From Conexibacter woesei Iso977N (GTDB lineage Bacteria > Actinomycetota > Thermoleophilia > Solirubrobacterales > Solirubrobacteraceae), in the NCBI RefSeq assembly GCF_000424625.1, contig NZ_AUKG01000002.1, positions 620,001-684,000 of the forward strand: 64,000 bases of DNA. Direction: 5' to 3'. Below are positions 1 through 64,000 of this stretch, in pieces. The first letter of the stretch is position 1. Each line of letters opens with the position of its first letter. The notes under the pieces were generated by a model. That model made no database searches, had not been told where the DNA came from, and saw only the letters and a list, made by a program, of their open reading frames with translations. The translations under genes were made by a program, and so were the position numbers.

Positions 1-1757
1 GGCAGGTCGATCGCGGACGCGTGGCCCGGCTCGGTCAGGATGCTCACGTTGCCGCCGAGCCGCGCCAGCAGGGCCGGGATCGGCGGCAGCTCGTGCGGGA
101 AGTCGGCCGGGTCGACGACGATCTTCAGGCGGTGCCCGGCCTTCAACACCCAGTTGGTCGGGAACACCTCGACGTCGACCGGCGTCGCGACGCCGCTCTG
201 CACCGGCAGGACCGACGCCTTCGTGAACGGGTGCCACGGCTGGATCTCGTGCCCGCGCACCACGCGCGACCTCGACGCGTCGACCGCCCGGAACGACGCG
301 CTCTGCCAGCCGGTCGTCATCCCGGTCGACGTGCCGTCCGGAGCGACATCATCAACGCGAACCGTCACCGCCGCGTCCGACGCGGTCGTCGTCAGCCACA
401 GGTGCGCGGCGATCGGGCCGCTCAGCCGCAGGTCGCTCGACAGCGGCGCGCTCTCGTACGACGCGCCACCGCTCAGCGCGTTGGGCCGGTCGTCGGTGAA
501 GCACGGCAGCGGCTCGCCGAGGCCCGCCGTCCACTGCCCGGTCGACATGGTGCAGATCCCGGACAGCGGGTGCTGCACGAACGTCTGCGGCGTCTCGGCC
601 ACGCCCGGCGCGTCGCCGCGCGTCAGCGTCGAGCCGCCGCGCAGGTACCACGTCTGCGGGTCGAGCTTCGGGTTGGGCCAGTCGGACTGCGTCTCGAACC
701 TGTCGTCGCCATAGGCGTACTGCGTGACCTTCGGGATCGCGGCGATGTTGGTGTCGATCCCCTTCAAGTACTGGTCGAACCAGCGCAGCTGCAGGTCGGT
801 GAGCGACGGCACGCCGTCGGCCGGCAGCCCAGAGCCCGTCGACCCGCTCACGTGCGTCCACGGCCCCATCACCAGGCGCGACGGGACCCGCGACTTCAGG
901 CGCTCGTAGATCAGCGGCTCGCCGCGCTGGAACAGGTCGTGCAGCCCGCCGACGACGAACGTCGGCACCTGGATCCTGTCGAGCACCTCGATCGTCGACC
1001 GCGTCTTCCAGAACGGCCCGTCGTAGGCGACGTCGCCGCCCTGCAAGGACCCCAACAACGTCGGGAGCGTGAACGACGCCAGCCCGCCCACGTGCTGCAG
1101 CAGCGTCAGCGGGTCGGTGCCGACGAGCCCGCCCCCGGTGATCAACCCCATCCACAACGGGATGAACGACACGTTGATGTCGCCGCCGCTGAACACGATG
1201 TCGCGGTAGCCGTCGGCCATCGGCACGACCGGGAAGATCGCCTTCAGGTGCGGCGGGCGCAGCGCCGCGGTGAAGAGCTGGTTGAGCCCCATGTACGACG
1301 GCCCGTCGAGCCCGACCTTGCCGCTTGACCACGACTGCGCCGCCGCCCACTCGACGATGTCGTAGCCGTCCTGCTGCTCGCTGGGGCCGAACGAGTCCCA
1401 GGCCCCGGCGGACTTGCCGGTGCCGCGCACGTCCACGGTGACCTGCACGTAGCCGCGCTGGACGAGCGACGAGCCGCCCGCGCCGAGCGCGGTCGCCGCG
1501 ACGTCCTTGCCGTAGGGCGTCTGCGTGATCAGCACGGGGAACCTTCCGGGCGCGTCGGGGCGCTCGACGTTGGCCCTCAGGACGGTCCCGTCGCGCATCG
1601 TGATCGGGACGTCCCTGTCGGTGACCGACGTGTACGTCGCCGCGCGCGTGTACGGCGTCCACGTCCCGCCGTCCGCGGAAGCGACCGCGGCGAAGACGCC
1701 GAGCATCGCGGCACACGTCGCCAGAACGGTGGCGACCTTCCTCCAAGAGCGACCCAT
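1..1757 (-). CDS. CocE/NonD-type (X-Pro dipeptidyl-peptidase-like) exported hydrolase, 3' end outside window
   Basis: The frame opens at an ATG at 1757 and runs for 585 codons to the left edge without a stop, so the C-terminus is missing. The first 30 residues look like a Sec signal (basic MGRSWRK, a hydrophobic run, then AVASADG). The body has the CocE/NonD layout: an N-terminal alpha/beta-hydrolase sheet (RDGTVLRANVERPD, VTVDVRGTGKSAG) and a nucleophile elbow GPSYMG with the predicted catalytic Ser. A helical cap follows, then a C-terminal jelly-roll region with LRLSGPIAAHLWL. Family members hydrolyse esters, amides or acylated beta-lactams, but the substrate cannot be read from sequence. 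It is divergent from the ECF sigma gene with 82 bases between the starts. Confidence 0.85.
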   Translation of the reverse strand, partial: MGRSWRKVATVLATCAAMLGVFAAVASADGGTWTPYTRAATYTSVTDRDVPITMRDGTVLRANVERPDAPGRFPVLITQTPYGKDVAATALGAGGSSLVQRGYVQVTVDVRGTGKSAGAWDSFGPSEQQDGYDIVEWAAAQSWSSGKVGLDGPSYMGLNQLFTAALRPPHLKAIFPVVPMADGYRDIVFSGGDINVSFIPLWMGLITGGGLVGTDPLTLLQHVGGLASFTLPTLLGSLQGGDVAYDGPFWKTRSTIEVLDRIQVPTFVVGGLHDLFQRGEPLIYERLKSRVPSRLVMGPWTHVSGSTGSGLPADGVPSLTDLQLRWFDQYLKGIDTNIAAIPKVTQYAYGDDRFETQSDWPNPKLDPQTWYLRGGSTLTRGDAPGVAETPQTFVQHPLSGICTMSTGQWTAGLGEPLPCFTDDRPNALSGGASYESAPLSSDLRLSGPIAAHLWLTTTASDAAVTVRVDDVAPDGTSTGMTTGWQSASFRAVDASRSRVVRGHEIQPWHPFTKASVLPVQSGVATPVDVEVFPTNWVLKAGHRLKIVVDPADFPHELPPIPALLARLGGNVSILTEPGHASAIDL

Positions 1758-1839
1758 GACCACCAGGAACGCAGCGGTTCCCCGGAACTTGCGGTCACGC
1801 GGTCACAACCGGGCGGTCCGGTACGACTCCTGGGGACCG

Positions 1840-2403
1840 ATGCGCCTGGACGACCTCGACGACGCCGCGCTCCTGGCGGCGCTGCGCGCCGATCCGGAGG
1901 CGTTCGCGGCGCTGTACCGCCGCTACGAGCGGCCGGTGCTCGGCTACCTCGTCCGCCGCACGCGCAGGCCCGAGCTGGCCGCCGACCTGGCGGCCGAGAC
2001 GTTCGCCGCCGCGCTGGAGTCGCTGCGCCGCGAGCACGGTCCCGCGACCCCGCAGCAGTTCGGCGCCTGGCTGTTCGGGATCGCGCGCAACAAGCTGGCG
2101 GACTCGATCCGCCGCGGCCGCGTCGAGGAGGGCGCGCGGCGCCGGCTGGCGCTGGAGCGCGTCACGCTCACCGACGCCGACCTCGAGGCGATCGACGCGC
2201 TCGGCACCGACGCCGAGCTCGACCAACTCCTCCAACAACTCCCGGACGAGCAGCGCGACGCGCTCCGCGCCCGGATCCTCGACGAGCGCGAGTACTCGGA
2301 CATCGCGGGTGCGCTCGACACCTCCGCGCTCGTCGTCCGCAAGCGCGTGTCGCGCGGGCTCGGCGCGCTCCGCGCCCGTTTGAAGGAGACCGCCGCGTCA
2401 TGA
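1840..2403 (+). CDS. ECF RNA polymerase sigma factor
   Basis: This is a 187-residue sigma-70 family protein of extracytoplasmic-function size. Region 2 holds FAALYRRYERPVLGYL and ADLAAETFAAAL with the -10 recognition block FGIARNKLADSIRR. Region 4 ends in the helix-turn-helix EREYSDIAGALDTSALVVRKRVSRG. The ATG at 1840 is chosen because the protein then starts directly before region 2. The open frame extends further upstream but that part is not sigma-like. The stop overlaps the ATG of the next gene (ATGA), so the pair should be translated together and the partner is the likely regulator. A GGTCAC direct repeat lies about 40 bases upstream and may belong to an autoregulated promoter. Confidence 0.88.
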   Translation: MRLDDLDDAALLAALRADPEAFAALYRRYERPVLGYLVRRTRRPELAADLAAETFAAALESLRREHGPATPQQFGAWLFGIARNKLADSIRRGRVEEGARRRLALERVTLTDADLEAIDALGTDAELDQLLQQLPDEQRDALRARILDEREYSDIAGALDTSALVVRKRVSRGLGALRARLKETAAS

Positions 2404-3605
2404 ACCCCACCTTGCTCCCCGACCTCGAGGCCCAGCTGCGCGAGGCCGCACGCCGGACCCAGCCGCGCACGCTGACCGAGCAGGCCGCCCGCCGCGCCAC
2501 CGCCCGGCCGCGCCGCAAGCTGCTGGTCGTCGCGCTGGCCGTCGTCCTGGTGCTCGCCTCGGCCGCGGTGGCCGGCGTCGTCGCGTTGCGCTCCGGCGCG
2601 CCCGCGCCGAAGGTGACGGGCCTCGGCCTGCCCTACCACGGCGCGGGCCGCGTGCTGCCGGGCGAGCGCGCGGCGATCGCGGTCACCGCGCCGGATCCGG
2701 ACGGCGGCCCGAGCTGGGGCGTGCGCTCCTACCGGACCTCCCGCAAGGCGGCGTGCTGGCAGGCCGCGCGCGTCCTCGACGGGCGCCTCGGCGTGCTCGG
2801 GCGCGACGGGCTCCTGGGCGACGACGGCCTGTTCCACGCGTTGACGCCGACCGTCGACCGCTGCGCGCCGCTCGACGGCGCCGGGCGCCTCTACGTCGCG
2901 CAGCTGGCCCTGGCGCTCGACAACGGCGTCCAGGACCGCCTGACCTGCCGGCCCGCGGGCTTCGCGGTCGATCCCGGCAGGCCCGCCCTGCCGGACTGCC
3001 CGGACGGCAGCGCGCGCGAGGTCTTCTACGGCTTCCTCGGCCCGGCGGCGCGCGCGGTCACCGCGACCGCGCCCGGCCGCCGGCCCGTGCGCGTCGCGCT
3101 CAGCAGGGACGGCACCGGGACCTACCTGTACGTGGTGAAGCTCGACGACCCGCTGCGCGGGCTCCCGCTGACGTTGACCGCGCGCTACGCGGACGGGACG
3201 ACGCGCGATGTCGAGCGGCGCCCGCCGACGTACGTGAGCCCGAGGCTCCCGTCGCTCGCGACGCTGCGCACGCCGCTGCACGTCACCAGGCGGCAGCTCG
3301 GCAAGAACACCAACTACACGGTGTCGTTCCGCGCGCCGGTGAGCGTGAAGCGCCTCGGCCTCGACTACCACGTGGCGGTCGACGGGCCGCGCCGCGGAGA
3401 GGGCCGCTCGTGCCGGCACCCGATGCGGTTCCTCGGCTTCGGCACGCAGGACGACGTACGCCGCGGCGAGCGCATCTCGTTCACGGTCACGCCCGGGATC
3501 GCGCTGCGCTACGACCACGGCTGGTGCCCGGGCACCTACCGCGTCAGGGTCGTCCTGCAGGACCGCCGCCACCCGCTCGGCGGCTTCACGTTCCGGGCGC
3601 GCTAG
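2400..3605 (+). CDS. single-TM protein paired with ECF sigma factor, possible anti-sigma factor
   Basis: The 401-residue protein has a short cytoplasmic N-terminus (about 40 residues, basic), one membrane segment near residues 41-65 (LLVVALAVVLVLASAAVAGVV), and a long extracytoplasmic region. That region has several Cys residues and a beta-rich look but matches no domain I can name. No zinc-finger anti-sigma motif (HxxxCxxC) is visible. Translational coupling to the sigma gene and the topology suggest a membrane-bound regulator or sensor, which is an inference. The same arrangement occurs at 50764-52424 and 60968-62289 with partners of unrelated sequence. Its stop is interlocked with that of the convergent thiamine-binding gene in the four bases CTAG. 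Confidence 0.75.
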   Translation: MNPTLLPDLEAQLREAARRTQPRTLTEQAARRATARPRRKLLVVALAVVLVLASAAVAGVVALRSGAPAPKVTGLGLPYHGAGRVLPGERAAIAVTAPDPDGGPSWGVRSYRTSRKAACWQAARVLDGRLGVLGRDGLLGDDGLFHALTPTVDRCAPLDGAGRLYVAQLALALDNGVQDRLTCRPAGFAVDPGRPALPDCPDGSAREVFYGFLGPAARAVTATAPGRRPVRVALSRDGTGTYLYVVKLDDPLRGLPLTLTARYADGTTRDVERRPPTYVSPRLPSLATLRTPLHVTRRQLGKNTNYTVSFRAPVSVKRLGLDYHVAVDGPRRGEGRSCRHPMRFLGFGTQDDVRRGERISFTVTPGIALRYDHGWCPGTYRVRVVLQDRRHPLGGFTFRAR

Positions 3606-3919
3606 GACTCGTCGCCCGCGGCCAGCCGCGCCTGGACCGAGGCGACCTTGTCCGCCAGCGTCTGCGGCTTGTCGCGGCGCTCGTCGAGCTTCAGCACCGT
3701 GTAGACGCGTGGCAGACCGAGGTCGAAGGGCACCGCGTGCAGCTCGCCGACGAGCGCCAGGATGTCGGCGGTCTCGCCCTCGAGCGAGGTGCCCATCGCG
3801 TGCATGACGAACTTGACGCGTTCCTGCTCACCCAGCTTGCGCTGGATCGCGGCGATGTAGCGGCTGGCGGACGGATCGCTCCGGCCGAGCCCGATCACGG
3901 TCAGGTCTGCGGTGGCCAC
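3602..3919 (-). CDS. MTH1187/YkoF-type thiamine-binding protein
   Basis: This 105-residue protein fits the small DUF77 (MTH1187, YqgV) family. Visible hallmarks are the opening strand ADLTVIGLGRSDPSASRYIAAIQRKL, the central VKFVMHAMGTSLEGETADILALVGELH, and a C-terminal LPRVYTVLKLDERRD. Members form tetramers of ferredoxin-like folds and bind thiamine or pyrimidine precursors, but no enzymatic role is established. It follows the zinc-ribbon gene by 13 bases on the same strand, so the two are probably cotranscribed. No thiamine biosynthesis gene is nearby. Confidence 0.85.
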   Translation of the reverse strand: MATADLTVIGLGRSDPSASRYIAAIQRKLGEQERVKFVMHAMGTSLEGETADILALVGELHAVPFDLGLPRVYTVLKLDERRDKPQTLADKVASVQARLAAGDES

Positions 3920-3932
3920 GCGGCCGACGGTA

Positions 3933-4172
3933 CTACCAGGCCTGCGCGGTCCCGCAGTGCGGGCAGGCGACCGAGGTCGTGACCGGCGCCGTGAACTGGA
4001 AGCCGCAGGAGCACGAGTACAGCGCGCTGTCCTCGCAGGCCACGCACTCGCGGTGGCGGCGCTCGGCGCGGTGCTCGTCCGGTGCCGGGTCCGCGGCCGG
4101 GCGCTCGATCACGTGCGGCCGGCGCTCGGCGGTCGAGGCGGTGCGGGTGGGTCGAAGCGGGCGGACGCGCAT
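3933..4172 (-). CDS. small zinc-ribbon protein
   Basis: The 79-residue product has a disordered, Arg-rich N-terminus and a C-terminal double knuckle: CVACEDSALYSCSCGFQF, then VACPHCGTAQAW. The six cysteines in CxxC and CxC spacing indicate zinc binding. The ATG at 4172 is preferred because upstream codons of the same frame look random. Function is unknown. Such ribbons are often RNA- or protein-binding adaptors. It is divergent from ccmE and precedes the thiamine-binding gene. Confidence 0.7.
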   Translation of the reverse strand: MRVRPLRPTRTASTAERRPHVIERPAADPAPDEHRAERRHRECVACEDSALYSCSCGFQFTAPVTTSVACPHCGTAQAW

Positions 4173-4315
4173 GGTCGGTATCAGGCTCCTCGTACCTCCG
4201 GACACCATCGGCGACGAGAGGTTGCACCGATGATCGTCGGACTGCAGACACCCTTGAACGCGTCTGGACGCGTGCCCTACCCACGGTTGGGGAGCTGTTC
4301 CGGCGCGAAGGCTGC

Positions 4316-4321
4316 GATACT
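4316..4321 (+). promoter_or_regulatory. -10 box for a probably leaderless ccmE transcript
   Basis: GATACT ends eight bases before the ATG at 4330, so transcription would begin about at the start codon. This favours ATG 4330 over the GTG at 4324, which would lie only two bases after the box. Confidence 0.5.
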
Positions 4322-4329
4322 TCGTGTCG

Positions 4330-4743
4330 ATGGACCCTGCACGCAAGCGCCGCGTACGACTCGTCGTGGCGCTGAGCGCGGCCCTCGTCCTGTCGGTCGC
4401 GCTCATCTACCAGAGCTTCAGCGCCTCGTCGGAGGCGCGCACCCCCAGCCAGCTGCTTGCGAGTGCCGATGCCGGCCGCAGCTACGAGCTGACGGGCAAG
4501 GTCGTCAACGGATCGATCCACAAGTCCGGGACGACCTACCAGTTCCGCGTCCGCGACCGCAACGGCAACGCCTCGGTGCCGATCCGCTACACGGGCTCGG
4601 TGGCCGACACGTTCCGTGACGGCCGCGAGGTCATCGTGACCGTCAAGCGCGAGGGCACCACGTTCGTCGGCGAGAGGGACTCGCTGGTCACGAAGTGCCC
4701 GTCGAAGTTCACGGACAAGACGAGCACAACGAAGTCGACCTAA
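4330..4743 (+). CDS. ccmE: cytochrome c maturation heme chaperone CcmE, Cys type
   Basis: CcmE takes heme from CcmC on the outer face of the membrane and passes it to CcmF. The 137-residue protein has one N-terminal membrane anchor (residues about 9-27) and the OB-fold core YELTGKVVNGSIHKSG, VPIRYTGSVADTFRDGREVIV. The heme-attachment site reads CPSKF at residues 123-127. Instead of the His of HxxxY this is the Cys variant known from archaea and some bacteria (usually CPSKY), but the Tyr is replaced by Phe. It sits twelve bases before ccmF in the same operon. CcmABC are not in the window. Confidence 0.88.
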   Translation: MDPARKRRVRLVVALSAALVLSVALIYQSFSASSEARTPSQLLASADAGRSYELTGKVVNGSIHKSGTTYQFRVRDRNGNASVPIRYTGSVADTFRDGREVIVTVKREGTTFVGERDSLVTKCPSKFTDKTSTTKST

Positions 4744-4755
4744 GGTCGGTCACCA

Positions 4756-6942
<2,187 letters not shown>

Positions 6943-6963
6943 GCGCGTCCGCGGGCACGCTGC

Positions 6964-7257
6964 ATGGACGTGGTGGGTGTGGTGCTCGTCGGCGTGGCCG
7001 CGGTCGCGGCCGGCGTGGCGATCGCGCGGCCGCTGCGCGGCGCGCACGCCGAGGCCGACGACGCGGAGTACCTGTCGAGGCTGGAGGATCTCGAGGCCGC
7101 CAAGGAGTCCCGCTACCGCGAGATCCGGGAGGTCGAGATGGACTACCGGACCGGCAAGATCGACGAGGCCGACTGGAAGGCCATCGACCGCCAGCTACGC
7201 CAAGAGGCAATGGAACTGCTGCGCCGCTTGGATGCGCTCGGCGTCAGGGACGAGTAG
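6964..7257 (+). CDS. small membrane-anchored CcmI-like protein
   Basis: The 97-residue product has one N-terminal membrane segment (VVGVVLVGVAAVAAGVAIA). A charged helical region follows, LEDLEAAKESRYREIREVEMDYRTGKIDEADWKAI, which matches the membrane-proximal segment of CcmI, where the chain continues as leucine-zipper or TPR modules. No TPR is present, so it is either a minimal CcmI or an unrelated tether. Its place 21 bases after ccmF supports a role in apocytochrome handling. That role is inference from context. Confidence 0.65.
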   Translation: MDVVGVVLVGVAAVAAGVAIARPLRGAHAEADDAEYLSRLEDLEAAKESRYREIREVEMDYRTGKIDEADWKAIDRQLRQEAMELLRRLDALGVRDE

Positions 7258-7270
7258 CCTTCAGGGCGCA

Positions 7271-7501
7271 ATGGTCGAAACGATCCTCAGCATCCTGCAG
7301 GTCATCATCTGCATCGTCATGATCTTCCTGGTGCTCATGCACTCGGGCAAGGACGCGGGCCTCTCCGGCGCCTTCGGCGTCGGCACCGGCCAGGGCTCGC
7401 TGGGCGGCGGCTCGCTGGTCGAGCGCAACCTGAACCGCTGGACGGTCGCCTTCGCGATCGCGTTCGCGGTCAACACGATCATCCTCCTGAAGATCAACTA
7501 G
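7271..7501 (+). CDS. secG: preprotein translocase subunit SecG
   Basis: The 76-residue protein has two hydrophobic helices (ILQVIICIVMIFLVLMH and TVAFAIAFAVNTIILL) joined by the glycine-rich loop KDAGLSGAFGVGTGQGSLGGG, which is diagnostic of SecG. SecG assists SecYE-SecA export at the cytoplasmic membrane. The ATG at 7271 gives the standard length. It is 13 bases downstream of the CcmI-like gene and probably cotranscribed. Confidence 0.93.
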   Translation: MVETILSILQVIICIVMIFLVLMHSGKDAGLSGAFGVGTGQGSLGGGSLVERNLNRWTVAFAIAFAVNTIILLKIN

Positions 7502-7511
7502 GCGCAGGACG

Positions 7512-7528
7512 AGCGGCCTTACGCCGCT
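7512..7528 (+). terminator. weak hairpin after secG
   Basis: AGCGGC and GCCGCT pair around a five-base loop eleven bases after the secG stop. There is no T tract, so terminator function is only suggested by position. Confidence 0.35.
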
Positions 7529-7585
7529 GGTCCAGTTTCCGGTCCGAACGTCAGGTCAGCTCGCTGACCCGCCGAAGCGTGGGCC

Positions 7586-9805
7586 ATGCGGTCCCCGCGC
7601 ACCTTGCTCTTCGCCCTGCTCGTCGTCGCCTCGCTGGTGCTGCCCGCCGTCGCGGCGGCTGACACGGCCAGGCCGTACATCGTGGTCTTCGAGAGGTCCT
7701 CGGCTCCGGCCGCGCGCGCCGCGACCAGCGAGATCGCCGAGGATCAGGACCTCACGACGACGCAGCGCTACGACGACGCCGTGCACGGCTTCGCGGCGAA
7801 GCTCGACAGCGGCGACGTCAGGGAGCTGAAGAACGACCCGCGCGTGGCGGAGGTCGTCCCGGACAAGCCGGTCAGGATGACGTCGCTGGTCCCGCTCGCG
7901 TCGGGCGACAACATCCCGACCGGCGTGCGCCGCGTCGGCGGCGCGGTCGGAACGACCGTGCACCAGGCGAGCACCGCGAACGTCGCGGTCGTCGACACCG
8001 GTGTCGACCTCACGCACCCGGACCTCAACGCGGTCGCGGGGACGAACTGCGTCGGGTCCGGCGCGCCGCAGGACGACAACGGCCACGGGACCCACGTCGC
8101 CGGGATCATCGGCGCCAAGAACCAGGGCTCGGGCGCGGTCGGCGTCGCGCCGGGCACGAAGATCTACGCGGTCAAGGTGCTCAACGCGTCCGGGTCGGGC
8201 TACACGTCGCAGATCGTGTGCGGCCTGGACTGGGTGACCGCGACGCGCACCGACAGCGACCCCAACAACGACATCTCGGTCGTCAACATGTCCTTGGGCG
8301 GCGGCTCCTCGCCGACGGCCAACTGCGGGACGTCGGTCGGCGACGTCGAGCACATGGCGATCTGCCGCGCGACCGCCGCGGGCGTCACCTTCGTGGTCGC
8401 CGCGGGCAACTCGAACACCGACGAGCAGAGCTTCGCGCCGGCCAACGAGCCGGAGGTGCTGACGGTCACCTCGGTCAGCGACTCCGACGGGCTGCCGGGC
8501 GGTGTCGGCGGCGGCGCGACGTGCGGGTTCTCCGACGGCGACGACACGCCCGCGTCGTACTCCAACTACGCGACGCGCGCGGCGGAGATCGCGCACACGC
8601 TCGCCGCGCCGGGCACCTGCATCCGCTCGACCTACCGGGGCGGGATGTACGCGACGATGTCCGGCACGTCGATGGCCTCGCCGCACGTCGCGGGCCTGGT
8701 CGCGCTGTGCATGGGCGAGAACGGCGCACACGGGCCGTGCTGGGGCAAGACGCCGGCGCAGGTCATCAGGATGATGATCGACGCGTCGACGACCGCGGCG
8801 GCGCAGGCGCCGAACACGGTCTTCTCCGGCTCGCCGTCCAAGCCGCTGGCCAACGGGCGCTACTACGGCGACCTGGCGTCGACCGTCTTCCCGTCGGCAC
8901 CCGGCCTGATCCCCGTCAACACGGCCGCGCCGACCGAGAGCGGGACGGCGGTCACCGGCCAGACGCTGACCGGCGGGACCGGCACGTGGAGCGGCTCTGG
9001 CAACTCCTACACCTACGACTGGGTGCGCTGCACGACGACGTCGATCGCGTCGTGCTCGGCGATCGCGGGCGCCACCGGGCAGACCTACACCTTGGTCAGC
9101 GGGGACGTCGGCAGGTACGTGCGCTTCCGCGTCAGGGCAGCCAACTCCGACGGCGCCGGGCTGGCGCGCTCGGCTGCCACCGTCGCGGTCACCGCACCGG
9201 TCGTCGTCGCACCCGCGGTCACGGCCGCCCCGGCGCTCAGCGGGAGCGCCACGGTCGGCGCGACGCTGACCGGAACGAACGGCAGGTGGTCGGGGACCGC
9301 GCCGTTCACCTACAGCACGGTCTGGCTGCGCTGCAACGACGGGACGGTGGGGTCGTGCACGGCGCTCAGCGGCCAGTCGGCTTCGACCTACACCCTCACG
9401 GCCGCCGACAAGGGCAAGTACCTGCGCTTCCAGGTGACGGCCCGCAACGCCAAGGCGGCGGTCACGACACGCTCGGTTGCCACGCCCATCGTGACCGGCC
9501 CGCCGCCGCCGGCGAACTCGGTCCTGCCGACGATCAACGGCACGACCGCTGCGGGGACGCTGACCGTGGGGACGACGCTGACGGGCTCGCAGGGCACGTG
9601 GTCGGGGTCGCCGACGAGCTATCCGAAGGCCTGGCTGCGCTGCACGACGACCACGCTCTCGTCGTGCGCCGCGATCTCCGGCTCGACCGCGGCGACCTAC
9701 GTCGCGACGGCCGCCGACCGCGGCAGGTACCTGCGCTTCCAGGTGACGGCGACCAACCCCTTCGGGTCGACGACGGTGCGCTCCAACACGATGTTGATCA
9801 GGTAG
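7586..9805 (+). CDS. secreted subtilisin-like (S8) protease with three C-terminal repeats
   Basis: The order is signal peptide (residues 1-26), I9 propeptide (about 29-97), S8 catalytic domain (about 125-430), and three beta-type repeats of roughly 95 residues (about 445-535, 545-635, 645-739). The catalytic triad is Asp137 (VAVVDTGVD), His167 (NGHGTHVAG) and Ser362 (MSGTSMASPHVAG), with oxyanion Asn275 (VAAGNSN). Each repeat carries a G-x-W-S-G element, a WxRC strand and a Y-(L/V)-R-F-(R/Q)-V strand. This is the kind of module actinobacterial exported proteins use for surface or polymer binding. It should be a secreted scavenging or processing protease. No inhibitor or transporter is adjacent. 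Confidence 0.93.
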   Translation: MRSPRTLLFALLVVASLVLPAVAAADTARPYIVVFERSSAPAARAATSEIAEDQDLTTTQRYDDAVHGFAAKLDSGDVRELKNDPRVAEVVPDKPVRMTSLVPLASGDNIPTGVRRVGGAVGTTVHQASTANVAVVDTGVDLTHPDLNAVAGTNCVGSGAPQDDNGHGTHVAGIIGAKNQGSGAVGVAPGTKIYAVKVLNASGSGYTSQIVCGLDWVTATRTDSDPNNDISVVNMSLGGGSSPTANCGTSVGDVEHMAICRATAAGVTFVVAAGNSNTDEQSFAPANEPEVLTVTSVSDSDGLPGGVGGGATCGFSDGDDTPASYSNYATRAAEIAHTLAAPGTCIRSTYRGGMYATMSGTSMASPHVAGLVALCMGENGAHGPCWGKTPAQVIRMMIDASTTAAAQAPNTVFSGSPSKPLANGRYYGDLASTVFPSAPGLIPVNTAAPTESGTAVTGQTLTGGTGTWSGSGNSYTYDWVRCTTTSIASCSAIAGATGQTYTLVSGDVGRYVRFRVRAANSDGAGLARSAATVAVTAPVVVAPAVTAAPALSGSATVGATLTGTNGRWSGTAPFTYSTVWLRCNDGTVGSCTALSGQSASTYTLTAADKGKYLRFQVTARNAKAAVTTRSVATPIVTGPPPPANSVLPTINGTTAAGTLTVGTTLTGSQGTWSGSPTSYPKAWLRCTTTTLSSCAAISGSTAATYVATAADRGRYLRFQVTATNPFGSTTVRSNTMLIR

Positions 9806-9819
9806 CCGCAGCCGGCCGC

Positions 9820-9825
9820 TAGGGT
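9820..9825 (+). promoter_or_regulatory. -10 box for a leaderless SDR transcript
   Basis: TAGGGT ends seven bases before the ATG at 9833. The same box with the same spacing precedes the gene at 17994. Confidence 0.55.
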
Positions 9826-9832
9826 CGGGCGC

Positions 9833-10627
9833 ATGGCGGCGTTCGACCTGACGGGCAAGACGGTGTTGATCACGGGCTCGACCGATGGGCTCGGTCGCGC
9901 GCTGGCGCGCGAGGTGCTCGACGCGGGCGCGACGGTGATCGTCCATGGTCGCTCGCCGGAGCGGATCGAGGCGACGGTCGACGAGCTCGACGGCGGCGGC
10001 GCGGTGCGCGCGTACCGCGCGGACTTCGCGTCGCTGGCAGAGGTGCACGGGCTGGCCGACGCGCTGGTCGCGGCCGACGAGCGCGTGGACGTGCTGGTCA
10101 ACAACGCGGGGATCGGCGCCGACGGCGGGCGCGAGCTCTCGCGCGACGGCTTCGAGCTGCACTTCGCCGTCAACTACCTGGCGGGGTTCGCGCTGACGCA
10201 GCGGCTGATGGCGGAGGACCGCGTGGGATCGCGGATCGTCAACGTGTCGTCGCTCGGCCAGCAGGCGCTGGACTTCGACGACCTCCAGCTCGAGCAGGGC
10301 TACTCCGGGATCCGTGCGTACTGCCAGAGCAAGCTCGCGCAGATCTTGTACAGCTTCGAGCTGACGCCCCAGCTGGCGCCGGCGGTCACCGTCAACGCGC
10401 TGCACCCGGCGACGTACATGCCGACCAAGATGGTGCCCTCGCCGATCTCGACGCTGGAAGAAGGGGTCGAGGCGACGTTCCGGCTGGTCGCCGATCCGGC
10501 GCTGGACGGCACGACCGGCGCGTTCTTCGACGGCCTGCGGCAGGCCACTCCGGATGCCCAGGCCGCCGACGCGGAAGCGCGGCGGCGGCTCTGGGCGGTG
10601 TCGGAGGAGCTGACCGCGCGGCGTTAG
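9833..10627 (+). CDS. short-chain dehydrogenase/reductase
   Basis: This is a 264-residue classical SDR. The Rossmann motif is TGSTDGLG at about residues 14-21, the structural NNAG is near residue 90, and the catalytic Ser (VNVSSLGQ) is followed by YCQSK. The cofactor loop after the second strand has VHGRSPER, where the Arg suggests NADP(H). The DLQLEQGYSGIRAY segment is typical of the retinol-dehydrogenase-like SDR branch. The substrate is unknown. Its stop overlaps that of the convergent exported-protein gene (TTAG). Confidence 0.9.
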   Translation: MAAFDLTGKTVLITGSTDGLGRALAREVLDAGATVIVHGRSPERIEATVDELDGGGAVRAYRADFASLAEVHGLADALVAADERVDVLVNNAGIGADGGRELSRDGFELHFAVNYLAGFALTQRLMAEDRVGSRIVNVSSLGQQALDFDDLQLEQGYSGIRAYCQSKLAQILYSFELTPQLAPAVTVNALHPATYMPTKMVPSPISTLEEGVEATFRLVADPALDGTTGAFFDGLRQATPDAQAADAEARRRLWAVSEELTARR

Positions 10628-11130
10628 CAGCCGAGCGGCTTGCCGGAGCGGTCGCCCGGCCTGCGGTCGCGCAAGGTGATGGGCTTGCTCGACGAGACGG
10701 TGTTGCCGTCCTTGTCCTTGGCGGACATCTTGACCGTGTAGCGGCCGGGCGAGCCCTTGGCGGCGGGCGCGTCGCCGGTCGGGTAGAAGCGGCCGTCCTT
10801 CAGGGCGATCGAGAAGGTGTAGCACTTGGACGCCTTGCCGCCGACCGAGCCGATGGAGCCGCCGCCGTGGCCGCTGAGCGTGGCGCCGGCGCGGATCAGG
10901 CCGTCGAAGCGGCGCGGGAGCTGACCGTGCGTCTTGACGACGACGATGATCTCGCGCTTGTTCAGCGGCCTGAAGCTGTCGTAGTAGGCGTAGCCGCCCT
11001 CGACCTTGATGGAGGACTTGGTCGCGGGGACCGTCGGGGCGTGCGTGCTGCTGCCGGCGATCGCGGAGGCCGTGGGGACGGCAGCGGCGGCGGCGACGGC
11101 GAGCAGGGGGAGGAGAGCAATGCGGGTCAT
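10624..11130 (-). CDS. exported protein of unknown function
   Basis: The 168-residue product begins with a clear signal peptide (MTRIALLPLLAVAAAAAVPTASAIA). The mature part is beta-rich (SSIKVEGGYAYYDSFRP, REIIVVVKTHGQLPRRF, PGRYTVKMSAKDKDGNTVS) and looks like one immunoglobulin-like or copper-resistance-type sandwich. There is one Cys pair (KCYTF and the C-terminal LGC). I do not recognise the family. It follows the RDD gene by 65 bases on the same strand. Confidence 0.7.
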   Translation of the reverse strand: MTRIALLPLLAVAAAAAVPTASAIAGSSTHAPTVPATKSSIKVEGGYAYYDSFRPLNKREIIVVVKTHGQLPRRFDGLIRAGATLSGHGGGSIGSVGGKASKCYTFSIALKDGRFYPTGDAPAAKGSPGRYTVKMSAKDKDGNTVSSSKPITLRDRRPGDRSGKPLGC

Positions 11131-11172
11131 GCTCTCTACAACCCCGCCCGCGCGCCCACGTGACGCCCACCC

Positions 11173-11194
11173 AGGGTGAGCGTGTTCACACCCT
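11173..11194 (-). terminator. possible terminator of the RDD gene
   Basis: AGGGTG and CACCCT pair around a ten-base loop immediately after the RDD stop codon. The stem is short and has no T tract. Confidence 0.3.
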
Positions 11195-11195
11195 C

Positions 11196-11624
11196 TCAGA
11201 CGCGCACGACGAGGTCGTTGCAGATCTTGTCGTGCCAGCACTGGTTCCTGTCGTCCCACAGCATCCAGAAGTATCCGAGGAAGATCGGGATCGCCGAGAG
11301 GATGCGCGCGAAGTAGCGCAGGAACGCGCGGCCGTAGCCGATCGGCGCGCCGCCGGCCTCGTCGAGGACCTTGATGTTGGCCGCCTGCTTGCCGAGCGTC
11401 TGGCCGGTCGACCCCTCGAAGTACGTGAAGTAGGCGATGCCGAGCACGATGCTCAGGCCCTCCCCGGCGCCGTGCAGAACGACTCGGAGGATCGTCCCGA
11501 CGATGCCCAGGAGGATCCCGTCGAGCAGGGATGCGCCGAAGCGGATCCAGAAGCCGGCGAGCTCGTTGGACGGAGGTGTGGTGGAGCCCGGCGACTCGGG
11601 CGCCAGGAAGGAGGGGTCGCTCAT
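11196..11624 (-). CDS. RDD-family membrane protein
   Basis: The 142-residue protein has the RDD signature near the start of its first helix (FWIRFGASLLDGILLGIVGTIL). It also has the typical loop YFTYFEGSTGQTLGKQAANIKVLDEAGGAPIGYGRAFLRYF, cut here only by description, and a closing WMLWDDRNQCWHDKICNDLVV. The N-terminal 20 residues are Pro/Ser-rich and disordered. RDD proteins are often small transporters or stress-linked membrane proteins, and no specific role can be assigned. A TAGGTT box lies ten bases upstream of the ATG. Confidence 0.88.
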   Translation of the reverse strand: MSDPSFLAPESPGSTTPPSNELAGFWIRFGASLLDGILLGIVGTILRVVLHGAGEGLSIVLGIAYFTYFEGSTGQTLGKQAANIKVLDEAGGAPIGYGRAFLRYFARILSAIPIFLGYFWMLWDDRNQCWHDKICNDLVVRV

Positions 11625-11661
11625 GGTGAGCGAGAACCTACCTGTAAGGGTGGCGTTGCAA

Positions 11662-13056
11662 TCAGCCGGTGATGCGGAAGCCGCTCGCGCGCAGGGCGGG
11701 CGTCACGGTGCCGAGGGCGAAGCGGCGGCCGTAGTACTCGGCCTCGGAGGTCAGGCGAGAGGATGAGGTCAGCGCCTCGGTCGCCTCGAGGATGCGGAGG
11801 ATCGAGTCGGTCAGGCGGACGTCGCGCAGCGGGCGGGTGATCCGGCCGTCCTCGATCAGGAACGTGCCGTCGCGGGTCGTGCCGGTCACGAGCGTCTGCT
11901 TGGGGTGGACGACGTTGAGGTACCAGAGGCGCGTCACGTAGATGCCGCGCTCGATCGGCTGGGCGAGCTCCGCGACATCTTGGGCACCGCCGCCGACGAG
12001 GACCAGGTTGGTGGCGTGGGGGCCGGAGGCCGCGCCGCCGGGCGCGATCGCGTGGCCGGTGGAGACCGCGCCGTCGCCGGCGACCGCGGCGCTGCGCGTG
12101 TCGTGGACGACGCGGTGCGCCACGCCGTCCTGGATCAGCGGGATCGGCGCCTTCGGGACGCCCTCGAAGTCGAACGCGCGCGGCCACGTCCTGGCGAAGC
12201 GCGGCGCGTCGCTGAGGTTGATCGCCGACGCGGCGACGCGCGTGCCGAGGCGGCCGTCGAGCGCGCCGCGGCCCTCGGCGTGCGCGAGCCCGTTGAACGC
12301 GAGGCCCGCGAGCATCTCCAGCAGGCCGCCGACCGCCTCGGCGTCGAGGACGACCGGGTACTCGCCGGGCTCGAGGCGCGCGGGCTCGGTGCCGGCGCTG
12401 TCCGCCGGGACCTTCGCGGCGGCGGCGCGGGCGATCGCGGCGCCGTCGATCGCGCCCGCGCCGACCGCGGCCTGCGAGAACTGGCCGGTGCGCGCGTCGC
12501 TCGCGCGGCGCAGCATGACCTTCATGTAGGCGTCGGTCACGCGGTCGACCGCGTGGATGCCGGTCGACGAGGCGATCGCCGTCTCGACGGCGCCCACGGT
12601 GTAGGCGCCGAAGGCCTCCAGGTCGTGCTCGGCCGCGACGCCGAACGCGGCGGCCAGCGCCGCGCCGCCCGGCGCGGGGTCGATCCGGGCGGTGTCCAAG
12701 TCATAGCCATCGTGTTGCTTGTAGCCCGCCTCCGGCGGTGCCGGGAGGCCGGGGTGGTCGCCCGGCCCGCCCGCGGCGCGCGCCGCGGCCTCGGCGGCGT
12801 CCATCGCGCGCCGGGCGGTGGCGCGCAGCGCGTCGTCGGTCGTGACGTTGGTCGTCGCGCCGCCGACGTGGCCGTCGCGGACCGCGAGCAGGTGGACGCT
12901 CGTGTCGTCCAGCTCGGTCGCCTGGGTCGGCGCGCTGCGCGCGTAGCGCAGCAGCAGCGAGCGCTCGCGCTCGACGGTCGCCTGGCCCTCGCCGTCGAGG
13001 AACGACAGCGCGTGCGCGGCGAGGTCGCCGCACGCGGACGGCTCCGCGCCGCTCAC
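11662..13056 (-). CDS. tldE: TldE/PmbA-type subunit of the TldD-TldE protease
   Basis: TldD and TldE form a heterodimeric metalloprotease that trims peptides. TldE is the non-metal subunit. The 464-residue protein shows LRATARRAMDAAEAAARAAGG in the N-terminal domain. The C-terminal domain has GLAFNGLAHAEGRGALDGRLG, the APIPLIQDGVAHRVVHDTRSA block and the conserved NLVLVGGGAQDVAEL. No HExxxH is present, as expected for TldE. It starts with a GTG that overlaps the tldD stop (GTGA), so the two are coupled. In other bacteria the pair matures ribosomal peptides such as microcins. No precursor peptide is evident here. Confidence 0.9.
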   Translation of the reverse strand: MSGAEPSACGDLAAHALSFLDGEGQATVERERSLLLRYARSAPTQATELDDTSVHLLAVRDGHVGGATTNVTTDDALRATARRAMDAAEAAARAAGGPGDHPGLPAPPEAGYKQHDGYDLDTARIDPAPGGAALAAAFGVAAEHDLEAFGAYTVGAVETAIASSTGIHAVDRVTDAYMKVMLRRASDARTGQFSQAAVGAGAIDGAAIARAAAAKVPADSAGTEPARLEPGEYPVVLDAEAVGGLLEMLAGLAFNGLAHAEGRGALDGRLGTRVAASAINLSDAPRFARTWPRAFDFEGVPKAPIPLIQDGVAHRVVHDTRSAAVAGDGAVSTGHAIAPGGAASGPHATNLVLVGGGAQDVAELAQPIERGIYVTRLWYLNVVHPKQTLVTGTTRDGTFLIEDGRITRPLRDVRLTDSILRILEATEALTSSSRLTSEAEYYGRRFALGTVTPALRASGFRITG

Positions 13057-14498
13057 GACGCCACTCCGACCCGGACGTCGCGGAACCGCGCGGGCGCCGT
13101 CCCGTGCGAGACGTGCATCACCTGGCCCGGCTCGCCCTTGCCGCAGTTCGTCAGCCCCCACAGGCGCCACTCGTCCGCCCCGCAGACCGCGTCCAAGGAC
13201 CCCCAGAACTCCGGCGTGATCCCCATGTACAACGGGTTCCGGTACAACTTGCCCAGCTCGCCGCCGCGGATCTCGCGCGCGACTTCGGTCGCGAACTGGA
13301 ACTGCCAGCGGCGGTCGTCGATCGACCAGGAGCGGTTGGACTCCAGGTACAGCGCGCCGTCCTCGGTGTCGGCGATCAGGTCGCCCAGCGATCCCGCCGA
13401 GCCCGGCTCGACCGACACGTTGGTCATCCGCACGATCGGCTGGCGCGCGAAGCCCTCGGCGCGGGCGCAGCCGCCGGACGCGCCGAGCCCGATCGCGGCG
13501 GCCGACTGGCGGTCGCTGAGCGTGGCCTGCAGCTCGCCGCCGACGATCAGCGGCGTCCGGGCGCCGGGCACGCCCTCGTCGTCCCAGCCGAACGTCCCGA
13601 GCGCGCCGGGGATCGTCGCGTCGGCGGTGACGTTCAGCGCGTCGGAGCCGTAGCGCAGGCCGCCGGTGATGTCGTCGACCTTGACCCACGACGTGCCCGC
13701 GTAGGACGCCTCGCCCAGCAGCATGCGGTCGAGCTCCAGCGCGTGGCCGATCGACTCGTGCAGCTGGAGCGCGAGCTGCTCGGCGTGCAGGACGATCGTG
13801 CGCCGCCCTTCCGGGACCTCGGGCGCGGTCAGCAGCTCGATCGCCTCGCCGGCGACGCGCGGCGCGTTGCCGACCAGGTCGAGGCCGACGACCTGCTCCC
13901 AGCCCGCGGCCGCCACGGTCCCGCCGTGCGAGCACGGGTAGGTCCGGGTCTGCAGCTCGCCGTCGCCGACGGCGGTCGCGGCGATCCCGGCGCCGCACTC
14001 GGTCAGCTCCTGCGTCACGGCGGTGCCGTCGCTCGTCACCAGCGCCTTGCGCGTGCGCATCAGCGACGCCTCGGCGTCGGCGCGCACGATCCGGGCGTCG
14101 CCGCGCATCGCGGCGACCGCGGCGAAGAGCAGCGCCAGGCGCTCCTCCAGGGGCAACATGAAGGGGTCGATCGCGCACGGCGAGGCCCAGTGGCCGGTGG
14201 CGGGGACGACTGGCGCCAGCGGCCGCGCGCCCGCCGCGGGCTGCGCGGCGGCGACGGCCAGCGCGCGCTTCAGCGCCGCCTCGGCGCCCGCGGGCGTGAC
14301 GTCCCGCGTCGCCGCGAAGCCCCACGCGCCGCCGACGAGCACGCGGACGCCGATGCCCTCCGACTCGGTCGCGTCGACGGCGTCGACGAGGTCGTCGTGC
14401 ACGGCCAGGTGCTCCTCGACCGCGTGGACGTGCCGCGCCTCCGCGTAGGCGCAGTGGCCGGCGGCGCGGTCGACGGTCTCCCGGAGCAGGTCGAGCAC
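13053..14498 (-). CDS. tldD: TldD metalloprotease subunit
   Basis: The 481-residue protein carries the zinc-binding HESIGHALELD (HExxxH) at about residue 245, the defining motif of TldD. The flanking conserved blocks are GLDLVGNAPRVAGEA, GELQATLSDRQSA and GGELGKLYRNPLYMGITPEFW. The GTG at 14498 gives the expected N-terminus (VLDLLRETVDRA). A GTG nine bases further upstream is an alternative and would sit directly after the stop of the dehydrogenase gene. With tldE immediately downstream in a GTGA overlap, the complete heterodimer is encoded. Confidence 0.93.
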   Translation of the reverse strand: MLDLLRETVDRAAGHCAYAEARHVHAVEEHLAVHDDLVDAVDATESEGIGVRVLVGGAWGFAATRDVTPAGAEAALKRALAVAAAQPAAGARPLAPVVPATGHWASPCAIDPFMLPLEERLALLFAAVAAMRGDARIVRADAEASLMRTRKALVTSDGTAVTQELTECGAGIAATAVGDGELQTRTYPCSHGGTVAAAGWEQVVGLDLVGNAPRVAGEAIELLTAPEVPEGRRTIVLHAEQLALQLHESIGHALELDRMLLGEASYAGTSWVKVDDITGGLRYGSDALNVTADATIPGALGTFGWDDEGVPGARTPLIVGGELQATLSDRQSAAAIGLGASGGCARAEGFARQPIVRMTNVSVEPGSAGSLGDLIADTEDGALYLESNRSWSIDDRRWQFQFATEVAREIRGGELGKLYRNPLYMGITPEFWGSLDAVCGADEWRLWGLTNCGKGEPGQVMHVSHGTAPARFRDVRVGVAS

Positions 14499-14508
14499 GC
14501 CTCGCACC

Positions 14509-15495
14509 CTAGAACGCTTCGGCGTACAGGGCGCGCAGTTCGTCGCGATCGGCGGCGGGAGGGGTGAAGGCCAGCTCGGCACGCTTCGCCGCGGCGTCGG
14601 CGCAGGCGTCGAGGGCGGCCTCGTCGACGCCGAGGCGGCGGATGCTGTCGGCGCCCGCGCGGCGGGCCAGGCGCTCGGCGAGCGTCCGGAGCGTCCCGTC
14701 GGGGTCGACGTGGCCGGGCGCGCGGCGCTCGAGCGCGGAGATCGCGGCGGGCAGGACGGCGGCGTTGGCCTGGCCGTGGCCGGCGCCGCCGATCCGGACG
14801 AGCGTCTGGGAGAGGACGTGGCTGAGGCCGTAGTGTGCCGAGCCGATCGCGTAGCCCGACAGCAGCGCGGCGTGGGCGAGCTGGGTGCGGCCGTTGTAGG
14901 ACGGGTCCTCGCCCTCGACGAGCCAGGCGGCGTCGATCAGCCGCGCGGCCTCGCGCGCGGCGAGCGTCGGGACCGTCGAGGCCCTGGTCGTGACCGGCGC
15001 CTCGACCGCGTGCGCGAGCGCGTTGGCCGACGACGCCGCCAGCTCGCCCGGGGGCTGCGACGCGCTCAGGTCGGGGTCGTTGATGACCAGCGCGGGGCGG
15101 ACCGCGCGGGCGGTCGCCTCGTGGCCCGCGGGCTTGCGGTGGACGGCCGTCATCTCGGCGGCGCTGAGCGTCGTCGGGATCGCCGCGGCGCGCGCGTTCG
15201 GGCGGCAGCCCGCGACGGCCTTGGCGACGTCGATGACGCGCCCGCCGCCGAGCGCGGCGATCAGCCCGTCGTAATCCGCCAGCTCCTCGTGGACCTCGGC
15301 GGCAAGTTCATCAACAAGTCCGGGCGCGACGTGGATCACGCGCGCCGCGCCCTCCACGACCTGCGCCGGGACCGCGGCCGCCGCGCGCTCGGTCGTCAGC
15401 AACACGTAGGTGTCGCCCAGCAGCTCCGGCGCGTCCGCGATCACCCCACGGCCGAACCGGATCAGCCGCTCGCCGTCCTGCCACGTGAAGTCCAT
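14509..15495 (-). CDS. iron-containing alcohol dehydrogenase-like (maleylacetate reductase-like) enzyme
   Basis: The 328-residue protein has the group III metal-dependent dehydrogenase fold. It shows the NAD-binding ALGGGRVIDVAKA near residue 88 and a helical metal domain with NALAHAVEAP and HYGLSHVLSQTLVRIGGAGHGQANAAVLP. The spacing best fits maleylacetate reductases. One usual metal-ligand His is not obvious, so metal use is uncertain. The ATG at 15495 is seven bases after a TATCGT box, consistent with a leaderless message. Its stop is two bases from the alternative tldD GTG, so tldD and tldE are likely read through from this promoter. Confidence 0.82.
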   Translation of the reverse strand: MDFTWQDGERLIRFGRGVIADAPELLGDTYVLLTTERAAAAVPAQVVEGAARVIHVAPGLVDELAAEVHEELADYDGLIAALGGGRVIDVAKAVAGCRPNARAAAIPTTLSAAEMTAVHRKPAGHEATARAVRPALVINDPDLSASQPPGELAASSANALAHAVEAPVTTRASTVPTLAAREAARLIDAAWLVEGEDPSYNGRTQLAHAALLSGYAIGSAHYGLSHVLSQTLVRIGGAGHGQANAAVLPAAISALERRAPGHVDPDGTLRTLAERLARRAGADSIRRLGVDEAALDACADAAAKRAELAFTPPAADRDELRALYAEAF

Positions 15496-15502
15496 GCGCC
15501 CG

Positions 15503-15508
15503 ACGATA
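15503..15508 (-). promoter_or_regulatory. -10 box for the dehydrogenase-tldD-tldE transcript
   Basis: TATCGT on the minus strand ends seven bases before the ATG at 15495. Confidence 0.5.
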
Positions 15509-15539
15509 TCCGGCGGGAGTGACATCGACGGGCGCAGGG

Positions 15540-15545
15540 TATCCG
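15540..15545 (+). promoter_or_regulatory. -10 box for the exported propeller-like gene
   Basis: TATCCG ends six bases before the GTG at 15552 and supports that start. It lies back to back with the dehydrogenase promoter. Confidence 0.45.
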
Positions 15546-15551
15546 GGAACC

Positions 15552-17906
15552 GTGCAAAAGCTCTCATCGGTCATGGCGCTTCTCCTGGTCGGCGCGGGCG
15601 CCACGGCACCGGGCGCCGCCGCCTCGGCGCCGGTGACGGTCCCGGGCTGGACGCAGGAGCCGGGCTCGGTCGCCGTGGACGGCGCGGGCCGCGGGCTGGT
15701 CGCCTTCGGCCACGGCGAGCACGCGTGGGCGGTGTCGGTCGCGCCGGACGGGACGCTCTCCGGCCTCGGGAGGATCGCCGCGCCGCGCACGGAGGGCGGA
15801 CCCGCGTACGTGACCGCCGCGCTCAGCGACCGCGGCGACGCGGTCGTCGAGTACTCATCCTCCGGTGGCTCGGCGCCCGGACCGGACGGCTACGGCTTCG
15901 TCTTCCGCCCGTGGATCTCGCGCTTCGCGTGGGGCACCGCGCCGAGCGGCGCCCAGCGCGCCGCGGCGATCAGGCCGCTGCGCGTCGACCAGGCGTTCCC
16001 GGTCGTCCGGCCGGACGGCAGCGTGCTGCTCTCCTACACCGCGAACGACATCCCCTCCGGCAGGAACACGACGTCGCTGGCGCTCGCGCGGCCGGACGCC
16101 CGCGTGACGTACGGGCCTGCCGTCAAGGCGCTGCGTCACGCCGGCGCGCGCTCGCTGACCGCGCTGCCCGACGGCCGCGCGGTCGGCGCCTGGGCAACCA
16201 AGAGCATGTTGTTGGTCGGGACGTTCGCGGCCGGCGCGAGCACGCCGAGGGTCGAGCGCTTCAGGGCCGACGGCAGGACGCTCGGCACCGGGCCGGTCGG
16301 CGTGGACGACAAGGGCGACGAGGTCGTCGCGTGGCAGGTGCTGCCGCCCGGCGCCGACAGGGGCCCGGATCCCATTCGCGTCGCCGCCCGGCCCGCGGGT
16401 GCCAAGCGCTTCGGCGCGCCGCACGCGGTCGGCATCCGCGCCGACGTGCTGCTCGACGCGGTCGTCGGGCCGAACGGCGACGCCGCGTTCCTGATGTTCC
16501 ACGGCAACACCGCCTACGTCGTCCGGCGCACCCGCGACGGCGCGCTGCTGCCGCGGCTGGCGATCCCCGGCGCCGAGCAGAGTGGGTACAGCGACGGCAG
16601 CGAGGAGAGCTCGGCGCGCCACACGCTCGCGGTCACGGCGAGCGGCGCGGTGCTGATCGCCACGGGCGACCAGGCCGGCGGCAGGCTGCTGCAGATCGCG
16701 CCGGACGGGACGCAGTCGGTCGTCGCGGAGTCGCCCGGCTGCGACGCCGACGGCGTCGTCGTCAACCGCGCCGGCGCCGGCCTGATGACGCTGCGCTGCG
16801 CGAAGACGCGCGCCGTGCAGACGTTCACGGTCCCGCAGGCCGCCGCCGCGCGAGCGCACGCCGCCGCAGCCGCGAGGCCGGGCGGCCGCGTGATCGCCTC
16901 CGGCCGCGGCGTCGCGAGGCTCAGCGCCTACGGCGGCGCGCTCGTCTTCTCCAAGCGCGACTCGGCGACCAAGCGCTGGTCCTTGATGCTCTGGCGCGCA
17001 GGGCATGTTCATCGACTTGCCGTCCCGACGCGAGCGATCCCGTTCGATGCCGATGCCGGCCCGGGCGCGGATGGCAGACCGGTTGCCGTCTTCTCATCCT
17101 GCACCAAGGACCCCAACTACTCCGGCGACTGGCTGAAGGCCGCGGGCTGCCACGTCGAACGGATCGCGCTGACGGGCGGGAACGCCAGGCCGGTCGCGGT
17201 TCCCGGCACGGGCGGCCCGGGCGTCTCGGACACGACGCCGTCGATCTGGCGCGGCACGGTCGCCTTCGCACGCCACCAGGACGGCGGGACGAGGTCGCAG
17301 GTGTACACCTTGCCGACCGGCGCGGCGCCCGTCGCTCGGCCGATGCCGAAGGTCCGGTGCGCGAGCGACTGCGACGACGTCCGGATCCTCACGACGGTCC
17401 AGGACCTCGACCTCGGACCCAAGACGGTGGTGTTGACCTCGCAGCAGGACGGCGGCGACACGTTCGGCGTCGGGCTGCAGACGACGCTGCAGGTCGATCC
17501 GCTCGACGGCGCCAGGCCGAGCGCGCTGGTTGAGGGCTTCGACGACGGCGCGTGTGGCTACGTCTACCCCCACGACGTCACCGCGACGACCGCGCTCGAC
17601 GGCGCGTTCTGGGTCGCCGAGGGCTCGACCTGCGACACGCCCGACGCGGACTTCGGCGCGTACGGCCCGGGCAGGCGCCGGCGCGTCTCACACCCGCAGG
17701 GTGGTGTGCTCGTCAGCGCCACGCGCGCGGGGAGGACGACCTACTGGCTGCGCGCCGACCGCCGGATCCTCGCCGACGGCGACGGCATCGACGCCGAGGC
17801 GTGCGTCGCGGCCAGGGCGCGCTGCGCGATCGTCGCGGATCCCGCGCTGCCGTGGAGGAACGTGCCCAAGGGCCAGGCGATCGGCCCCTACCCCGAGGAC
17901 GAGTAG
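15552..17906 (+). CDS. large exported protein, probable beta-propeller-like repeats, function unknown
   Basis: The 784-residue product starts with a Sec signal (about residues 1-28, ending GAAASAP). Many degenerate strand-turn units of the form G-x-G-R-x-(V/L)-x-A-(F/W) follow, such as VAVDGAGRGLVAFGHGEHAW, VGVDDKGDEVVAWQ and VVVNRAGAGLMTLRC. This pattern fits a propeller or similar all-beta repeat domain. Cysteines occur in pairs in the C-terminal half (FSSCTKDPN, KVRCASDCDD, EACVAARARCAIV), consistent with disulfides outside the cell. I do not recognise a family. The GTG is chosen from the upstream TATCCG box, and an ATG lies 21 bases further in. Confidence 0.75.
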   Translation: MQKLSSVMALLLVGAGATAPGAAASAPVTVPGWTQEPGSVAVDGAGRGLVAFGHGEHAWAVSVAPDGTLSGLGRIAAPRTEGGPAYVTAALSDRGDAVVEYSSSGGSAPGPDGYGFVFRPWISRFAWGTAPSGAQRAAAIRPLRVDQAFPVVRPDGSVLLSYTANDIPSGRNTTSLALARPDARVTYGPAVKALRHAGARSLTALPDGRAVGAWATKSMLLVGTFAAGASTPRVERFRADGRTLGTGPVGVDDKGDEVVAWQVLPPGADRGPDPIRVAARPAGAKRFGAPHAVGIRADVLLDAVVGPNGDAAFLMFHGNTAYVVRRTRDGALLPRLAIPGAEQSGYSDGSEESSARHTLAVTASGAVLIATGDQAGGRLLQIAPDGTQSVVAESPGCDADGVVVNRAGAGLMTLRCAKTRAVQTFTVPQAAAARAHAAAAARPGGRVIASGRGVARLSAYGGALVFSKRDSATKRWSLMLWRAGHVHRLAVPTRAIPFDADAGPGADGRPVAVFSSCTKDPNYSGDWLKAAGCHVERIALTGGNARPVAVPGTGGPGVSDTTPSIWRGTVAFARHQDGGTRSQVYTLPTGAAPVARPMPKVRCASDCDDVRILTTVQDLDLGPKTVVLTSQQDGGDTFGVGLQTTLQVDPLDGARPSALVEGFDDGACGYVYPHDVTATTALDGAFWVAEGSTCDTPDADFGAYGPGRRRRVSHPQGGVLVSATRAGRTTYWLRADRRILADGDGIDAEACVAARARCAIVADPALPWRNVPKGQAIGPYPEDE

Positions 17907-17949
17907 CACCTGCGCGCCAGGTTCCCTGGACGTTCGTAAAGGTGCGTAT

Positions 17950-17968
17950 GCCCTTGCGTGCCAAGGGC
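17950..17968 (+). terminator. hairpin after the exported propeller-like gene
   Basis: GCCCTTG and CAAGGGC form a perfect seven-pair stem around a five-base loop 43 bases after the stop codon. No T tract follows. Confidence 0.5.
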
Positions 17969-17980
17969 TCCTGACGCAGA

Positions 17981-17986
17981 TAGGGT
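17981..17986 (+). promoter_or_regulatory. -10 box for a leaderless transcript
   Basis: TAGGGT ends seven bases before the ATG at 17994, the same geometry as at 9820. Confidence 0.55.
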
Positions 17987-17993
17987 CGCGCGC

Positions 17994-18437
17994 ATGCTCG
18001 CCCGCCGTCGCCGTTCCATCGCTCTCGCCGTCGCCGTCTCTGCCGCGCTCACCCCGGTTGCGCTCGCCCATGCCGCGAGGGTCCCGACGATCGACGTGTG
18101 GTCGGGCAAGACCCACAGGAAGGCCGACGGGATGTTCCTGTCCAACGTGCGCGGGACCATCGCCGTGTCGGTCCAGATCACCGTCAACTGCCTGGCGACC
18201 GACGGCACCAAGACGCCGACCTCGTTCAGCGCCAACGGCCGGCTATTGGGCGGCAGGGTCACGATCATCAACCAGAAGGCCGGGCCGAACGCGACGCTGA
18301 CGATCAGCGCCAGGTTGCCCAGGACGAGGGCCGCGACCGGCACCGTCAGGTGGAACCAGGCCGCGACCAACACGCTGAAGGCGTGCGCGGGCGGCGACAC
18401 CTTCAAGTTGAAGCACGCGATCTCACACGGCGGCTGA
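17994..18437 (+). CDS. small exported protein of unknown function
   Basis: The 147-residue product has a signal peptide with a twin basic start (MLARRRRSIALAVAVSAALTPVALAHAA). The mature domain is beta-rich, with DVWSGKTHRKADGMFLSN, ITVNCLATDGTKTPTSFSA and NATLTISARLPR. Two Cys (VNCLAT and KACAGG) probably form a disulfide. It resembles the 168-residue exported protein at 10624-11130 in size and style, but I cannot claim homology. It is convergent with the thioesterase gene with eight bases between stops. Confidence 0.72.
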   Translation: MLARRRRSIALAVAVSAALTPVALAHAARVPTIDVWSGKTHRKADGMFLSNVRGTIAVSVQITVNCLATDGTKTPTSFSANGRLLGGRVTIINQKAGPNATLTISARLPRTRAATGTVRWNQAATNTLKACAGGDTFKLKHAISHGG

Positions 18438-18445
18438 CGCCGCGG

Positions 18446-18901
18446 CTAGCGCGGCTGGAGGATCAGGCAGGTCGAGGTCGCGTGGGCGACCTTCCGGCCC
18501 GTGCCCTCCTCCACGATCGTCGCCTCCGCCAGGACCGCGGTCGCGCCGCGGTTGAGCACCCTGCCCTCGGCGACCAGGCGCGCGCCGCCGGCGAACGACG
18601 GGCGCAGGAAGTTCACCTTCAGCTCCAAGGTGGTGTACATGACGCCGGCCGGCAGCGTCGTGTGCACCGCGCAGCCCATCGCGGAGTCCAGCAGCGTCGT
18701 CATGATGCCGCCGTGCACGGTCCCGAGCGGGTTGGTGTGCTCGGTATGCGGGTCCATCGAGAACACCGCCTCGCCCTCGTCGGCGCGGTCGAGCGAGAAC
18801 CCCAACAACTCCGCGACCGGCGGCGGCGTGCCCGCGCCGCTGATGATCGCGCGCATCTGCTCCAGGCCGGTCAGGGCCAGGTCGACGGTCGCGTCGCTCA
18901 C
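18446..18901 (-). CDS. PaaI-type hotdog-fold thioesterase
   Basis: The 151-residue protein has the hotdog signature HTNPLGTVHGGIMTTLLDSAMGCAV, with the HGG turn and the acidic residue of the active-site helix. The strands LELKVNFLRPSFAGG and EATIVEEGTGRKVAHATSTCLIL follow. It probably hydrolyses aromatic or medium-chain acyl-CoA. It begins with GTG overlapping the stop of the upstream MFS transporter (GTGA). The two are translationally coupled, an unusual pairing that may reflect export and detoxification of the same class of compound. Confidence 0.88.
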   Translation of the reverse strand: MSDATVDLALTGLEQMRAIISGAGTPPPVAELLGFSLDRADEGEAVFSMDPHTEHTNPLGTVHGGIMTTLLDSAMGCAVHTTLPAGVMYTTLELKVNFLRPSFAGGARLVAEGRVLNRGATAVLAEATIVEEGTGRKVAHATSTCLILQPR

Positions 18902-20316
18902 GCGACCACCTCCGGGGACATCGAGACGATCGCCTCTTCAATCTCCTCCGCCACGCTCTCCTGGCGCACCACGAGCGGCCCGACGAGCAGGAACGCCAGC
19001 GCCGACAGCGCGGCCGCGCCGGTCATCATCCACCAGGCGTCGTGGAACGCGCTCTCGACCTCGCTCGGCGACGGCGTCCCGATCACGGCCACCAACAACG
19101 CGACGCCGAGCGCGCTGCCGAACTGGCGGCTCATCGTCAGGACGGCCGAGCCGGTCGCCAGCCGCGCGGGCGGCAGCTGCGCGGTCGCCGCGCTGGCCAG
19201 CGACGGGTTGACGAGCCCGACGCCCATGCCGCCGATCAGCATCCCGGGCAGGTAGTCGGCCGCGTAGTGGACCTCGGTGCCGAGGTGCGTCGCCCACCAC
19301 ACGCCCGCCACCGCGAACAGCGCGGCGCCGACCGCGCCGACCGTCCGCGGCCCGATCCTGCCCGACAGGATCCCGCCCGCGACCGCGAACAGCGCGGCGA
19401 ACGCCGGGCCCGGCGCGATCTTCAGGCCCGCGTTCAGCGCGGTCTCGTGCCAGACCTCGGTCAGCCACAGGACCGACCCCAACAACATCGCGCTGAACCC
19501 GATGAAGAAGAATACGCCCGCGGCGTTGGACGCGGCGAACGCCCGGACCCTCAGCAGCTCGGGCTCGACGACCGGGACCGCGACGCGGCCGCTGCGGATC
19601 GCGAAGGCAATGCCCAGCACAACGGCGGCGGCGAACAGCGCCAGCACGCGCGGGTCGGTCCAGCCCCAGTCCGGACCCTCGATGATCGCGGCGATCAGCG
19701 TCGCGACGCTCGCGGTCAGCAGCCCGGCGCTGAGGAGGTCCGGCGCGGGCGCGTCCTCCTCGCGGATCTCGCGCAGCACGCGCGCGCCGAGGACGATCGC
19801 ACCAACCCCTACAGGAAGGTTGACGAGGAACACCCAGCGCCACGACAGCTCGACCAGCAGCCCGCCGATGACCGGCCCGGCCGCCGCCGCGGTGCCGCCG
19901 ACCGCCGCCCACAGGCCGATCGCCAGCCCGCGCTTCTCGGGCGGGAACTCCGGCAGCAGCAGGCCGAGTGAGGCCGGCATCAGGACCGCGGCGCCCGCGG
20001 CCTGCACGACGCGCGCGGCGATCAGGACGCCGACGCCCGGCGCGATCGCGCACGCGGCGCTCGCCGCCGTGAACAGCGCCAGCCCGCCGAGGAACGCGCG
20101 CTTGCGCCCGGCGCGGTCGGCCCAGCGCCCGGCGGGGACGAGCAGCGCGGCGAAGACGATCGCGTAGGCGTTGAGGATCCAGGACAGCGACGCCAGCGAC
20201 GTCCCGGCGAAGTCGCCCTGGATGTCGGGGAACGCGATGTTGACGATGAAGAGGTCGAGGCTCGCGACGAAGACCCCGACGGAGACGATCGACGCGACAC
20301 GGGCGCGGTGGCTCAT
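18898..20316 (-). CDS. MFS drug:H+ antiporter, DHA2 (EmrB/QacA) type
   Basis: This 472-residue protein has about fourteen membrane helices. It carries DHA2 motifs: FVASLDLFIVNIAFPDIQGDF in helix 1, RWADRAGRKRAFLGG (motif A), and the motif C region near GLLLVELSWRWVFLVNLPVGVGA. The family exports cationic and lipophilic drugs by proton exchange. The ATG at 20316 lies seven bases after a TAGCCT box and just downstream of a 12-bp inverted repeat, pointing to repressor control. An upstream ATG at 20352 would overlap that palindrome and is less likely. Confidence 0.92.
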   Translation of the reverse strand: MSHRARVASIVSVGVFVASLDLFIVNIAFPDIQGDFAGTSLASLSWILNAYAIVFAALLVPAGRWADRAGRKRAFLGGLALFTAASAACAIAPGVGVLIAARVVQAAGAAVLMPASLGLLLPEFPPEKRGLAIGLWAAVGGTAAAAGPVIGGLLVELSWRWVFLVNLPVGVGAIVLGARVLREIREEDAPAPDLLSAGLLTASVATLIAAIIEGPDWGWTDPRVLALFAAAVVLGIAFAIRSGRVAVPVVEPELLRVRAFAASNAAGVFFFIGFSAMLLGSVLWLTEVWHETALNAGLKIAPGPAFAALFAVAGGILSGRIGPRTVGAVGAALFAVAGVWWATHLGTEVHYAADYLPGMLIGGMGVGLVNPSLASAATAQLPPARLATGSAVLTMSRQFGSALGVALLVAVIGTPSPSEVESAFHDAWWMMTGAAALSALAFLLVGPLVVRQESVAEEIEEAIVSMSPEVVA

Positions 20317-20323
20317 GCGCCGC

Positions 20324-20329
20324 AGGCTA
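20324..20329 (-). promoter_or_regulatory. -10 box of the MFS-thioesterase operon
   Basis: TAGCCT on the minus strand ends seven bases before the ATG at 20316. The matching -35 position falls inside the palindrome at 20332-20360. Confidence 0.5.
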
Positions 20330-20331
20330 GC

Positions 20332-20360
20332 GGAGTGAGTTGCATGTCGCAACTCACTCC
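20332..20360. promoter_or_regulatory. perfect 12-bp inverted repeat, probable operator of the MFS gene
   Basis: GGAGTGAGTTGC and GCAACTCACTCC are separated by ATGTC. The element covers the expected -35 region of the MFS promoter and overlaps the stop codon of the upstream EamA gene. Its length and symmetry suit a TetR- or MarR-type dimer. It could also fold in RNA and end the EamA message. No regulator gene is adjacent to the exporter. Confidence 0.65.
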
Positions 20361-21274
20361 GTGGCGACGGCCTCCCGGCGGACGATGACGACGACCGAGG
20401 CGATCACCAGCGCCATCCCGGCGACCGTCGCGGCGGCGACCGACTCGCTCAGGAACAGCGCGCCGAGCGCGACCGCGATCACCGGGTTGACGTAGGCGTA
20501 GGTCGACACCCGCGAGATCGGCGCGTTGGACAGCAGCCAGGAGTACGCGGTGAACGCGACGATCGAGCCGACGACCACGAGGTAGGCGAGCGCCGCGAGC
20601 GACTTCGCGCTGAACGCACCGACATCGACGTCGCCGCCCTCGCCGCCGAGCAGCCCGCCGATCGTCAGGATCCCGCCGCCGAGCAGCAGCGACCACGCGG
20701 TCGACAGCAGCGGGTCCTTCGGCAGGTCCACGCGCGGGGAGATGAACGACCCCAGTGCCCACGAGAACGCGGCGACGATCACCAGCAGCGTCATCCCGAG
20801 CGGGACGTCGTCGGGGCGCCCGCCGGGCAGCATCAGGATCCCGACGCCGACGAACCCGAGCGCGACGCCGCCGAGCGTCGCGCGGTCCGGGCGGTCGCCG
20901 GTCACGCCGCGCAGCAACACGATGATCAACGGCTCGCTGGCGATCAGCAGCGCGGCGAGCCCGGACGGCACGTCCCTCTCGGCGACCGTGACGAGCCCGT
21001 TGCCGCCCGCGGCCAGCAGCGAGCCGACGACCAGGCACCAGCCGAGCTGCGCGCGCGTGACCCGGACGCTCGACTTGTAGAGCAGGAACGCGAGCATCGC
21101 GCCGCCCGCGATCAGGAAGCGCACGCCCGCGCCGAGCGCGGGCGGGACGGTCTCGACCATCACGCGGATCGCGAGGTAGGTCGAGCCCCAGATCAGGTAG
21201 ATGGCGCCGAGCGCCGCCCACACCCGCATCACCTGAGGAGGGGACGGAGAGGGAGGAGCGGCGCTGGCGCGCAT
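20354..21274 (-). CDS. EamA/DMT-family exporter
   Basis: The 306-residue protein has ten predicted helices in two EamA repeats. The first begins ALGAIYLIWGSTYLAIRVMVETVPP with LGAGVRFLIAGG; the second repeats near FSWALGSFISPRV and ends with NPVIAVALGALFLSESVAAATVAG. Members export amino acids and other metabolites. An internal Met (MRVWAALG, start 21229) is an alternative start that removes a Pro/Ser-rich head. It follows the GNAT-like gene by 19 bases, and both are divergent from the LysR gene. Confidence 0.9.
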   Translation of the reverse strand: MRASAAPPSPSPPQVMRVWAALGAIYLIWGSTYLAIRVMVETVPPALGAGVRFLIAGGAMLAFLLYKSSVRVTRAQLGWCLVVGSLLAAGGNGLVTVAERDVPSGLAALLIASEPLIIVLLRGVTGDRPDRATLGGVALGFVGVGILMLPGGRPDDVPLGMTLLVIVAAFSWALGSFISPRVDLPKDPLLSTAWSLLLGGGILTIGGLLGGEGGDVDVGAFSAKSLAALAYLVVVGSIVAFTAYSWLLSNAPISRVSTYAYVNPVIAVALGALFLSESVAAATVAGMALVIASVVVIVRREAVATE

Positions 21275-21293
21275 CAGGTGCCCGACGGTGGTG

Positions 21294-21650
21294 TCACCGC
21301 GCGAGGAGCGCGGGACGCCGGCGGGCGTTCACACCGGTGCGCCGGAGGATGTCCCGGCGGCCACGGACGAGCGCCGTGTCGGCGGCGCGCGTCTTGAGCA
21401 GGGCCACCAGGTCGGCGGTCGGTGCGAAGGGGTTGGCGATCGTGGTGCCGGTCTCGGTCGCGAGCGCGGCGAGCAGCCTGCCGTCGCGCTCGGCGACGAG
21501 GACCGGGCCGGTGAGGGGCCGGCGCGAGTCGAGGCGGGCGAGCCGCTCGAGCGTCGCCGCGTCGTCGGGGTAGGCGGGACGGATGACGACGGCGGCGATG
21601 AGGGGGAGCTTCGGGGAGGAGGGGGCGCTGCGGGGCATGGACAGGATCAT
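21294..21650 (-). CDS. short GNAT-like protein
   Basis: The 118-residue product contains the opening strand-helix of an acetyltransferase (VVIRPAYPDDAATLERLARLD). A second strand pair (GPVLVAERDGRLLAALATE) and a helix (APTADLVALLKTRAAD) follow, but the acetyl-CoA loop R/QxxGxG/A is absent. It is therefore a truncated or divergent GNAT fold, and activity is doubtful. The C-terminus is Arg-rich. It is probably cotranscribed with the EamA exporter and divergent from LysR, so it may belong to the same regulon. Confidence 0.65.
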   Translation of the reverse strand: MILSMPRSAPSSPKLPLIAAVVIRPAYPDDAATLERLARLDSRRPLTGPVLVAERDGRLLAALATETGTTIANPFAPTADLVALLKTRAADTALVRGRRDILRRTGVNARRRPALLAR

Positions 21651-21670
21651 GGGCGTTGCGCGCGATTAGC

Positions 21671-21685
21671 TCAAATGACATTTGA
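21671..21685. promoter_or_regulatory. LysR-type operator between lysR-family gene and GNAT-EamA operon
   Basis: TCAAATGACATTTGA is a perfect seven-base inverted repeat with a one-base centre, the AT-rich dyad expected for a LysR regulator. It lies 25-39 bases before the LysR start and 21-35 bases before the divergent start. It is one of the few AT-rich spots in the area. Confidence 0.65.
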
Positions 21686-21697
21686 TGACCGACCGAG

Positions 21698-21703
21698 TAA
21701 GTT
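21698..21703 (+). promoter_or_regulatory. -10 box of the LysR gene
   Basis: TAAGTT ends six bases before the ATG at 21710. The operator overlaps the spacer and -35 region, which suits autorepression. Confidence 0.45.
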
Positions 21704-21709
21704 CTGCTT

Positions 21710-22648
21710 ATGCTTGACGTCCGCCGCCTCAGGGTCCTGCGCGAGGTGGCTGCGCAGGGGTCGTTCTCCGCCGCCGCCGAGGCGCTGTCCTACACGCAGT
21801 CGGCGGTGTCGCAGCAGATCGCCGCGCTGGAGCGCGAGGCCGGCTCGAAGCTCGTGGAGCGCAGCGCGCGCGGCGTGTCGCTGACCGACGCCGGCAGGGC
21901 GCTGGTCGTCCACGCCGACGCGATCCTCGCGCGGCTGGCCGACGCCGAGGAGGAGCTGCACGCGATCGCCGGGCTGCGCGGCGGGCGGCTGCGCCTGGCG
22001 GCGTTCTCGAGCGCGTGCTGCACGCTGATGCCGCTGGCGGTCGCGCGCTTCCGGGAGCGCCATCCGGGCGTGGAGCTGTCGCTGGTCCCGGCCGAGCCCG
22101 AGGACGGCGCGAAGCTGCTGCGGACCGGTGAGGCCGACGTCGCGCTGTCGATCGAGACGACGTTCGCCAAGCGCCACGAGGACGACCTCGACGTCGTCAC
22201 GCTGCTCGACGATCCCATGTACATCATGTTGCCCCGCGACCATCCGATGGCGAGCCGGTCGCGGCTGAAGCTCGCCGACCTCGTCGACGAGCCGTGGATG
22301 ATCGGGACCGCGGGGACGTGCCCGGACACGTCGATCTTCCTGCGCGCGTGCGCGGCCGCGGGCTTCGAGCCGAACATCGCCTTCAACCTCGACGACTACA
22401 ACGCGATCCAGGGCTTCGTCGCCGCGGGGATGGGCATCTCGTTCATCCCCGACCTCGCGCTGGTCAACGTGCGCGACGACGTGGTCGTCCGGTCGTTCGG
22501 CCCGGGCCGCCCGCCGGTCCGGCGGATCGTGGGGCTGACGCTGGCCGACTCGTTCCGGTCGCCGGCCAAGCAGGCGATGCTCGACGTACTGCTCGAGGTC
22601 GCCGCGGAGTTCGGCGCGGGGCGGACCGAGCTGGCGCTCGCCTCCTAG
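21710..22648 (+). CDS. LysR-family transcriptional regulator
   Basis: The 312-residue protein has the N-terminal winged helix-turn-helix (LRVLREVAAQGSFSAAAEALSYTQSAVSQQIAALE) and a periplasmic-binding-type effector domain from about residue 90. That domain has GRLRLAAFSSACCTLMPLAVARFRERHPGVEL and VAAGMGISFIPDLAL. It probably controls the divergent GNAT-EamA operon and itself through the dyad at 21671. The effector is unknown. The DUF488 gene starts four bases after its stop and may be cotranscribed. Confidence 0.93.
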   Translation: MLDVRRLRVLREVAAQGSFSAAAEALSYTQSAVSQQIAALEREAGSKLVERSARGVSLTDAGRALVVHADAILARLADAEEELHAIAGLRGGRLRLAAFSSACCTLMPLAVARFRERHPGVELSLVPAEPEDGAKLLRTGEADVALSIETTFAKRHEDDLDVVTLLDDPMYIMLPRDHPMASRSRLKLADLVDEPWMIGTAGTCPDTSIFLRACAAAGFEPNIAFNLDDYNAIQGFVAAGMGISFIPDLALVNVRDDVVVRSFGPGRPPVRRIVGLTLADSFRSPAKQAMLDVLLEVAAEFGAGRTELALAS

Positions 22649-22652
22649 CCGC

Positions 22653-23195
22653 GTGGACCTCTTCACCGTCGGGCACTCGTCGCACAGCGTCGCCGCGTTC
22701 GCGGGGCTGCTGCGCGGCGCCGGCGTCGTCCAGGTCGCCGACGTGCGCCGCTGGCCGCGCTCGCGGCGCCACCCGCACTTCGACGACGACGCGCTGGCGG
22801 TCGAGCTGGCGGCGTCCGGGATCGCCTACGCGCATGTGGTGGAGCTCGGCGGCCATCGCGATCCGGTGGCGGGGTCGGTCAACGACGGCTGGGAGCTGCC
22901 GGCCTTCAACGGCTACGCCGACCACATGGCGTCGGCCGAGTTCGCGCGCGGGTTGGAGAAGTTGATGGCCTTGGCCGCGGCGCGCCCGACCGCGGTGATG
23001 TGCGCCGAGGGCGACTGGCACCGCTGCCACCGCCAGCTGATCGCCGACGTCGTCGAGCTGCGCGGGCTCGCGCAGGTCCGGCATGTTGGTGTGGATGGCG
23101 CGATCGAGCCGCACGCGGTCACGGCGTTCGCCGTCTTCGAGGGCGACAGCGGGCTGCCGCGCTACCCGGCGCAGCAGCTCGGGCTCGCCTTCTGA
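22653..23195 (+). CDS. DUF488-family protein
   Basis: This 180-residue protein shows the DUF488 hallmarks: the N-terminal FTVGHSSHSVAAF, VADVRRWPRSRRHPHFD near residue 30, and the C-terminal cysteine and His block VMCAEGDWHRCHRQLIADVV. The family is widespread and lacks a confirmed reaction. The conserved C-x-E-x2-W-H-R-C-H-R motif suggests a catalytic or metal site. It begins with GTG four bases after the LysR stop. Its stop is one base from that of the convergent fumarylacetoacetase-family gene. Confidence 0.9.
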   Translation: MDLFTVGHSSHSVAAFAGLLRGAGVVQVADVRRWPRSRRHPHFDDDALAVELAASGIAYAHVVELGGHRDPVAGSVNDGWELPAFNGYADHMASAEFARGLEKLMALAAARPTAVMCAEGDWHRCHRQLIADVVELRGLAQVRHVGVDGAIEPHAVTAFAVFEGDSGLPRYPAQQLGLAF

Positions 23196-23196
23196 G

Positions 23197-24030
23197 CTAG
23201 ACGATGGGGTTGGTCAGCTCGCCCAGACCGGGCGCGCTGATCGTCACGAGGTCGCCGGGCTGCAGCCAGCGCGGCGTCGCGCCGTCCTCGGTGTTCAGCT
23301 CCAGCAGGCAGCCGCGGTTCAGCGTGCCCGAGCCGAGGACGTCGCCGGGGCGCAGCTCGGTCTCGCGCGCCGCCTGGGCGACGAGCTGCGGCCACGACCA
23401 GTGCATCGCGCCGGCGTCGGACTCCGAGAGGACCTCGCCGTTGACCTCGACCTTCGCGGTCAGCGCCAGGCGCCCGTCCTCGATCGGCAGCTCGTCGGGC
23501 GTGACCAGCCACGGGCCGAGCGACGTCGCGAAGTCCTTGCCCTTGGCCGGCCCGAGGCCGACGCTCATCTCGCGGCCCTGGATGTCGCGCGCCGACCAGT
23601 CGTTGAGCAGCGTGTAGCCGGCGATCTCGGCGTCCTCGCCGATCACGGCCGCGATCTCCAGCTCGAAGTCGAGCAGCTCGCAGCCGGCGGGGCGCCTGAC
23701 CGCGTCGCGCGGGCCGACGATCCCGGCGGGGTTGGAGAAGTAGAAGACCGGCGCCTCGTACCAGGCGTCCGGGATCGCGTCGAGGCCGCGCAGGCGCTGG
23801 CCGGTCGCGACGTGGCCCTCGTAGGCGAAGAAGTCGCGGACCGACGGCGGCGTCGTGACCGGCGCCTGCAGGAAGACGTCGGCCAGCGCGTGGTCGCGGC
23901 CGGCCGGCGCGTGGCCCTCGCCCCGGAGGTAGTCGAGCATCGTGTGGGCCGCCAGCTCGACGACGCGCTCGCCGTCGAGGCGGCCGACGCGCTGCGCGCC
24001 GTGGGGATCGCGGAACGTGACGAGGCGCAT
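23197..24030 (-). CDS. fumarylacetoacetate hydrolase-family enzyme
   Basis: The 277-residue protein has the C-terminal FAH fold. Metal-binding acids lie in CELLDFELEIAAVIGED (ExE) and the downstream NDWSARDIQ, with GKDFATSLGPWLVTPDEL and VLGSGTLNRGCLLEL following. The N-terminal domain (MRLVTFRDPHGAQRVG) is the short type of 2-hydroxyhepta-diene-dioate isomerase, acylpyruvase and related hydrolases. The substrate is probably a beta-diketo acid from aromatic catabolism, but no pathway genes adjoin it. The ATG at 24030 fits the family start. The frame stays open far upstream only because of base composition. Confidence 0.9.
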   Translation of the reverse strand: MRLVTFRDPHGAQRVGRLDGERVVELAAHTMLDYLRGEGHAPAGRDHALADVFLQAPVTTPPSVRDFFAYEGHVATGQRLRGLDAIPDAWYEAPVFYFSNPAGIVGPRDAVRRPAGCELLDFELEIAAVIGEDAEIAGYTLLNDWSARDIQGREMSVGLGPAKGKDFATSLGPWLVTPDELPIEDGRLALTAKVEVNGEVLSESDAGAMHWSWPQLVAQAARETELRPGDVLGSGTLNRGCLLELNTEDGATPRWLQPGDLVTISAPGLGELTNPIV

Positions 24031-24136
24031 TCGGCAACGGACGGTAGTGGTTGTGCGGGCCCCTGTGGGAGTGAGCACGAACACCTGCAAACGTCCGCAA
24101 AACCGACAAATGGTCCGCTGCGGGGTCCGGGATTGC

Positions 24137-24142
24137 GATAGT
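24137..24142 (+). promoter_or_regulatory. -10 box for the SnoaL-like gene
   Basis: GATAGT ends eight bases before the GTG at 24151. Upstream, 24090-24110 is unusually A-rich for this DNA. Confidence 0.45.
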
Positions 24143-24150
24143 GATGGGCC

Positions 24151-24573
24151 GTGGCGGCGAGCGACGTCGACATCGTGCGGGCCGCCTTCGCGGCCTTCGA
24201 GCACCGGGACGCGGATGCGCTGGTGGCGATCTGCCGACCCGACATCGTGTTCCAGCCCGTGACCGCGCAGATCGCCGCGGGCGGTGTCCCGTACCGCGGC
24301 CACGAGGGGATGCGGACCTACCTGGAGGACGTCGGGCGCGTCTGGCAGGAGCTGCGGCCCTCGCCCGACACGTGGTACCTGCGCGACGGCGGCGTCGTCG
24401 TCGCGACCGGGCGCGTCTACGCCTGGGGCGCCGGCCGCGTCGTCGACTCGCCGTGCGGTTGGCTCTGGCGCGTGCAGGACGGCGGGCTCGTCTATGGCCA
24501 GATCTTCGAGACCGCCGCCGCGGCGCTGGCCGCGGCCGGGATCGAGCCCGACGCCGAGCCCTCGGCGGCCTGA
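24151..24573 (+). CDS. SnoaL-like (NTF2-fold) protein
   Basis: The 140-residue protein has the NTF2 cone-fold layout. The N-terminal helix DVDIVRAAFAAFEHRDADALVAI is followed by CRPDIVFQPV, YRGHEGMRTYLEDVG, and strands VVVATGRVYAWGAGRV and GWLWRVQDGGLVYGQIFET. Members include polyketide cyclases, isomerases and non-enzymatic ligand binders. Catalytic identity cannot be inferred. The GTG start follows a -10-like box. The next gene begins 45 bases downstream. Confidence 0.8.
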   Translation: MAASDVDIVRAAFAAFEHRDADALVAICRPDIVFQPVTAQIAAGGVPYRGHEGMRTYLEDVGRVWQELRPSPDTWYLRDGGVVVATGRVYAWGAGRVVDSPCGWLWRVQDGGLVYGQIFETAAAALAAAGIEPDAEPSAA

Positions 24574-24605
24574 CCCAGCGAGTCGTGTTCCGTTGTCCGC
24601 CGGAG

Positions 24606-24611
24606 TACGCT
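24606..24611 (+). promoter_or_regulatory. -10 box for the RsbW-like gene
   Basis: TACGCT ends seven bases before the GTG at 24619 and favours that start over the ATG at 24637. Confidence 0.45.
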
Positions 24612-24618
24612 CGGCGGC

Positions 24619-25017
24619 GTGGGTGGGTCGAGGACGATGAGCTTCAGGGCGGTTGCGGAGCCGGCGACGCTCGGTTCGCTGCGCGACGCGCTGGGCGCGT
24701 TCCTGGACGAGACGGGCGCCGGCGAGCAGCTGCGGTTCGACGTCATGCTCGCCGTCTCGGAGGCGGCCAACAACGTGTTGCTGCACGCCTACCGGACCTG
24801 CGCGCAGCCGGGCGCGATCCGGGTCGCCGCGACCGCGGGCACGGAGCGCATCGAGGTCACGATCGAGGACGACGGCGGCGGCCTCGCGCCACGCCCGGAC
24901 TCACCCGGCGCCGGCCTCGGGCTGCCGATGATGGCCCAGCTCACCGACGACCTCGACGTCCGGCGCCTGCCGGCCGGCGGGACCAGCGTCGCGATGGCCT
25001 GGCGGCGGACCGCCTAG
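24619..25017 (+). CDS. RsbW-like ATP-binding anti-sigma regulatory factor
   Basis: The 132-residue protein is a stand-alone GHKL ATPase domain. It has the N box VSEAANNVLLHAY, the G1 region IEDDGGGLAPRPDSPG and the G2 region GAGLGLPMMAQLTDDLDV. Such proteins are serine kinases that hold a stress sigma factor or phosphorylate an anti-anti-sigma protein. Neither partner is adjacent, so its target is unknown. The GTG start is supported by the preceding TACGCT box. The ATG at 24637 would remove six residues. Confidence 0.87.
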   Translation: MGGSRTMSFRAVAEPATLGSLRDALGAFLDETGAGEQLRFDVMLAVSEAANNVLLHAYRTCAQPGAIRVAATAGTERIEVTIEDDGGGLAPRPDSPGAGLGLPMMAQLTDDLDVRRLPAGGTSVAMAWRRTA

Positions 25018-25148
25018 CCTCGTCGGACGAGTACGCCTTCCCGGCGCACGCCGCGGTCAGCCGTGCGACAGGCTGCACGAAGCGCGCGCGTCATGATGGT
25101 GTCTCAGACGAACTGCTCACTTCCAAGCAAAGGACCGAGAGAGCTCAC

Positions 25149-26519
25149 ATGGCTGATTACGCGGTTGTCGACCCGGCGACGGGCGAGACGATCAAGGAGT
25201 ACCCGACGATCAGCGACGGCGACCTGGACGCGGCCATCGGCCGCGCCTACGCGGCGCACGAGGGCTGGAGCAAGGGCAAGACGGTCGCCGAGCGCGCCGA
25301 GCTGATCCGCAAGGTCGGCGATCTGCACAACGAGCGCAAGGACGAGCTCGGCGCGATCATCGCGCGCGAGATGGGCAAGCCGATCGAGCAGGCCGTCGGC
25401 GAGGTCGAGTTCTCGGCGGCGATCTACCACTACTACGCCGACAACGCGGAGTCGCTCCTGAAGGACGAGCCGATCGAGCTGCTCGAGGGCGAGGGCTCGG
25501 CGTTCATCCGCCGCTCGTCGGTCGGCGTCCTGCTCGGCATCATGCCGTGGAACTACCCCTACTACCAGGTGGCCCGCTTCGCCGGCCCGAACCTGGTGAT
25601 CGGGAACACGGTCCTGCTCAAGCACGCGCCGCAGTGCCCGGAGTCGGCCGCCGCGATCGAGCAGATCTACCAGGACGCCGGCGTCCCCGCCGACGCCTAC
25701 ATCAACATCTACGCGACCAACGACCAGATCTCGACGGTCATCGCCGACCCGCGCGTGCAGGGCGTCTCCCTGACCGGCTCGGGCCGCGCGGGCGCCGCCG
25801 TCGCCGAGCAGGCCGGGCGTCACCTCAAGAAGGTCGTCCTGGAGCTGGGCGGGTCCGACCCGTTCCTGGTCCTGGCCACCGACGACCTCGACGCGGTCGT
25901 CGAGAACGCGGTCGGCGGCCGGATGGAGAACGGCGGCCAGGCCTGCAACGCGGCCAAGCGCTTCATCGTCGTCGACTCGCTCTACGACGAGTTCCTGGAG
26001 AGGTTCACCGCCGCGCTGAAGGCGCTCGAGCCGAGCGACCCCAAGGTCGAGGGCGCGTCCTACGGCCCGCTGTCCTCGACGGCGGCCGCGGATCGCCTTG
26101 AGGAGCAGGTCAAGAAGGCCACCGAGTCGGGCGCCGAGCTCGTCACCGGCGGCAGCCGCGACGGCAACTTCTTCAAGACGACCGTGCTGACCGGCATCAC
26201 GCCGGACAACCCGGCCTACAAGGAGGAGTTCTTCGGCCCGGTCGCCTCGGTCTACAAGGTGTCGGACGAGGACGAGGCGGTCACGCTCGCCAACGACACC
26301 GACTTCGGCCTCGGGTCTTACGTGTTCACCAACGACAAGGACCAGGCGCTGCGCGTCGCCGACAAGATCGAGGCCGGCATGGTCTTCGTCAACGCGGTCG
26401 GCGCCGAGGGCGTCGAGCTGCCCTTCGGCGGCGTCAAGCAGTCCGGCTTCGGCCGCGAGCTCGGCCGCTTCGGCGCCGACGAGTTCGTGAACAAGAAGCT
26501 CATCCGCGTCGTCGCCTAG
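25149..26519 (+). CDS. NAD(P)-dependent aldehyde dehydrogenase, succinate-semialdehyde dehydrogenase-like
   Basis: This 456-residue enzyme has all catalytic residues: Asn135 (MPWNYPYYQ), Lys158 ([11 protein letters not shown]), Glu232 (LELGGSDPF) and Cys266 ([12 protein letters not shown]). It oxidises an aldehyde to the acid. The short N-terminus and the PWNYPYYQ and KHAPQCP motifs resemble the GabD2/succinate-semialdehyde group. The 131 bases upstream have no clear core promoter or strong Shine-Dalgarno sequence. A long hairpin follows the stop. Confidence 0.93.
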
Positions 26520-26540
26520 CCCGCGCGCGGACTCGACGGA

Positions 26541-26593
26541 TGATCGATCGCCCGGCGCCGCGGCTTGCGGCGCCGGGAGCGATCGACCGATCA
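26541..26593 (+). terminator. long hairpin terminator after the aldehyde dehydrogenase gene
   Basis: An 11-bp perfect core, CCCGGCGCCGC with GCGGCGCCGGG, closes a five-base loop. It is extended by a second stem, TCGATCG with CGATCGA, across a two-base bulge. It begins 22 bases after the stop. No T run follows, as is usual for high-GC actinobacteria. Confidence 0.7.
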
Positions 26594-26601
26594 CCGCGGT
26601 G

Positions 26602-26754
26602 ATGGTCCGCATCCTGCGCAACATCCTGCTGCACCTCCTGTCCGCCGGGATGCTCGTCGCCGCCATCGCCTCGCAGGACGCGTACTGGCACAACATGCTG
26701 CTGCTGATCGCCGGCGGCGCGTTCGTGCTCGCCTGGGTCCCGCTCGGGGACTAG
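26602..26754 (+). CDS. 50-residue two-helix membrane protein
   Basis: A short frame runs from the ATG at 26602 to a TAG at 26752. It encodes two hydrophobic segments (ILLHLLSAGMLVAAIAS and MLLLIAGGAFVLAWVPL) separated by the polar turn QDAYWHN. The hydrophobicity pattern and codon use look like a real small membrane protein rather than noise. It lies between the dehydrogenase terminator and the PrsW gene. No function can be assigned. Confidence 0.5.
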   Translation: MVRILRNILLHLLSAGMLVAAIASQDAYWHNMLLLIAGGAFVLAWVPLGD

Positions 26755-26817
26755 CGACTCTTCACTCCCGGCGGGCGGTTTGCGGATCACCCGGCGGTGC
26801 GCGAATCTGAGCGGGTC

Positions 26818-27648
26818 ATGAGCCTCTCGCTGTCGTCGCGCGCCCTCGCCGTCCGGCGCGGACCCGCGTGGCGCACGGTCTTCGTCGTCGGCCTGCTGCT
26901 GTGGGTCGCCACGACGCTGACGCTCGTCGCGACCGACGACGACATCCTGGTCCCGGCCAGCGTCCTCTTCGGCTCGTTCCTGGTCCCGGTCACCTGCGTG
27001 TTCTGGGTCGTCGAGCACGGCCACCACACGACGCTGACGCCCGCGCGGCTGATGGTCGCGTTCTTCGTCGCGGGCGTGCTCGGGCTGCTGGCGAGCGCCG
27101 CGCTGGAGATCTGGCTGGTGCCGTCGCGGGTGCTGCCGAACCTCTGGGTCGGGCTGATCGAGGAGGCCGTGAAGGGCGTGGGGCTGCTGCTCGTCGCGCG
27201 CGGCCTGGCGCGCTACCGGGTGCGCGACGGGATCATCCTCGGCGCGACCGTCGGCCTCGGTTTCGGCGCCTTCGAGGCGGCGGGCTACTCGCTGTCCTAC
27301 AGCGTGCAGTCGGGCGCGTTCTCGGCGCGCGACCTCGTGTCGGAGGAGCTGCTGCGCGCGGTGATCGCACCGTTCGGCCACGGCGTCTGGACCGCGCTGG
27401 TCGGCGCGGCGGCGTTCGCGACCGCGGCACGCCACGGCAACCGGCCCGCGTGGTCGTGGTCGATCCCGTTCGCGTACGTGGTGGCGGTGCTGCTGCACGC
27501 GGCGTGGGACGCGTCGTCGAACGCGGCGAGCGCGTTGGTCGACGCGGACGCCGTGATGCTCGTCGGCGCGCTGCAGTGGTTGTTCATGTTCGTGGTCGCG
27601 GCGATCGGCGTGTGGCTGGTCCGGCGGCGCTGGCGTGTGGTTGAGTAG
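26818..27648 (+). CDS. PrsW-family intramembrane metalloprotease
   Basis: The 276-residue protein has about eight membrane helices. The PrsW motifs are in order: the glutamate pair in WVGLIEEAVKGVGLLL, GFGAFEAAGYSLSY, a His in VIAPFGHGVWTALVGAA, and the final HAAWDASSN. In Bacillus PrsW cuts an anti-sigma factor. Here the target is unknown. It ends six bases before the DyP peroxidase gene on the same strand, so the two are almost certainly cotranscribed. A GTG at 26797 is an alternative start. Confidence 0.87.
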   Translation: MSLSLSSRALAVRRGPAWRTVFVVGLLLWVATTLTLVATDDDILVPASVLFGSFLVPVTCVFWVVEHGHHTTLTPARLMVAFFVAGVLGLLASAALEIWLVPSRVLPNLWVGLIEEAVKGVGLLLVARGLARYRVRDGIILGATVGLGFGAFEAAGYSLSYSVQSGAFSARDLVSEELLRAVIAPFGHGVWTALVGAAAFATAARHGNRPAWSWSIPFAYVVAVLLHAAWDASSNAASALVDADAVMLVGALQWLFMFVVAAIGVWLVRRRWRVVE

Positions 27649-27654
27649 GGAGCG

Positions 27655-28707
27655 ATGAGCGACCTCGTTGCCTCCGGACAGGCCGTCGACCAGCCGCTGA
27701 CGCGCCACGCGATCTTCCTCGTGCTGTCGGTGCGCGATGACGACGAGTCGCTGGCGACCGCGCGTGAGGTGGTCTCCGGGATCGCCGACTTCGTCAAGAC
27801 CGTCGGCTTCCGGTCCAGCGAGGCGCGGCTGTCGTGCGTGGTCGGGATCGGGCGCGCGCTGTGGGACCGGCTGCGCCCGGACGGGCCGCGGCCGATCGAC
27901 CTGCGGCCGTTCAACGCGATCCGGGGCGAGAACGGGCACGACGCGCCGTCCACGCCGGGCGACGTCCTGTTCCACATCCGGTCCGAGCGCGCCGACCTGT
28001 GCTTCGAGCTGGAGCGGCAGTTGTTGAACGCCTTGGGTGGCGCGGTCGTCGTCGAGGACGAGGTCAGCGGCTTCCGCTACTTCGACGCGCGCGACCTGCT
28101 CGGCTTCGTGGACGGCACCGCGAACCCGACCGGCGCCGAGATCTCCGACGCCGCGTGGATCACCGGCGACGCCGACCCGGACTTCGGCGGCGGCGCGTAC
28201 GTGGTCGTCCAGAAGTACGTGCACGACCTCGAGGCGTGGGGCGCGCTGACCGTCGAGCAGCAGGAGGCGGTCATCGGCCGCACGAAGGTCGAGAACATCG
28301 AGCTGGACGACGACCCCGACGCGCCCGCGCACAAGACGCTGACGACGATCGAGGACCCGCAGACCGGCGAGGAGCTCGACATCATCCGCGACAACATGCC
28401 CTTCGGGCGGCCGGGCGCGGGGGAGTACGGGACGTACTTCATCGGCTACGCGTCGCGGCTGTGGGTGATCGAGACGATGCTGCAGCGCATGTTCCTCGGC
28501 GATCGGCCGGGTCGCTACGACAGGATCCTCGACTTCTCGACGGCGGTGACCGGGACGACGTTCTTCGTGCCGACCCCGGACGTGCTGGAGGGGCTGGCCG
28601 ACGAGACGCCGGCGCCCGCCGAGGAGGAGGCGGCGGAGGCCCCGCCCGCCGCGCCCGCGCCGCCGCCCGCCACGGGCGGCCTCGGGATCGGCTCGCTGCG
28701 CGACTAG
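27655..28707 (+). CDS. DyP-type heme peroxidase with encapsulin-targeting tail
   Basis: The 350-residue protein is a B-type dye-decolourising peroxidase. It shows the GFVDGTANP signature at 150-158 with catalytic Asp153, proximal heme ligand His226 (DAPAHKTLT), and distal Arg244 and Asn246 (IIRDNMPFG). After the fold ends near residue 305, a Pro/Ala/Glu-rich linker leads to the final residues [10 protein letters not shown]. That matches the cargo-loading peptide that docks DyP inside encapsulin shells in Brevibacterium and mycobacteria (LGIGSL core). In those species the shell gene is adjacent; here the next gene is convergent nadE. The PrsW gene is six bases upstream. Confidence 0.95.
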   Translation: MSDLVASGQAVDQPLTRHAIFLVLSVRDDDESLATAREVVSGIADFVKTVGFRSSEARLSCVVGIGRALWDRLRPDGPRPIDLRPFNAIRGENGHDAPSTPGDVLFHIRSERADLCFELERQLLNALGGAVVVEDEVSGFRYFDARDLLGFVDGTANPTGAEISDAAWITGDADPDFGGGAYVVVQKYVHDLEAWGALTVEQQEAVIGRTKVENIELDDDPDAPAHKTLTTIEDPQTGEELDIIRDNMPFGRPGAGEYGTYFIGYASRLWVIETMLQRMFLGDRPGRYDRILDFSTAVTGTTFFVPTPDVLEGLADETPAPAEEEAAEAPPAAPAPPPATGGLGIGSLRD

Positions 28708-30773
28708 TCGCCGGACGCCGCCCAGGCGTCGGCGCCGAAGCGGTCCAGCTCGGCCAGCCAGACGTTCGCGTTGCCGTCGGACGGCGCGCGCCAGTCGCCG
28801 CGCGGCGACAGCGAGCCGCCCGCCACGACCTTCGGGCCGTTCGGCAGCGCCGATCGCTTGAACTGCGCGAACGCGAAGAAGCGGCGGCAGAAGAGCTCCA
28901 GCCAGCGCCGGATCTCCGGCAGGTCGTACTCGACGTGGTCGCTCTCGGGGAAGCCGGGCGGCCACGCCGCGCCGCCGTGCACGTCGCGCCACGCGTGCCA
29001 GGCCAGGAAGCCGATCTTCGACGGCGGGAAGCCGTAGCGGAGCACGTGGTACAGGTTGAAGTCCTGCAGCGCGTACGGGCCGACCTTCGACTGCGTGGAC
29101 TGCAGGACCTCGCCCGGGACCAGCTCGGGGCTGATCTCGGTCTCCAGGATCCTCTGCAGCACGTCGCCGACCGCGTCGTCGAACTGGCGCGACGCGATCA
29201 CCCAGCGCAGCAGGTGCTGGATCAGCGTCTTGGGGACGCCGCCGTTGACGTTGTAGTGCGACATCTGGTCGCCGACGCCGTACGTCGCCCAGCCGAGCGC
29301 CAGCTCCGACAGGTCGCCGGTGCCGAGCACGATCCCGCCGTGCTGGTTGGCGAGGCGGAACAGGTAGTCGGTGCGCAGCCCCGCCTGGACGTTCTCGAAC
29401 GTGACGTCGTAGACGCCCTCGCCGCGCTCGCCCGCCGCGTACGGGTGCTCCATCTCCTGCAACATCAGCTCGGCGGTGGGGCGGATGTCGAGCTCGGCCT
29501 TGGTGACGCCGAGCGCGTCCATCAAGGTGTGGGCGTTGGCCTTCGTCTCGTCGGACGTCGCGAAGCCCGGCAGCGTGTAGGCCAGGATGTCGGTCCGCGG
29601 CCGGCCGGCGCGCTCCATCGCCTGCGCGGCGACGATCAGCGCGTGGGTCGAGTCCAGCCCACCGCTGACGCCGATGACGACCTTCGGGCCGCCGATCGCG
29701 CCCAGGCGCTGGACCAGCCCGGCGACCTGGATGTTGTAGGCCTCGTAGCAGTCCAGCGCGAGCCGCTGGGGGTCGGCCGGGACGAACGGGAAGCGCTCGA
29801 CGACGCGGCGCAACCCAAGGTCCTTGCCAACGGGCGGGTCCGAGGTGTAGGTGATGGTCCGGAACGCGTCCACGCGCGCCGCGTGCGTGCGGCGGTTGTC
29901 GTCGAACGTCCCCATCCGCAGGCGGTCCTGGTGGAGGCGGTCGAGGTCGACGTCGGCGACCGACGCGCGGCGGCCCTGCGGGAAGCGCTCGGTCTCCGCC
30001 AGCAGGTCGCCGTTCTCATACACCATGGTCTGACCGTCCCAGGCCAGGTCGGTCGAGGACTCGCCCTCGCCGGCCGCGGCGTAGGCGTAGGCCGCGAGGC
30101 AGCGCGAGGACGCCGAGCGCGCGAGCAGCTTGCGGTCCTCGGCGCGCGCGACGGTGATCGGGCTGCCGGAGAGGTTGAGCAGGACGGTCGCGCCGGCCAG
30201 CGCGGCCTCGGCCGACGGCGGAACCGGGACCCACATGTCCTCGCAGACCTCGGCGTGGACGACGAGGTGCGGGATGTCGGTCGCGGCGAAGAGGAGGTCC
30301 GGGCCGAAGGGGACCTGCGCGTTGTTGATGGTGATCGTCTGCCCGCGGAGGTCGTCGCCCGGGGCGACCTGGCGGCGCTCGTAGAACTCGCGGTAGTTCG
30401 GCAGGTAGGACTTCGGCGCGACGCCGAGGACCGCGCCGCGGTGCAGGACGACCGCGCAGTTGTAGATGCGGTTGCGGTGGCGCAGCGGCGCGCCGACGAC
30501 GATCAGCGGCAGCAGCTCGGCGGTCTCGGCCGCCAGCTGGGCGATCGCGGCCTCGGCCGCGTCGAGGACGGTCGTCTGCATCAGCAGGTCGTCGATCGAG
30601 TAGCCGACCAGGCCCAGCTCCGGGAACACGGCGACCGCCACGCCGTCGTCGTGCAGCGCACGGACGTGGTCCGCCAGGGCGCGCGCGTTGGCGGCCGGAT
30701 CGGCGAGCGCGATCGGGCCGGTGCACGCCGCGACGCGCGCGAAGCCGTGGTTGTAGAGCGAGCGGAACGTCAT
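28704..30773 (-). CDS. nadE: glutamine-dependent NAD+ synthetase
   Basis: This is a 689-residue two-domain enzyme. The N-terminal nitrilase-type glutaminase has the triad Glu52 ([10 protein letters not shown]), Lys121 (APKSYLPNY) and Cys177 (HAEVCEDMW). The C-terminal ATP pyrophosphatase domain has the P-loop [14 protein letters not shown]. The enzyme amidates nicotinate adenine dinucleotide using ammonia channelled from glutamine, the last step of NAD synthesis. Length and order match mycobacterial NadE. Its stop shares the four bases CTAG with that of the DyP gene. Confidence 0.96.
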
Positions 30774-30868
30774 CTGCGAGCAGGTCTTACCGGAAAGCGT
30801 AGGAGGCGGCGGTGCTGCAAGCGCGCTGCCAGCCCGGCCGGGCGGGGCTCTACCGTGCGCAGCGCACC

Positions 30869-31054
30869 ATGACGGACGATCCCGACGACCCGGATGTCGC
30901 CGACGAGCTCGAGGCCCGCGACCAGCTCCTGCTCGCCTGCCGCGAGCTGCTGCTGACGATCGGGACGTCGAACGCCGTGGCGCTCGTCGCGCACATCAAC
31001 GCGACGCTGGACCTCGACGACGGCTACGCCGCGGAGGCGCCGCCGGACGAGTGA
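30869..31054 (+). CDS. small acidic protein of unknown function
   Basis: The 61-residue product is acidic at both ends (MTDDPDDPDVADELEARD and DLDDGYAAEAPPDE) with a central amphipathic helix LLLACRELLLTIGTSNAVALVAHIN. The ATG at 30869 is preferred to an upstream TTG at 30812. It overlaps the convergent ribokinase by 31 bases, which weakens the call. No family is recognised. Confidence 0.5.
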   Translation: MTDDPDDPDVADELEARDQLLLACRELLLTIGTSNAVALVAHINATLDLDDGYAAEAPPDE

Positions 31055-31917
31055 TCGCCGCGCGCGCCGCGCGTGGTCACCGACGCCGCGGCGGCGTCGA
31101 TCGCGCGCGCCACCGCGTCGCGCAGCGGCGCGTCCTCCGCGAGGGCGAGCGTGAGGACGCCGCTGAAGACGTCGCCGGCGCCGGTCGTATCGACCGCCTC
31201 GACGGGCGGCGCGGGGAGGACGGTGGTCTGGCCGCCGTCGTGCAGCAGCGCCCCGCGGGCGCCGAGCGTCACGACGACTGGCGCGTTCGTCCGCGCGGCG
31301 AGCGCGTGCGCTGCGGCGTCCGGGTCAGGCTCGCCGGTCAGCGCGGTCGCCTCGTGCTCGTTGGGCGTCAGGATCGGGTGGTGGGCCGCGAGGCCGTCGG
31401 GGAGCGCGCGGGCGGGCGCGGGGTTGACGATCAGCGGGACGTCCATGGCGCTCGCCGCCTCGGCCGCTGCGAGCACGACCGCGTCCGGCAGCTCGAAGCC
31501 GGTCAGGACCGCGTGCGCGCCGCTCCTGGCCACCGCTGCGCGCACGGCGTCCGGGTCGAGCGCGTGGTTGGCGCCGGAGGCGACGGCGATCTGGTTGTCG
31601 CCCGCTGCGTCGACGACGATCAGCGCGACGCCGGTCGGGACACCGTCGCCGAGCCGCGCGACCGCGCTGACGTCGATGCCCTCCGCGGCCAGCTCGGCCA
31701 GCGCGCCCGCGCCGAGGTCGTCGTCGCCGACCGCGCCGACCAGCGCCACGTCGCCGCCCGCGCGGGCGGCCGCGACCGCCTGGTTGGCGCCCTTGCCGCC
31801 GCCGCTGCGCGTCAGCGTCCCGCCGGCCACGGTCTCGCCGGGCCCGGGCAGCCGCTCGGCCGCGACGACCATGTCCACGTTGATCGACCCCACGACCACC
31901 ACGCGCGCGCCCGCCAT
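31024..31917 (-). CDS. rbsK: ribokinase (PfkB family)
   Basis: The 297-residue sugar kinase starts with VVVVGSINVDMVVAAERLPGPGETV and has the ribose-binding GGKGANQAVAAARAG at about residue 40. The C-terminal anion-hole signature is VDTTGAGDVFSGVL with the catalytic Asp. It phosphorylates ribose, or a related sugar or nucleoside, at the 5-hydroxyl. No ribose transporter is present. The purine-related GuaD-like gene about 2 kb away may be only coincidental. A 60-residue gene and a flavoprotein lie upstream on the same strand. Confidence 0.92.
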   Translation of the reverse strand: MAGARVVVVGSINVDMVVAAERLPGPGETVAGGTLTRSGGGKGANQAVAAARAGGDVALVGAVGDDDLGAGALAELAAEGIDVSAVARLGDGVPTGVALIVVDAAGDNQIAVASGANHALDPDAVRAAVARSGAHAVLTGFELPDAVVLAAAEAASAMDVPLIVNPAPARALPDGLAAHHPILTPNEHEATALTGEPDPDAAAHALAARTNAPVVVTLGARGALLHDGGQTTVLPAPPVEAVDTTGAGDVFSGVLTLALAEDAPLRDAVARAIDAAAASVTTRGARGDHSSGGASAA

Positions 31918-31968
31918 CGCCGCAGCATCGCCGATCGCGAGGCCGCGCGCGTCCGTGGGCGAGGCGCG

Positions 31969-32151
31969 CTACTGGTTGCCCTGCGTCAGGCCGTCCTTGC
32001 CGCCGGCCGCCTCCTCGGCCGCCTTGCGGCCGGGGTGGTCGATCGGGAGGTCGCGGGGCGAGATCTCGTCGTGCGCGTCGTCGGTGTCGCCGAGGGGCGT
32101 GTTGGGGTCCTTCAGCGTCTCGTCCTCGGTGGGCTTCTTGTCTTCAGGCAT
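31969..32151 (-). CDS. small hydrophilic, probably disordered protein
   Basis: The 60-residue product is rich in Asp, Glu, Lys and Pro without hydrophobic core (MPEDKKPTEDETLKDPNTPL onward, ending GGKDGLTQGNQ). Composition resembles small stress or hydrophilin-type proteins. It starts 45 bases after the flavoprotein stop and ends 51 bases before the ribokinase start, both on the same strand. A weak GAGG lies three bases before the ATG. Confidence 0.5.
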   Translation of the reverse strand: MPEDKKPTEDETLKDPNTPLGDTDDAHDEISPRDLPIDHPGRKAAEEAAGGKDGLTQGNQ

Positions 32152-32196
32152 CGACCTCGGGCTGCCCGGCCCGGTGCCACGTCATGCGCTCGTGCG

Positions 32197-33339
32197 CTAG
32201 CTGAACCAGCGCGCGACGCGGACCGCGCCGAACTCGCGCTTCTCCTCCAGGAACTCGAGGGCCGGCTCGTGGCGCTGGGCCTCGGGCGCGTCCCCGCGCA
32301 GGAAGCTGACCTCGACCTTGCCGACGAGGCCGCCGCCGAACTCGGCGTAGCAGACGCCGGAGCCCTCGTAGGGCGCGGGCTTCGCGCTGCCCTCGATGTC
32401 GGCGACGATGTCGTCGGCGACGACCAGCGCGGCGGACTCGGCGAAGATCCCCGCCTTCGGGACCGTGCGCGGGCCGGTGCAGACGTCGCCCAAGGCGTAC
32501 ACCCTGTCGAAGGCGGTGTGGAGGTCGTCCTGGTCGACCGGGATCCAGCCGTTGGGCGCCAGGCCGGACGCGGCCAGCGGCTCCGGCGCGCGGTGGATCG
32601 GGATCGCGATGAACAGGTCGTACGGGATCTCCCGGCCGTCCTTGGTGTGCGCGACCTTGGTGTCCGGGTCGATGTGCGTGACGAGCGTCTCGGGGTGGAC
32701 CTCGACGTCGCGGGCGGCGAGGCCGTCCTTGAACATCTGCGAGACCTCGCCGGTGACGGGCACCGGGCCCCTCATCGGGAACGTCGTGATCAGCGACACG
32801 CCGTCGCGGGTGCCGCGCTCGGTGAACAGGTTGTCCAACATGAACGAGCCCTCGAACGGCGCGGGCGGGCACTTGAACGGCTGGCCGAGGATCGAGAGCA
32901 GGACGCGGCCGCCCGCGAAGTCCGCCAGCGCGTCGCGCAGGCGCTCGGCGCCGGCCAAGGTGTAGTACTCGTGCCCGCCCTCGGCGAGGCCGGGCGTGGC
33001 GTCGAAGTCGTAGTCGGCGCCCATCGCGACGACGAGGTGGTCGACGTCGTCGTAGACGTTGGCGTCGGTCGTGACGCGCCGCGTCTCCGGGTCGATCGCC
33101 GTCACGGTCTCCTGGCGGAACGTGACGTTGGCCTTGGCGATCTTGTTGTAGGGGATCTGGATCTCGTCCGCGGTCTGGCGGCCGAGCATCACCTCCAACT
33201 TGGAGAAGCCGAAGAAGAACGCGGCGTTGCGGTCGATCAGCGTCACGCGGGTGGTGTCGGGCGCGATCTCGGAGAGGCGGGTGGCGAGCTCGAGGCCGGC
33301 GAAGCCGGCGCCGAGGATGAGCACGTGGCGCTGGGGCAT
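32197..33339 (-). CDS. sulfide:quinone oxidoreductase-like FAD protein
   Basis: The 380-residue flavoprotein has the N-terminal dinucleotide-binding motif LILGAGFAGLELA, a second FAD contact at YALGDVCTGP, and a C-terminal SGVCYAEFGGGLVGKVEVSF. Two conserved cysteines (GQPFKCPPAPFE and GVCYAEF) match the redox-active pair of sulfide:quinone reductase and flavocytochrome c sulfide dehydrogenase relatives. It may oxidise sulfide or persulfide and feed the quinone pool, but this group also includes NADH dehydrogenase-like enzymes. A TAGGCT box lies nine bases before the ATG, with a TTGGGA 18 bases further up. Confidence 0.82.
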   Translation of the reverse strand: MPQRHVLILGAGFAGLELATRLSEIAPDTTRVTLIDRNAAFFFGFSKLEVMLGRQTADEIQIPYNKIAKANVTFRQETVTAIDPETRRVTTDANVYDDVDHLVVAMGADYDFDATPGLAEGGHEYYTLAGAERLRDALADFAGGRVLLSILGQPFKCPPAPFEGSFMLDNLFTERGTRDGVSLITTFPMRGPVPVTGEVSQMFKDGLAARDVEVHPETLVTHIDPDTKVAHTKDGREIPYDLFIAIPIHRAPEPLAASGLAPNGWIPVDQDDLHTAFDRVYALGDVCTGPRTVPKAGIFAESAALVVADDIVADIEGSAKPAPYEGSGVCYAEFGGGLVGKVEVSFLRGDAPEAQRHEPALEFLEEKREFGAVRVARWFS

Positions 33340-33391
33340 GGTGGCGTCAGCCTAGTCCGAACACGGACAAGATCCCAAATACACAATTCCC

Positions 33392-33540
33392 TATTGACTA
33401 ACTGGAGAATGTGCTACGGTGCTTCCTGTCACGGCGACTTCTCCTCCTGTGACACACGCGAAGGGCCGGCGCCTGACCCACGCCGGTCAAGGGACCGGCC
33501 GGGCGCAACTCGGGACAGGCAGCGCCCGGCCGGCCCCGCT
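33392..33540 (+). promoter_or_regulatory. AT-rich promoter and structured leader upstream of the guanine deaminase-like gene
   Basis: The 228-base gap before the deaminase holds the most AT-rich patch of the region (33371-33412). It has TATTGA and TACGGT 17 bases apart (33392 and 33415). Transcription from there would give a leader of about 140 bases. The leader can fold into nested hairpins: CCGGCG with CGCCGG near 33459-33480, and GGGCGC with GCGCCC near 33500-33528, flanked by repeated CCGGCC/GGCCGG. I could not match it to a known riboswitch class. A second, leaderless promoter is possible at 33554. Confidence 0.35.
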
Positions 33541-33553
33541 CCACCGCGCTTCG

Positions 33554-33559
33554 TATCGT
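33554..33559 (+). promoter_or_regulatory. -10 box for the deaminase gene
   Basis: TATCGT ends eight bases before the ATG at 33568, consistent with a leaderless message. Confidence 0.4.
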
Positions 33560-33567
33560 GCGGGGCG

Positions 33568-34047
33568 ATGAGCGACGAGTTCGAGGACGGGCGCTGGCTG
33601 GCCGAGGCGGTCGCGCTGGCGGTCGGGAACGTCGAGGCGGGCGGTGGGCCGTTCGGCGCGCTGGTCGTCCGCGACGGCGCGATCGTCGCGACCGGCGTCA
33701 ACCAGGTGACGACGACCAACGACCCGACCGCGCACGCGGAGGTCGTCGCGATCCGGGCGGCGTGCCGTGAGCTGGACGACTTCAGGTTGAGCGGCTGCGT
33801 GCTGGTGTCGTCCTGCGAGCCGTGCCCGCTGTGCCTGGCCGCGGCGCTGTGGGCGCGCGTCGACCGCGTCGTCTACGCGGCCGACCGCCACGACGCGGCC
33901 CGCGGCGGCTTCGACGACCGCGCGTTCTACGAGCTCTTCGCGACGCCGCGCGAGCAGTGGCCGATGGGCGTCGACGGCGTCCCGGTCGGCGAGCGCGACG
34001 CGCCGTTCGACGCCTGGCGGGCCAAGCCCGACCGCGTCGACTACTGA
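33568..34047 (+). CDS. guaD: guanine deaminase-like cytidine/deoxycytidylate deaminase-fold enzyme
   Basis: The 159-residue zinc hydrolase has the deaminase core: TAHAEVVAIRAAC with the zinc His and catalytic Glu, and SCEPCPLCLAAALWARVDRVVYAADRHD with the two Cys ligands. The tail GGFDDRAFYELFA and PFDAWRAKPDRVDY match Bacillus-type guanine deaminase, which is domain-swapped and uses C-terminal residues for substrate. Guanine to xanthine is therefore the likeliest reaction; tRNA adenosine or cytosine deamination is less likely. It is convergent with modC, overlapping by seven bases. The frame stays open 53 codons upstream, but that part is leader. Confidence 0.82.
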   Translation: MSDEFEDGRWLAEAVALAVGNVEAGGGPFGALVVRDGAIVATGVNQVTTTNDPTAHAEVVAIRAACRELDDFRLSGCVLVSSCEPCPLCLAAALWARVDRVVYAADRHDAARGGFDDRAFYELFATPREQWPMGVDGVPVGERDAPFDAWRAKPDRVDY

Positions 34048-35030
34048 CCTGGCGCCGCGCCGAGGCGGTGCAGCCGCCGCGGCACGCCGTGCGCCGGGCG
34101 TCCCGGCTCCAGCCCCTCCAGGCTCACGGCCTCGCCCGTCCAGTCGCCGACGCGCACGCGCAGGCGCCCGGCCTCGAGCGCGGCCGACCGCACGGTGCCC
34201 TCCAGCGCGCCCGCCGGTCCCGGACCGGGCCGGACGTCGACCTCCCACGGGTAGACCGCGACGTCGACCGGACCGTCACCATCAACAACGAGTCCCGACG
34301 CGCCCTCGCGCGCCCGGACCACGCTCCCGCCGGTGAGCGCCACGACGAAGCGGTCGGCGGGATGCTCGACCAGCTCGCCCGGCGTGGCGAGCTGGCGCAG
34401 CGTGCCCTCCACGATCACCGCCACGCGGTCGGCCAGCGCGGTTGCGTCGGCGAAGTCGTGCGTGACCAGCAGCGTCGGGATCGCCAGCGCGCGCAGCTCC
34501 TGCGCCAGCTCGTCGCGGACGACGCGCCGCGTGTGCGCGTCCAGCGCCGCCAGCGGCTCGTCGAGCAGCAGCACCTGCGGCTGGCGGCCGAGCGCACGCG
34601 CCAGCGCGACGCGCTGGCGCTCGCCGCCGCTGAGGCGCGCGGGCCGCTCGCCGGACAGGTGCGCGATCCCGAAGCGCGTCAGCAACGACGTGACCGCGTC
34701 CTCCGTCGCGCCCGAGAACGCGACGTTGCGCGTGACCGTGAGGTGCGGGAACAGCGCGTGGTGCTGCGGGACGTAGCCGACCGAGCGCCGCTCCGGCGGG
34801 AGGTCGACGGCGCCGCCGTCGCCGCGCTCGCCGCGAGCGAACCAGACCGCGTCGCCGCAGCGCACCCGCCCGGCGTCGGGCCGGTGCAGCCCGGCGACCG
34901 CGCGCAGCACGGTCGTCTTGCCCGCGCCCGACGGCCCGACGAGCGCGACGACCTCGCGCTCCGCGCAGAGGCCTACGTCGACCGTGAAGTCGCGAAGCCG
35001 GCTGGTGATGTCCAGGTCGAGCGCCGCCAT
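34041..35030 (-). CDS. modC: molybdate ABC transporter ATP-binding protein ModC
   Basis: The 329-residue ATPase has Walker A GPSGAGKTT, the signature LSGGERQRVALARAL, Walker B VLLLDEPLAALDAH and the switch His in LLVTHDFAD. A C-terminal regulatory part after about residue 235 resembles a TOBE/mop domain (GGSVVRAREGASGLVVDG). It energises molybdate uptake through ModB. The ATG at 35030 overlaps modB by 58 bases in another frame, and its own start is clear (MAALDLDITSRL). Confidence 0.9.
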   Translation of the reverse strand: MAALDLDITSRLRDFTVDVGLCAEREVVALVGPSGAGKTTVLRAVAGLHRPDAGRVRCGDAVWFARGERGDGGAVDLPPERRSVGYVPQHHALFPHLTVTRNVAFSGATEDAVTSLLTRFGIAHLSGERPARLSGGERQRVALARALGRQPQVLLLDEPLAALDAHTRRVVRDELAQELRALAIPTLLVTHDFADATALADRVAVIVEGTLRQLATPGELVEHPADRFVVALTGGSVVRAREGASGLVVDGDGPVDVAVYPWEVDVRPGPGPAGALEGTVRSAALEAGRLRVRVGDWTGEAVSLEGLEPGRPAHGVPRRLHRLGAAPGQ

Positions 35031-35791
35031 GCGCCCAGCAGCTTGTACGAAACCAGCACCCCGGCGCTCAGCGCCACCAGCAGGACGCCCATCGCCAGCG
35101 CGACGTCGATGCTGCTGTCGAGCTCCTGGTAGACGGCCAGCGTCAAGGTGGTGGTCTTGCCTTGCACGTTGCCGGCGAAGATGATCGTCGCCCCGAACTC
35201 GCCGACGCCGCGGGCGAAGGCCAGGACCCAGCCCGCCGCCAGCCCGCCGGCGGCGAGCGGCAGCACCACGCGCCAGAACGTCGCGGTGCGCGACGCGCCG
35301 AGCGTCCGGGCCACGTCGGTCAGGTCCCCGTCGACCGCCTCGAACGTCGCGATCGCCTGGCGCAGGTAGAACGGCGAGGCGACGAACGCGACGGCCAGGA
35401 CGACCGCCCACGGGCCGAACGGCAGCACGACGCCGATGCTGTCGAGCGCGTCGCCGAACAGCCCGCCCTGGGCGTAGGCGGAGAGCAGCGCGATCCCCGC
35501 GACCGCGGGCGGCAGGACCAGCGGCAGCTCGCACAGCGTGAGGATCAGCGCGCGGCCGGGGAAGCGCCGCGTCGCCAGGAACCACGCGGCCGGCGTCCCG
35601 ATCCCGACGACGAGCAGGTTCGCGGCGAGGTTGGTCTTGAGCGTGACCCAGATCGCGTCCTGCACGACCTGCTCGCGCAGCAGCGACGGGAGGTCGCTCA
35701 GCGGCGCCTGGACGAACAGCGCGACGAGCGGGATCGCCAGGAAGGCGACGACGATCCCGACCGCCAGTGCCGTCCAGGCGCGGCCGATCAT
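34973..35791 (-). CDS. modB: molybdate ABC transporter permease ModB
   Basis: The 272-residue permease has about six helices and the EAA-type loop ARTLGASRTATFWRVVLPLAAGG that contacts ModC. The flanking LPLVLPPAVAGIALLSAYAQGG and ARGVGEFGATIIFAGNVQGKT are strongly conserved in ModB/CysT permeases. The ATG overlaps the modA stop (ATGA). The C-terminal 20 residues overlap the modC start. Confidence 0.92.
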   Translation of the reverse strand: MIGRAWTALAVGIVVAFLAIPLVALFVQAPLSDLPSLLREQVVQDAIWVTLKTNLAANLLVVGIGTPAAWFLATRRFPGRALILTLCELPLVLPPAVAGIALLSAYAQGGLFGDALDSIGVVLPFGPWAVVLAVAFVASPFYLRQAIATFEAVDGDLTDVARTLGASRTATFWRVVLPLAAGGLAAGWVLAFARGVGEFGATIIFAGNVQGKTTTLTLAVYQELDSSIDVALAMGVLLVALSAGVLVSYKLLGAWRRSTWTSPAGFATSRST

Positions 35792-36516
35792 GCCTTGGGC
35801 GGGAGCCCGAAGCCGAAGCGCTTGAGCAGGCCGCGGCCGCGCCCGCTCCGGATGTCGTTCAGCAGCGCCTGCGCGCCCGCGCTGTCGGAGCCGTCGCGCT
35901 TGACGACGCAGCCCTGGTAGCGCACCGCGGGCTGCGCCCACTTGGGCACGAACAGCGGCGTGACGCGGTCGGTCTGCGTCCTGGCGTCGGTCGTGTAGAC
36001 GAAGCCGGCGTCGGCGGCGCCGAACGCGACCTGCGACAGGACCTGGCCGACGTTGGACTGCTGGGAGACCTTGTTGGTGGTCAACGCGCTGGAGAGCCGC
36101 AGGCGGCGCAGGAGGCGGCGCGTGTAGTCGCCGATCGGGACCGACGCGTTGCCGATCGAGAGGTTCAGGCCGCCCCTGCGCAGGCCGTAGATCGACCCGA
36201 TGCCCTTGGGGTCGCCCTTGCGCACGATCAGGACGAGCCTGTTGGTGGCGAACGTCACCGGGCGCTCGCAGCGCCCTTCGCGGTACAGGGCTTGGGCCTC
36301 GTTGGGCTCGGCCGACAGGAACAGGTCGGCGGGCGCGCCGCGCTCGATCTGGAGCTGCAGCGTGTTGGAGCCGCCGAACGAGTACCTGGCGTCGCGCTTG
36401 ATCTCCGGCATGACGTTGGTCAGCGACGTGGCGGCGTAGACGTTGAGGGCGCTGGCGGTCGTCGGCACGGCGAGCAGCGCCGCGGCGGTCGCCGCGATGG
36501 GGAGGAGGCGCTTCAC
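35788..36516 (-). CDS. modA: molybdate-binding protein ModA
   Basis: The 242-residue exported receptor has a signal peptide (VKRLLPIAATAAALLAVPTTASA). The oxyanion-binding contacts are LNVYAATSLTNVMPEI, FGGSNTLQLQIERGAPADLFLSA, NRLVLIVRKGDP and IGNASVPIGDYTRR. The later AFGAADAGFVYTTDA block completes the fold. It may bind molybdate or tungstate; sequence alone does not separate them. It starts with GTG overlapping the stop of the ferritin-like gene (GTGA), placing that gene in the transport operon. No lipobox is seen, unusual for a Gram-positive binding protein. Confidence 0.9.
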   Translation of the reverse strand: MKRLLPIAATAAALLAVPTTASALNVYAATSLTNVMPEIKRDARYSFGGSNTLQLQIERGAPADLFLSAEPNEAQALYREGRCERPVTFATNRLVLIVRKGDPKGIGSIYGLRRGGLNLSIGNASVPIGDYTRRLLRRLRLSSALTTNKVSQQSNVGQVLSQVAFGAADAGFVYTTDARTQTDRVTPLFVPKWAQPAVRYQGCVVKRDGSDSAGAQALLNDIRSGRGRGLLKRFGFGLPPKA

Positions 36517-37127
36517 GAGTTGGGGTCCTTGATGTAGGTGTCGAGCTTGAGGCCGGCGGCGTCGAGGTCGATCGGCGCGACCAGCCCCGGGAGGGACTCG
36601 CCCGCCCAGGTCGCCAACATGGTGTTCTCGCTGCTGGCCTGCGCGAGCAGACGGCCGAGGAGAAGGGCGCTGCCGTAGTCCACGGTCGCGGCGACGCCGC
36701 CGAGGTAGGTCCCGGCGACGAGCGTCTCGAGCTCGCGCCCGACCTTGAGGGCACCGGCGCGCGAGCCGAGCTTGACGACGCGCTCGAAGTCGCCGGGCGT
36801 GACCGCGTTGTCGGGGCCGAGCGCGGCGTTGAGGCGGTCGACGCTCGCGCGGTGGTGGGCGCGGGCCTGCGTGAGCCGGTTGCGCTCGGTCGGCGTCCAC
36901 GCGCCCCTGAGCGCGAGGGCGGCGTCGAAGTAGGCCGACAGGACGCCCTCGGCGACGGCGCCGAAGGCGAGGAAGCCGAGGTCGTCGCCGACCGGCGTGG
37001 CGGGCGCGAGCGCGGCCCTGGCCTGCGGCGCGCCCAGCGTGGCGACGGCCGCGGCGGCGGCGCCCGCGCCGAGCAGCTGACGTCGCGAGACGCGAGTACC
37101 TAGGATTTGCCTATACATCGCGCCCAT
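36513..37127 (-). CDS. Tat-exported ferritin-like (DUF4439-type) protein
   Basis: The 204-residue product carries a twin-arginine signal (VSRRQLLGAGAAAAAVATLG, cleavage near QARA). It is followed by a four-helix ferritin-like fold. The first metal-ligand pair is visible (GAVAEGVLSAYF and ARAHHRASVDRL). The second has Glu (SSENTML) but no following His, so a complete di-iron site is doubtful. It is coupled to modA by a GTGA overlap, hence first gene of the modABC operon. Tat export suggests it folds or loads metal before leaving the cytoplasm. ATG 37118 is an alternative start. Confidence 0.75.
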   Translation of the reverse strand: MGAMYRQILGTRVSRRQLLGAGAAAAAVATLGAPQARAALAPATPVGDDLGFLAFGAVAEGVLSAYFDAALALRGAWTPTERNRLTQARAHHRASVDRLNAALGPDNAVTPGDFERVVKLGSRAGALKVGRELETLVAGTYLGGVAATVDYGSALLLGRLLAQASSENTMLATWAGESLPGLVAPIDLDAAGLKLDTYIKDPNS

Positions 37128-37541
37128 CCAATCACATGGCTGGCGGTTCTCGCCAGCGTGGCCGCCGGTTGCGGGAGCGCCGCGAGCGGCAGCGGCCCGA
37201 GGGTCGCCACGACGCCGGCCGCGCAGCGCTCGGTCCAGCGCGACGGCGCGATCACCGTGCGCGGCGACTACGCGCCCGACCGCCACGGCCCCTACGCGCT
37301 GCGCGGGCGCTACCGCGTGCGCTTCGTCCAGCGCGGGGCCGGCGTCGACTTCCGGCAGGAGGTCCCGTTCACGGCGCACCTCGAGCAGCCCGCCGCCGAC
37401 GGGCCGGGCAGGACGATCAGGCTGTTCGAGCGGGCGGCCGCCTCCGGGAGCGCGACGGTCACCGTGGGCGCGGGGCGTTACGACGTCGTCGTCGACTACG
37501 GTGACTCGCCCTACGCGCTGGTCCTGACGCCGCAGCGCTGA
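37107..37541 (+). CDS. small lipoprotein of unknown function
   Basis: The 144-residue product has a lipoprotein signal with lipobox VAAGC (ITWLAVLASVAAGCGSAAS). A beta-sandwich-like mature region follows (AITVRGDYAPDRHGPYALRG, GRYDVVVDYGDSPYALVL). The only start that keeps the signal is TTG at 37107 or an ATC a little further in. The TTG would make the gene overlap the divergent ferritin-like gene by 12-21 bases head to head. No family is recognised. Proximity suggests a link to the mod operon, by inference only. Confidence 0.6.
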   Translation: MPIHRAHPITWLAVLASVAAGCGSAASGSGPRVATTPAAQRSVQRDGAITVRGDYAPDRHGPYALRGRYRVRFVQRGAGVDFRQEVPFTAHLEQPAADGPGRTIRLFERAAASGSATVTVGAGRYDVVVDYGDSPYALVLTPQR

Positions 37542-37587
37542 GCGGCGCCGCAAGTTCGGGCGCGCGGCGTCGTTGGAGGTCTCCGAG

Positions 37588-39633
37588 ATGCCTCGGACCT
37601 CCATCGCTCCCGTCCTCGCCGCCGGCGTCGCCGCGCTCGCGCTCGCCGCCGCCGCGCCCATGGCGGGTGCCGCGACGCCCGCGCGCGCCGGCCTCGCCGG
37701 CACGCTGCCGGCCTACCTGCACAGCGCGCGCGACCTCGGCGCCGCGCCCGCGACCGGCGGCGTGCGCGCGCTGATCGCGCTGCGCCACCGCGACCAGGCG
37801 GGGCTCGACGCCTTCGTGGGGGCGGTGTCGGACCCGCGCAGCGCGCAGTACGGCAGGTACCTGACGCCCGCGCAGTTCGAGGCGCGCTACGCGCCGAGCG
37901 ACGCCGACGTCGCGCAGGTCACGGCGTTCGCCAAGGCCTATGGGTTGAGCGTCCAGAGCGTTCCGCACAACCACGCCTACGTGTCGGTCAGCGGCACCGT
38001 CGCGCAGGCCGAGCGGGCGTTCTCGACGTCGATCTCGCGCTTCACGCTCAGGGGCGCGACGGTCCAGGCGCCGACGGTCGCGCTCAGCGTCCCGGCCGCG
38101 CTCAGGGGCCTGGTCACCGACGTCTCGGGCCTCGACACCGGCGACGTCGCCCAGCACCAGGCCTCCGCGCCGCCGGCCTACGTCAACGCGCCGCCGTGCA
38201 GCACGTCCTGGGGCGAGAGCACCCAGCAGGACCTGCCGACCGCGTTCGGCGCGCTGCAGCCCGACGTCCCGTGCGGCTACACGCCGCAGCAGGTCCAGGG
38301 CGCCTACGGCGTGACCGGCGCGATCGCCGGCGGCCTCGACGGCCGCGGCCAGCGCGTCGCGGTGATCGACGCCTACTCGTCGCCGTCGATCGTCGCCGAC
38401 GCCACCGAGTACTCCTCGCGCCACGGGCTCCCGGCGCCCACGATCGAGCTGCACGACAACGCGCTGCAGCGCAACGCGCCCGAGGGGCCGACGATCCCGG
38501 CCGACGTGCCGGTCGTCGGCGGGCTCAACCTCCAGGATCCGCAGGGCTGGGCGGGGGAGGAGACGCTCGACGTCGAGGCGATCCACTCGATCGCGCCCGG
38601 CGCGACGATCGTCTACCAGGGCGCCAACTCGGCGCTGAACATGGACCTGCAGACCGCGCAGAACAGCGTCGTCCAGGACGACCTCGCCCAGATCGTGTCG
38701 AACTCGTACGGCGGCAGCACCGACGACAGCGACGCCACCAGCGACGGCATCTGGCAGCAGGCCGCCGCGCAGGGCATCGGCGTGTACTTCTCCTCCGGCG
38801 ACGCCGGCGACGAGACGACCGGCGGGACCGATCCGGCGGCCCGCGCCACCGACTCCGGCGGCAACTCGCCGTACGTCACGTCGGTCGGCGGCACGACGCT
38901 GGCGGTCGGCAAGGACGACAACTACGAGTTCGAGACCTACTGGGGCACGTTCTCCTCCACCTTGACCGACGGCGCGTGGTCGCCCGCCGCGCCCGGCGTC
39001 TTCAACTCCGGCGGTGGCGGCGGCACGAGCCAGGCCTACGCGCAGCCGTCCTACCAGGCCGGCGTGGTCCCCGATGCGTTCTCGCACTACTGGGAGAGCA
39101 AGAGCAGCGACGACGGCAGGGTCTCCGGCGGCGCCGTGCCCGGCCGCGTGACGCCCGACGTCGCGATGCTCGCCGACCCGAACTCCGGGTTCCTGATCGG
39201 GCTCAGCCAGGACTTCGACCAGGCCGCCAACCCGCTCGGGCTGCCGCTGCCGACCGACGACACGCACTACTCCGAGTACCGGATCGGCGGCACGTCGCTG
39301 GCCTCGCCGCTGTTCGCGGGCATGATGGCGCTCGCCGACCAGGCCGCGGGCGCGCACCACGGCTTCGCCAACCCGGCGCTCTACGCGGCGGGCGGTGCCG
39401 GCGCGTTCAACGACATCTCGGCCCCGAGCAGCCCGGTCGCGGTCGTCCGGACCAACGACACCAACTCGATCGACGCCTCCGGCGGGACGCAGACGCTGCT
39501 GCGGACGGCGGGCCAGACCGGCACGCTGACCTCGCAGCCCGGCTACGACGACTCGACCGGCCTCGGCTCGCCCAAGGGCCTCGGCTTCCTGCGCGCGCTG
39601 GCGCCGGACTCGGCGCTGATCCCGGCGGGCTGA
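37588..39633 (+). CDS. secreted sedolisin (S53) serine-carboxyl protease
   Basis: The 681-residue preproprotein has a signal peptide (1-29), a pro-kumamolisin activation domain (about 38-185), and an S53 catalytic domain. Catalytic residues are Glu324 and Asp328 (GEETLDVEAIH), oxyanion Asp405 (FSSGDAGDE) and Ser570 (IGGTSLASP). The C-terminal calcium site is visible as AFNDIS and the later GYDDSTGLGSPKG. Sedolisins act at acidic pH outside the cell. The ATG at 37588 is preferred to a TTG 15 bases upstream. It precedes the VWA gene, separated by an inverted repeat. Confidence 0.94.
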   Translation: MPRTSIAPVLAAGVAALALAAAAPMAGAATPARAGLAGTLPAYLHSARDLGAAPATGGVRALIALRHRDQAGLDAFVGAVSDPRSAQYGRYLTPAQFEARYAPSDADVAQVTAFAKAYGLSVQSVPHNHAYVSVSGTVAQAERAFSTSISRFTLRGATVQAPTVALSVPAALRGLVTDVSGLDTGDVAQHQASAPPAYVNAPPCSTSWGESTQQDLPTAFGALQPDVPCGYTPQQVQGAYGVTGAIAGGLDGRGQRVAVIDAYSSPSIVADATEYSSRHGLPAPTIELHDNALQRNAPEGPTIPADVPVVGGLNLQDPQGWAGEETLDVEAIHSIAPGATIVYQGANSALNMDLQTAQNSVVQDDLAQIVSNSYGGSTDDSDATSDGIWQQAAAQGIGVYFSSGDAGDETTGGTDPAARATDSGGNSPYVTSVGGTTLAVGKDDNYEFETYWGTFSSTLTDGAWSPAAPGVFNSGGGGGTSQAYAQPSYQAGVVPDAFSHYWESKSSDDGRVSGGAVPGRVTPDVAMLADPNSGFLIGLSQDFDQAANPLGLPLPTDDTHYSEYRIGGTSLASPLFAGMMALADQAAGAHHGFANPALYAAGGAGAFNDISAPSSPVAVVRTNDTNSIDASGGTQTLLRTAGQTGTLTSQPGYDDSTGLGSPKGLGFLRALAPDSALIPAG

Positions 39634-39643
39634 GGCCGCGCAC

Positions 39644-39683
39644 GTCACCTCCCTGTCACTGCGCGCGGTGACGGTGAGGTGAC
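39644..39683 (+). promoter_or_regulatory. inverted repeat with GGTGAC direct repeats upstream of the VWA gene
   Basis: GGTGAC occurs at 39667 and 39678, an 11-base period. The left arm (GTCACCTC, then GTCAC) makes the whole block a hairpin of eight plus five pairs. As DNA it resembles a tandem OmpR-type site 26 bases before the VWA start. As RNA it could end the sedolisin message. The same GGTGAC-N5-GGTGAC recurs at 42417. Confidence 0.5.
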
Positions 39684-39708
39684 AGGCCGGTCCGCACTCT
39701 TGAGCGCC

Positions 39709-40635
39709 ATGACCTTCGCGTCCCCGCTCCTGCTCGCCGGCCTGGCGCTGGTGCCGGTGCTGCTCACGGCCTACGTCGTGCGCGAGCGCCGTGCACGCCG
39801 GGCCGCGCGCGCCGTCGTCGCCGCGCCGCTGCGCGCCGCCGTCCTCCCGCGCCGCGCCGGCTGGCGTCGCCACGTCCCGATCGCCGGCGGCCTCGGCGCC
39901 GCCGCGCTGCTGCTGACCGCGCTCGCGCGCCCGCAGACCACCGTCGCCGTCCCGGTCGAGCAGGCGCGGATCGTGATCGCCACCGACCGCTCCGGCTCGA
40001 TGGAGGCCAAGGACGTCGCCCCGGACCGCCTGACCGCCGCCCGCGCCGCGGCCGCGACGTTCCTGAGGTCGGTCCCGAGGACCGTGCGCGTCGGCGCGCT
40101 CACGTTCAACCAGGTGCCGACCGTGCTGGCCGCGCCGACGACCGACCACGACGCGGTCGGCGACGCCATCAACTCGATCCAGGCCGCGGGCACCACCGCG
40201 ACCGGCGACGCGATCGCCTCCGCGCTGAAGATGCTGAAGACCGGGAACGGCCCGGCGGCGATCGTCCTGCTGTCGGACGGCAAGAGCGTCCGCGGCCAGG
40301 ACGTCCTGACGGTCGCGCGCCAGGCCAAGGCGGCGAAGGTCCCGATCTACACCGTGTCGCTCGGCACGGCCTCAGGGACGATCACGACCAAGACCGGCAC
40401 GAGCCAGGTCCCGCCGGACACCGCGACGATGAGGCAGGTCGCCTCGATCACCGGCGGCAAGGCCTACAACATCTCCGACGCCAGGGCGCTGAGCGCGGTC
40501 TACGAGCAGCTCGGCTCCAAGCTCACGACCAAGCACCAGAGGCAGGACGTCTCCTCGTCGTTCGCGGGCGGCGCGCTGCTGATCCTGGTCCTCGGCGGCG
40601 TCGCGAGCGTGAGCCTGACGGGCCGGCTGGTCTGA
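39709..40635 (+). CDS. BatA-like von Willebrand factor A protein (first copy)
   Basis: The 308-residue protein has two N-terminal helices, an exposed VWA domain and one C-terminal helix, the Bat layout. The metal-ion-dependent adhesion site is complete: Asp93-Ser95-Ser97 in ATDRSGSM, a Thr in GTTATGDA, and Asp in VLLSDGKS. It aligns closely, even in numbering, with the second copy at 44370-45320. Such proteins are usually partners of MoxR ATPases and DUF58 proteins in envelope or stress functions. The ATG follows the GGTGAC repeat. Confidence 0.88.
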   Translation: MTFASPLLLAGLALVPVLLTAYVVRERRARRAARAVVAAPLRAAVLPRRAGWRRHVPIAGGLGAAALLLTALARPQTTVAVPVEQARIVIATDRSGSMEAKDVAPDRLTAARAAAATFLRSVPRTVRVGALTFNQVPTVLAAPTTDHDAVGDAINSIQAAGTTATGDAIASALKMLKTGNGPAAIVLLSDGKSVRGQDVLTVARQAKAAKVPIYTVSLGTASGTITTKTGTSQVPPDTATMRQVASITGGKAYNISDARALSAVYEQLGSKLTTKHQRQDVSSSFAGGALLILVLGGVASVSLTGRLV

Positions 40636-40640
40636 CACCC

Positions 40641-40679
40641 TCAGCTTGCGTTCAGGAACGGCGAAGGCTGCCTTCAGGA
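40641..40679 (+). promoter_or_regulatory. TCAG repeats with 11-bp phasing upstream of the response-regulator unit
   Basis: TCAG occurs at 40641, 40652 and 40674, offsets of 11 and 22 bases. The last two are GTTCAGG and CTTCAGG. Phased direct repeats of this kind are the usual target of OmpR/PhoB-type regulators, one of which is encoded 214 bases downstream. Confidence 0.5.
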
Positions 40680-40699
40680 CCATGCGGTTGGGTGGACGC

Positions 40700-40888
40700 A
40701 TGCGCTCCACCCGTATCGCCACCGTCGCCGTGACCGCCGGCGCCGCGCTGCTCGGCTGGTCGGCGGTCAGCGTGGCGGCGATCGGCGACCAGCTCCCGGC
40801 GTCGTCGTCGCCCGCCGGGCAACCGCAGCAACAACAGCTGGACCGCGGTCACTGCGACCACGACCACGACCGCCGGCCGGGGGTCTGA
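40700..40888 (+). CDS. small exported His-rich protein
   Basis: The 62-residue product has a signal-like N-terminus (MRSTRIATVAVTAGAALLGWSAVSVAAI). A Ser/Pro/Gln stretch and a C-terminus with GHCDHDHDRRPGV follow, where three His, one Cys and three Asp could bind metal. It ends four bases before the response-regulator GTG, so it is cotranscribed with the two-component system. The histidine kinase has almost no sensor loop, so this peptide may supply the signal or act as a brake. That is inference. ATG 40682 is an alternative start. Confidence 0.6.
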   Translation: MRSTRIATVAVTAGAALLGWSAVSVAAIGDQLPASSSPAGQPQQQQLDRGHCDHDHDRRPGV

Positions 40889-40892
40889 TCCC

Positions 40893-41546
40893 GTGCGCGT
40901 GCTGCTGGCCGAGGACCACCCGGGCGTCGCGAGGTCCGTCGCGACCGGCCTGCGCCGCCACGGCGCGGCGGTCGACGTCGCGCCCGACGGCGGCCGCGCG
41001 CTGTACCTCGCGCGCGTGCACGACTACGACGTCGTCGTGCTCGACCGCGACCTCCCCGAGATCCACGGCGACGAGGTCTGCCGCGCGCTCAACGCCGAGC
41101 AGCCCGAGACCAAGGTCCTCATGTTGACCGCGTCGCGCACGACCGACGACGTCGTCGAGGGCCTCGGCCTCGGCGCCGACGACTACATGTTGAAGCCGTT
41201 CCGCTTCGCCGAGCTGGTCGCGCGCGTCAACGCGCTCGCCCGCCGCGCCGGCGCCGCGCGCCCCGCGGTCCTGGAGCACGGCGACCTGCGCCTGGACCCG
41301 GCGAAGCGCACGGTCACCCGCGCGGGCGCCGAGCTGGACCTCGCGCGCAAGGAGTTCGGCGTCCTGCACGCGCTGATGGCCGCGGGCGGCGACGCCGTCA
41401 GCACCGAGCAGCTGCTCGCGTCGGTCTGGGACGCCAACGTCGACCCGTTCTCCAACATCGTCCGGATGACCGTGATGAAGCTGCGCCGCAAGCTCGGCGA
41501 GCCCGGCGTCATCGACACGGTCCCGGGTGTCGGGTACCGGATGTGA
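40893..41546 (+). CDS. OmpR/PhoB-family response regulator
   Basis: The 217-residue protein has a receiver domain with phosphoacceptor Asp51 (VVVLDRDLPEIHG), acidic Glu7-Asp8 (LLAEDHPG), switch Thr (LMLTASR) and Lys (YMLKPFRF). A C-terminal winged helix follows (FGVLHALMAAGGDAVSTEQLL and MTVMKLRRKLGEPGVIDTVPGVGYRM). It starts with GTG. The kinase gene overlaps its stop. Candidate targets are the phased repeats at 40641, 39667 and 42417. Confidence 0.94.
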   Translation: MRVLLAEDHPGVARSVATGLRRHGAAVDVAPDGGRALYLARVHDYDVVVLDRDLPEIHGDEVCRALNAEQPETKVLMLTASRTTDDVVEGLGLGADDYMLKPFRFAELVARVNALARRAGAARPAVLEHGDLRLDPAKRTVTRAGAELDLARKEFGVLHALMAAGGDAVSTEQLLASVWDANVDPFSNIVRMTVMKLRRKLGEPGVIDTVPGVGYRM

Positions 41547-42421
41547 CCACCGTCCGCCTGCGGCTGACGCTGTTCTACGCCGGGCTGCTGGCGACGGCGT
41601 CCGGCCTGATCCTGCTCGCCTCCTACCTGCTCGTCCGCGCGCACCTGCACCGGACGCTCGCGGCCGTCGACGCCGATCGGGCGGTCTCAGCGCTCGGATC
41701 CCAGTACCTGTTGTCCCTGCTCGCCGTCGTCCTCCTGGCGGCCGGCGGCGGCTGGCTGGTCTCCGGCGAGGTGCTGGGCCCGCTGGAGCGCGCGATCGCC
41801 AAGCAGCGGCGGTTCGTCGCCAACGCCTCGCACGAGCTGCGCACGCCGATGACGGCGATCCGGACCGCGGCCGAGGTCGCGCTCGACGACCCCGAGCCGA
41901 CCGTCGAGTCGCTGCGCGAGGTGCTCGCTGAGACCGTCGCGGCGACCGAGGACACCGACCGCCTGATGAGCGCGCTGCTCACGCTCGCGGGCGCGACCGA
42001 CGGGCCGCGCGCCGACCAGGACGTCGAGCTGCACGCGGTCGTCGCGCGGGCGCTCCCGCGCGGCGCGCGGATCGACGCCGACCTGCGGCCGACCGTCGTG
42101 CGCGGCGACCCCGCGCTGCTGCAGCGCGCCGCGGCCAACCTGATCGACAACGCGCTGCGCCACGGGCGCCCGGGCGCGCCGGTCCGCGTCGCGGTGCGCG
42201 ACGGCGCGCTGACCGTCGCCAACGCGGGCGCGCCGATCGCGCCCGACGACCTCGCCCGGATGGCCGAGCCGTTCGAGCGCCTGCGCCGCGGCACGAGCCC
42301 CGGCACCGGGCTGGGGCTGTCGATCGTCCGGACGATCGCCGAGGCCCACGGCGGCCGCCTGCGCCTGGAGTCGCCGCCGGCCGGCGGGCTCGTCGCGCGC
42401 CTCGAAGTCGCCGCGAGGTGA
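41543..42421 (+). CDS. sensor histidine kinase with minimal sensor region
   Basis: The 292-residue kinase has two membrane helices (about 11-30 and 57-77) flanking an external loop of only about 25 residues. No clear HAMP domain precedes the HisKA domain. The phosphoacceptor is in FVANASHELRTPMTAIRTAAE. The ATPase domain has NLIDNALRHG (N box), a G1 region degenerated to ANAGAPIAPDDL, and GTGLGLSIVRTIAEAHGG. The GTG overlaps the regulator stop. The absence of a real sensor domain suggests it senses membrane state or a partner protein. Confidence 0.92.
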   Translation: MTTVRLRLTLFYAGLLATASGLILLASYLLVRAHLHRTLAAVDADRAVSALGSQYLLSLLAVVLLAAGGGWLVSGEVLGPLERAIAKQRRFVANASHELRTPMTAIRTAAEVALDDPEPTVESLREVLAETVAATEDTDRLMSALLTLAGATDGPRADQDVELHAVVARALPRGARIDADLRPTVVRGDPALLQRAAANLIDNALRHGRPGAPVRVAVRDGALTVANAGAPIAPDDLARMAEPFERLRRGTSPGTGLGLSIVRTIAEAHGGRLRLESPPAGGLVARLEVAAR

Positions 42422-42433
42422 CGGGCAGGTGAC
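42417..42433 (+). promoter_or_regulatory. GGTGAC-N5-GGTGAC repeat upstream of moxR
   Basis: GGTGAC occurs at 42417 and 42428, the same 11-base period as upstream of the first VWA gene. The first copy overlaps the kinase stop codon, so part of the match could be coding constraint. Confidence 0.5.
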
Positions 42434-42457
42434 GGGCCGCCGGTCAACGTGGTGGTC

Positions 42458-43489
42458 ATGATCGACGACACCCAGCTGTTCCCGGCGCCCGGCGCCGACC
42501 CCGATCCGGACGCCGAGGCGCGGCACGCGCTGTCCGCGGTCCTGCACCAGGCCAAGCGCGTCGTCGTCGGCCAGGACGCGATGCTCGAGCGCGTGCTCGT
42601 CGCGCTGCTGGCCGGCGGCCACGTCCTGCTCGAGGGCGTGCCCGGCCTGGCTAAGACGCTGACGGTCCGGACGCTCGCCCAGGCGCTCGGCGGCTCGTTC
42701 TCGCGCGTGCAGTTCACCCCGGACCTGGTCCCGGCCGACGTGATCGGCACGCGGATCTGGCAGCCCGACCGCGGCGCGTTCCGGACCGAGCTGGGCCCGG
42801 TCTTCGCCAACCTGTTGCTCGCCGACGAGATCAACCGCGCGCCCGCGAAGGTGCAGTCGGCGTTGTTGGAGGTCATGCAGGAGCACCAGGTCACGATCGG
42901 TGGGGAGGCCTTCGCGGTCCCGCAGCCGTTCCTGGTCCTGGCCACCCAGAACCCGATCGAGTCCGAGGGCACCTACCAGCTGCCCGAGGCCCAGGTCGAC
43001 CGCTTCCTGTTCAAGTTGGTGGTGGACTACCCGGCGCTCGACGACGAGATCGAGGTCGCGCGCGGCGTGACGTCGCCGTCGGAGGTCGCGCGGGTGCTGA
43101 CGATGGAGCAGCTCGCCGCCTACCGCGAGCGCGCCCGCGAGGTCGTCGTCTCGCGCGAGGTCGCGCGCTACGCGGTGTCGCTGGTCGACGCCACGCGCCA
43201 CCCCGAGCGCTACGGCCTTGATGATGTGGTTGGGTTGATCGCCTTCGGCGGCTCGCCGCGCGCGTCGATCGGCCTCGTGCAGTCCGCGCAGGCGCTGGCG
43301 CTGCTGCGCGACCGCACCTACGCGACGTTCGAGGACGTCGCCGACCTCGCGCGCGACGTGCTGCGCCACCGGCTCGTGCTGTCCTACGACGCGCTCGCCG
43401 ACGGCGTCACGCCCGACGCGCTGCTCGAGCGCGTGCTCGACGCGGTCGCCGTGCCGCACGCCGCCGGGCACCTGGTCGAGGTGGCCTGA
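42458..43489 (+). CDS. MoxR-family AAA+ ATPase
   Basis: The 343-residue protein has Walker A LEGVPGLAKT, Walker B LLLADEINRAPAKVQSALLEVM, sensor 1 FLVLATQNPIESEGTYQLPEAQ and arginine finger region DRFLFK. A lid domain follows (YGLDDVVGLIAFGGSPRASI). MoxR ATPases act as chaperones that remodel or load metal into VWA partners. The ATG at 42458 is chosen; a GTG at 42449 is possible. Its stop overlaps the DUF58 start (TGATG). Confidence 0.94.
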   Translation: MIDDTQLFPAPGADPDPDAEARHALSAVLHQAKRVVVGQDAMLERVLVALLAGGHVLLEGVPGLAKTLTVRTLAQALGGSFSRVQFTPDLVPADVIGTRIWQPDRGAFRTELGPVFANLLLADEINRAPAKVQSALLEVMQEHQVTIGGEAFAVPQPFLVLATQNPIESEGTYQLPEAQVDRFLFKLVVDYPALDDEIEVARGVTSPSEVARVLTMEQLAAYRERAREVVVSREVARYAVSLVDATRHPERYGLDDVVGLIAFGGSPRASIGLVQSAQALALLRDRTYATFEDVADLARDVLRHRLVLSYDALADGVTPDALLERVLDAVAVPHAAGHLVEVA

Positions 43490-44373
43490 TGCTCTCGCCC
43501 TCGCCGGCCCGCCAGGGCCCGGGGCCGATCCCGCCGGACACGCTGCGCCGCCTCGGGCTGACGCTGCGTAGGCGCGTCGCCGGGCGGCTGCCGGGCGGGC
43601 ATCCGACCCGCGGCACGGCCGCCGACGGCACCGAGCTCTCGCAGCTGCAGCCCTACGTGCCGGGCGACGACGTCCGGCGCATCGACCCGAGCGCCAGCGC
43701 CCGGACCGGCGAGCCGCACGTGCGGCGGCTGGTCCCGGAGCGCGCGGTGACGACGTGGGTGGTCGCCGACGTCTCGCCGTCGATGGCGTTCGGGACGGTC
43801 GGGCGGTTGAAGAGCGACGTCGCCGAGGGCGTTGTCGATGTGGTCGCTCGACTCGCGGTGCAGCACGGCGGCAACGTCGGGCTGGCGCTCGGCGGCGCGC
43901 GGCTGCTGCCGCCCGCGTCGGGGCGCGTCGCGCTGGCGGCGGTCCGCGGCGCGATCGGCGCGGGCGTGGTCGCCGACGGCAACGACGGCGGCGGGCTGGG
44001 CGTCGCGCTGGAGCGCGTCGCGCGGCTGGCCCGGATGGCCGGGTCGGTGGTCGTCGTCAGCGACTTCCGCGATGACGATTGGGCCGGCCCGTTCCGGCAG
44101 ATCGCGGCGCGGCACTCGGTCGTGGCCGTCGAGGTCCATGACCCGCTGGAGGCCGAGCTGCCGGACGCCGGGTTGTTGGTGTTCTCGGATCCGGAGACGG
44201 GCGAAGTTGTAGAGCTTGATACGAGCGATCCCGGTGTCCGGGCGGCGCTGGCGCAGGCCGAGGCCGAGCGCCGCGCGGGCGTGGCGGCGGTGCTGCGGCG
44301 CGCGGGCGCCCAACATGTCGCGCTGGGCACCGGCGACGACTGGCTGCGCGAGCTGGGGCGGGTGCTGCGGTGA
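43489..44373 (+). CDS. DUF58-family protein
   Basis: The 294-residue protein has the DUF58 signature LQPYVPGDDVRRIDPSASARTGEPHVR followed by a VWA-like fold starting VTTWVVADVSPSMAFG. Its MIDAS-like DxSxS reads D-V-S-P-S. It is soluble, without membrane helices. In MoxR operons DUF58 proteins bridge the ATPase and the membrane VWA subunits. It overlaps moxR by one base and the second VWA gene by four (GTGA). Confidence 0.9.
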   Translation: MLSPSPARQGPGPIPPDTLRRLGLTLRRRVAGRLPGGHPTRGTAADGTELSQLQPYVPGDDVRRIDPSASARTGEPHVRRLVPERAVTTWVVADVSPSMAFGTVGRLKSDVAEGVVDVVARLAVQHGGNVGLALGGARLLPPASGRVALAAVRGAIGAGVVADGNDGGGLGVALERVARLARMAGSVVVVSDFRDDDWAGPFRQIAARHSVVAVEVHDPLEAELPDAGLLVFSDPETGEVVELDTSDPGVRAALAQAEAERRAGVAAVLRRAGAQHVALGTGDDWLRELGRVLR

Positions 44374-45320
44374 GCTTCGCGGAACCCACGCACCTGCTGG
44401 CGCTGCTGGCGCTGCCGCTGTTGTTGGTGGTGTCGGTCGCCGCCCGTGCGCGGCGGCGGCGCTTCGCGGTCCGCCATCCGGCGGCCGCGGCGATGCGGGC
44501 GCTCGCGCCGCGCAGCGCCCGCTGGCGCCGCGTCGTCCCGGCGACGCTGTTGGGCGCCAGCACGATCGCGCTCGCGGCCGGGTTCGCCAAGCCGCAGCGC
44601 ACGGTGCACGTGCCGGTCGAGAAGGCGTCGGTCGTGCTCGTCACCGACGAGTCCGGGTCGATGCAGGCCGACGACGTCTCACCGACGCGGCTGCAGGCGG
44701 CGCAGGGCGCGGCGAGGTCGTTCCTGAGCGATGCGCCCAAGTCGCTGCTGATCGGCTTCGCCGGGTTCTCGTCGAGCGTCGAGACCAACGTCGCGCCGAC
44801 GACCGACCGCGCCGCGGTGACGAGCGCGATCGGCGCGCTCAGCGCCGAGGGCGGGACCGCGACCGGCGACGCGCTCAGCGCCGCGCTGGACCAGCTCGCC
44901 GCGCGCAAGGGCACCGACGGCAGGACCGCACCCGCGGCGATCGTGCTGCTCAGCGACGGCGCGCGCACCGCGGGCTCCGACCCGCTGGAGGCCGCGGCGC
45001 GCGCGAAGAGGCTCGGGATCCCGATCTACACGGTGGCGCTCGGCACGCAGTCCGGGACGCTGTCGTTGCCCGACGGCCAGACGCTCGACGTGCCGCCGGA
45101 CCCGCAGACGCTCGCGCAGATCGCCTCGACGTCGGGCGGGAGGACGTACGCGGTCGACGACGCCGACACGCTGTCGGGGATCTACCGGTCGCTCGGGTCC
45201 AAGCTCGGCACGAAGGCCGAGCAGCGCGAGGTCACGATCGCGTTCGTCGGCGGCGGGTTGTTGTTGCTGTTGGGCGGGCTCGGGACGAGCGTCGGGACGC
45301 GCGGGCGGTTGGCGCTGTGA
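44370..45320 (+). CDS. BatA-like von Willebrand factor A protein (second copy)
   Basis: The 316-residue membrane VWA protein has N-terminal helices (LLALLALPLLLVVSVAA and ATLLGASTIALAAGF), a complete MIDAS (Asp93-Glu-Ser95-Gly-Ser97, a Thr in GTATGDA, and Asp in VLLSDGAR) and a C-terminal helix. It is a paralog of the protein at 39709-40635. It starts with GTG overlapping the DUF58 stop and ends in GTGA with the next gene, so moxR, DUF58, VWA and the tail gene form one unit. Confidence 0.9.
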   Translation: MSFAEPTHLLALLALPLLLVVSVAARARRRRFAVRHPAAAAMRALAPRSARWRRVVPATLLGASTIALAAGFAKPQRTVHVPVEKASVVLVTDESGSMQADDVSPTRLQAAQGAARSFLSDAPKSLLIGFAGFSSSVETNVAPTTDRAAVTSAIGALSAEGGTATGDALSAALDQLAARKGTDGRTAPAAIVLLSDGARTAGSDPLEAAARAKRLGIPIYTVALGTQSGTLSLPDGQTLDVPPDPQTLAQIASTSGGRTYAVDDADTLSGIYRSLGSKLGTKAEQREVTIAFVGGGLLLLLGGLGTSVGTRGRLAL

Positions 45321-45745
45321 GCGCGCTGATCCCGGTCACCGTGATGCTGCTGGCGGCGACGGTCGTCGCGCGGCTGACGCTGGAGCTGCCGGAGGCGATG
45401 CCCGCGTGGCGCCAGATCGCGGCACGCGCGCTGGCGCCGCTGAGCACCTGGACCCTCGCCGCGCTTGCAGCCTGCGCGGTGTGGCGGGCGCTGGACGGCG
45501 GGATCGGCGGGCTCGCGGTAGCGCTGCTGCTGATGGTCGGCGCGGGCGTCCTGCTGCTGCGCGTCGCGGTGCCGGAGGTCGACGCGGCGCCGGTGCCACG
45601 GCGCGAGCCGCGCGCGCCCGCGCCGCCCGCACCGGCGGCGCCGTCACCCGCGGCCGCGCCGCTGCGCCCGACCGACGGCGCCCTCTGGGCCGGCCGCCGC
45701 GACGACGCCGCCGCCCGCCGGTCCGGCCTCTGGCGGCAGGGCTAG
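45317..45745 (+). CDS. membrane protein with Pro/Ala-rich tail, end of the MoxR operon
   Basis: The 142-residue product has about three hydrophobic segments (LIPVTVMLLAATVVARLTL, LAPLSTWTLAALAACAVW and GLAVALLLMVGAGVLLLRVAV). A low-complexity tail of Pro, Ala and Arg follows (APAPPAPAAPSPAAAPL). No family is recognised. GTGA overlap with the VWA gene shows coupling, so it is likely a membrane component of the same complex. Confidence 0.7.
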   Translation: MSALIPVTVMLLAATVVARLTLELPEAMPAWRQIAARALAPLSTWTLAALAACAVWRALDGGIGGLAVALLLMVGAGVLLLRVAVPEVDAAPVPRREPRAPAPPAPAAPSPAAAPLRPTDGALWAGRRDDAAARRSGLWRQG

Positions 45746-45782
45746 CGCCGACCGCTCGTCCGGCGGCGCGGCGTCGTCGGCG

Positions 45783-45818
45783 CCCGGAGCCTCCCGGCCT
45801 GCGCCGGGAGGCTCCGGG
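45783..45818. terminator. 16-bp perfect hairpin, bidirectional terminator
   Basis: CCCGGAGCCTCCCGGC and GCCGGGAGGCTCCGGG form a perfect 16-pair stem around a four-base loop. It lies between the convergent MoxR operon (stop 45745) and the MFS gene (stop 45858). It lacks a T run but is the strongest stem in the window. Confidence 0.85.
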
Positions 45819-45857
45819 ACGACGACGTCGTAGAGCGCGAAGCGCATCGCGCCCTCC

Positions 45858-47345
45858 TCACGCCGCCACCGGCTCGGCGACGCGCTCCTGCACCTCGCCG
45901 GGCGCCGCCGCCTCGTCCGCCGCGCGTTCGCGGAACGCGAAGGTCAGCAGCGCGGCGACGCCGAGCATCAGCGCCGCGCCGAGCAGCGCGACGACCGACA
46001 TGCCGTGGGTGAACGCCGCGTCGGTCGCGTCGCGCAGGTCGGCCGGGAGGTGCGCGGTGCCGATGCTGCCGAGCACCGCGATGCCCAGCGCGCCGCCGAG
46101 CTCGTTGAGCGTCTGGCTCGTGCCCGACGCCTGGCCGGTCGCCTCCGGCGGCGCGGCGCCCAGGATGAGGTTGTTGCCCAGCGTCACCAGCGGGGCGACG
46201 CCGAACTGGAAGACCGCGACCACGAGCGCGACGAGCGCGGGCGGCGTGTCGGCGTCGACCATCGACAGCGCGGCCAGGCCGACGGCCATCAGCGCGGCGC
46301 CGCTCGCCATCAGCGGCCCGGGGCGGTACCTGGTCGCGAGCTTCGGCACGACGACCATCGTCCCGAGCGTCATCGTCACGATCCCGGGCAGACCCCAGAG
46401 CGCGGCCGGCAGCGGGTCCAGGTTCAGCACGATCTGGAAGTACTGGGCGACGAAGAAGAACGTCCCGAACATCACGAACGTCGTCACGCACATCCCGGCC
46501 AGCGGCGCGCTGAAGCGGCGGATCCGGAACAGCGACAGGTTGATCAGCGGGTTGGCGATCCTCCTCTGGCGCGCCAGCAGGACGACGAGCACGGCGACGC
46601 CGAACGCGATCAGCGCGGCGTCGGCCGCGCCGCCGGTCCCGCGGGCGAAGCGCTTGATCCCGTAGGTCGCCGGGAGCACCGCGAGCATCAGCATCCCGGC
46701 GCTGGGCAGGTCGACGCGCGGCGCGGCCGGGTTGGCGAACTCGGGCACGTAGCGGGGGACGAACCACAGCACCGCCAGCATCGCGGGCACGTTGATGAGG
46801 AACACGGCGTGCCAGGTCGAGACGTCGAGCAGCACGCCGCCGAGGATCGGCCCGAGCGCCGCGCCGCTGGTGAAGCCGGCCGAGATCAGCCCGAGCGCCT
46901 TCATGCGGTCCTCCTCGTGGGGGAACATCGCGAAGAGCAGGGACATGGTCGACGGGATCAGCGTCGCGCCGGCGATGCCCTGCAGGCCGCGGGCGGCGAT
47001 CAGCATCTCCGGCGACGTCGACAGCGCGGCGAGGACCGAGGCCGCGCCGAACGCGGCCGACCCCCACACCAGCACCTTGCGGCGGCCGATGCGGTCACCG
47101 AGCGCGCCCATGGCGATCAACGCCCCAGCGATCAGGAACCCGTAGACGTCGGTGATCCAGAGCAGCTGCGTGGGGGTCGGGTGCAGGTCGGCCGACAGCG
47201 ACGGCACGGCCAGGAACAGCACGCTCAGGTCCATCACCACGAGCATGCAGGGCAGGGCGAGGGCGGCGACGCCGATCCACTCGCGGCGCCCGGCGCGCTG
47301 GGGCTGCGCGCCGGGCTGGTCGTTGGGGAGGGGGAGAGGGGTCAT
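45858..47345 (-). CDS. MFS multidrug transporter, DHA2 type
   Basis: This 495-residue protein has fourteen predicted helices. DHA2 features are LPCMLVVMDLSVLFLAVPSLSADL in helix 1 with the acidic Asp, ALGDRIGRRKVLVWG (motif A) and GAALGPILGGVLLDVSTWHAVFLINVPAM (motif C), given here as separate landmarks. It resembles SmvA/methyl viologen and quaternary-ammonium exporters. It is divergent from the NarL-type two-component system with 69 bases between starts. That system may control it. Confidence 0.92.
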   Translation of the reverse strand: MTPLPLPNDQPGAQPQRAGRREWIGVAALALPCMLVVMDLSVLFLAVPSLSADLHPTPTQLLWITDVYGFLIAGALIAMGALGDRIGRRKVLVWGSAAFGAASVLAALSTSPEMLIAARGLQGIAGATLIPSTMSLLFAMFPHEEDRMKALGLISAGFTSGAALGPILGGVLLDVSTWHAVFLINVPAMLAVLWFVPRYVPEFANPAAPRVDLPSAGMLMLAVLPATYGIKRFARGTGGAADAALIAFGVAVLVVLLARQRRIANPLINLSLFRIRRFSAPLAGMCVTTFVMFGTFFFVAQYFQIVLNLDPLPAALWGLPGIVTMTLGTMVVVPKLATRYRPGPLMASGAALMAVGLAALSMVDADTPPALVALVVAVFQFGVAPLVTLGNNLILGAAPPEATGQASGTSQTLNELGGALGIAVLGSIGTAHLPADLRDATDAAFTHGMSVVALLGAALMLGVAALLTFAFRERAADEAAAPGEVQERVAEPVAA

Positions 47346-47414
47346 GGCCCCTGAGACGATCCCGCGGCCGCGAACTCATCGCCAGAGGACGATGTCGTCG
47401 ATCGCGTGTGACAC

Positions 47415-49394
47415 ATGTCATCGGTTCGGGACGCGCGCGCGGGGAGCTGCGAACCTGTCGCCGTGGACGAGCGGATCCCCACCCTGGCCGGGCGCGCGGT
47501 GCTCTGCGTCAGCGCGCTGCTGGCGGTGGTCGAGGTCGGCCGCGTCGGGCTGTCCGGTTCGGCGACCGACATCGCGGTCGCGATCGCCGCGGCCGCCGTG
47601 TTCATGCCGCTGCACCTGTGGCACCTCAGCTACGGCGTGCGCGGCGAGCGGCCGCCGCACTCGGGCGCGACGCTCGCGGTGATCGCAGCCGTCAACCTCG
47701 CTGCGCTGCTGATCATCGGCGTGTCGTGGGCGTTCATGCTCGCGGTCGTCGCGACCTCGGCGCTGATCGTCCTGCGCCCGCCGTGGTCGCTGGCCGCGCT
47801 GGCCGCGTGCATCGCGGCGGCGGGCGGGGTCGTGTGGGCCGATCCGGACGCGCACCTGAGGTGGTCGAGCACGGCGAGCTACCTGATGTACTCGGTCCTG
47901 TTCCGGGCGGTGATCCAGTTCGCGGTCGTCTGGCTCGTCGCGGCCGTGCACCAGCTCGCGGCGTCGCGCACCGCGCTGGCCGCCGACGCGGTGCTGGAGG
48001 AGCGCGCGCAGCTGCAGCGCGAGGTGCGCGCGTCGCTGGAGCGCCACATCGTCGCGCTGCGCGATGCGGGCCGCAGGGCGCGCGCCGCGCTCGGCGCGCC
48101 GGGCGTGGCCGAGCCGCTGCTCGCGCTCGACGGCGTGCTGACGCAGGCCAACGACGCGCTGCACGACCTGCGCGTGATCGTGGCCGAGACCGGCTCCGCG
48201 GCGCGGTCCGAGGACCCCGCGGCGGTCGCGCTGGTGCGGACGGCGCGGGCGCGCCGCAGCCCGATCGGGCGCGGGCTGGCGACCCGGCAGGCGTGGCGGA
48301 CGCTGATCAGCGTGCACGCGGTCGTCCTGCTGTTCCTCCTGCTGATGTGCGTGGGCGCGTTCGGCTTCAACCGCGCGCATCACTGGCCGCTGGCGATCGT
48401 CGCGTGGGTGGGTGTGACCGCGCTGACGCTGTCGAGCTCGCTGGCCGTCGTGCAGGGGCGGGCGCCGTCGCACCCGCTCGTGCGGGTCGCCGCGGCGGTG
48501 GCGCTGGCGTTCGGGCTGATCGGGATCTTCGGGGTCGCGTGGGAGACGTCGGTGTGGGTCGTCCCGATCACCGCGATGGCGTGCCTGCGCGGACCCGTGC
48601 GGATCGCCGTGGTCGTGCTCGCACCGGCCGCGATGCTGACCTACGACACGCTGTGGTGGCTGAGCGTGGCGGACCCGAGCACGTACGCGCTGTGCTGGAA
48701 CGCCGCGTACTGGGTGGTCATCTCGACGCTCGTGATCGCGGGCGTGTGCGCGTCGGTCCGGCTGGTCCCGATCGTCGCCGAGCTGGACGCCGCGCGCGAC
48801 GCGCTGGCCGCGGGCGCGGTCCGGACCGAGCGGCGGCGGCTGTCGCGCGACCTTCATGATGTGGTCGGTCAGAGCCTGACGGCGATCGCGCTCAAGGGCG
48901 ACCTCGCGCGGCGGCTGATCGAGGCCGACCGCGACCGCGCGGGCGCGGTGCGCGAGATCACCGAGCTGGAGGCGGTCGCCAGCTCGCTGGCCGACGAGGT
49001 CGCGGCGGTCGCGCGCGACGACCGCGAGGTCGCGTTCGCCACCGAGGCGGGCGCGGCGATCGACCTGCTGCGGCTGGCGGGGATCGCCGTGGACGCGAAG
49101 CTGGACGTCGATGGCCTTGGTGCCGAGACGAGCGCGGCGCTCGGGTTCGCGATGCGCGAGGGCGCGACGAACATCCTGCGCCACGCCGACGCGCGCGTCT
49201 GCACGATCGCCGCGACGCGCGGTGCGGACGGCGTCGTCCGGCTGGAGCTCGTCAACGACGGCGCGGTCGTGCGCAGCGGTGCCGGAACCGGGCTGCAGAG
49301 CCTCGCCGACCGGCTGGCCGAGCTCGACGGGCTGGCCGCGGGCGGGCCGATCGGGGGCGGGCGCTTCCGGCTGCGCGTGGAGGTGCCGGCGTGA
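47415..49394 (+). CDS. NarL/DesK-type sensor histidine kinase with duplicated membrane-coiled-coil halves
   Basis: The 659-residue protein has two similar membrane blocks of about five to six helices (about 20-190 and 295-445). The first is followed by a helical stretch (EERAQLQREVRASLERHIVALRDAGR, shown in part) resembling a dimerisation helix that lost its phosphoacceptor. The second is followed by a genuine HisKA_3 region with His481 (SRDLHDVVGQ) and a GHKL ATPase domain (MREGATNILRHA, GAGTGLQSLADRLAELDG). GTG 47463 is an alternative start. It overlaps the regulator gene by GTGA. Confidence 0.9.
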   Translation: MSSVRDARAGSCEPVAVDERIPTLAGRAVLCVSALLAVVEVGRVGLSGSATDIAVAIAAAAVFMPLHLWHLSYGVRGERPPHSGATLAVIAAVNLAALLIIGVSWAFMLAVVATSALIVLRPPWSLAALAACIAAAGGVVWADPDAHLRWSSTASYLMYSVLFRAVIQFAVVWLVAAVHQLAASRTALAADAVLEERAQLQREVRASLERHIVALRDAGRRARAALGAPGVAEPLLALDGVLTQANDALHDLRVIVAETGSAARSEDPAAVALVRTARARRSPIGRGLATRQAWRTLISVHAVVLLFLLLMCVGAFGFNRAHHWPLAIVAWVGVTALTLSSSLAVVQGRAPSHPLVRVAAAVALAFGLIGIFGVAWETSVWVVPITAMACLRGPVRIAVVVLAPAAMLTYDTLWWLSVADPSTYALCWNAAYWVVISTLVIAGVCASVRLVPIVAELDAARDALAAGAVRTERRRLSRDLHDVVGQSLTAIALKGDLARRLIEADRDRAGAVREITELEAVASSLADEVAAVARDDREVAFATEAGAAIDLLRLAGIAVDAKLDVDGLGAETSAALGFAMREGATNILRHADARVCTIAATRGADGVVRLELVNDGAVVRSGAGTGLQSLADRLAELDGLAAGGPIGGGRFRLRVEVPA

Positions 49395-49996
49395 TCCGGA
49401 TCCTCCTGGCCGAGGACCAGCACTTGATCCGCGGCGCGCTGCTGGCGCTGATCGGGCTGGAGGCCGACATGGAGGTCGTCGCCGACGTCGACAACGGCGA
49501 CGACATCGTCCCGACCGCGCTGCGGCTGCTGCCCGACGTCGCCGTGCTCGACATCGAGCTGCCGGGGACCGACGGGCTGACCGCCGCGGCGACGCTGCGC
49601 CAGGAGCTGCCCGAGACGAAGGTGCTGATCCTGACCGGGCTCGGCCATCCGGGCCATCTGGTCCGGGCGCTGGAGGCGCAGGTCGGCGGGTTCATGCGCA
49701 AGAACGCGCCGTCCGAGGAGCTGGCCGACGCGCTGCGCCGGGTCGCCAAGGGCCAGCGGTTCCTGGACCCGACGCTGGTCGAGACCGCGCTGCGCGTCGG
49801 CGACAACCCGCTGACCGAGCGCGAGGCCGAGGTGCTGCGCGCGGCGGCCGAGGGCGGCACGACGACCGACATCGGCGCCGCGCTGTTCCTGTCGCCCGCG
49901 ACCGTGCGCAACTACCTGTCCAACGCGATCTCCAAGCTCGACGCGCGCAACCGGATCGACGCGATCCGGATCGCGCGGCAGTCGGGCTGGATCTAG
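49391..49996 (+). CDS. NarL/FixJ-family response regulator
   Basis: The 201-residue protein has a receiver domain with phosphoacceptor Asp54 (VAVLDIELPGTDG), Glu8-Asp9 (LLAEDQH), Thr in LILTGLGHPGH and Lys in FMRKNAPSEEL. A LuxR-type helix-turn-helix follows (NPLTEREAEVLRAAAEGGTTTDIGAALFL and VRNYLSNAISKL). It begins with GTG overlapping the kinase stop. The natural target is the divergent MFS exporter. Its stop is interlocked with that of the convergent reductase gene. Confidence 0.94.
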   Translation: MIRILLAEDQHLIRGALLALIGLEADMEVVADVDNGDDIVPTALRLLPDVAVLDIELPGTDGLTAAATLRQELPETKVLILTGLGHPGHLVRALEAQVGGFMRKNAPSEELADALRRVAKGQRFLDPTLVETALRVGDNPLTEREAEVLRAAAEGGTTTDIGAALFLSPATVRNYLSNAISKLDARNRIDAIRIARQSGWI

Positions 49997-50709
49997 TCCT
50001 GGGGGCTGACAAGCTCGCCGCTGGCGCCGCGGTCGTCGAGCACGAGCTGCGCGTGGCCGGTGACGTCGTAGCGGATGTGGGTGACCGCGGGGTCCTCGAC
50101 CACGCGCGTCGGGACCAGCTCGATGCCCTCGTCGGCGCGGAGGCCGAGGCTCGGGTCGAACAGGCGCTGGCCGTCGCCGAGCAGCACGGGGGCGACGTGC
50201 AGCTCGAGCTGGTCGAGCAGGCCCGCGGCGAGCACCTGGCGGACGAGCTCGCCGCCGCCGGCGATCTGCACGTCCTTGTCCCCGGCCGCGGCCTTGGCCA
50301 GCTCGATGGCGCGGGCGAACCCCTCGGTGACGAACGTGAACGACGTCCCGCCCGCGCGCTCCAGGACGTCCCGGTGGCGGTGCGTGACGACGAACACCGG
50401 CGCGCGGAACGGCGGCTCGTCGCCCCACGGCACCTCGCCCGCGTCGAACATCCGCCGCCCCATCACGTACGCGCCCGCGGCGGCGAACGTCTCGGCGACG
50501 ATCTCGTCGTTGACCGATCGCTCGCCGCCCGCGGCGCCGAGCCGCTCGCGCCACGCCATCGCGTCGACGACCCAGCGCGTGACGCGGAAGAACCCGGGCG
50601 CCTCCGGGCCTCTCATCCACGTGCTCATGTCGTTGGGGTTGCTCGGGTCCCGCGGCCCTGTGTAGCAGCCGTCGAGGGACACCGACATCTGTGCCGTCAC
50701 CTTGGTCAT
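49993..50709 (-). CDS. dihydrofolate reductase-fold (RibD C-terminal-like) reductase
   Basis: The 238-residue protein belongs to the DHFR-like family that includes YyaP and the reductase half of RibD. It shows MSVSLDGCYTGPRDP, AYVMGRRMFDAGEVPWGDEP, the NADPH-binding VQIAGGGELVRQVLAAGLLDQLELHVAPVLLGDG region, and the closing TRVVEDPAVTHIRYDV. The substrate is unknown; these are probably not folate enzymes. The ATG at 50709 follows a TACGAC box by eight bases. Confidence 0.88.
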   Translation of the reverse strand: MTKVTAQMSVSLDGCYTGPRDPSNPNDMSTWMRGPEAPGFFRVTRWVVDAMAWRERLGAAGGERSVNDEIVAETFAAAGAYVMGRRMFDAGEVPWGDEPPFRAPVFVVTHRHRDVLERAGGTSFTFVTEGFARAIELAKAAAGDKDVQIAGGGELVRQVLAAGLLDQLELHVAPVLLGDGQRLFDPSLGLRADEGIELVPTRVVEDPAVTHIRYDVTGHAQLVLDDRGASGELVSPQD

Positions 50710-50763
50710 GGCCCGTAGTCGTAGCCGACCGCGCGTTCTCGACACGCGCCGCGCGTCGCCGGG

Positions 50764-51837
50764 TTACGGACGTTCCCCGAGCCGGTCCACGGCCGCGCGG
50801 CGCAGGTAGACGGCGTCGCCGGTGACCGTGCCCGGTGCGACGAGGCCGCGCAGGCCGGACGGGATGCTGAGCATGACCTCCTGCTCGGCGAGCAGCTCGG
50901 ACGTCTGCGGGTCGAACAGCAGCTCGTGGCGGGTCTTGGCGCCGGTGGCGTCGTCGGTGCGCGCGACGCCGACGGCGGGGCGGCCGAGGCGGTCGCGGAC
51001 GTGGCCGAGGTACTGGACGCCGGGGATCAGCGCCAGCGTGCGGTAGAGCGCCGCGCGCAGCTTGGGTGGCGCGGCCTGCTGGCGCAGCGCGTCGCCGACC
51101 TGGGTGAAGAGCTCGTTGTCGATGTTGCCGCCCTGGCCCTTGACGTAGTGGTCGCGCAGGCGGCGGTAGACGGCGCCGGCGGGCTGGTCGAAGTCGCGGA
51201 CCTGCTGGTAAGTGAGCTGCTCGTTGCCGAGATAGAAGGTCGCCTGCGGGAGCGCGGCGGGCGGGCCGGCGGCGCCGGTGAGGGCCGGGCGCCCGGCGGC
51301 GATCCACGCGCGCCTGGCCTTGGCGGACGGCCAGCGGGTCGTCTTGGCGAAGCTGCGCTGCCGGCCGGGATGCGCCGCGCTCTGCCAGGTCTCGGTCGTG
51401 CTGGTGTCGAGCGACGCGATCGTCCGGCCCCTGCCGAGCACGCCGATGTCCAGGTAGGTCGCCTCGGACTTGATGTAGAAGAACTGCTGCGCGGTCGGGA
51501 ACGGCGCGACGGCCGGGGCGCGCTCGGCGGCGTCGGCGGCGCGGTCCAGCGCCTGGGCGGCCGCGCCCTTGGGCGCGACCGTGCCGTTCTCGACGCCCGA
51601 GCCGAGCGTCAGGACCAGCGCCGTGGCGGCCGCCGCGGCCAGCGCGCCGGGCGCGGCGAGCAGCCACCAGCGCCGGTGGGGGCGCGGCGCGCCGGCACTG
51701 GCGGTGCGCCGCCGGGCGGCGCCCGCGATGTGGGCGTCGAGGCGCGTGCGCGCCTGGGCGGCCGCGACGCTCGCGGGGAGCGCGGTGACGGGCGTCGGCG
51801 GGTGCCAGGCGCGGAGGAGGTCCAGCTCGTCGGTCAT
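50764..51837 (-). CDS. CU044_5270-type membrane protein paired with ECF sigma factor
   Basis: The 357-residue protein has a cytoplasmic N-terminus of about 55 residues with a basic patch, one membrane helix (WWLLAAPGALAAAAATALVLTL) and a large external domain. The domain has QFFYIKSEATYLDIG, YRRLRDHYVKGQGGNIDNELF and the C-terminal ELLFDPQTSELLAEQEVML. This layout matches actinobacterial proteins named after CU044_5270 that sit beside ECF sigma genes. It lacks a zinc anti-sigma motif. The ATGA overlap with the sigma gene implies coupled synthesis and a regulatory link. Confidence 0.82.
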   Translation of the reverse strand: MTDELDLLRAWHPPTPVTALPASVAAAQARTRLDAHIAGAARRRTASAGAPRPHRRWWLLAAPGALAAAAATALVLTLGSGVENGTVAPKGAAAQALDRAADAAERAPAVAPFPTAQQFFYIKSEATYLDIGVLGRGRTIASLDTSTTETWQSAAHPGRQRSFAKTTRWPSAKARRAWIAAGRPALTGAAGPPAALPQATFYLGNEQLTYQQVRDFDQPAGAVYRRLRDHYVKGQGGNIDNELFTQVGDALRQQAAPPKLRAALYRTLALIPGVQYLGHVRDRLGRPAVGVARTDDATGAKTRHELLFDPQTSELLAEQEVMLSIPSGLRGLVAPGTVTGDAVYLRRAAVDRLGERP

Positions 51838-52424
51838 GTCTCGCTTCCGTCGATCGTGGTGGCCAGGGCGGCGCGCAGGTGCCGCCGCGCGCGGTGCAGG
51901 CGGGAGCGCACGGTGCCGACCGGGACGCCGGTGGCCTGCGCGATCTGCTCGTAGTCGAGGTCGGCCCAGGCGGCGAGCAGCAGCGCGTCGCGCTCCTGGC
52001 TGCGCAGCCCGGCGAGCGCCGCGGCCAGCGCGGGGCCGAGCGTCGCGGCGTCGGCGCGCGCGAGCGTGGCGGCCTCCTGGTCCTCGGCGATCAGCTCGCC
52101 GGGATCGGTGCGCGCGATCGCGCGCAGGCGCCGGACCTCGGCGCGGCGGTGGTCGGCGACGAGGTGGGCGGCGATCCCGAACAGCCACGGGCGCGCGTCG
52201 GCGCGGCCGGGGTCGAAGCGGTCGCGGGCGTCGAACGCGCGCGTGAACGTCTCGGCGGCGAGGTCGTCGGCGAGCGACGCGCCGACGCGGCGCCGCATCC
52301 AGCCGTGGATCGCCGGGAAGTGGCGGTCGAAGACCGCGGCGAAGGCGGAGGGCTCGTGCAGCGAGGCAGCGAGGATCTCCGCGTCGGTGGCCGCGGCGTC
52401 CTGCGGCGAAGGCAAGGGACGCAT
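51834..52424 (-). CDS. ECF RNA polymerase sigma factor
   Basis: The 196-residue sigma factor has region 2 (FAAVFDRHFPAIHGWMRRRVG, DDLAAETFTRAFDAR, WLFGIAAHLVADHRR) and region 4 with the helix-turn-helix LDYEQIAQATGVPVGTVRSRLHRARRHL. The start has a good Shine-Dalgarno sequence, GGAGGGAG, two to three bases before the AAG preceding the ATG. It is followed by its membrane partner in an ATGA overlap. Confidence 0.92.
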   Translation of the reverse strand: MRPLPSPQDAAATDAEILAASLHEPSAFAAVFDRHFPAIHGWMRRRVGASLADDLAAETFTRAFDARDRFDPGRADARPWLFGIAAHLVADHRRAEVRRLRAIARTDPGELIAEDQEAATLARADAATLGPALAAALAGLRSQERDALLLAAWADLDYEQIAQATGVPVGTVRSRLHRARRHLRAALATTIDGSET

Positions 52425-52485
52425 CTTCTCCCTCCTTCGCCGCAGGGTCGCTTCGAGTTCCCGGCCGGCGGCCGGGGCGTCCGCG

Positions 52486-53142
52486 CTACGGGGCGGGGAC
52501 GATCCGGATGTAGGGCAGCGGCGTCTCCCAGCCGTCGGGGTAGCGCTCCCTGGCCACCTCGTCGGAGACCGAGCCGGCGATGATCACGTCGTCGCCCGGC
52601 TGCCACTGCGCCGGCGTGGCGAGCTGGTGCTTGCTCGTCAGCTGCAGGGAGTCGATGACGCGCAGGACCTCGTCGAAGTTGCGGCCGGTGGTCATCGGGT
52701 AGATCAACACCAACTTGATCTTCTTGTCGGGCCCGACGACGAAGACGTTGCGCAGCGTCGCGTTCTGGGCGGCGGTGCGGTCGGTCGGGTCGCCGGACAC
52801 GTCGGCCCCGAGCATCCCGTAGGCCTTGCTGATCGCGTGGTCGGTGTCGGCGATGATGGGGTAGTTGACCTCGGCGCCCTGGGAGGCGGCGATGTCCCTG
52901 GACCACTCGGCGCTGCCTTCGGCCGGGTCGGTCGAGATGGCGATGATCTTGACGCCGCGGCTGTCGAAGTCGGGCTTGATCGAGGCCATGTACCCCAGCT
53001 CGGTCGTGCACACGGGGGTGAACGCGCGGGGGTGCGAGAACAGGACGGCCCAGCCGTCGCCGATCCAGTCGTGGAACTGGATCTCGCCTTCGGTGGTCTG
53101 GGCGGTGAAGTCGGGGGCGGTATCGCCGATGGTCAGGCTCAT
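52486..53142 (-). CDS. 1-Cys peroxiredoxin (Prx6 type)
   Basis: The 218-residue protein has peroxidatic Cys45 in PRAFTPVCTTELG, with Arg in the LRNVFVVGPDKKIKL region and the long Prx6 C-terminal arm (QWQPGDDVIIAGSVSDEVARERYPDGWETP). The usual Ala-Asp before FTPVCTTE is Arg-Ala here, a minor departure. It reduces hydrogen peroxide and lipid peroxides in the cytoplasm. It precedes the desaturase and reductase genes on the same strand but lies downstream of them in transcription, with its own TAGGCT box nine bases before the ATG. Confidence 0.93.
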   Translation of the reverse strand: MSLTIGDTAPDFTAQTTEGEIQFHDWIGDGWAVLFSHPRAFTPVCTTELGYMASIKPDFDSRGVKIIAISTDPAEGSAEWSRDIAASQGAEVNYPIIADTDHAISKAYGMLGADVSGDPTDRTAAQNATLRNVFVVGPDKKIKLVLIYPMTTGRNFDEVLRVIDSLQLTSKHQLATPAQWQPGDDVIIAGSVSDEVARERYPDGWETPLPYIRIVPAP

Positions 53143-53190
53143 GATGGCTCCAGCCTAGGGGGCGCGAGAGCGCATCGCTCGGCGAGGCGG

Positions 53191-54456
53191 TCAGCGCGCG
53201 TGGACGTTCTCTACCGCTTCAGTGTACTTGGGGGCGCCGGGGGCCGGCTCGGTGTCGGTGCCGCCGTAGGGGCCGGGCTTGGGCCGCGGTGTCCCGCCGG
53301 GGAAGGCGAGGCGCAGGATCGTGCGCTGGACGCCGCCGAGCTGCTGGGCGAACGACCCCGAGTTGTAGGGGAGCCCGTAGCGCCGGCAGATGTCCTTGAC
53401 CTGCGGCGCGATCTCGCCGTAGCGGGTGCTCGGCATGTCCGGGTAGAGGTGGTGCTCGACCTGGTAGCCGAGGTTGCCGCTGATGACGTGGAACAGCGGC
53501 GAGCCCTCGATGTTGGCGGCGCCGAGCAGCTGGCGGACGTAGAAGCCGCCGCGCGACTCGCCCTCGACCTCGTCGGGGCTGAAGGTGTAGGTCTGGTCCG
53601 GGAAGTGCCCGCAGAAGATGATCGCGTAGGACCACATGTTGCGGACGACGTTGGCGGTGGCGTTGGCCTTCGCGGTCGAGCGGAACGTCTTGCGCGCCGC
53701 GGCGCCAGCGGCCGCGAGGGCCGCGCCGCGGTTGTTCCTGCGGCGCTCGGTCGCGTAGCGCGTGCCGCCGGCGATCGCGGCGCTGAGCGCCGGGAACGCG
53801 AGGTAGTCCTTGGCGAACTGCGCGCGCGCCTTGCCGGCCATGCCCTTGAGCTCGCGCTTGAGCTGGGACTTGGACTTCTTGCCCTTGCGGATCGCGTCGA
53901 AGTTCAGATCGTGCAGCGCGACGCCCCATTCGAAGAACATCGCCAGCACGATGTTGTAGAGCGGCTGCGCCAGGTAGAACGGATACCACTTCTGGTGCGG
54001 GTCGATCCGCATGATCTCGTAGCCGAGGTCGCGGTCCTTGCCACGGATGTTGGTGTACGTGTGGTGCTCGTAGTTGTGCGAGTGCTTCCAGGCCTCGGCG
54101 GTCGACGCGGTGTCCCAGTCCCAGGTCGAGGAGTGGATGTGCGGGTCGTTCATCCAGTCCCACTGACCGTGCATCACGTTGTGGCCGATCTCCATGTTCT
54201 CCAGGATCTTGGCCAGGCTGAGCATCGACATCCCCAACACCCACGCGGGCGCGAAGCTCGAGCCGACGAGCACGACGCGGCTGCCGACGACCAGCCGGCG
54301 ATGCATGCCGATGATCGCGGTGATGTAGTCGCGGTCACGCGTGCCGAGCTCGGCGAAGACCTCGTCGTGGATGGCGTCGAACTCGCGGGCCAGCGCGTCG
54401 ATCTCCTCCTCGGAGAGGCGGGCCAGCGGGCTTTCGATGAGCGTTTCGGGGGTCAC
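53191..54456 (-). CDS. membrane acyl-CoA/acyl-lipid desaturase (DesA3/linoleoyl-CoA desaturase-like)
   Basis: The 421-residue di-iron desaturase has the three His clusters GHNVMH (92-96), HSHNYEHH (125-132) and QVEHHLYP (about 335-342). It also has hydrophobic segments (VVLVGSSFAPAWVLGMSML and YLAQPLYNIVLAMFFEW). It most resembles mycobacterial DesA3, a delta-9 acyl-CoA desaturase. An Ala/Arg/Lys-rich insert (about 195-265) is longer than I expect for DesA3. The companion reductase lies 27 bases upstream, so the two form a complete electron-transfer and desaturation unit. Confidence 0.92.
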   Translation of the reverse strand: MTPETLIESPLARLSEEEIDALAREFDAIHDEVFAELGTRDRDYITAIIGMHRRLVVGSRVVLVGSSFAPAWVLGMSMLSLAKILENMEIGHNVMHGQWDWMNDPHIHSSTWDWDTASTAEAWKHSHNYEHHTYTNIRGKDRDLGYEIMRIDPHQKWYPFYLAQPLYNIVLAMFFEWGVALHDLNFDAIRKGKKSKSQLKRELKGMAGKARAQFAKDYLAFPALSAAIAGGTRYATERRRNNRGAALAAAGAAARKTFRSTAKANATANVVRNMWSYAIIFCGHFPDQTYTFSPDEVEGESRGGFYVRQLLGAANIEGSPLFHVISGNLGYQVEHHLYPDMPSTRYGEIAPQVKDICRRYGLPYNSGSFAQQLGGVQRTILRLAFPGGTPRPKPGPYGGTDTEPAPGAPKYTEAVENVHAR

Positions 54457-54483
54457 GGTGCTCCCAACATGGTGTGGTTGCTC

Positions 54484-55587
54484 TCAGAGGTAGATCTCGA
54501 CGTCGCCCTCGGGCGCGTTGACGCAGGTGCGGACGGTCTCGCCCGGGACGCCGGAGACCGCGCCGGTGCGCAGGTCGCGCACGCGGCCGCTGCACAGCTT
54601 CCCGACGCAGGTGTGGCAGATCCCCATGCGGCAGCCGAACGGCAGCGTGGCGCCGGCCTCCTCGCCCGCCTCGAGGATCGGCTGCGAGCCGTCGCTCTGC
54701 GCGGTGAGGTCGCTGTCGAGGAACTTGATCGACCCGCCCTCGCCGCGCTCGCCCTCGCCGACGCCCGCGACCGGGGCGAAGTGCTCGAGGTGCAGGCGCT
54801 CCGGGTCGGCGTCGCGCTCCCAGCGCTCGCGCAGCGCCTCGATCAGCGCGGTCGGACCGCACACGAACGCCTCGCGGTCGCGCCAGTCGGGGCAGAGGTC
54901 GTCGAGGTGGTCCGGGGTCAGGCGGCCGTCGCTGCCGGTGAGCTGCAGGTGCAGGCGGTAGTTGTTGTCCGTGTCGGTGTCCAGCGCGCGCAGCTCGGCG
55001 CCGAAGATCGTGCCGGTGTCGGTCCGGGCGGAGTGCAGGTGGACGACGTCGCGCAGCGCGCCCTGACGCTTGAGCGCCCGGAGCATGCCCATGACCGGCG
55101 TGACGCCGCTGCCGGCGGTGATGAACAGGAGCTTGTCCGGGACCGGGTCCGGGAGGACGAACGTGCCCTCGACGCCGCCGAGACGGACGATCGTCCCGGG
55201 GCCGGCCTTCTGGAGGAGGTAGGGCGAGACGATCCCGGACTCGACGAGCTTGGGCGTGATCGCGATCCGCCCGTCGTCGCGTTCGGGGTCGGAGGTCAGC
55301 GAGTACGCGCGCCAGTGGTGGCGGCCGTCGATGACCAGGCCGATGCGCAGGTACTGACCCGGGCGGTGCCCCGGCCAGCGCCAGCTCGGCTTGATCGTGA
55401 CCGTGACCGCGTCGTCGGCCTCGGGGGAGATCTCCTCGATCCGGCCGCGCAGCTCGCGCGTGGTCCACATCGGGTTGATCTGCTCGAGGTAGTCGTCGGG
55501 CAGCAGCGGCGTGAAGAACGCGCCCAGCGCTCGAAGAGCCCGCCGGTGGACCCTGGGGACCTGCGGCTGCGCTCCGCGCTCGGCCAT
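54484..55587 (-). CDS. flavodoxin/ferredoxin-NADP reductase with C-terminal 2Fe-2S domain, desaturase partner
   Basis: The 367-residue protein has an FAD-binding beta-barrel with WRAYSLTSDPERDDG, a NAD(P) domain with FITAGSGVTPVMGMLRAL and FVCGPTALIEALRE, and a C-terminal plant-type ferredoxin domain. The ferredoxin Cys ligands are in FGCRMGICHTCVGKL and RTCVNAPEGDVEIYL. It matches the Rv3230c-type reductase that supplies electrons to DesA3. The ATG at 55587 gives the expected length. A 12-bp inverted repeat lies just upstream, shared with the divergent BKACE gene. Confidence 0.93.
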   Translation of the reverse strand: MAERGAQPQVPRVHRRALRALGAFFTPLLPDDYLEQINPMWTTRELRGRIEEISPEADDAVTVTIKPSWRWPGHRPGQYLRIGLVIDGRHHWRAYSLTSDPERDDGRIAITPKLVESGIVSPYLLQKAGPGTIVRLGGVEGTFVLPDPVPDKLLFITAGSGVTPVMGMLRALKRQGALRDVVHLHSARTDTGTIFGAELRALDTDTDNNYRLHLQLTGSDGRLTPDHLDDLCPDWRDREAFVCGPTALIEALRERWERDADPERLHLEHFAPVAGVGEGERGEGGSIKFLDSDLTAQSDGSQPILEAGEEAGATLPFGCRMGICHTCVGKLCSGRVRDLRTGAVSGVPGETVRTCVNAPEGDVEIYL

Positions 55588-55595
55588 GTGGAACG

Positions 55596-55629
55596 CTGGC
55601 GTACCCAGGTCGGCCCTTGGGCACGCCAG
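55596..55629. promoter_or_regulatory. near-perfect 12-bp inverted repeat between the reductase and BKACE genes
   Basis: CTGGCGTACCCA and TGGGCACGCCAG (11 of 12 pairs) are separated by ten bases. It starts nine bases upstream of the reductase ATG and ends 33 bases before the divergent BKACE ATG. Its size suits a TetR-type operator, as known for fatty-acid desaturase control, but no regulator gene is adjacent. Confidence 0.65.
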
Positions 55630-55662
55630 GCGTATGCGCGCAGACGACGCCGGAAGGACATC

Positions 55663-56379
55663 ATGTTGATCCAGGTGGCGATGAACGGCGATCGGTCCCG
55701 GAGCGAGCATCCGGCGATCCCGATCACCCCGGCCGAGCTGGCCGCCGATGCCGCCGCGTGCTGGGCGGCGGGCGCGCGGTCGGTGCACTTCCACCCGCGC
55801 CGGGTCGGCGACGAGCGCGAGAGCCTCGGTGCCGAGGCCCTCGACGCGGCGGTCGCGGCGGTGCGCGCCGCGGTGCCGGGCCTCGAGATCTCCTGCTCGA
55901 CGCAGGAGGACATCGACCTCGGCGGGGCGGCGAGCCGCGTTGAGGCGATCCGCTTGTGGTCGCAGCCGCCCGACCTCGTGTCGCTGAACCTCGTCCAGGA
56001 CGACGCGGTGCCGCTGGGTACCGCGCTGCTGGAGCGCGGCGTCGGCATCGAGGCGGGCGTGTTCAGCGTCGCCGACGCCGAGGCGCTGCTGGCCGCGCCG
56101 TGGGCGGCGCGCGTGCACCGCGTGCTGGTCGAGATCCTCGACGAGGAGGACGACGGCGACGCGGCCGTCGCGCAGGCCCGCGAGGTCGACGCGCTCGTCG
56201 CGCCGCTGGGCCGCCCGCGGCTCTGGCACGCCCAGGGGCGCGCGACCTGGGCGGTCGTCGGCGCGGCGCGCGCGCTCGGCCTGGACGTGCGCGTGGGCTT
56301 CGAGGACGTGCTCGCCGGCCGCGACGGGCGGCCGGCGGTGAGCAACGCCGAGCAGGTGCGCGACGTCCTGGCCCTGTGA
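55663..56379 (+). CDS. BKACE (DUF849) beta-keto acid cleavage-like enzyme, short form
   Basis: The 238-residue TIM-barrel protein has the zinc ligands in RSVHFHPRRVGDE (HxH) near residue 45 and the conserved acid in VRVGFEDVLAGRDG near the C-terminus. The family splits beta-keto acids with acetyl-CoA to give acetoacetate and a CoA ester. It is shorter than the usual 270-310 residues and starts directly at the first strand (MLIQVAMNGDRS). The ligand His in the usual third position is not obvious. It is divergent from the reductase. Confidence 0.82.
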   Translation: MLIQVAMNGDRSRSEHPAIPITPAELAADAAACWAAGARSVHFHPRRVGDERESLGAEALDAAVAAVRAAVPGLEISCSTQEDIDLGGAASRVEAIRLWSQPPDLVSLNLVQDDAVPLGTALLERGVGIEAGVFSVADAEALLAAPWAARVHRVLVEILDEEDDGDAAVAQAREVDALVAPLGRPRLWHAQGRATWAVVGAARALGLDVRVGFEDVLAGRDGRPAVSNAEQVRDVLAL

Positions 56380-56451
56380 TGCGTGACGAGCGCGCCGTCG
56401 GGTCGCCGCACTGACGGAGTTCGCTCCCGGGCGGCGCGGATGACGGTCTGC

Positions 56452-57021
56452 TCAGGCTTCCTGCGTGATGCCCAGCAGGTCGCGGGCGGCGCGGATGACG
56501 GTGGTGCGCACGATCCTGGGGTCGTCCAGCTGCGCGCCGGCGAGCGCGCCATCGTGGAGGAGGACCAGGACGTGGCCGGCGTAGACCGGATCCGGATGGC
56601 CGACGTTGGCGGCCAGCTCGGTCACGACCTCCTGGAACCAGGTGCGGTGGTCGTCGATCGCGACGCGCACCGGGTCCTCGGGGTCCGGGTACTCGGCCGC
56701 GGCGTTGATGAAGTGGCAGCCGCGGAAGCCGGGCGTGTTGGTCGTGTGGCCGATGAGGTCCAGGAGCGCGGCGAGGCTCGCCTGCGGGTCGGAGCCCGCG
56801 ACGGCGGCGTCGACCGCGGCGCGCAGGTCGGCGTCGGTGGCGCGAAGGTAGGCCTCGACGAGGTGCTCCTTGGTGGGGAAGTGGCGGTAGAACGTCGCGC
56901 GCGTCACGCCCGCCTCGGTGACCAGCCGGTCGACCGGGACGGTGTGGATCCCCTCGCCGTAGAAGAGCTCGCGCGCGGTGGAGAGGAGGCGCTCACGGGG
57001 CTTCTGCTCGGTCTCGGCCAT
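56452..57021 (-). CDS. TetR-family repressor
   Basis: The 189-residue regulator has an N-terminal helix-turn-helix (LLSTARELFYGEGIHTVPVDRLVTEAGVTRATFYRHFPTKEHLV, given as region 12-55) and a C-terminal ligand domain with NTPGFRGCHFINAAAEYPDP. The CHF(I/L)NA motif is typical of TetR proteins next to small hydrolases and reductases. It is divergent from the alpha/beta hydrolase with 66 bases between starts. Palindromes at 57038 and 57096 are its likely operators. Confidence 0.92.
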   Translation of the reverse strand: MAETEQKPRERLLSTARELFYGEGIHTVPVDRLVTEAGVTRATFYRHFPTKEHLVEAYLRATDADLRAAVDAAVAGSDPQASLAALLDLIGHTTNTPGFRGCHFINAAAEYPDPEDPVRVAIDDHRTWFQEVVTELAANVGHPDPVYAGHVLVLLHDGALAGAQLDDPRIVRTTVIRAARDLLGITQEA

Positions 57022-57037
57022 GGCGTCATGGTACGAG

Positions 57038-57051
57038 ACGGAACGTTCTGT
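57038..57051. promoter_or_regulatory. TetR operator, promoter-proximal copy
   Basis: ACGGAACGTTCTGT is a palindrome centred on GAACGTTC with one mismatched pair. It lies 17 bases upstream of the tetR-type start and 37 bases before the hydrolase start. TTTGACA follows and may be a -35 element. Confidence 0.6.
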
Positions 57052-57087
57052 TTGACATCCGGCGTCCGGGCGTGCAGCATCGTCGTC

Positions 57088-57849
57088 ATGAAGAGAACGA
57101 ACATTCTGTCTACCGACGCTGAAGAGGCGACGATCGTCCTGGTCCACGGGGCGCTGACCGACGCGTCCGTCTGGCACGGGGTGGCCGCGCGCCTCCAGGC
57201 GGCGGGCCACGCCGTGGCGGCGCCCGCGCTCCCGCTGCGCGACCTCGACGGCGACGCGGAGTACCTCGCCGCGCAGCTCGAGCGCCTCGGGCCGGTCGTG
57301 CTCGTCGGCCACTCGTGGGCCGGCGCGGTGATCTCGCACCCGGCGATCGCCGACACCGGCGCCGTCGCGGCGCTGGTCTTCGTCGCCGCGTTCCAGCCCG
57401 ACGAGGGCGAGGCTGCGGGCGCGCTCAACGAGCGCTTCCCGGGCACGCAGCTGATCCCCGAGAACCTCGTCGTCGTGCCGATCCCCGGCGGCGGCGACGA
57501 CCTGACGCTGCGCCCGGAGCGCTTCGCCGAGGTCTACGCGGCCGACGTCGAGCCCGGGCACGCCGCGGTGCTGGCGGTCAGCCAGCGCCCGATCGAGCCG
57601 GCCGCGCTCGGCACGCCGCTGCCCGGCACGCCGAGCTGGCGCGGCCTGCCCTCGTGGGCGGTCGTGACCACCGAGGACCGCTCGCTGCCGCCGGCGATCC
57701 TGCGCTTCATGGCCGAGCGCGCGGGCTCGCGCGTCGTCGAGGTCGACGCGTCGCACGCCGTGCCGGTCTCCCGTCCCGACATCGTGGCCGGCGTGATCGC
57801 CGAGGCCACCCGATCCGTCGCGGCCGTCGCCGCGGCACAGGAGGCGTAG
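57088..57849 (+). CDS. alpha/beta-hydrolase (EstC-like small esterase)
   Basis: The 253-residue protein has the N-terminal oxyanion strand ATIVLVHGALTDASVWHG, nucleophile elbow LVGHSWAGAVI, and a C-terminal catalytic His in VDASHAVPVSRPD. It belongs to the hydroxynitrile lyase/EstC-like group common beside TetR repressors. The first codons overlap a second copy of the repressor motif. The substrate is unknown, and detoxification of an ester or related ligand is likely. The carbonic anhydrase gene follows by five bases. Confidence 0.9.
   Translation: MKRTNILSTDAEEATIVLVHGALTDASVWHGVAARLQAAGHAVAAPALPLRDLDGDAEYLAAQLERLGPVVLVGHSWAGAVISHPAIADTGAVAALVFVAAFQPDEGEAAGALNERFPGTQLIPENLVVVPIPGGGDDLTLRPERFAEVYAADVEPGHAAVLAVSQRPIEPAALGTPLPGTPSWRGLPSWAVVTTEDRSLPPAILRFMAERAGSRVVEVDASHAVPVSRPDIVAGVIAEATRSVAAVAAAQEA
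57096..57109. promoter_or_regulatory. second TetR operator-like site inside the hydrolase start
   Basis: AACGAACATTCTGT matches the site at 57038 in 11 of 14 positions and is centred on GAACATTC. It lies within codons 3-8 of the hydrolase gene, where a bound repressor would block transcription. Confidence 0.45.
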
Positions 57850-57854
57850 CCAAC

Positions 57855-58415
57855 ATGTCGCACTCGAACTTCTCGGAGCTGCTGGAGCGCAACGCGGCCT
57901 TCGCCGCGTCCGGCGTGCAGGAGGACGTCCCGGCGATCCCGTTCATCCCGTTCAAGCAGGTCTACCTGATCACCTGCATCGACCCGCGCGTCGAGCCCGC
58001 CGCGGTCCTCGGCGCGAGGCTCGGCGAGGCGATCGTCGCCCGCAACATCGGCGGCCGCGTGACGCCCGCGCTCATCCACGACCTCGCGTGGGTCGTGCAC
58101 CTGCACGCGAACAAGACGCCGGACGCGGACTGGTTCGAGATCGCCGTGATGCACCACACCGACTGCGGCTCGGCGCTGCTCGCCGACGACGAGCTGCGCC
58201 ACGGGTTCCTCGGTCGCGGCGGCTACGACGACGAGGAGCTGCGGGCGCTGGCGGTGCTCGACCCCTACAGGTCGGTCCACGAGGACGTCGAGCGCCTGCG
58301 CGCGGCGCCCGAGCTGTCGCCCGGGATCGAGCACATCAACATCGGTGGCTACGCCTATGACTTGGAGACCGGCGTCGTCACGACCGTGATCGAGCCCGGC
58401 GCGCCCGGCGCCTGA
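57855..58415 (+). CDS. beta-class carbonic anhydrase
   Basis: The 186-residue protein has zinc ligands Cys41 (LITCIDPRVEP), His101 and Cys104 (VMHHTDCGSALL). The Asp43-Arg45 dyad is intact. It belongs to the short actinobacterial-type beta-CA branch. It interconverts carbon dioxide and bicarbonate. It begins five bases after the hydrolase stop, so it should be induced together with it under TetR control, an unusual setting for a carbonic anhydrase. Confidence 0.9.
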   Translation: MSHSNFSELLERNAAFAASGVQEDVPAIPFIPFKQVYLITCIDPRVEPAAVLGARLGEAIVARNIGGRVTPALIHDLAWVVHLHANKTPDADWFEIAVMHHTDCGSALLADDELRHGFLGRGGYDDEELRALAVLDPYRSVHEDVERLRAAPELSPGIEHINIGGYAYDLETGVVTTVIEPGAPGA

Positions 58416-58424
58416 GCGGCGGGC

Positions 58425-59546
58425 TCAGCGGACAAGCCGGAAGAACCCGCGCACCTGCTCGACCAGCGACTCCGGCTGCTCCATGGCGGCGAAGTGGCCG
58501 CCGCGGGGCAGCTCCTCGAACCAGCGCAGGTCGGTGAACCGCAGCTCGGCCTCGCGGCGCGAGGGGCGGGTGATGTCGCGCGGGTAGACCGACAGGCCGG
58601 ACGGCGCGGTGACCTGGTCGCGGAAGCTGCGGAAGCTCTCCCAGTACAGGCGCGCCGACGACGTGGCGGACGCGGTGAACCAGTAGACCGAGATCTCGTC
58701 GAGGATCTGCTGCCGCGTCACCGCGTCCTCGGGGTGGCCGTCGTTGTCGGTCCAGGCCCAGAGCTTCTCGGCGATCCAGGCGGCCTGGCCGGCGGGGGAG
58801 TCGGTGAGGGCGTAGCCGAGCGTCTGGGGCCGGGACGCCTGCAGCGCCGAGTAGCCGCGGCCGGTGCGCGCGAACTCCTTCTCGGCGGCGAGGTTCGCCT
58901 GCTCGGACGGCGTCGGGTCGTCGAACGCGCCCGCCTTGACGGAGCCGAGGTTGACGTGCACGCCGGCGACCCGCTCCGGCGCGACCTCACCGAGCGCGCC
59001 GGAGACCGCCGAGCCCCAGTCGCCGCCCTGGGCGCCGTAGCGCTCGTAGCCGAGCGACACCATCAACATGTCCCACGCGCGCGCGATCCGCTCGACGCCC
59101 CAGCCGGTCGCCGACGGCTTGTCGCTCCAGCCGTATCCGGGCAGCGACGGCGCGACGACGTGGAACGCATCCGCCGGGTCGCCGCCGTGCGCGCGCGGGT
59201 CGGTGAGCGGGCCGATGATGTCCAGGAACTCGAGCACCGAGCCCGGCCAGCCGTGTGTGACGACCAGCGGGAACGCGTCCGGCTCCGGCGAGCGAACGTG
59301 CAGGAAGTGGATCCCCAGCCCGTCGACCGTGTCGCGGAACTGCGGGAACACGTTGACCCGCTCGGCGAACCCGAAGTCGTAGTCCTCGGCCCACACGCGG
59401 CACAGCTCCTGCACGTAGGCCAGCGGGGCGCCCTGCGACCAGTCATCCACCGGCTCGGCCTCCGGCCACCGCGTCCGCCTCAATCGCTCACGCAGATCGG
59501 CGATCTCGGCTTCGGTGATGCTGACCTCGAACGGCTCGGCGGCCAC
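58425..59546 (-). CDS. epoxide hydrolase (EHN-domain, microsomal type)
   Basis: The 373-residue enzyme has the N-terminal EHN domain (FEVSITEAEIADLRERLRRTRWP). An alpha/beta-hydrolase core follows with oxyanion HGWPGSVLEF, nucleophile Asp in GAQGGDWGSAVSG, and catalytic His in LPRGGHFAAMEQPE. It opens epoxides by an aspartyl-ester mechanism. The GTG at 59546 has a strong Shine-Dalgarno AAAGGAG eight bases upstream, which decides the start over upstream ATG codons. It lies 158 bases after the exported-protein gene on the same strand. Confidence 0.93.
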   Translation of the reverse strand: MAAEPFEVSITEAEIADLRERLRRTRWPEAEPVDDWSQGAPLAYVQELCRVWAEDYDFGFAERVNVFPQFRDTVDGLGIHFLHVRSPEPDAFPLVVTHGWPGSVLEFLDIIGPLTDPRAHGGDPADAFHVVAPSLPGYGWSDKPSATGWGVERIARAWDMLMVSLGYERYGAQGGDWGSAVSGALGEVAPERVAGVHVNLGSVKAGAFDDPTPSEQANLAAEKEFARTGRGYSALQASRPQTLGYALTDSPAGQAAWIAEKLWAWTDNDGHPEDAVTRQQILDEISVYWFTASATSSARLYWESFRSFRDQVTAPSGLSVYPRDITRPSRREAELRFTDLRWFEELPRGGHFAAMEQPESLVEQVRGFFRLVR

Positions 59547-59704
59547 GGCTGGGCTCCTTTCGGCAACAGGGCGGTCCGTGCATGAGACCAGGAGCGGGGC
59601 TTTCACGTTCATGCGCATCGATCCCTGCGCCAAGGGACCCAGCTGGCGGTGCGGCCGGCGCTGTCCAGGCGCGCCGGCCGCATTTGGTCGTGCGAGCGTT
59701 GGGT

Positions 59705-60373
59705 CTACGGCGTCGTCAACGACTGCGCCGTCGGCGGGCCCTGGTTCTCCGGCACCGCCGGCGGCTCCGGCAGGGGGAAGTGTTCCGGGCCGTTCGGGCC
59801 GTTCCACGACACGTCGGTCGGACGCGCCGACGCGCCGAGCAGCACGAACGCGTTGTTGGACACCGCGACCTCCTGCTGGGGGGCGCCGTCGAACTTCACC
59901 GTGACCGACGCGACGGCGTCGGTCGCCATGCCGGAGACCGTGTAGCCGGTCGCGTTCTTCGTGTAGGCGGGCGCCGCGCCGTGCTCCGCCAGGTAGTCGT
60001 CCGGAACGCAGTTGAGGCTGTCCGGGCGGACCAGGCAGGTGCCGGTCGCCGCCGTCTGCGGGGCGATCCACGCGCCGGAGCCCGTGGCACGCACCGCGCG
60101 GGAGTCCGCGACGTCAGCCACGCCATCGGCGAGGATCGGGCTGCTGGCGACGGCGGTCGTCAGCGCGTCTTCGGCGGTGCGGGCGCGGCGCAGGGCACCG
60201 AACCTGGTGCGCATCGTCGCTCGCGCCTGGGTGATCGCCACCGGCGAGGCGGCGGGCGCGAGCTGGGCGGCGTGAGCGCGCGCATGGGGCTTGACGGTCG
60301 CGCCGGCCAGCGCGACCGCGGCAATCGCCACGACCAGCGTGGCACCGACCACGAGCATGATCTTCTTGGTCAT
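59705..60373 (-). CDS. exported protein of unknown function
   Basis: The 222-residue product has an N-terminal signal or anchor (MTKKIMLVVGATLVVAIAAVALAGA). The mature part has an N-terminal helix rich in Arg and Ala (AITQARATMRTRFGALRRAR) and a beta-rich part. That part has a Cys pair (GTCLVRPDSLNCVPDDY) and the strands VASVTVKFDGAPQQEVAVSNNAFVL. The C-terminus is Pro-rich. No family is recognised. It starts four bases after the Cys-rich exported gene, so the two form an operon downstream of an ECF sigma pair. Confidence 0.72.
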   Translation of the reverse strand: MTKKIMLVVGATLVVAIAAVALAGATVKPHARAHAAQLAPAASPVAITQARATMRTRFGALRRARTAEDALTTAVASSPILADGVADVADSRAVRATGSGAWIAPQTAATGTCLVRPDSLNCVPDDYLAEHGAAPAYTKNATGYTVSGMATDAVASVTVKFDGAPQQEVAVSNNAFVLLGASARPTDVSWNGPNGPEHFPLPEPPAVPENQGPPTAQSLTTP

Positions 60374-60377
60374 CGCC

Positions 60378-60833
60378 CTAGGCCTCCGCATGCCCGGTGA
60401 TCGTGTGGTTCTCGGACGTCGCGATGGCGATCACGGCGGAGTACACGGACTGGTCGTTGCAGGTGGATTGGGCACACGCACGCACCAGGTTCACCCCGCA
60501 GCCCTGGAACACGGTGACCATGTTCACGCACACGGTGGTGCTGCCGCCGCCGTCGTAGTCGGCCGAGCCCCAGCCCCAGGTGTGGGTGATCGACCTGCCG
60601 AGGTCGGTGTAGCCCGGATAGAAGCAGTTGGTGTAGGCCGGAAGGGTGCCGCAGTCGTAGAGGACGTCGAACGTGTAGCCGGAGCCCGGAAGGCAGCCGG
60701 TCGTCGAGCCTGTCGTGCAGTCGGCGCTGGCCGTTGAGGCGTGAGAGGCGGTCAGCGCGAGCGCCGCGAGGCATGCCGCGAGGGCGAAGAGCACCCGCAA
60801 GCGCGCGGGCGCAGCACATCTTGTGCTGTACAT
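60378..60833 (-). CDS. small exported Cys-rich protein
   Basis: The 151-residue product has a Sec signal (VLFALAACLAALALTASHASTASA). The mature domain of about 113 residues has eight or nine cysteines (DCTTG, GCLPG, DCGTLP, NCFYPG, VCVNM, GCGVNL, ACAQSTCND), suggesting several disulfides. I do not recognise the fold. AGGGAAG three bases before the ATG is a good ribosome site. It is cotranscribed with the gene at 59705. Confidence 0.72.
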   Translation of the reverse strand: MYSTRCAAPARLRVLFALAACLAALALTASHASTASADCTTGSTTGCLPGSGYTFDVLYDCGTLPAYTNCFYPGYTDLGRSITHTWGWGSADYDGGGSTTVCVNMVTVFQGCGVNLVRACAQSTCNDQSVYSAVIAIATSENHTITGHAEA

Positions 60834-60862
60834 GGACTTCCCTGAGACGAGATTGAATACAA

Positions 60863-60888
60863 AGCAGCACTATGTGATCCGTGCTGCT
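60863..60888. promoter_or_regulatory. 8-bp inverted repeat in the promoter of the exported-protein operon
   Basis: AGCAGCAC and GTGCTGCT are separated by ten bases in an AT-rich patch 30-55 bases upstream of the ATG at 60833. It could be an operator or the terminator of the gene ending at 60968. Confidence 0.45.
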
Positions 60889-60967
60889 GCGCGCGGACTC
60901 TAGTCGTTTACTCAGTCTCAACCATGTAGAACCCCTGCCCGACCGGCAAGAGCCCTCCGGGGCGTGC

Positions 60968-61723
60968 CTACCGCACGCGCGTCTGCCCGTCCGGCCCGAC
61001 GACGCTCGCGTGGACCTCGACGGCGTCGTCGGCTGTGGTGTCGCCGGCGGCGAGTGGCACGGTGGCGACGAACGGCTGCAGCACGAACTGCTTGGGGAAG
61101 GACGCGGCCTCTGCGCGGCCCTGGGCGGTGAGCCCCCCGGTGGGCCCGTCCGGCGGGATCACGACGGGCAGCGTGAGCTGGCGGTCGCTCAGGTGGATCT
61201 CGGACGAAGTCGTGTCGTCGACCGAGACCGAACTGACACGGGAGCCGGCGTCGACCACGCCGTAGACGACGGCGGTCCGGGTGCCATCGGCGCCGTGGAC
61301 GACGTCGACCGCGGTCTCGACGGACGGCGGCTCGTCATGGAAGTTGAACGCCAGGTTCATGCCACTGCGGCAGCCCACGCCGCGCCACGGCGCCTGATCC
61401 TGGGCCGGTGCGGTGAGGCAGAGCGTCGTCCCGGAGCTGCCGAGGTAGGCCGCGCCCACCCAGGGCGTGCCGTCCGGGAGCGTGGCGGAGAGGTCGACGC
61501 GATGGCTCGCGTCATGGTCGGGCGCCACGAAGGGGGGAAGGTCGAGACCCGCGAGCGGGTCGCCGGTGATGACCTGCGCGGTCCCTGCGGCCGCGAACGG
61601 CAGCAGCGCGAGACAGGCGGCGGCGATGGTGATCCGCCGGCGCCGGATCGCCACGCGCCGTTGGCCCGCTCGCAGCAGCTCGGCGCCGATCTCGTCCACG
61701 ATGTTGCGTGTCGCCGCGGTCAT
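60968..61723 (-). CDS. single-TM protein paired with ECF sigma factor
   Basis: The 251-residue product has a short N-terminus (IVDEIGAELLRAGQRRVAIRRRR), one helix (ITIAAACLALLPFAAAGTA) and an external domain. The domain has two Cys (TTLCLTAPAQDQAPWRGVGC) and repeated strands (ETAVDVVHGADGTRTAVVYG). It lacks a zinc anti-sigma motif. ATGA overlap with the sigma gene implies a regulatory role like the pairs at 2400 and 50764. Its sequence is not obviously related to either. Confidence 0.73.
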   Translation of the reverse strand: MTAATRNIVDEIGAELLRAGQRRVAIRRRRITIAAACLALLPFAAAGTAQVITGDPLAGLDLPPFVAPDHDASHRVDLSATLPDGTPWVGAAYLGSSGTTLCLTAPAQDQAPWRGVGCRSGMNLAFNFHDEPPSVETAVDVVHGADGTRTAVVYGVVDAGSRVSSVSVDDTTSSEIHLSDRQLTLPVVIPPDGPTGGLTAQGRAEAASFPKQFVLQPFVATVPLAAGDTTADDAVEVHASVVGPDGQTRVR

Positions 61724-62289
61724 CGGGAGGTCCCTTCTCGTAGTCCGCGCCCGAGCGACGCGAGCCCCCGGCTCACGCGCTGGCGCAGGGTTTGCTGGGT
61801 GTGGCCGATCTCGCCGGCGAGCTCCGCGTAGTCCTGGTCGTCGACCACGCGGCCGAGCACCGCTTCTCGCTGGTCGGGCGGCAGGTCGGCGACGAGCGAC
61901 CACAGCTCATCGCCTTGGCGTTCTGCGTCGATTCGCTGCTCCGCGGCCTCGTACTCGTCCTCGGTGAAGGCGAGCTCCCGCATGCCGAGCCGCTCCCGCG
62001 CCGACCGCTCGGAGCGTTGACGACGCCACGCGTCGTACATCTTGTGGTTGGCGATCGCGAACAGCCACGCCCGCAGCGGATACGGCCCAGCCTTGTACTG
62101 ACGCGAGCTCACCAGCGCCGCGGCGAACACCTCGGCCGTCAGATCGCTCGCCAGCTCGATGCTTCCCGTCCGCCGCAGCAGGTACGACAGCACGACATCG
62201 GCATGCCGCCGGTACACGACGGCGAACGCCTCCGGCTCGCGCCGCGCCATCTTCATCAACGCATCGTCTGGCAGTGCCTGGAACTGCAT
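61720..62289 (-). CDS. ECF RNA polymerase sigma factor
   Basis: The 189-residue protein has region 2 (FAVVYRRHADVVLSYLLRRTG, SDLTAEVFAAALVSS, WLFAIANHKMYDAWRRQ) and region 4 (QREAVLGRVVDDQDYAELAGEI and TQQTLRQRVSRGLASLGRGL). It resembles the sigma factor at 1840 more than that at 51834, sharing the LLRRT and QRVSRGL/KRVSRGL blocks. TGTCACACTTCC lies 26 bases upstream of the ATG and may be its own -35 element. Confidence 0.92.
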   Translation of the reverse strand: MQFQALPDDALMKMARREPEAFAVVYRRHADVVLSYLLRRTGSIELASDLTAEVFAAALVSSRQYKAGPYPLRAWLFAIANHKMYDAWRRQRSERSARERLGMRELAFTEDEYEAAEQRIDAERQGDELWSLVADLPPDQREAVLGRVVDDQDYAELAGEIGHTQQTLRQRVSRGLASLGRGLREGTSR

Positions 62290-62314
62290 CTGTCTTTCTT
62301 CTCGCGCCAGGGGC

Positions 62315-62326
62315 GGAAGTGTGACA
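62315..62326 (-). promoter_or_regulatory. ECF-type -35-like element (TGTCACACTTCC)
   Basis: The element lies 26 bases upstream of the sigma ATG. GTCACA is shared with GGTCACAACC upstream of the sigma gene at 1840 (1801-1810). Autoregulated ECF promoters often carry TGTCACA-type -35 boxes. Confidence 0.4.
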
Positions 62327-62451
62327 GCAGCGTCTTCGCTCCCTCAGCGTTCGGGAGAGCTTGAGGGGTCGGGCGCGGGAGATCCTGCCGCGCCTTCATG
62401 CGTCCCGGGTGATGCCCGCTCACCTCGCCGGGATGCAGGGTCCGGCGGGCG

Positions 62452-63483
62452 ATGACCACGGGAGACGAGGCGGGAGCGGTCGCGCCGGGCGCGGGCGCTG
62501 GAGCCGGCTGGCGGCGGCGGGTCCTGACGGGCGAGCTGCGCAGCGAGGACGAGATCCGCGATGCGGTGTTCCTCTTCAGCGGCGACGTGTTCGCCAAGCA
62601 GAGCCGGTTCTGGCTGTTGTTGATGGTGTCGGCGGTGATCGCGACGGCGGGCATCATCGGCGACTCGACCGCGACGGTGATCGGGGCGATGATCGTCGCG
62701 CCGCTGGGGACGCCGATCCAGGGGATCGCGGCCGGGATCGCCGACGGCGACGGGCGCCAGCTCGGGCTGTCGGCCGCGCTGGTCGTCGGCGCGGGCGTCG
62801 CGGTGATCCTGCTGGCCGCGCTGATGGCGGTCGTCCTGCCGGAGCTGCACGCGCCCGCCGACAACTCGCAGATCACCGCGCGGGTCTCGCCGACGATCGT
62901 CGACCTCGTCGCGGCGGCCGCGACCGGGATGGCGGGCGCGTTCGCGGTCTCGCGGCGCGACATCGGCGACATCCTGCCGGGCGTCGCGATCGCGATCTCG
63001 CTGGTGCCGCCGCTGGCGGTCGTGGGGGTGACGGCGGTCGAGGGCGACTGGCACGGCGCGCTCGGCGCGCTGCTGCTGTTCGCGACCAACGTGCTGGCGA
63101 TCGTGGTCGTCGGCACGGTCGTGTTCGGCGCGGTCGCCGGGCTGCGCGGCGAGGCGCGCCCGCGCCGCGCCTACGCGGTGGTCGGCCTGGCGGCCGTGGT
63201 GGTCGTCGGCGCGCTGGCGGCCGTCACGACCCAGACCGTCCGGCTGTCGAACTGGCGCGACGCGGGCGGCCGGATCGCGGCGAGTTGGGCGCGGGAGCAC
63301 GGCGAGCGGCTGCTGCAGACGCGCTTCGAGGGCGACCAGCTCGTGTTCGTCGTCGAGGGCCGCGGCACCGCGGCCGACGACGCCCAGCTCCCCGGCCGCC
63401 TGGGCGGGACGATCCCGGCCGGGACGACCGTCGTCGTCAACCGCGTGGACGGCAACCGCCACGGCGCGGGCACGGTCCCGTAG
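62452..63483 (+). CDS. DUF389-family membrane protein
   Basis: The 343-residue protein has the DUF389 domain. After an N-terminal soluble segment (GELRSEDEIRDAVFLFSGDVFAKQSRF), about six helices follow with the conserved STATVIGAMIVAPLGTPIQGIAAGIADGD and IAISLVPPLAVVGV. A C-terminal soluble tail of about 90 residues follows. The family has no established function. The 162-base gap upstream lies between divergent genes and shows no clear -10 box for this strand. A 13-bp hairpin follows the stop. Confidence 0.9.
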   Translation: MTTGDEAGAVAPGAGAGAGWRRRVLTGELRSEDEIRDAVFLFSGDVFAKQSRFWLLLMVSAVIATAGIIGDSTATVIGAMIVAPLGTPIQGIAAGIADGDGRQLGLSAALVVGAGVAVILLAALMAVVLPELHAPADNSQITARVSPTIVDLVAAAATGMAGAFAVSRRDIGDILPGVAIAISLVPPLAVVGVTAVEGDWHGALGALLLFATNVLAIVVVGTVVFGAVAGLRGEARPRRAYAVVGLAAVVVVGALAAVTTQTVRLSNWRDAGGRIAASWAREHGERLLQTRFEGDQLVFVVEGRGTAADDAQLPGRLGGTIPAGTTVVVNRVDGNRHGAGTVP

Positions 63484-63518
63484 GGCGCGCGGTTCACCCT
63501 CGCGAGATGACGCCCGCT

Positions 63519-63548
63519 CATCCGCCCGCGCGCGAGCGTGGGCGGATG
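63519..63548 (+). terminator. 13-bp hairpin with GCGA tetraloop after the DUF389 gene
   Basis: CATCCGCCCGCGC pairs with GCGTGGGCGGATG (one G-U pair) around GCGA, a GNRA tetraloop, 36 bases after the stop. It is a good intrinsic-type terminator without a T run. Confidence 0.65.
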
Positions 63549-63598
63549 GCCGGCCTCCCCGACGCGACGGACGCCCGCGGCCGCGGCGTCGCGCGGCC

Positions 63599-64000
63599 AT
63601 GAGCCCGCAGCTCGGCGACCGGGTCGAGGCGGCGATCGAGCGGCGTGCCGACGTCGCCGAGGAGGTGGCGACGCCGCCGCCCGCGAGGGGGAGCCTGCGC
63701 AGGACGATCGTCTGGCTGGTGATCACGGGGATCTCGCTGTACCTGGTGTTCCCGAGCGTTGTTGAGGTCCTTGGCTCGTGGCGCCAGATCGAGAGGCTGT
63801 CGGTCGGCTGGCTGATCCTGATGGCGGTCCTGCAGGTCCTGACCAACGCCTGCCTCTGGGACCTGCAGCGCACCGCGCTGCGCACGCGCGCCTGGCGGCC
63901 GGTGATCGCGTCGCAGCTGGCGGGCAACGCGCTGTCGAAGATCGCGCCGGGCGGCGGGACGCTCGGCGCGGCGCTGCAGTACCGGATGCTCGTCGCCGCG
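63599..64000 (+). CDS. UPF0104/YbhN-type flippase-like membrane protein, 3' end outside window
   Basis: The visible 134 residues start at an ATG and run to the edge. A 35-residue charged head is followed by helices TIVWLVITGISLYLVFP and LSVGWLILMAVLQVLTNACLW. The family signature NALSKIAPGGGTLGAALQYRML comes next, the start of the LPG-synthase transmembrane (flippase) region. Full-length members have about 320-350 residues. Without the C-terminal part, a fused synthase domain cannot be excluded. Confidence 0.85.
   Translation, partial: MSPQLGDRVEAAIERRADVAEEVATPPPARGSLRRTIVWLVITGISLYLVFPSVVEVLGSWRQIERLSVGWLILMAVLQVLTNACLWDLQRTALRTRAWRPVIASQLAGNALSKIAPGGGTLGAALQYRMLVAA

Follow-up and report, generated by a model that had tools for sequence, protein, structure and literature searches.

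The short direct repeats that precede three transcription units of a MoxR-VWA module in Conexibacter woesei Iso977N probably serve as tandem binding sites for a regulator of the OmpR/PhoB family. The likeliest candidate is the regulator encoded mid-module, which would drive all three units including its own operon. The window that we analysed, a stretch of 64,000 nucleotides (contig NZ_AUKG01000002.1, positions 620,001 to 684,000), holds adjacent MoxR, DUF58 and VWA genes, the arrangement that defines a MoxR-DUF58-VWA (Bat-like) module, together with a two-component system (Table 1). A regulon joining these genes, as proposed in the first-pass annotation, fits the layout: a phased box stands ahead of VWA1 (or of htrA and VWA, htrA being the usual gene ahead of VWA1 in relatives), of the regulator operon and likewise of the moxR-DUF58-VWA operon. 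To our knowledge, little is known of the signals that MoxR-VWA modules answer or of their clients, and the role of these modules is poorly understood. A box that links such a module to a regulator offers a way to learn which stress the module answers, and a conserved, base-exact box joining htrA, VWA, moxR and the two-component system makes the regulon predictable from sequence.

Table 1. Features of the module and its predicted promoters (window coordinates).
Feature	Position	Strand	Basis or remark
Back-to-back box copy AGTGAC-N5-GGTGAC	39644..39660	-	no -10 match at expected distance
Phased box TGAC-N7-TGAC of first VWA gene (VWA1)	39669..39683	+	sequence, shuffle and site-alignment counts
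Predicted -10 CACTCT of VWA1	39695..39700	+	11 nt past box; whole-pattern match
VWA1, BatA-like VWA protein	39709..40635	+	ATG 8 nt past -10, predicted leaderless
Regulator-unit array: TCAG 40641, 40652, 40674 and GAAG 40663	40641..40677	+	all in 11-bp register
Weak -10 candidate TTGGGT of regulator unit	40688..40693	+	10 nt past last TCAG
Small peptide, 62 aa, hydrophobic stretch and one cysteine	40700..40888	+	opens regulator operon
OmpR/PhoB-type response regulator, candidate binder	40893..41546	+	domain matches, model scores
Sensor histidine kinase	41543..42421	+	domain match
Phased box TGAC-N7-TGAC of moxR	42419..42433	+	sequence, conservation in relatives
Predicted -10 CAACGT of moxR	42445..42450	+	11 nt past box; whole-pattern match
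MoxR AAA+ ATPase	42458..43489	+	ATG 7 nt past -10, predicted leaderless
DUF58 protein	43489..44373	+	overlaps moxR stop
VWA2, VWA protein	44370..45320	+	BatA model just under cut-off; overlaps DUF58 stop

The GGTGAC-N5-GGTGAC repeats described earlier ahead of the first VWA gene (39667/39678) and of moxR (42417/42428) are both in place. Two exact pairs in the window compare with 0.02 expected and no case of two in 100 shuffles, and the concern that such pairs might be common genome-wide did not materialise, as the 5.7 Mb genome contains only 3. Of the genome's 4 matches to the related pattern GTKAC-N6-GTGACR, 3 lie in this module. The TTAY form that relatives use (see below) is found at 12 places (control 4), none inside this module. 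When two mismatches were allowed, GGTGAC pairs in the window were not commoner than chance (5 versus 10.9).

Conservation in orthologous loci had been suggested as a check, and at moxR the phased repeat is indeed kept, across related genera: T[TG]A[CT]-N7-TGA[CT] precedes the gene in 23/23 loci with a regulator orthologue nearby, with N7 the only productive spacing among the eleven tried (0 at spacings 3-6 and 8-13). This pattern was derived from 13 of the 23 loci, loosened so that it also covers one TGAT and the TGAC of the window, and borne out in 9/9 new loci; loci within one genus are not independent, and seven fetched loci without MoxR (L050, L052, L054-L058) were left out. The literal GGTGAC is not conserved: what relatives keep is the register together with TTAY/TGAC half-sites, and their box reads TTAY-N7-TGAC. 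Throughout 356 kb of regulator-bearing loci this form occurs 38 times, against 0-2 for each other spacing; TGAC-TGAC pairs in the same 356 kb do not favour N7 (7 at N7, 32 at N5 and 16 at N8). The moxR box is present in 23/23 loci with the regulator nearby versus 1/39 without, a contrast that carries little weight as proof of co-occurrence since it mostly reflects operon layout: 35/39 regulator-free moxR genes have a VWA or htrA gene directly upstream, and the upstream stretch of L091 and L097 is cut by a contig end, so that only L124 and L133 provide a fair test. Neither has the box at moxR, although a box pointing in the opposite direction lies at -72 in L133. We slightly lowered our confidence in the local regulator as the binder for this reason.

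The htrA promoters were compared in the same way. A box stands at htrA in 13/14 assessable loci with the regulator versus 6/32 assessable loci without it nearby, and the 14th regulator-bearing locus reads TTAG-N7-TGAC-N11-CACCCT. Outside the regulator-bearing count are L108 and L109, where htrA falls at the stretch's edge and whose genomes both have full-pattern sites roughly 7 kb ahead of moxR, and L051, whose htrA is encoded on the opposite strand and has a facing site of its own; L095 and L113, with no usable upstream stretch, are outside the regulator-free count. In seven genomes there is a second MoxR module that has no regulator close by (L093, L124, L130-L133, L136), and no gene-directed box was found at moxR or htrA of these second modules. 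It is this co-occurrence of box and regulator gene that ties the box to the local regulator as its putative binder.

An unlikely contender is that an unlinked OmpR-family regulator binds the VWA and moxR boxes and that the local one controls only its own operon via the TCAG array. The two motif versions do differ, and TTAC-N7-TGAC is found at htrA without a regulator nearby in L089, L094 and L096 (one genus), in L114 and L115 (another genus) and, inside the gene, in L126; regulator-free loci overall have 8 pairs at N7 spacing versus 0-4 at others. Regulator-free htrA promoters moreover contain TTA-TTA at period 11 in 10/34 cases (0-1 at other periods from 6 to 17), where another OmpR-type protein may serve. 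Against these observations, presence of the TGAC-type box follows that of the local regulator at htrA, from genome to genome and, where one genome has two modules, between these.

The predicted promoters themselves follow a fixed layout. A set of 38 sites was gathered without selecting for a -10 element, which was called by consensus alone; A and T stand at positions 27 and 31 from the box start in 38/38 of them, and 34/38 have T or C at position 26. A box that overlaps the -35 region at a fixed distance from the predicted -10 is, as far as sequence tells, PhoB-type promoter architecture, and the direct repeats of about 11 bp ahead of several units, with a constant distance from box to predicted -10, are the marks of a tandem-site regulon. 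Transcripts of the window's VWA1 and moxR are predicted to be leaderless. The -10 elements at a fixed distance from both GGTGAC boxes had escaped the first-pass annotation.

A scan of the 23 regulator-bearing genomes for the whole promoter pattern gave 74 matches, compared with 8 for the reversed control and 21 for spacing +1, with at least 1 module site in each genome by our assignment; 23 genomes selected for being regulator-poor gave 21 matches (reversed 9). Among the regulator-bearing genomes, 22/23 have just 1-5 sites, for which reason we rejected a generic promoter element. Genome G085 (82% complete) has a site ahead of htrA, and its best regulator match reaches just 46%; in L050, L052 and L054, where a regulator orthologue (59-64%) lies apart from the module, the locus contains no full-pattern site. 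A count in 12 genomes gave 62 sites versus 24 in the control; it includes words of G016 such as CTTATACACATCTGACG, presumably sequencing-adapter remains, and the recurring CTTACCTGGGCTTGACA, which we take to be ribosomal RNA, and was given little weight.

It is very improbable that TTAY...TGAC and the -10 form the dedicated recognition element of a sigma factor, with no activator site involved. The -10 distance that is fixed in 38/38 sites would suit such an element, but the half-sites lie exactly one helical turn apart, the usual PhoB-type form in the accessible text of PMC4415409, the sites per genome are few, and none of the nine scanned module proteins matched a sigma factor family, the regulator being present there.

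The OmpR/PhoB-type regulator previously placed in mid-module is borne out by its domains (Response_reg E 1.6e-26, Trans_reg_C E 3.5e-19). If it is the binder, the pair of half-sites (TTAY or TGAC followed by TGAC at an 11-bp interval) would take up the -35 region and leave 11 nt to the -10, and a head-to-tail dimer could then stand in for a -35 element in recruiting RNA polymerase. Once phosphorylated by the kinase, the regulator would turn on VWA1 (as htrA-VWA1 in many relatives), moxR-DUF58-VWA2 and, via the variant array, its own operon; we infer activation rather than repression, and autoregulation.

The regulator's own promoter only partly follows the form of its putative targets. The TCAG repeats reported earlier are present, and a degenerate GAAG fills their register, but TCAG-N7-TCAG as such is not a rare word (1 found versus 0.97 expected). 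In relatives, a related 11-bp repeat is kept at the regulator promoter in 17/23 loci, where the box reads T[TCG]A[CG] twice and a -10-like word most often follows after 10 nt, as opposed to TTAY...TGAC with the -10 after 11 nt at the target genes. Words similar to the window's TTGGGT stand 10 nt past the box in L045, L092 and L098. That the two motif types differ had been left unexplained and is now accounted for in part, since both share 11-bp repeats of T-N-A-(C/G/T) half-sites.

Known systems resemble this one in parts. The PHO box of PhoB/PhoP in E. coli and Streptomyces shares the 11-nt direct repeats (two units in the accessible text of PMC4415409), the -35 overlap (described for phoA in the available part of PMC3348028) and head-to-tail binding by an OmpR-family protein, predicted in our case. 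However, the half-sites here are TTAY/TGAC and not CTGTCAT or GTTCACC, and the targets are MoxR-VWA-HtrA genes and not phosphate genes. With a regulator that scores 137 bits on the PhoB model (cut-off 296) and half-sites unlike the PHO box consensus, the module does not qualify as part of the Pho regulon. In Riemerella anatipestifer, the moxR promoter is bound by PhoP, which has direct control of the Bat operon and is a global regulator with 583 peaks and a TTTAACA motif according to the accessible portions of PMC9603813 and PMC11834572, whereas here the two-component genes lie inside the module and the sites are few. Closest to the window regulator are VanR-type OmpR regulators, namely solved structure 7lz9 (E 6e-63), matches of 54-59% in Paractinoplanes, Kutzneria, Lentzea and Streptomyces, and the NCBIfam model VanR-O, whose cut-off of 505 bits it misses by far (206.7 bits). 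In L244-L250 (7 mapped of 80 named loci), only the regulator and kinase are shared with the window's genes, and L248 also has an MFS match.

OmpR-type pairs such as CssRS, MprAB and CpxAR control an htrA/degP protease in envelope or secretion stress, though we know of no MoxR-VWA genes in these systems, and our literature searches on MoxR-VWA modules, their regulation and MprAB-htrA control yielded no report of this box. The signal is probably envelope or secretion stress. We tentatively consider it possible that the module works as a self-contained system for envelope protein quality, with HtrA, MoxR and VWA under their own two-component system, the single-cysteine membrane peptide taking part in sensing, and a regulon widened in the G034 lineage to a SurA-like foldase, a CtpB-like PDZ protease and a rhomboid; if true, MoxR-VWA systems would gain a defined stress input. 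A small peptide of the single-cysteine type is present in 10/10 loci sharing the window's regulator orientation; Pfam has no family for the 62-aa peptide, and the domain scan detected no HAMP domain in the kinase.

A minus-strand, back-to-back box copy at 39644-39660, missed by the first-pass annotation, is absent among the whole-pattern sites (with -10) and forms an inverted repeat with the 39669 box, the stretch 39636-39692 folding at -36.1 kcal/mol (z -5). That GAGGTGAC is a ribosome-binding sequence, GAGGTGA resembling the Shine-Dalgarno core, and that the 39644-39683 repeat is the terminator hairpin of the upstream protease gene, as its fold might suggest, is barely conceivable: with the predicted -10 downstream of it, the box would not be part of the mRNA, for which reason we rejected the Shine-Dalgarno reading, its fixed spacing runs to the -10 and not to the start codon, the first half-site is TTAY in relatives, and no T run follows the hairpin. 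The 39644 pair may have an added role as a terminator.

The genome that holds the window (5.70 Mb in nine contigs) encodes on the + strand, in this order, an S53-type protease, VWA1, a small peptide, an OmpR-type response regulator, a histidine kinase, moxR, DUF58, and VWA2, the last three genes overlapping successively at their ends. The protease gene occupies the place before VWA1 where many relatives carry htrA. A HAMP domain, detected in the kinases of 4 out of 5 relatives tested, was undetected in those of the window and related locus L047. The family assignment of the regulator bears out the first-pass annotation, which had placed an OmpR/PhoB-type regulator inside the module; the family models assigned it neither to PhoB nor to VanR. 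A gene for a small peptide (62–94 aa) that has a single hydrophobic stretch and a single cysteine stands ahead of the regulator in all 10 loci with window-type orientation (window, L039, L040, L042, L045, L049, L051, L092, L098, and L106) in a scan that required the hydrophobic stretch and displayed only cysteine-bearing frames, and 7 of the 10 peptides contain C-P. By eye, a comparable short gene lies ahead of moxR in L108.

Features of the module in the window
Feature	Position	Strand	Remark
S53-type protease gene	37573-39633	+	propeptide domain found
Predicted -10 CACTCT	39695-39700	+	fixed distance from VWA1 box
Small peptide gene	40700-40888	+	no Pfam family for window copy
Histidine kinase	41543-42421	+	no detectable HAMP domain
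Predicted -10 CAACGT	42445-42450	+	fixed distance from moxR box

Phased repeats had been proposed to mark three transcription units of this module. The GGTGAC-N5-GGTGAC pairs are present at 39667 and 42417 (2 in the window versus 0.02 expected), and the exact pair is rare genome-wide (3 in 5.7 Mb), while the looser GTKAC-N6-GTGACR occurs 4 times in this genome, including 3 times in the module. The TCAG copies claimed before the regulator unit also exist (40641, 40652, and 40674, with GAAG at 40663 in the vacant register), but the pair by itself is not above chance.

Conservation in relatives, on which the proposal depended, was found. The regulator was sought in 61 genomes and MoxR in 121, and 68 stretches were fetched. 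From 13 relatives we derived the box TTAY-N7-TGAC before moxR and tested the slightly looser T[TG]A[CT]-N7-TGA[CT] on 62 MoxR-orthologue loci including the window. All 23 loci with the regulator nearby (an orthologue of at least 60% identity) carry this box, including 9 of 9 new loci left out of the derivation, and spacings of 3–6 and 8–13 gave none in the same loci. The first half-site is TTA[CT] in 22 of them and TGAC in the window; the TTAY form occurs 12 times in the window's own genome (control: 4), never within the module. These 23 loci span 11 genera, though they include one near-identical pair (L108 and L109) and one closely similar pair (L101 and L047).

Only 1 of 39 moxR loci without the regulator nearby has the box (Fisher 4e-16), but this contrast is weaker than it appears and mostly reflects operon layout, since moxR directly follows a VWA or htrA gene in 35 of the 39 and no promoter is expected there. 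In the sole exception, L091, and in L097 the contig leaves only 195 and 123 bases upstream of moxR, and their genomes carry the regulator on another contig (68% and 66%); in genome G067, a site of the full pattern (box, N11, and -10) lies at the end of that contig. The only fair regulator-free tests, L124 and L133, both lack the box before moxR, and L133 has one that is oriented away from it.

An htrA-like gene is present in 51 of 62 loci (with trypsin and PDZ domains in the L039 copy). Among regulator-bearing loci, 14 could be assessed; the htrA promoter carries the box in 13 of them, the fourteenth (L041) being one letter off (TTAG), versus 6 of 34 regulator-free ones (Fisher 2e-6, with loci not independent owing to relatedness), or 6 of 32 without two loci that have no usable upstream sequence; one of these six sits inside the htrA gene itself. 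The loci of the window and L040 yielded no htrA, and there the box stands directly at VWA1. Second MoxR modules without a close regulator in seven genomes showed no gene-directed box at moxR or htrA (0/7). Ten of the 34 regulator-free htrA promoters (among L089–L136) have, instead of TTAY-N7-TGAC, a different direct repeat, TTA-N8-TTA at period 11, which suggests another OmpR-type regulator.

The 38 sites gathered at moxR (23), htrA (13), and VWA1 (2), with the -10 playing no part in selection, have A at position 27 and T at position 31 without exception and T or C at position 26 in 34, giving a consensus promoter TTAY-N7-TGAC-N11-yAnnnT. Because an ATG follows the -10 by 6–9 nt at 22 of these sites (by 2 nt at one; 15 lack an ATG within the 13 nt inspected), leaderless messages are predicted, and those of VWA1 and moxR in the window should be among them.

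Across the 23 regulator-bearing genomes, the full pattern has 74 sites (reversed, 8; spacing one longer, 21), of which we assigned about 40 to the module, three by position or protein start alone, with at least one in every genome. Another 23 genomes picked as regulator-poor have 21 sites (reversed control, 9); one of them, G070, does carry the regulator (62%), and a site lies 1.25 kb behind this gene. Genome G034 has 12 sites, while four others of its genus (two less than 90% complete) have 0–1. Its wider set of promoters is mostly TGAC-N7-TGAC; nine sites outside the module were followed (L201–L209), and the first frame begins 9–10 nt past the -10 in five and at most 14 nt in eight. Eight of the encoded proteins were scanned (five cut at 200 residues). 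Four were recognised, as a SurA-like foldase, a PDZ protein that starts like CtpB, a rhomboid, and DXP reductoisomerase; another three matched no family, and the last gave just a sub-cut-off PAS match. In genome G016, CTTATACACATCTGACG and like words in contigs C378, C397, and C428 resemble sequencing-adapter remains; contig C410 holds a similar word.

PhoB promoters keep box and -10 a fixed 11 nt apart. PhoB-type activators use two half-sites one turn apart (PMC4415409) that overlap the -35 (PMC3348028). The module half-sites are likewise one turn apart and overlap the -35, with the -10 following at a constant 11 nt; given this architecture and the family of the module regulator, regulator-driven promoters are the likely mechanism. 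The boxes are thus probably tandem sites of an OmpR/PhoB-family regulator, most likely the module's own, whose recognition region is by eye nearly constant across the 23 loci; the operon layout behind the moxR contrast lowered our confidence slightly. The kinase would sense a signal and the phosphorylated regulator would bind three kinds of promoter, presumably raising HtrA/VWA1, the regulator itself, and MoxR-DUF58-VWA2.

Besides the operon layout at moxR, four observations count against this reading. The regulator's own promoter differs from the target boxes: in 17 of 23 loci T[TCG]A[CG] recurs there with a period of 11 (absent from 6; other periods from 6 to 21 reach at most 6), with a -10-like word 10 nt further on in 10 of the 17, and it is a version of the same design in different letters. 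Two genera show TTAC-N7-TGAC at htrA with no regulator gene close by (L089, L094, and L096; L114 and L115). Genome G085, 82% complete, has an htrA site and no close regulator found. Finally, L050, L052, and L054, whose regulators (59–64% identity) lie away from the module, lack a full-pattern site in their loci.

Two-component control of a MoxR/Bat operon has one precedent that we found, PhoP of Riemerella anatipestifer, as described in PMC9603813 and PMC11834572; new here is a putative regulon, both local and nearly dedicated, that has a box of its own and, as the first-pass annotation proposed, joins sensing, MoxR, and both VWA proteins.

An opposite-strand copy of the first box lies back to back with it at 39644-39660, and the pair (39644-39684) would form a strong hairpin if transcribed (-36.1 kcal/mol, z -5). 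L040 likewise has two back-to-back boxes upstream of VWA1, the backward one also with a -10 match.
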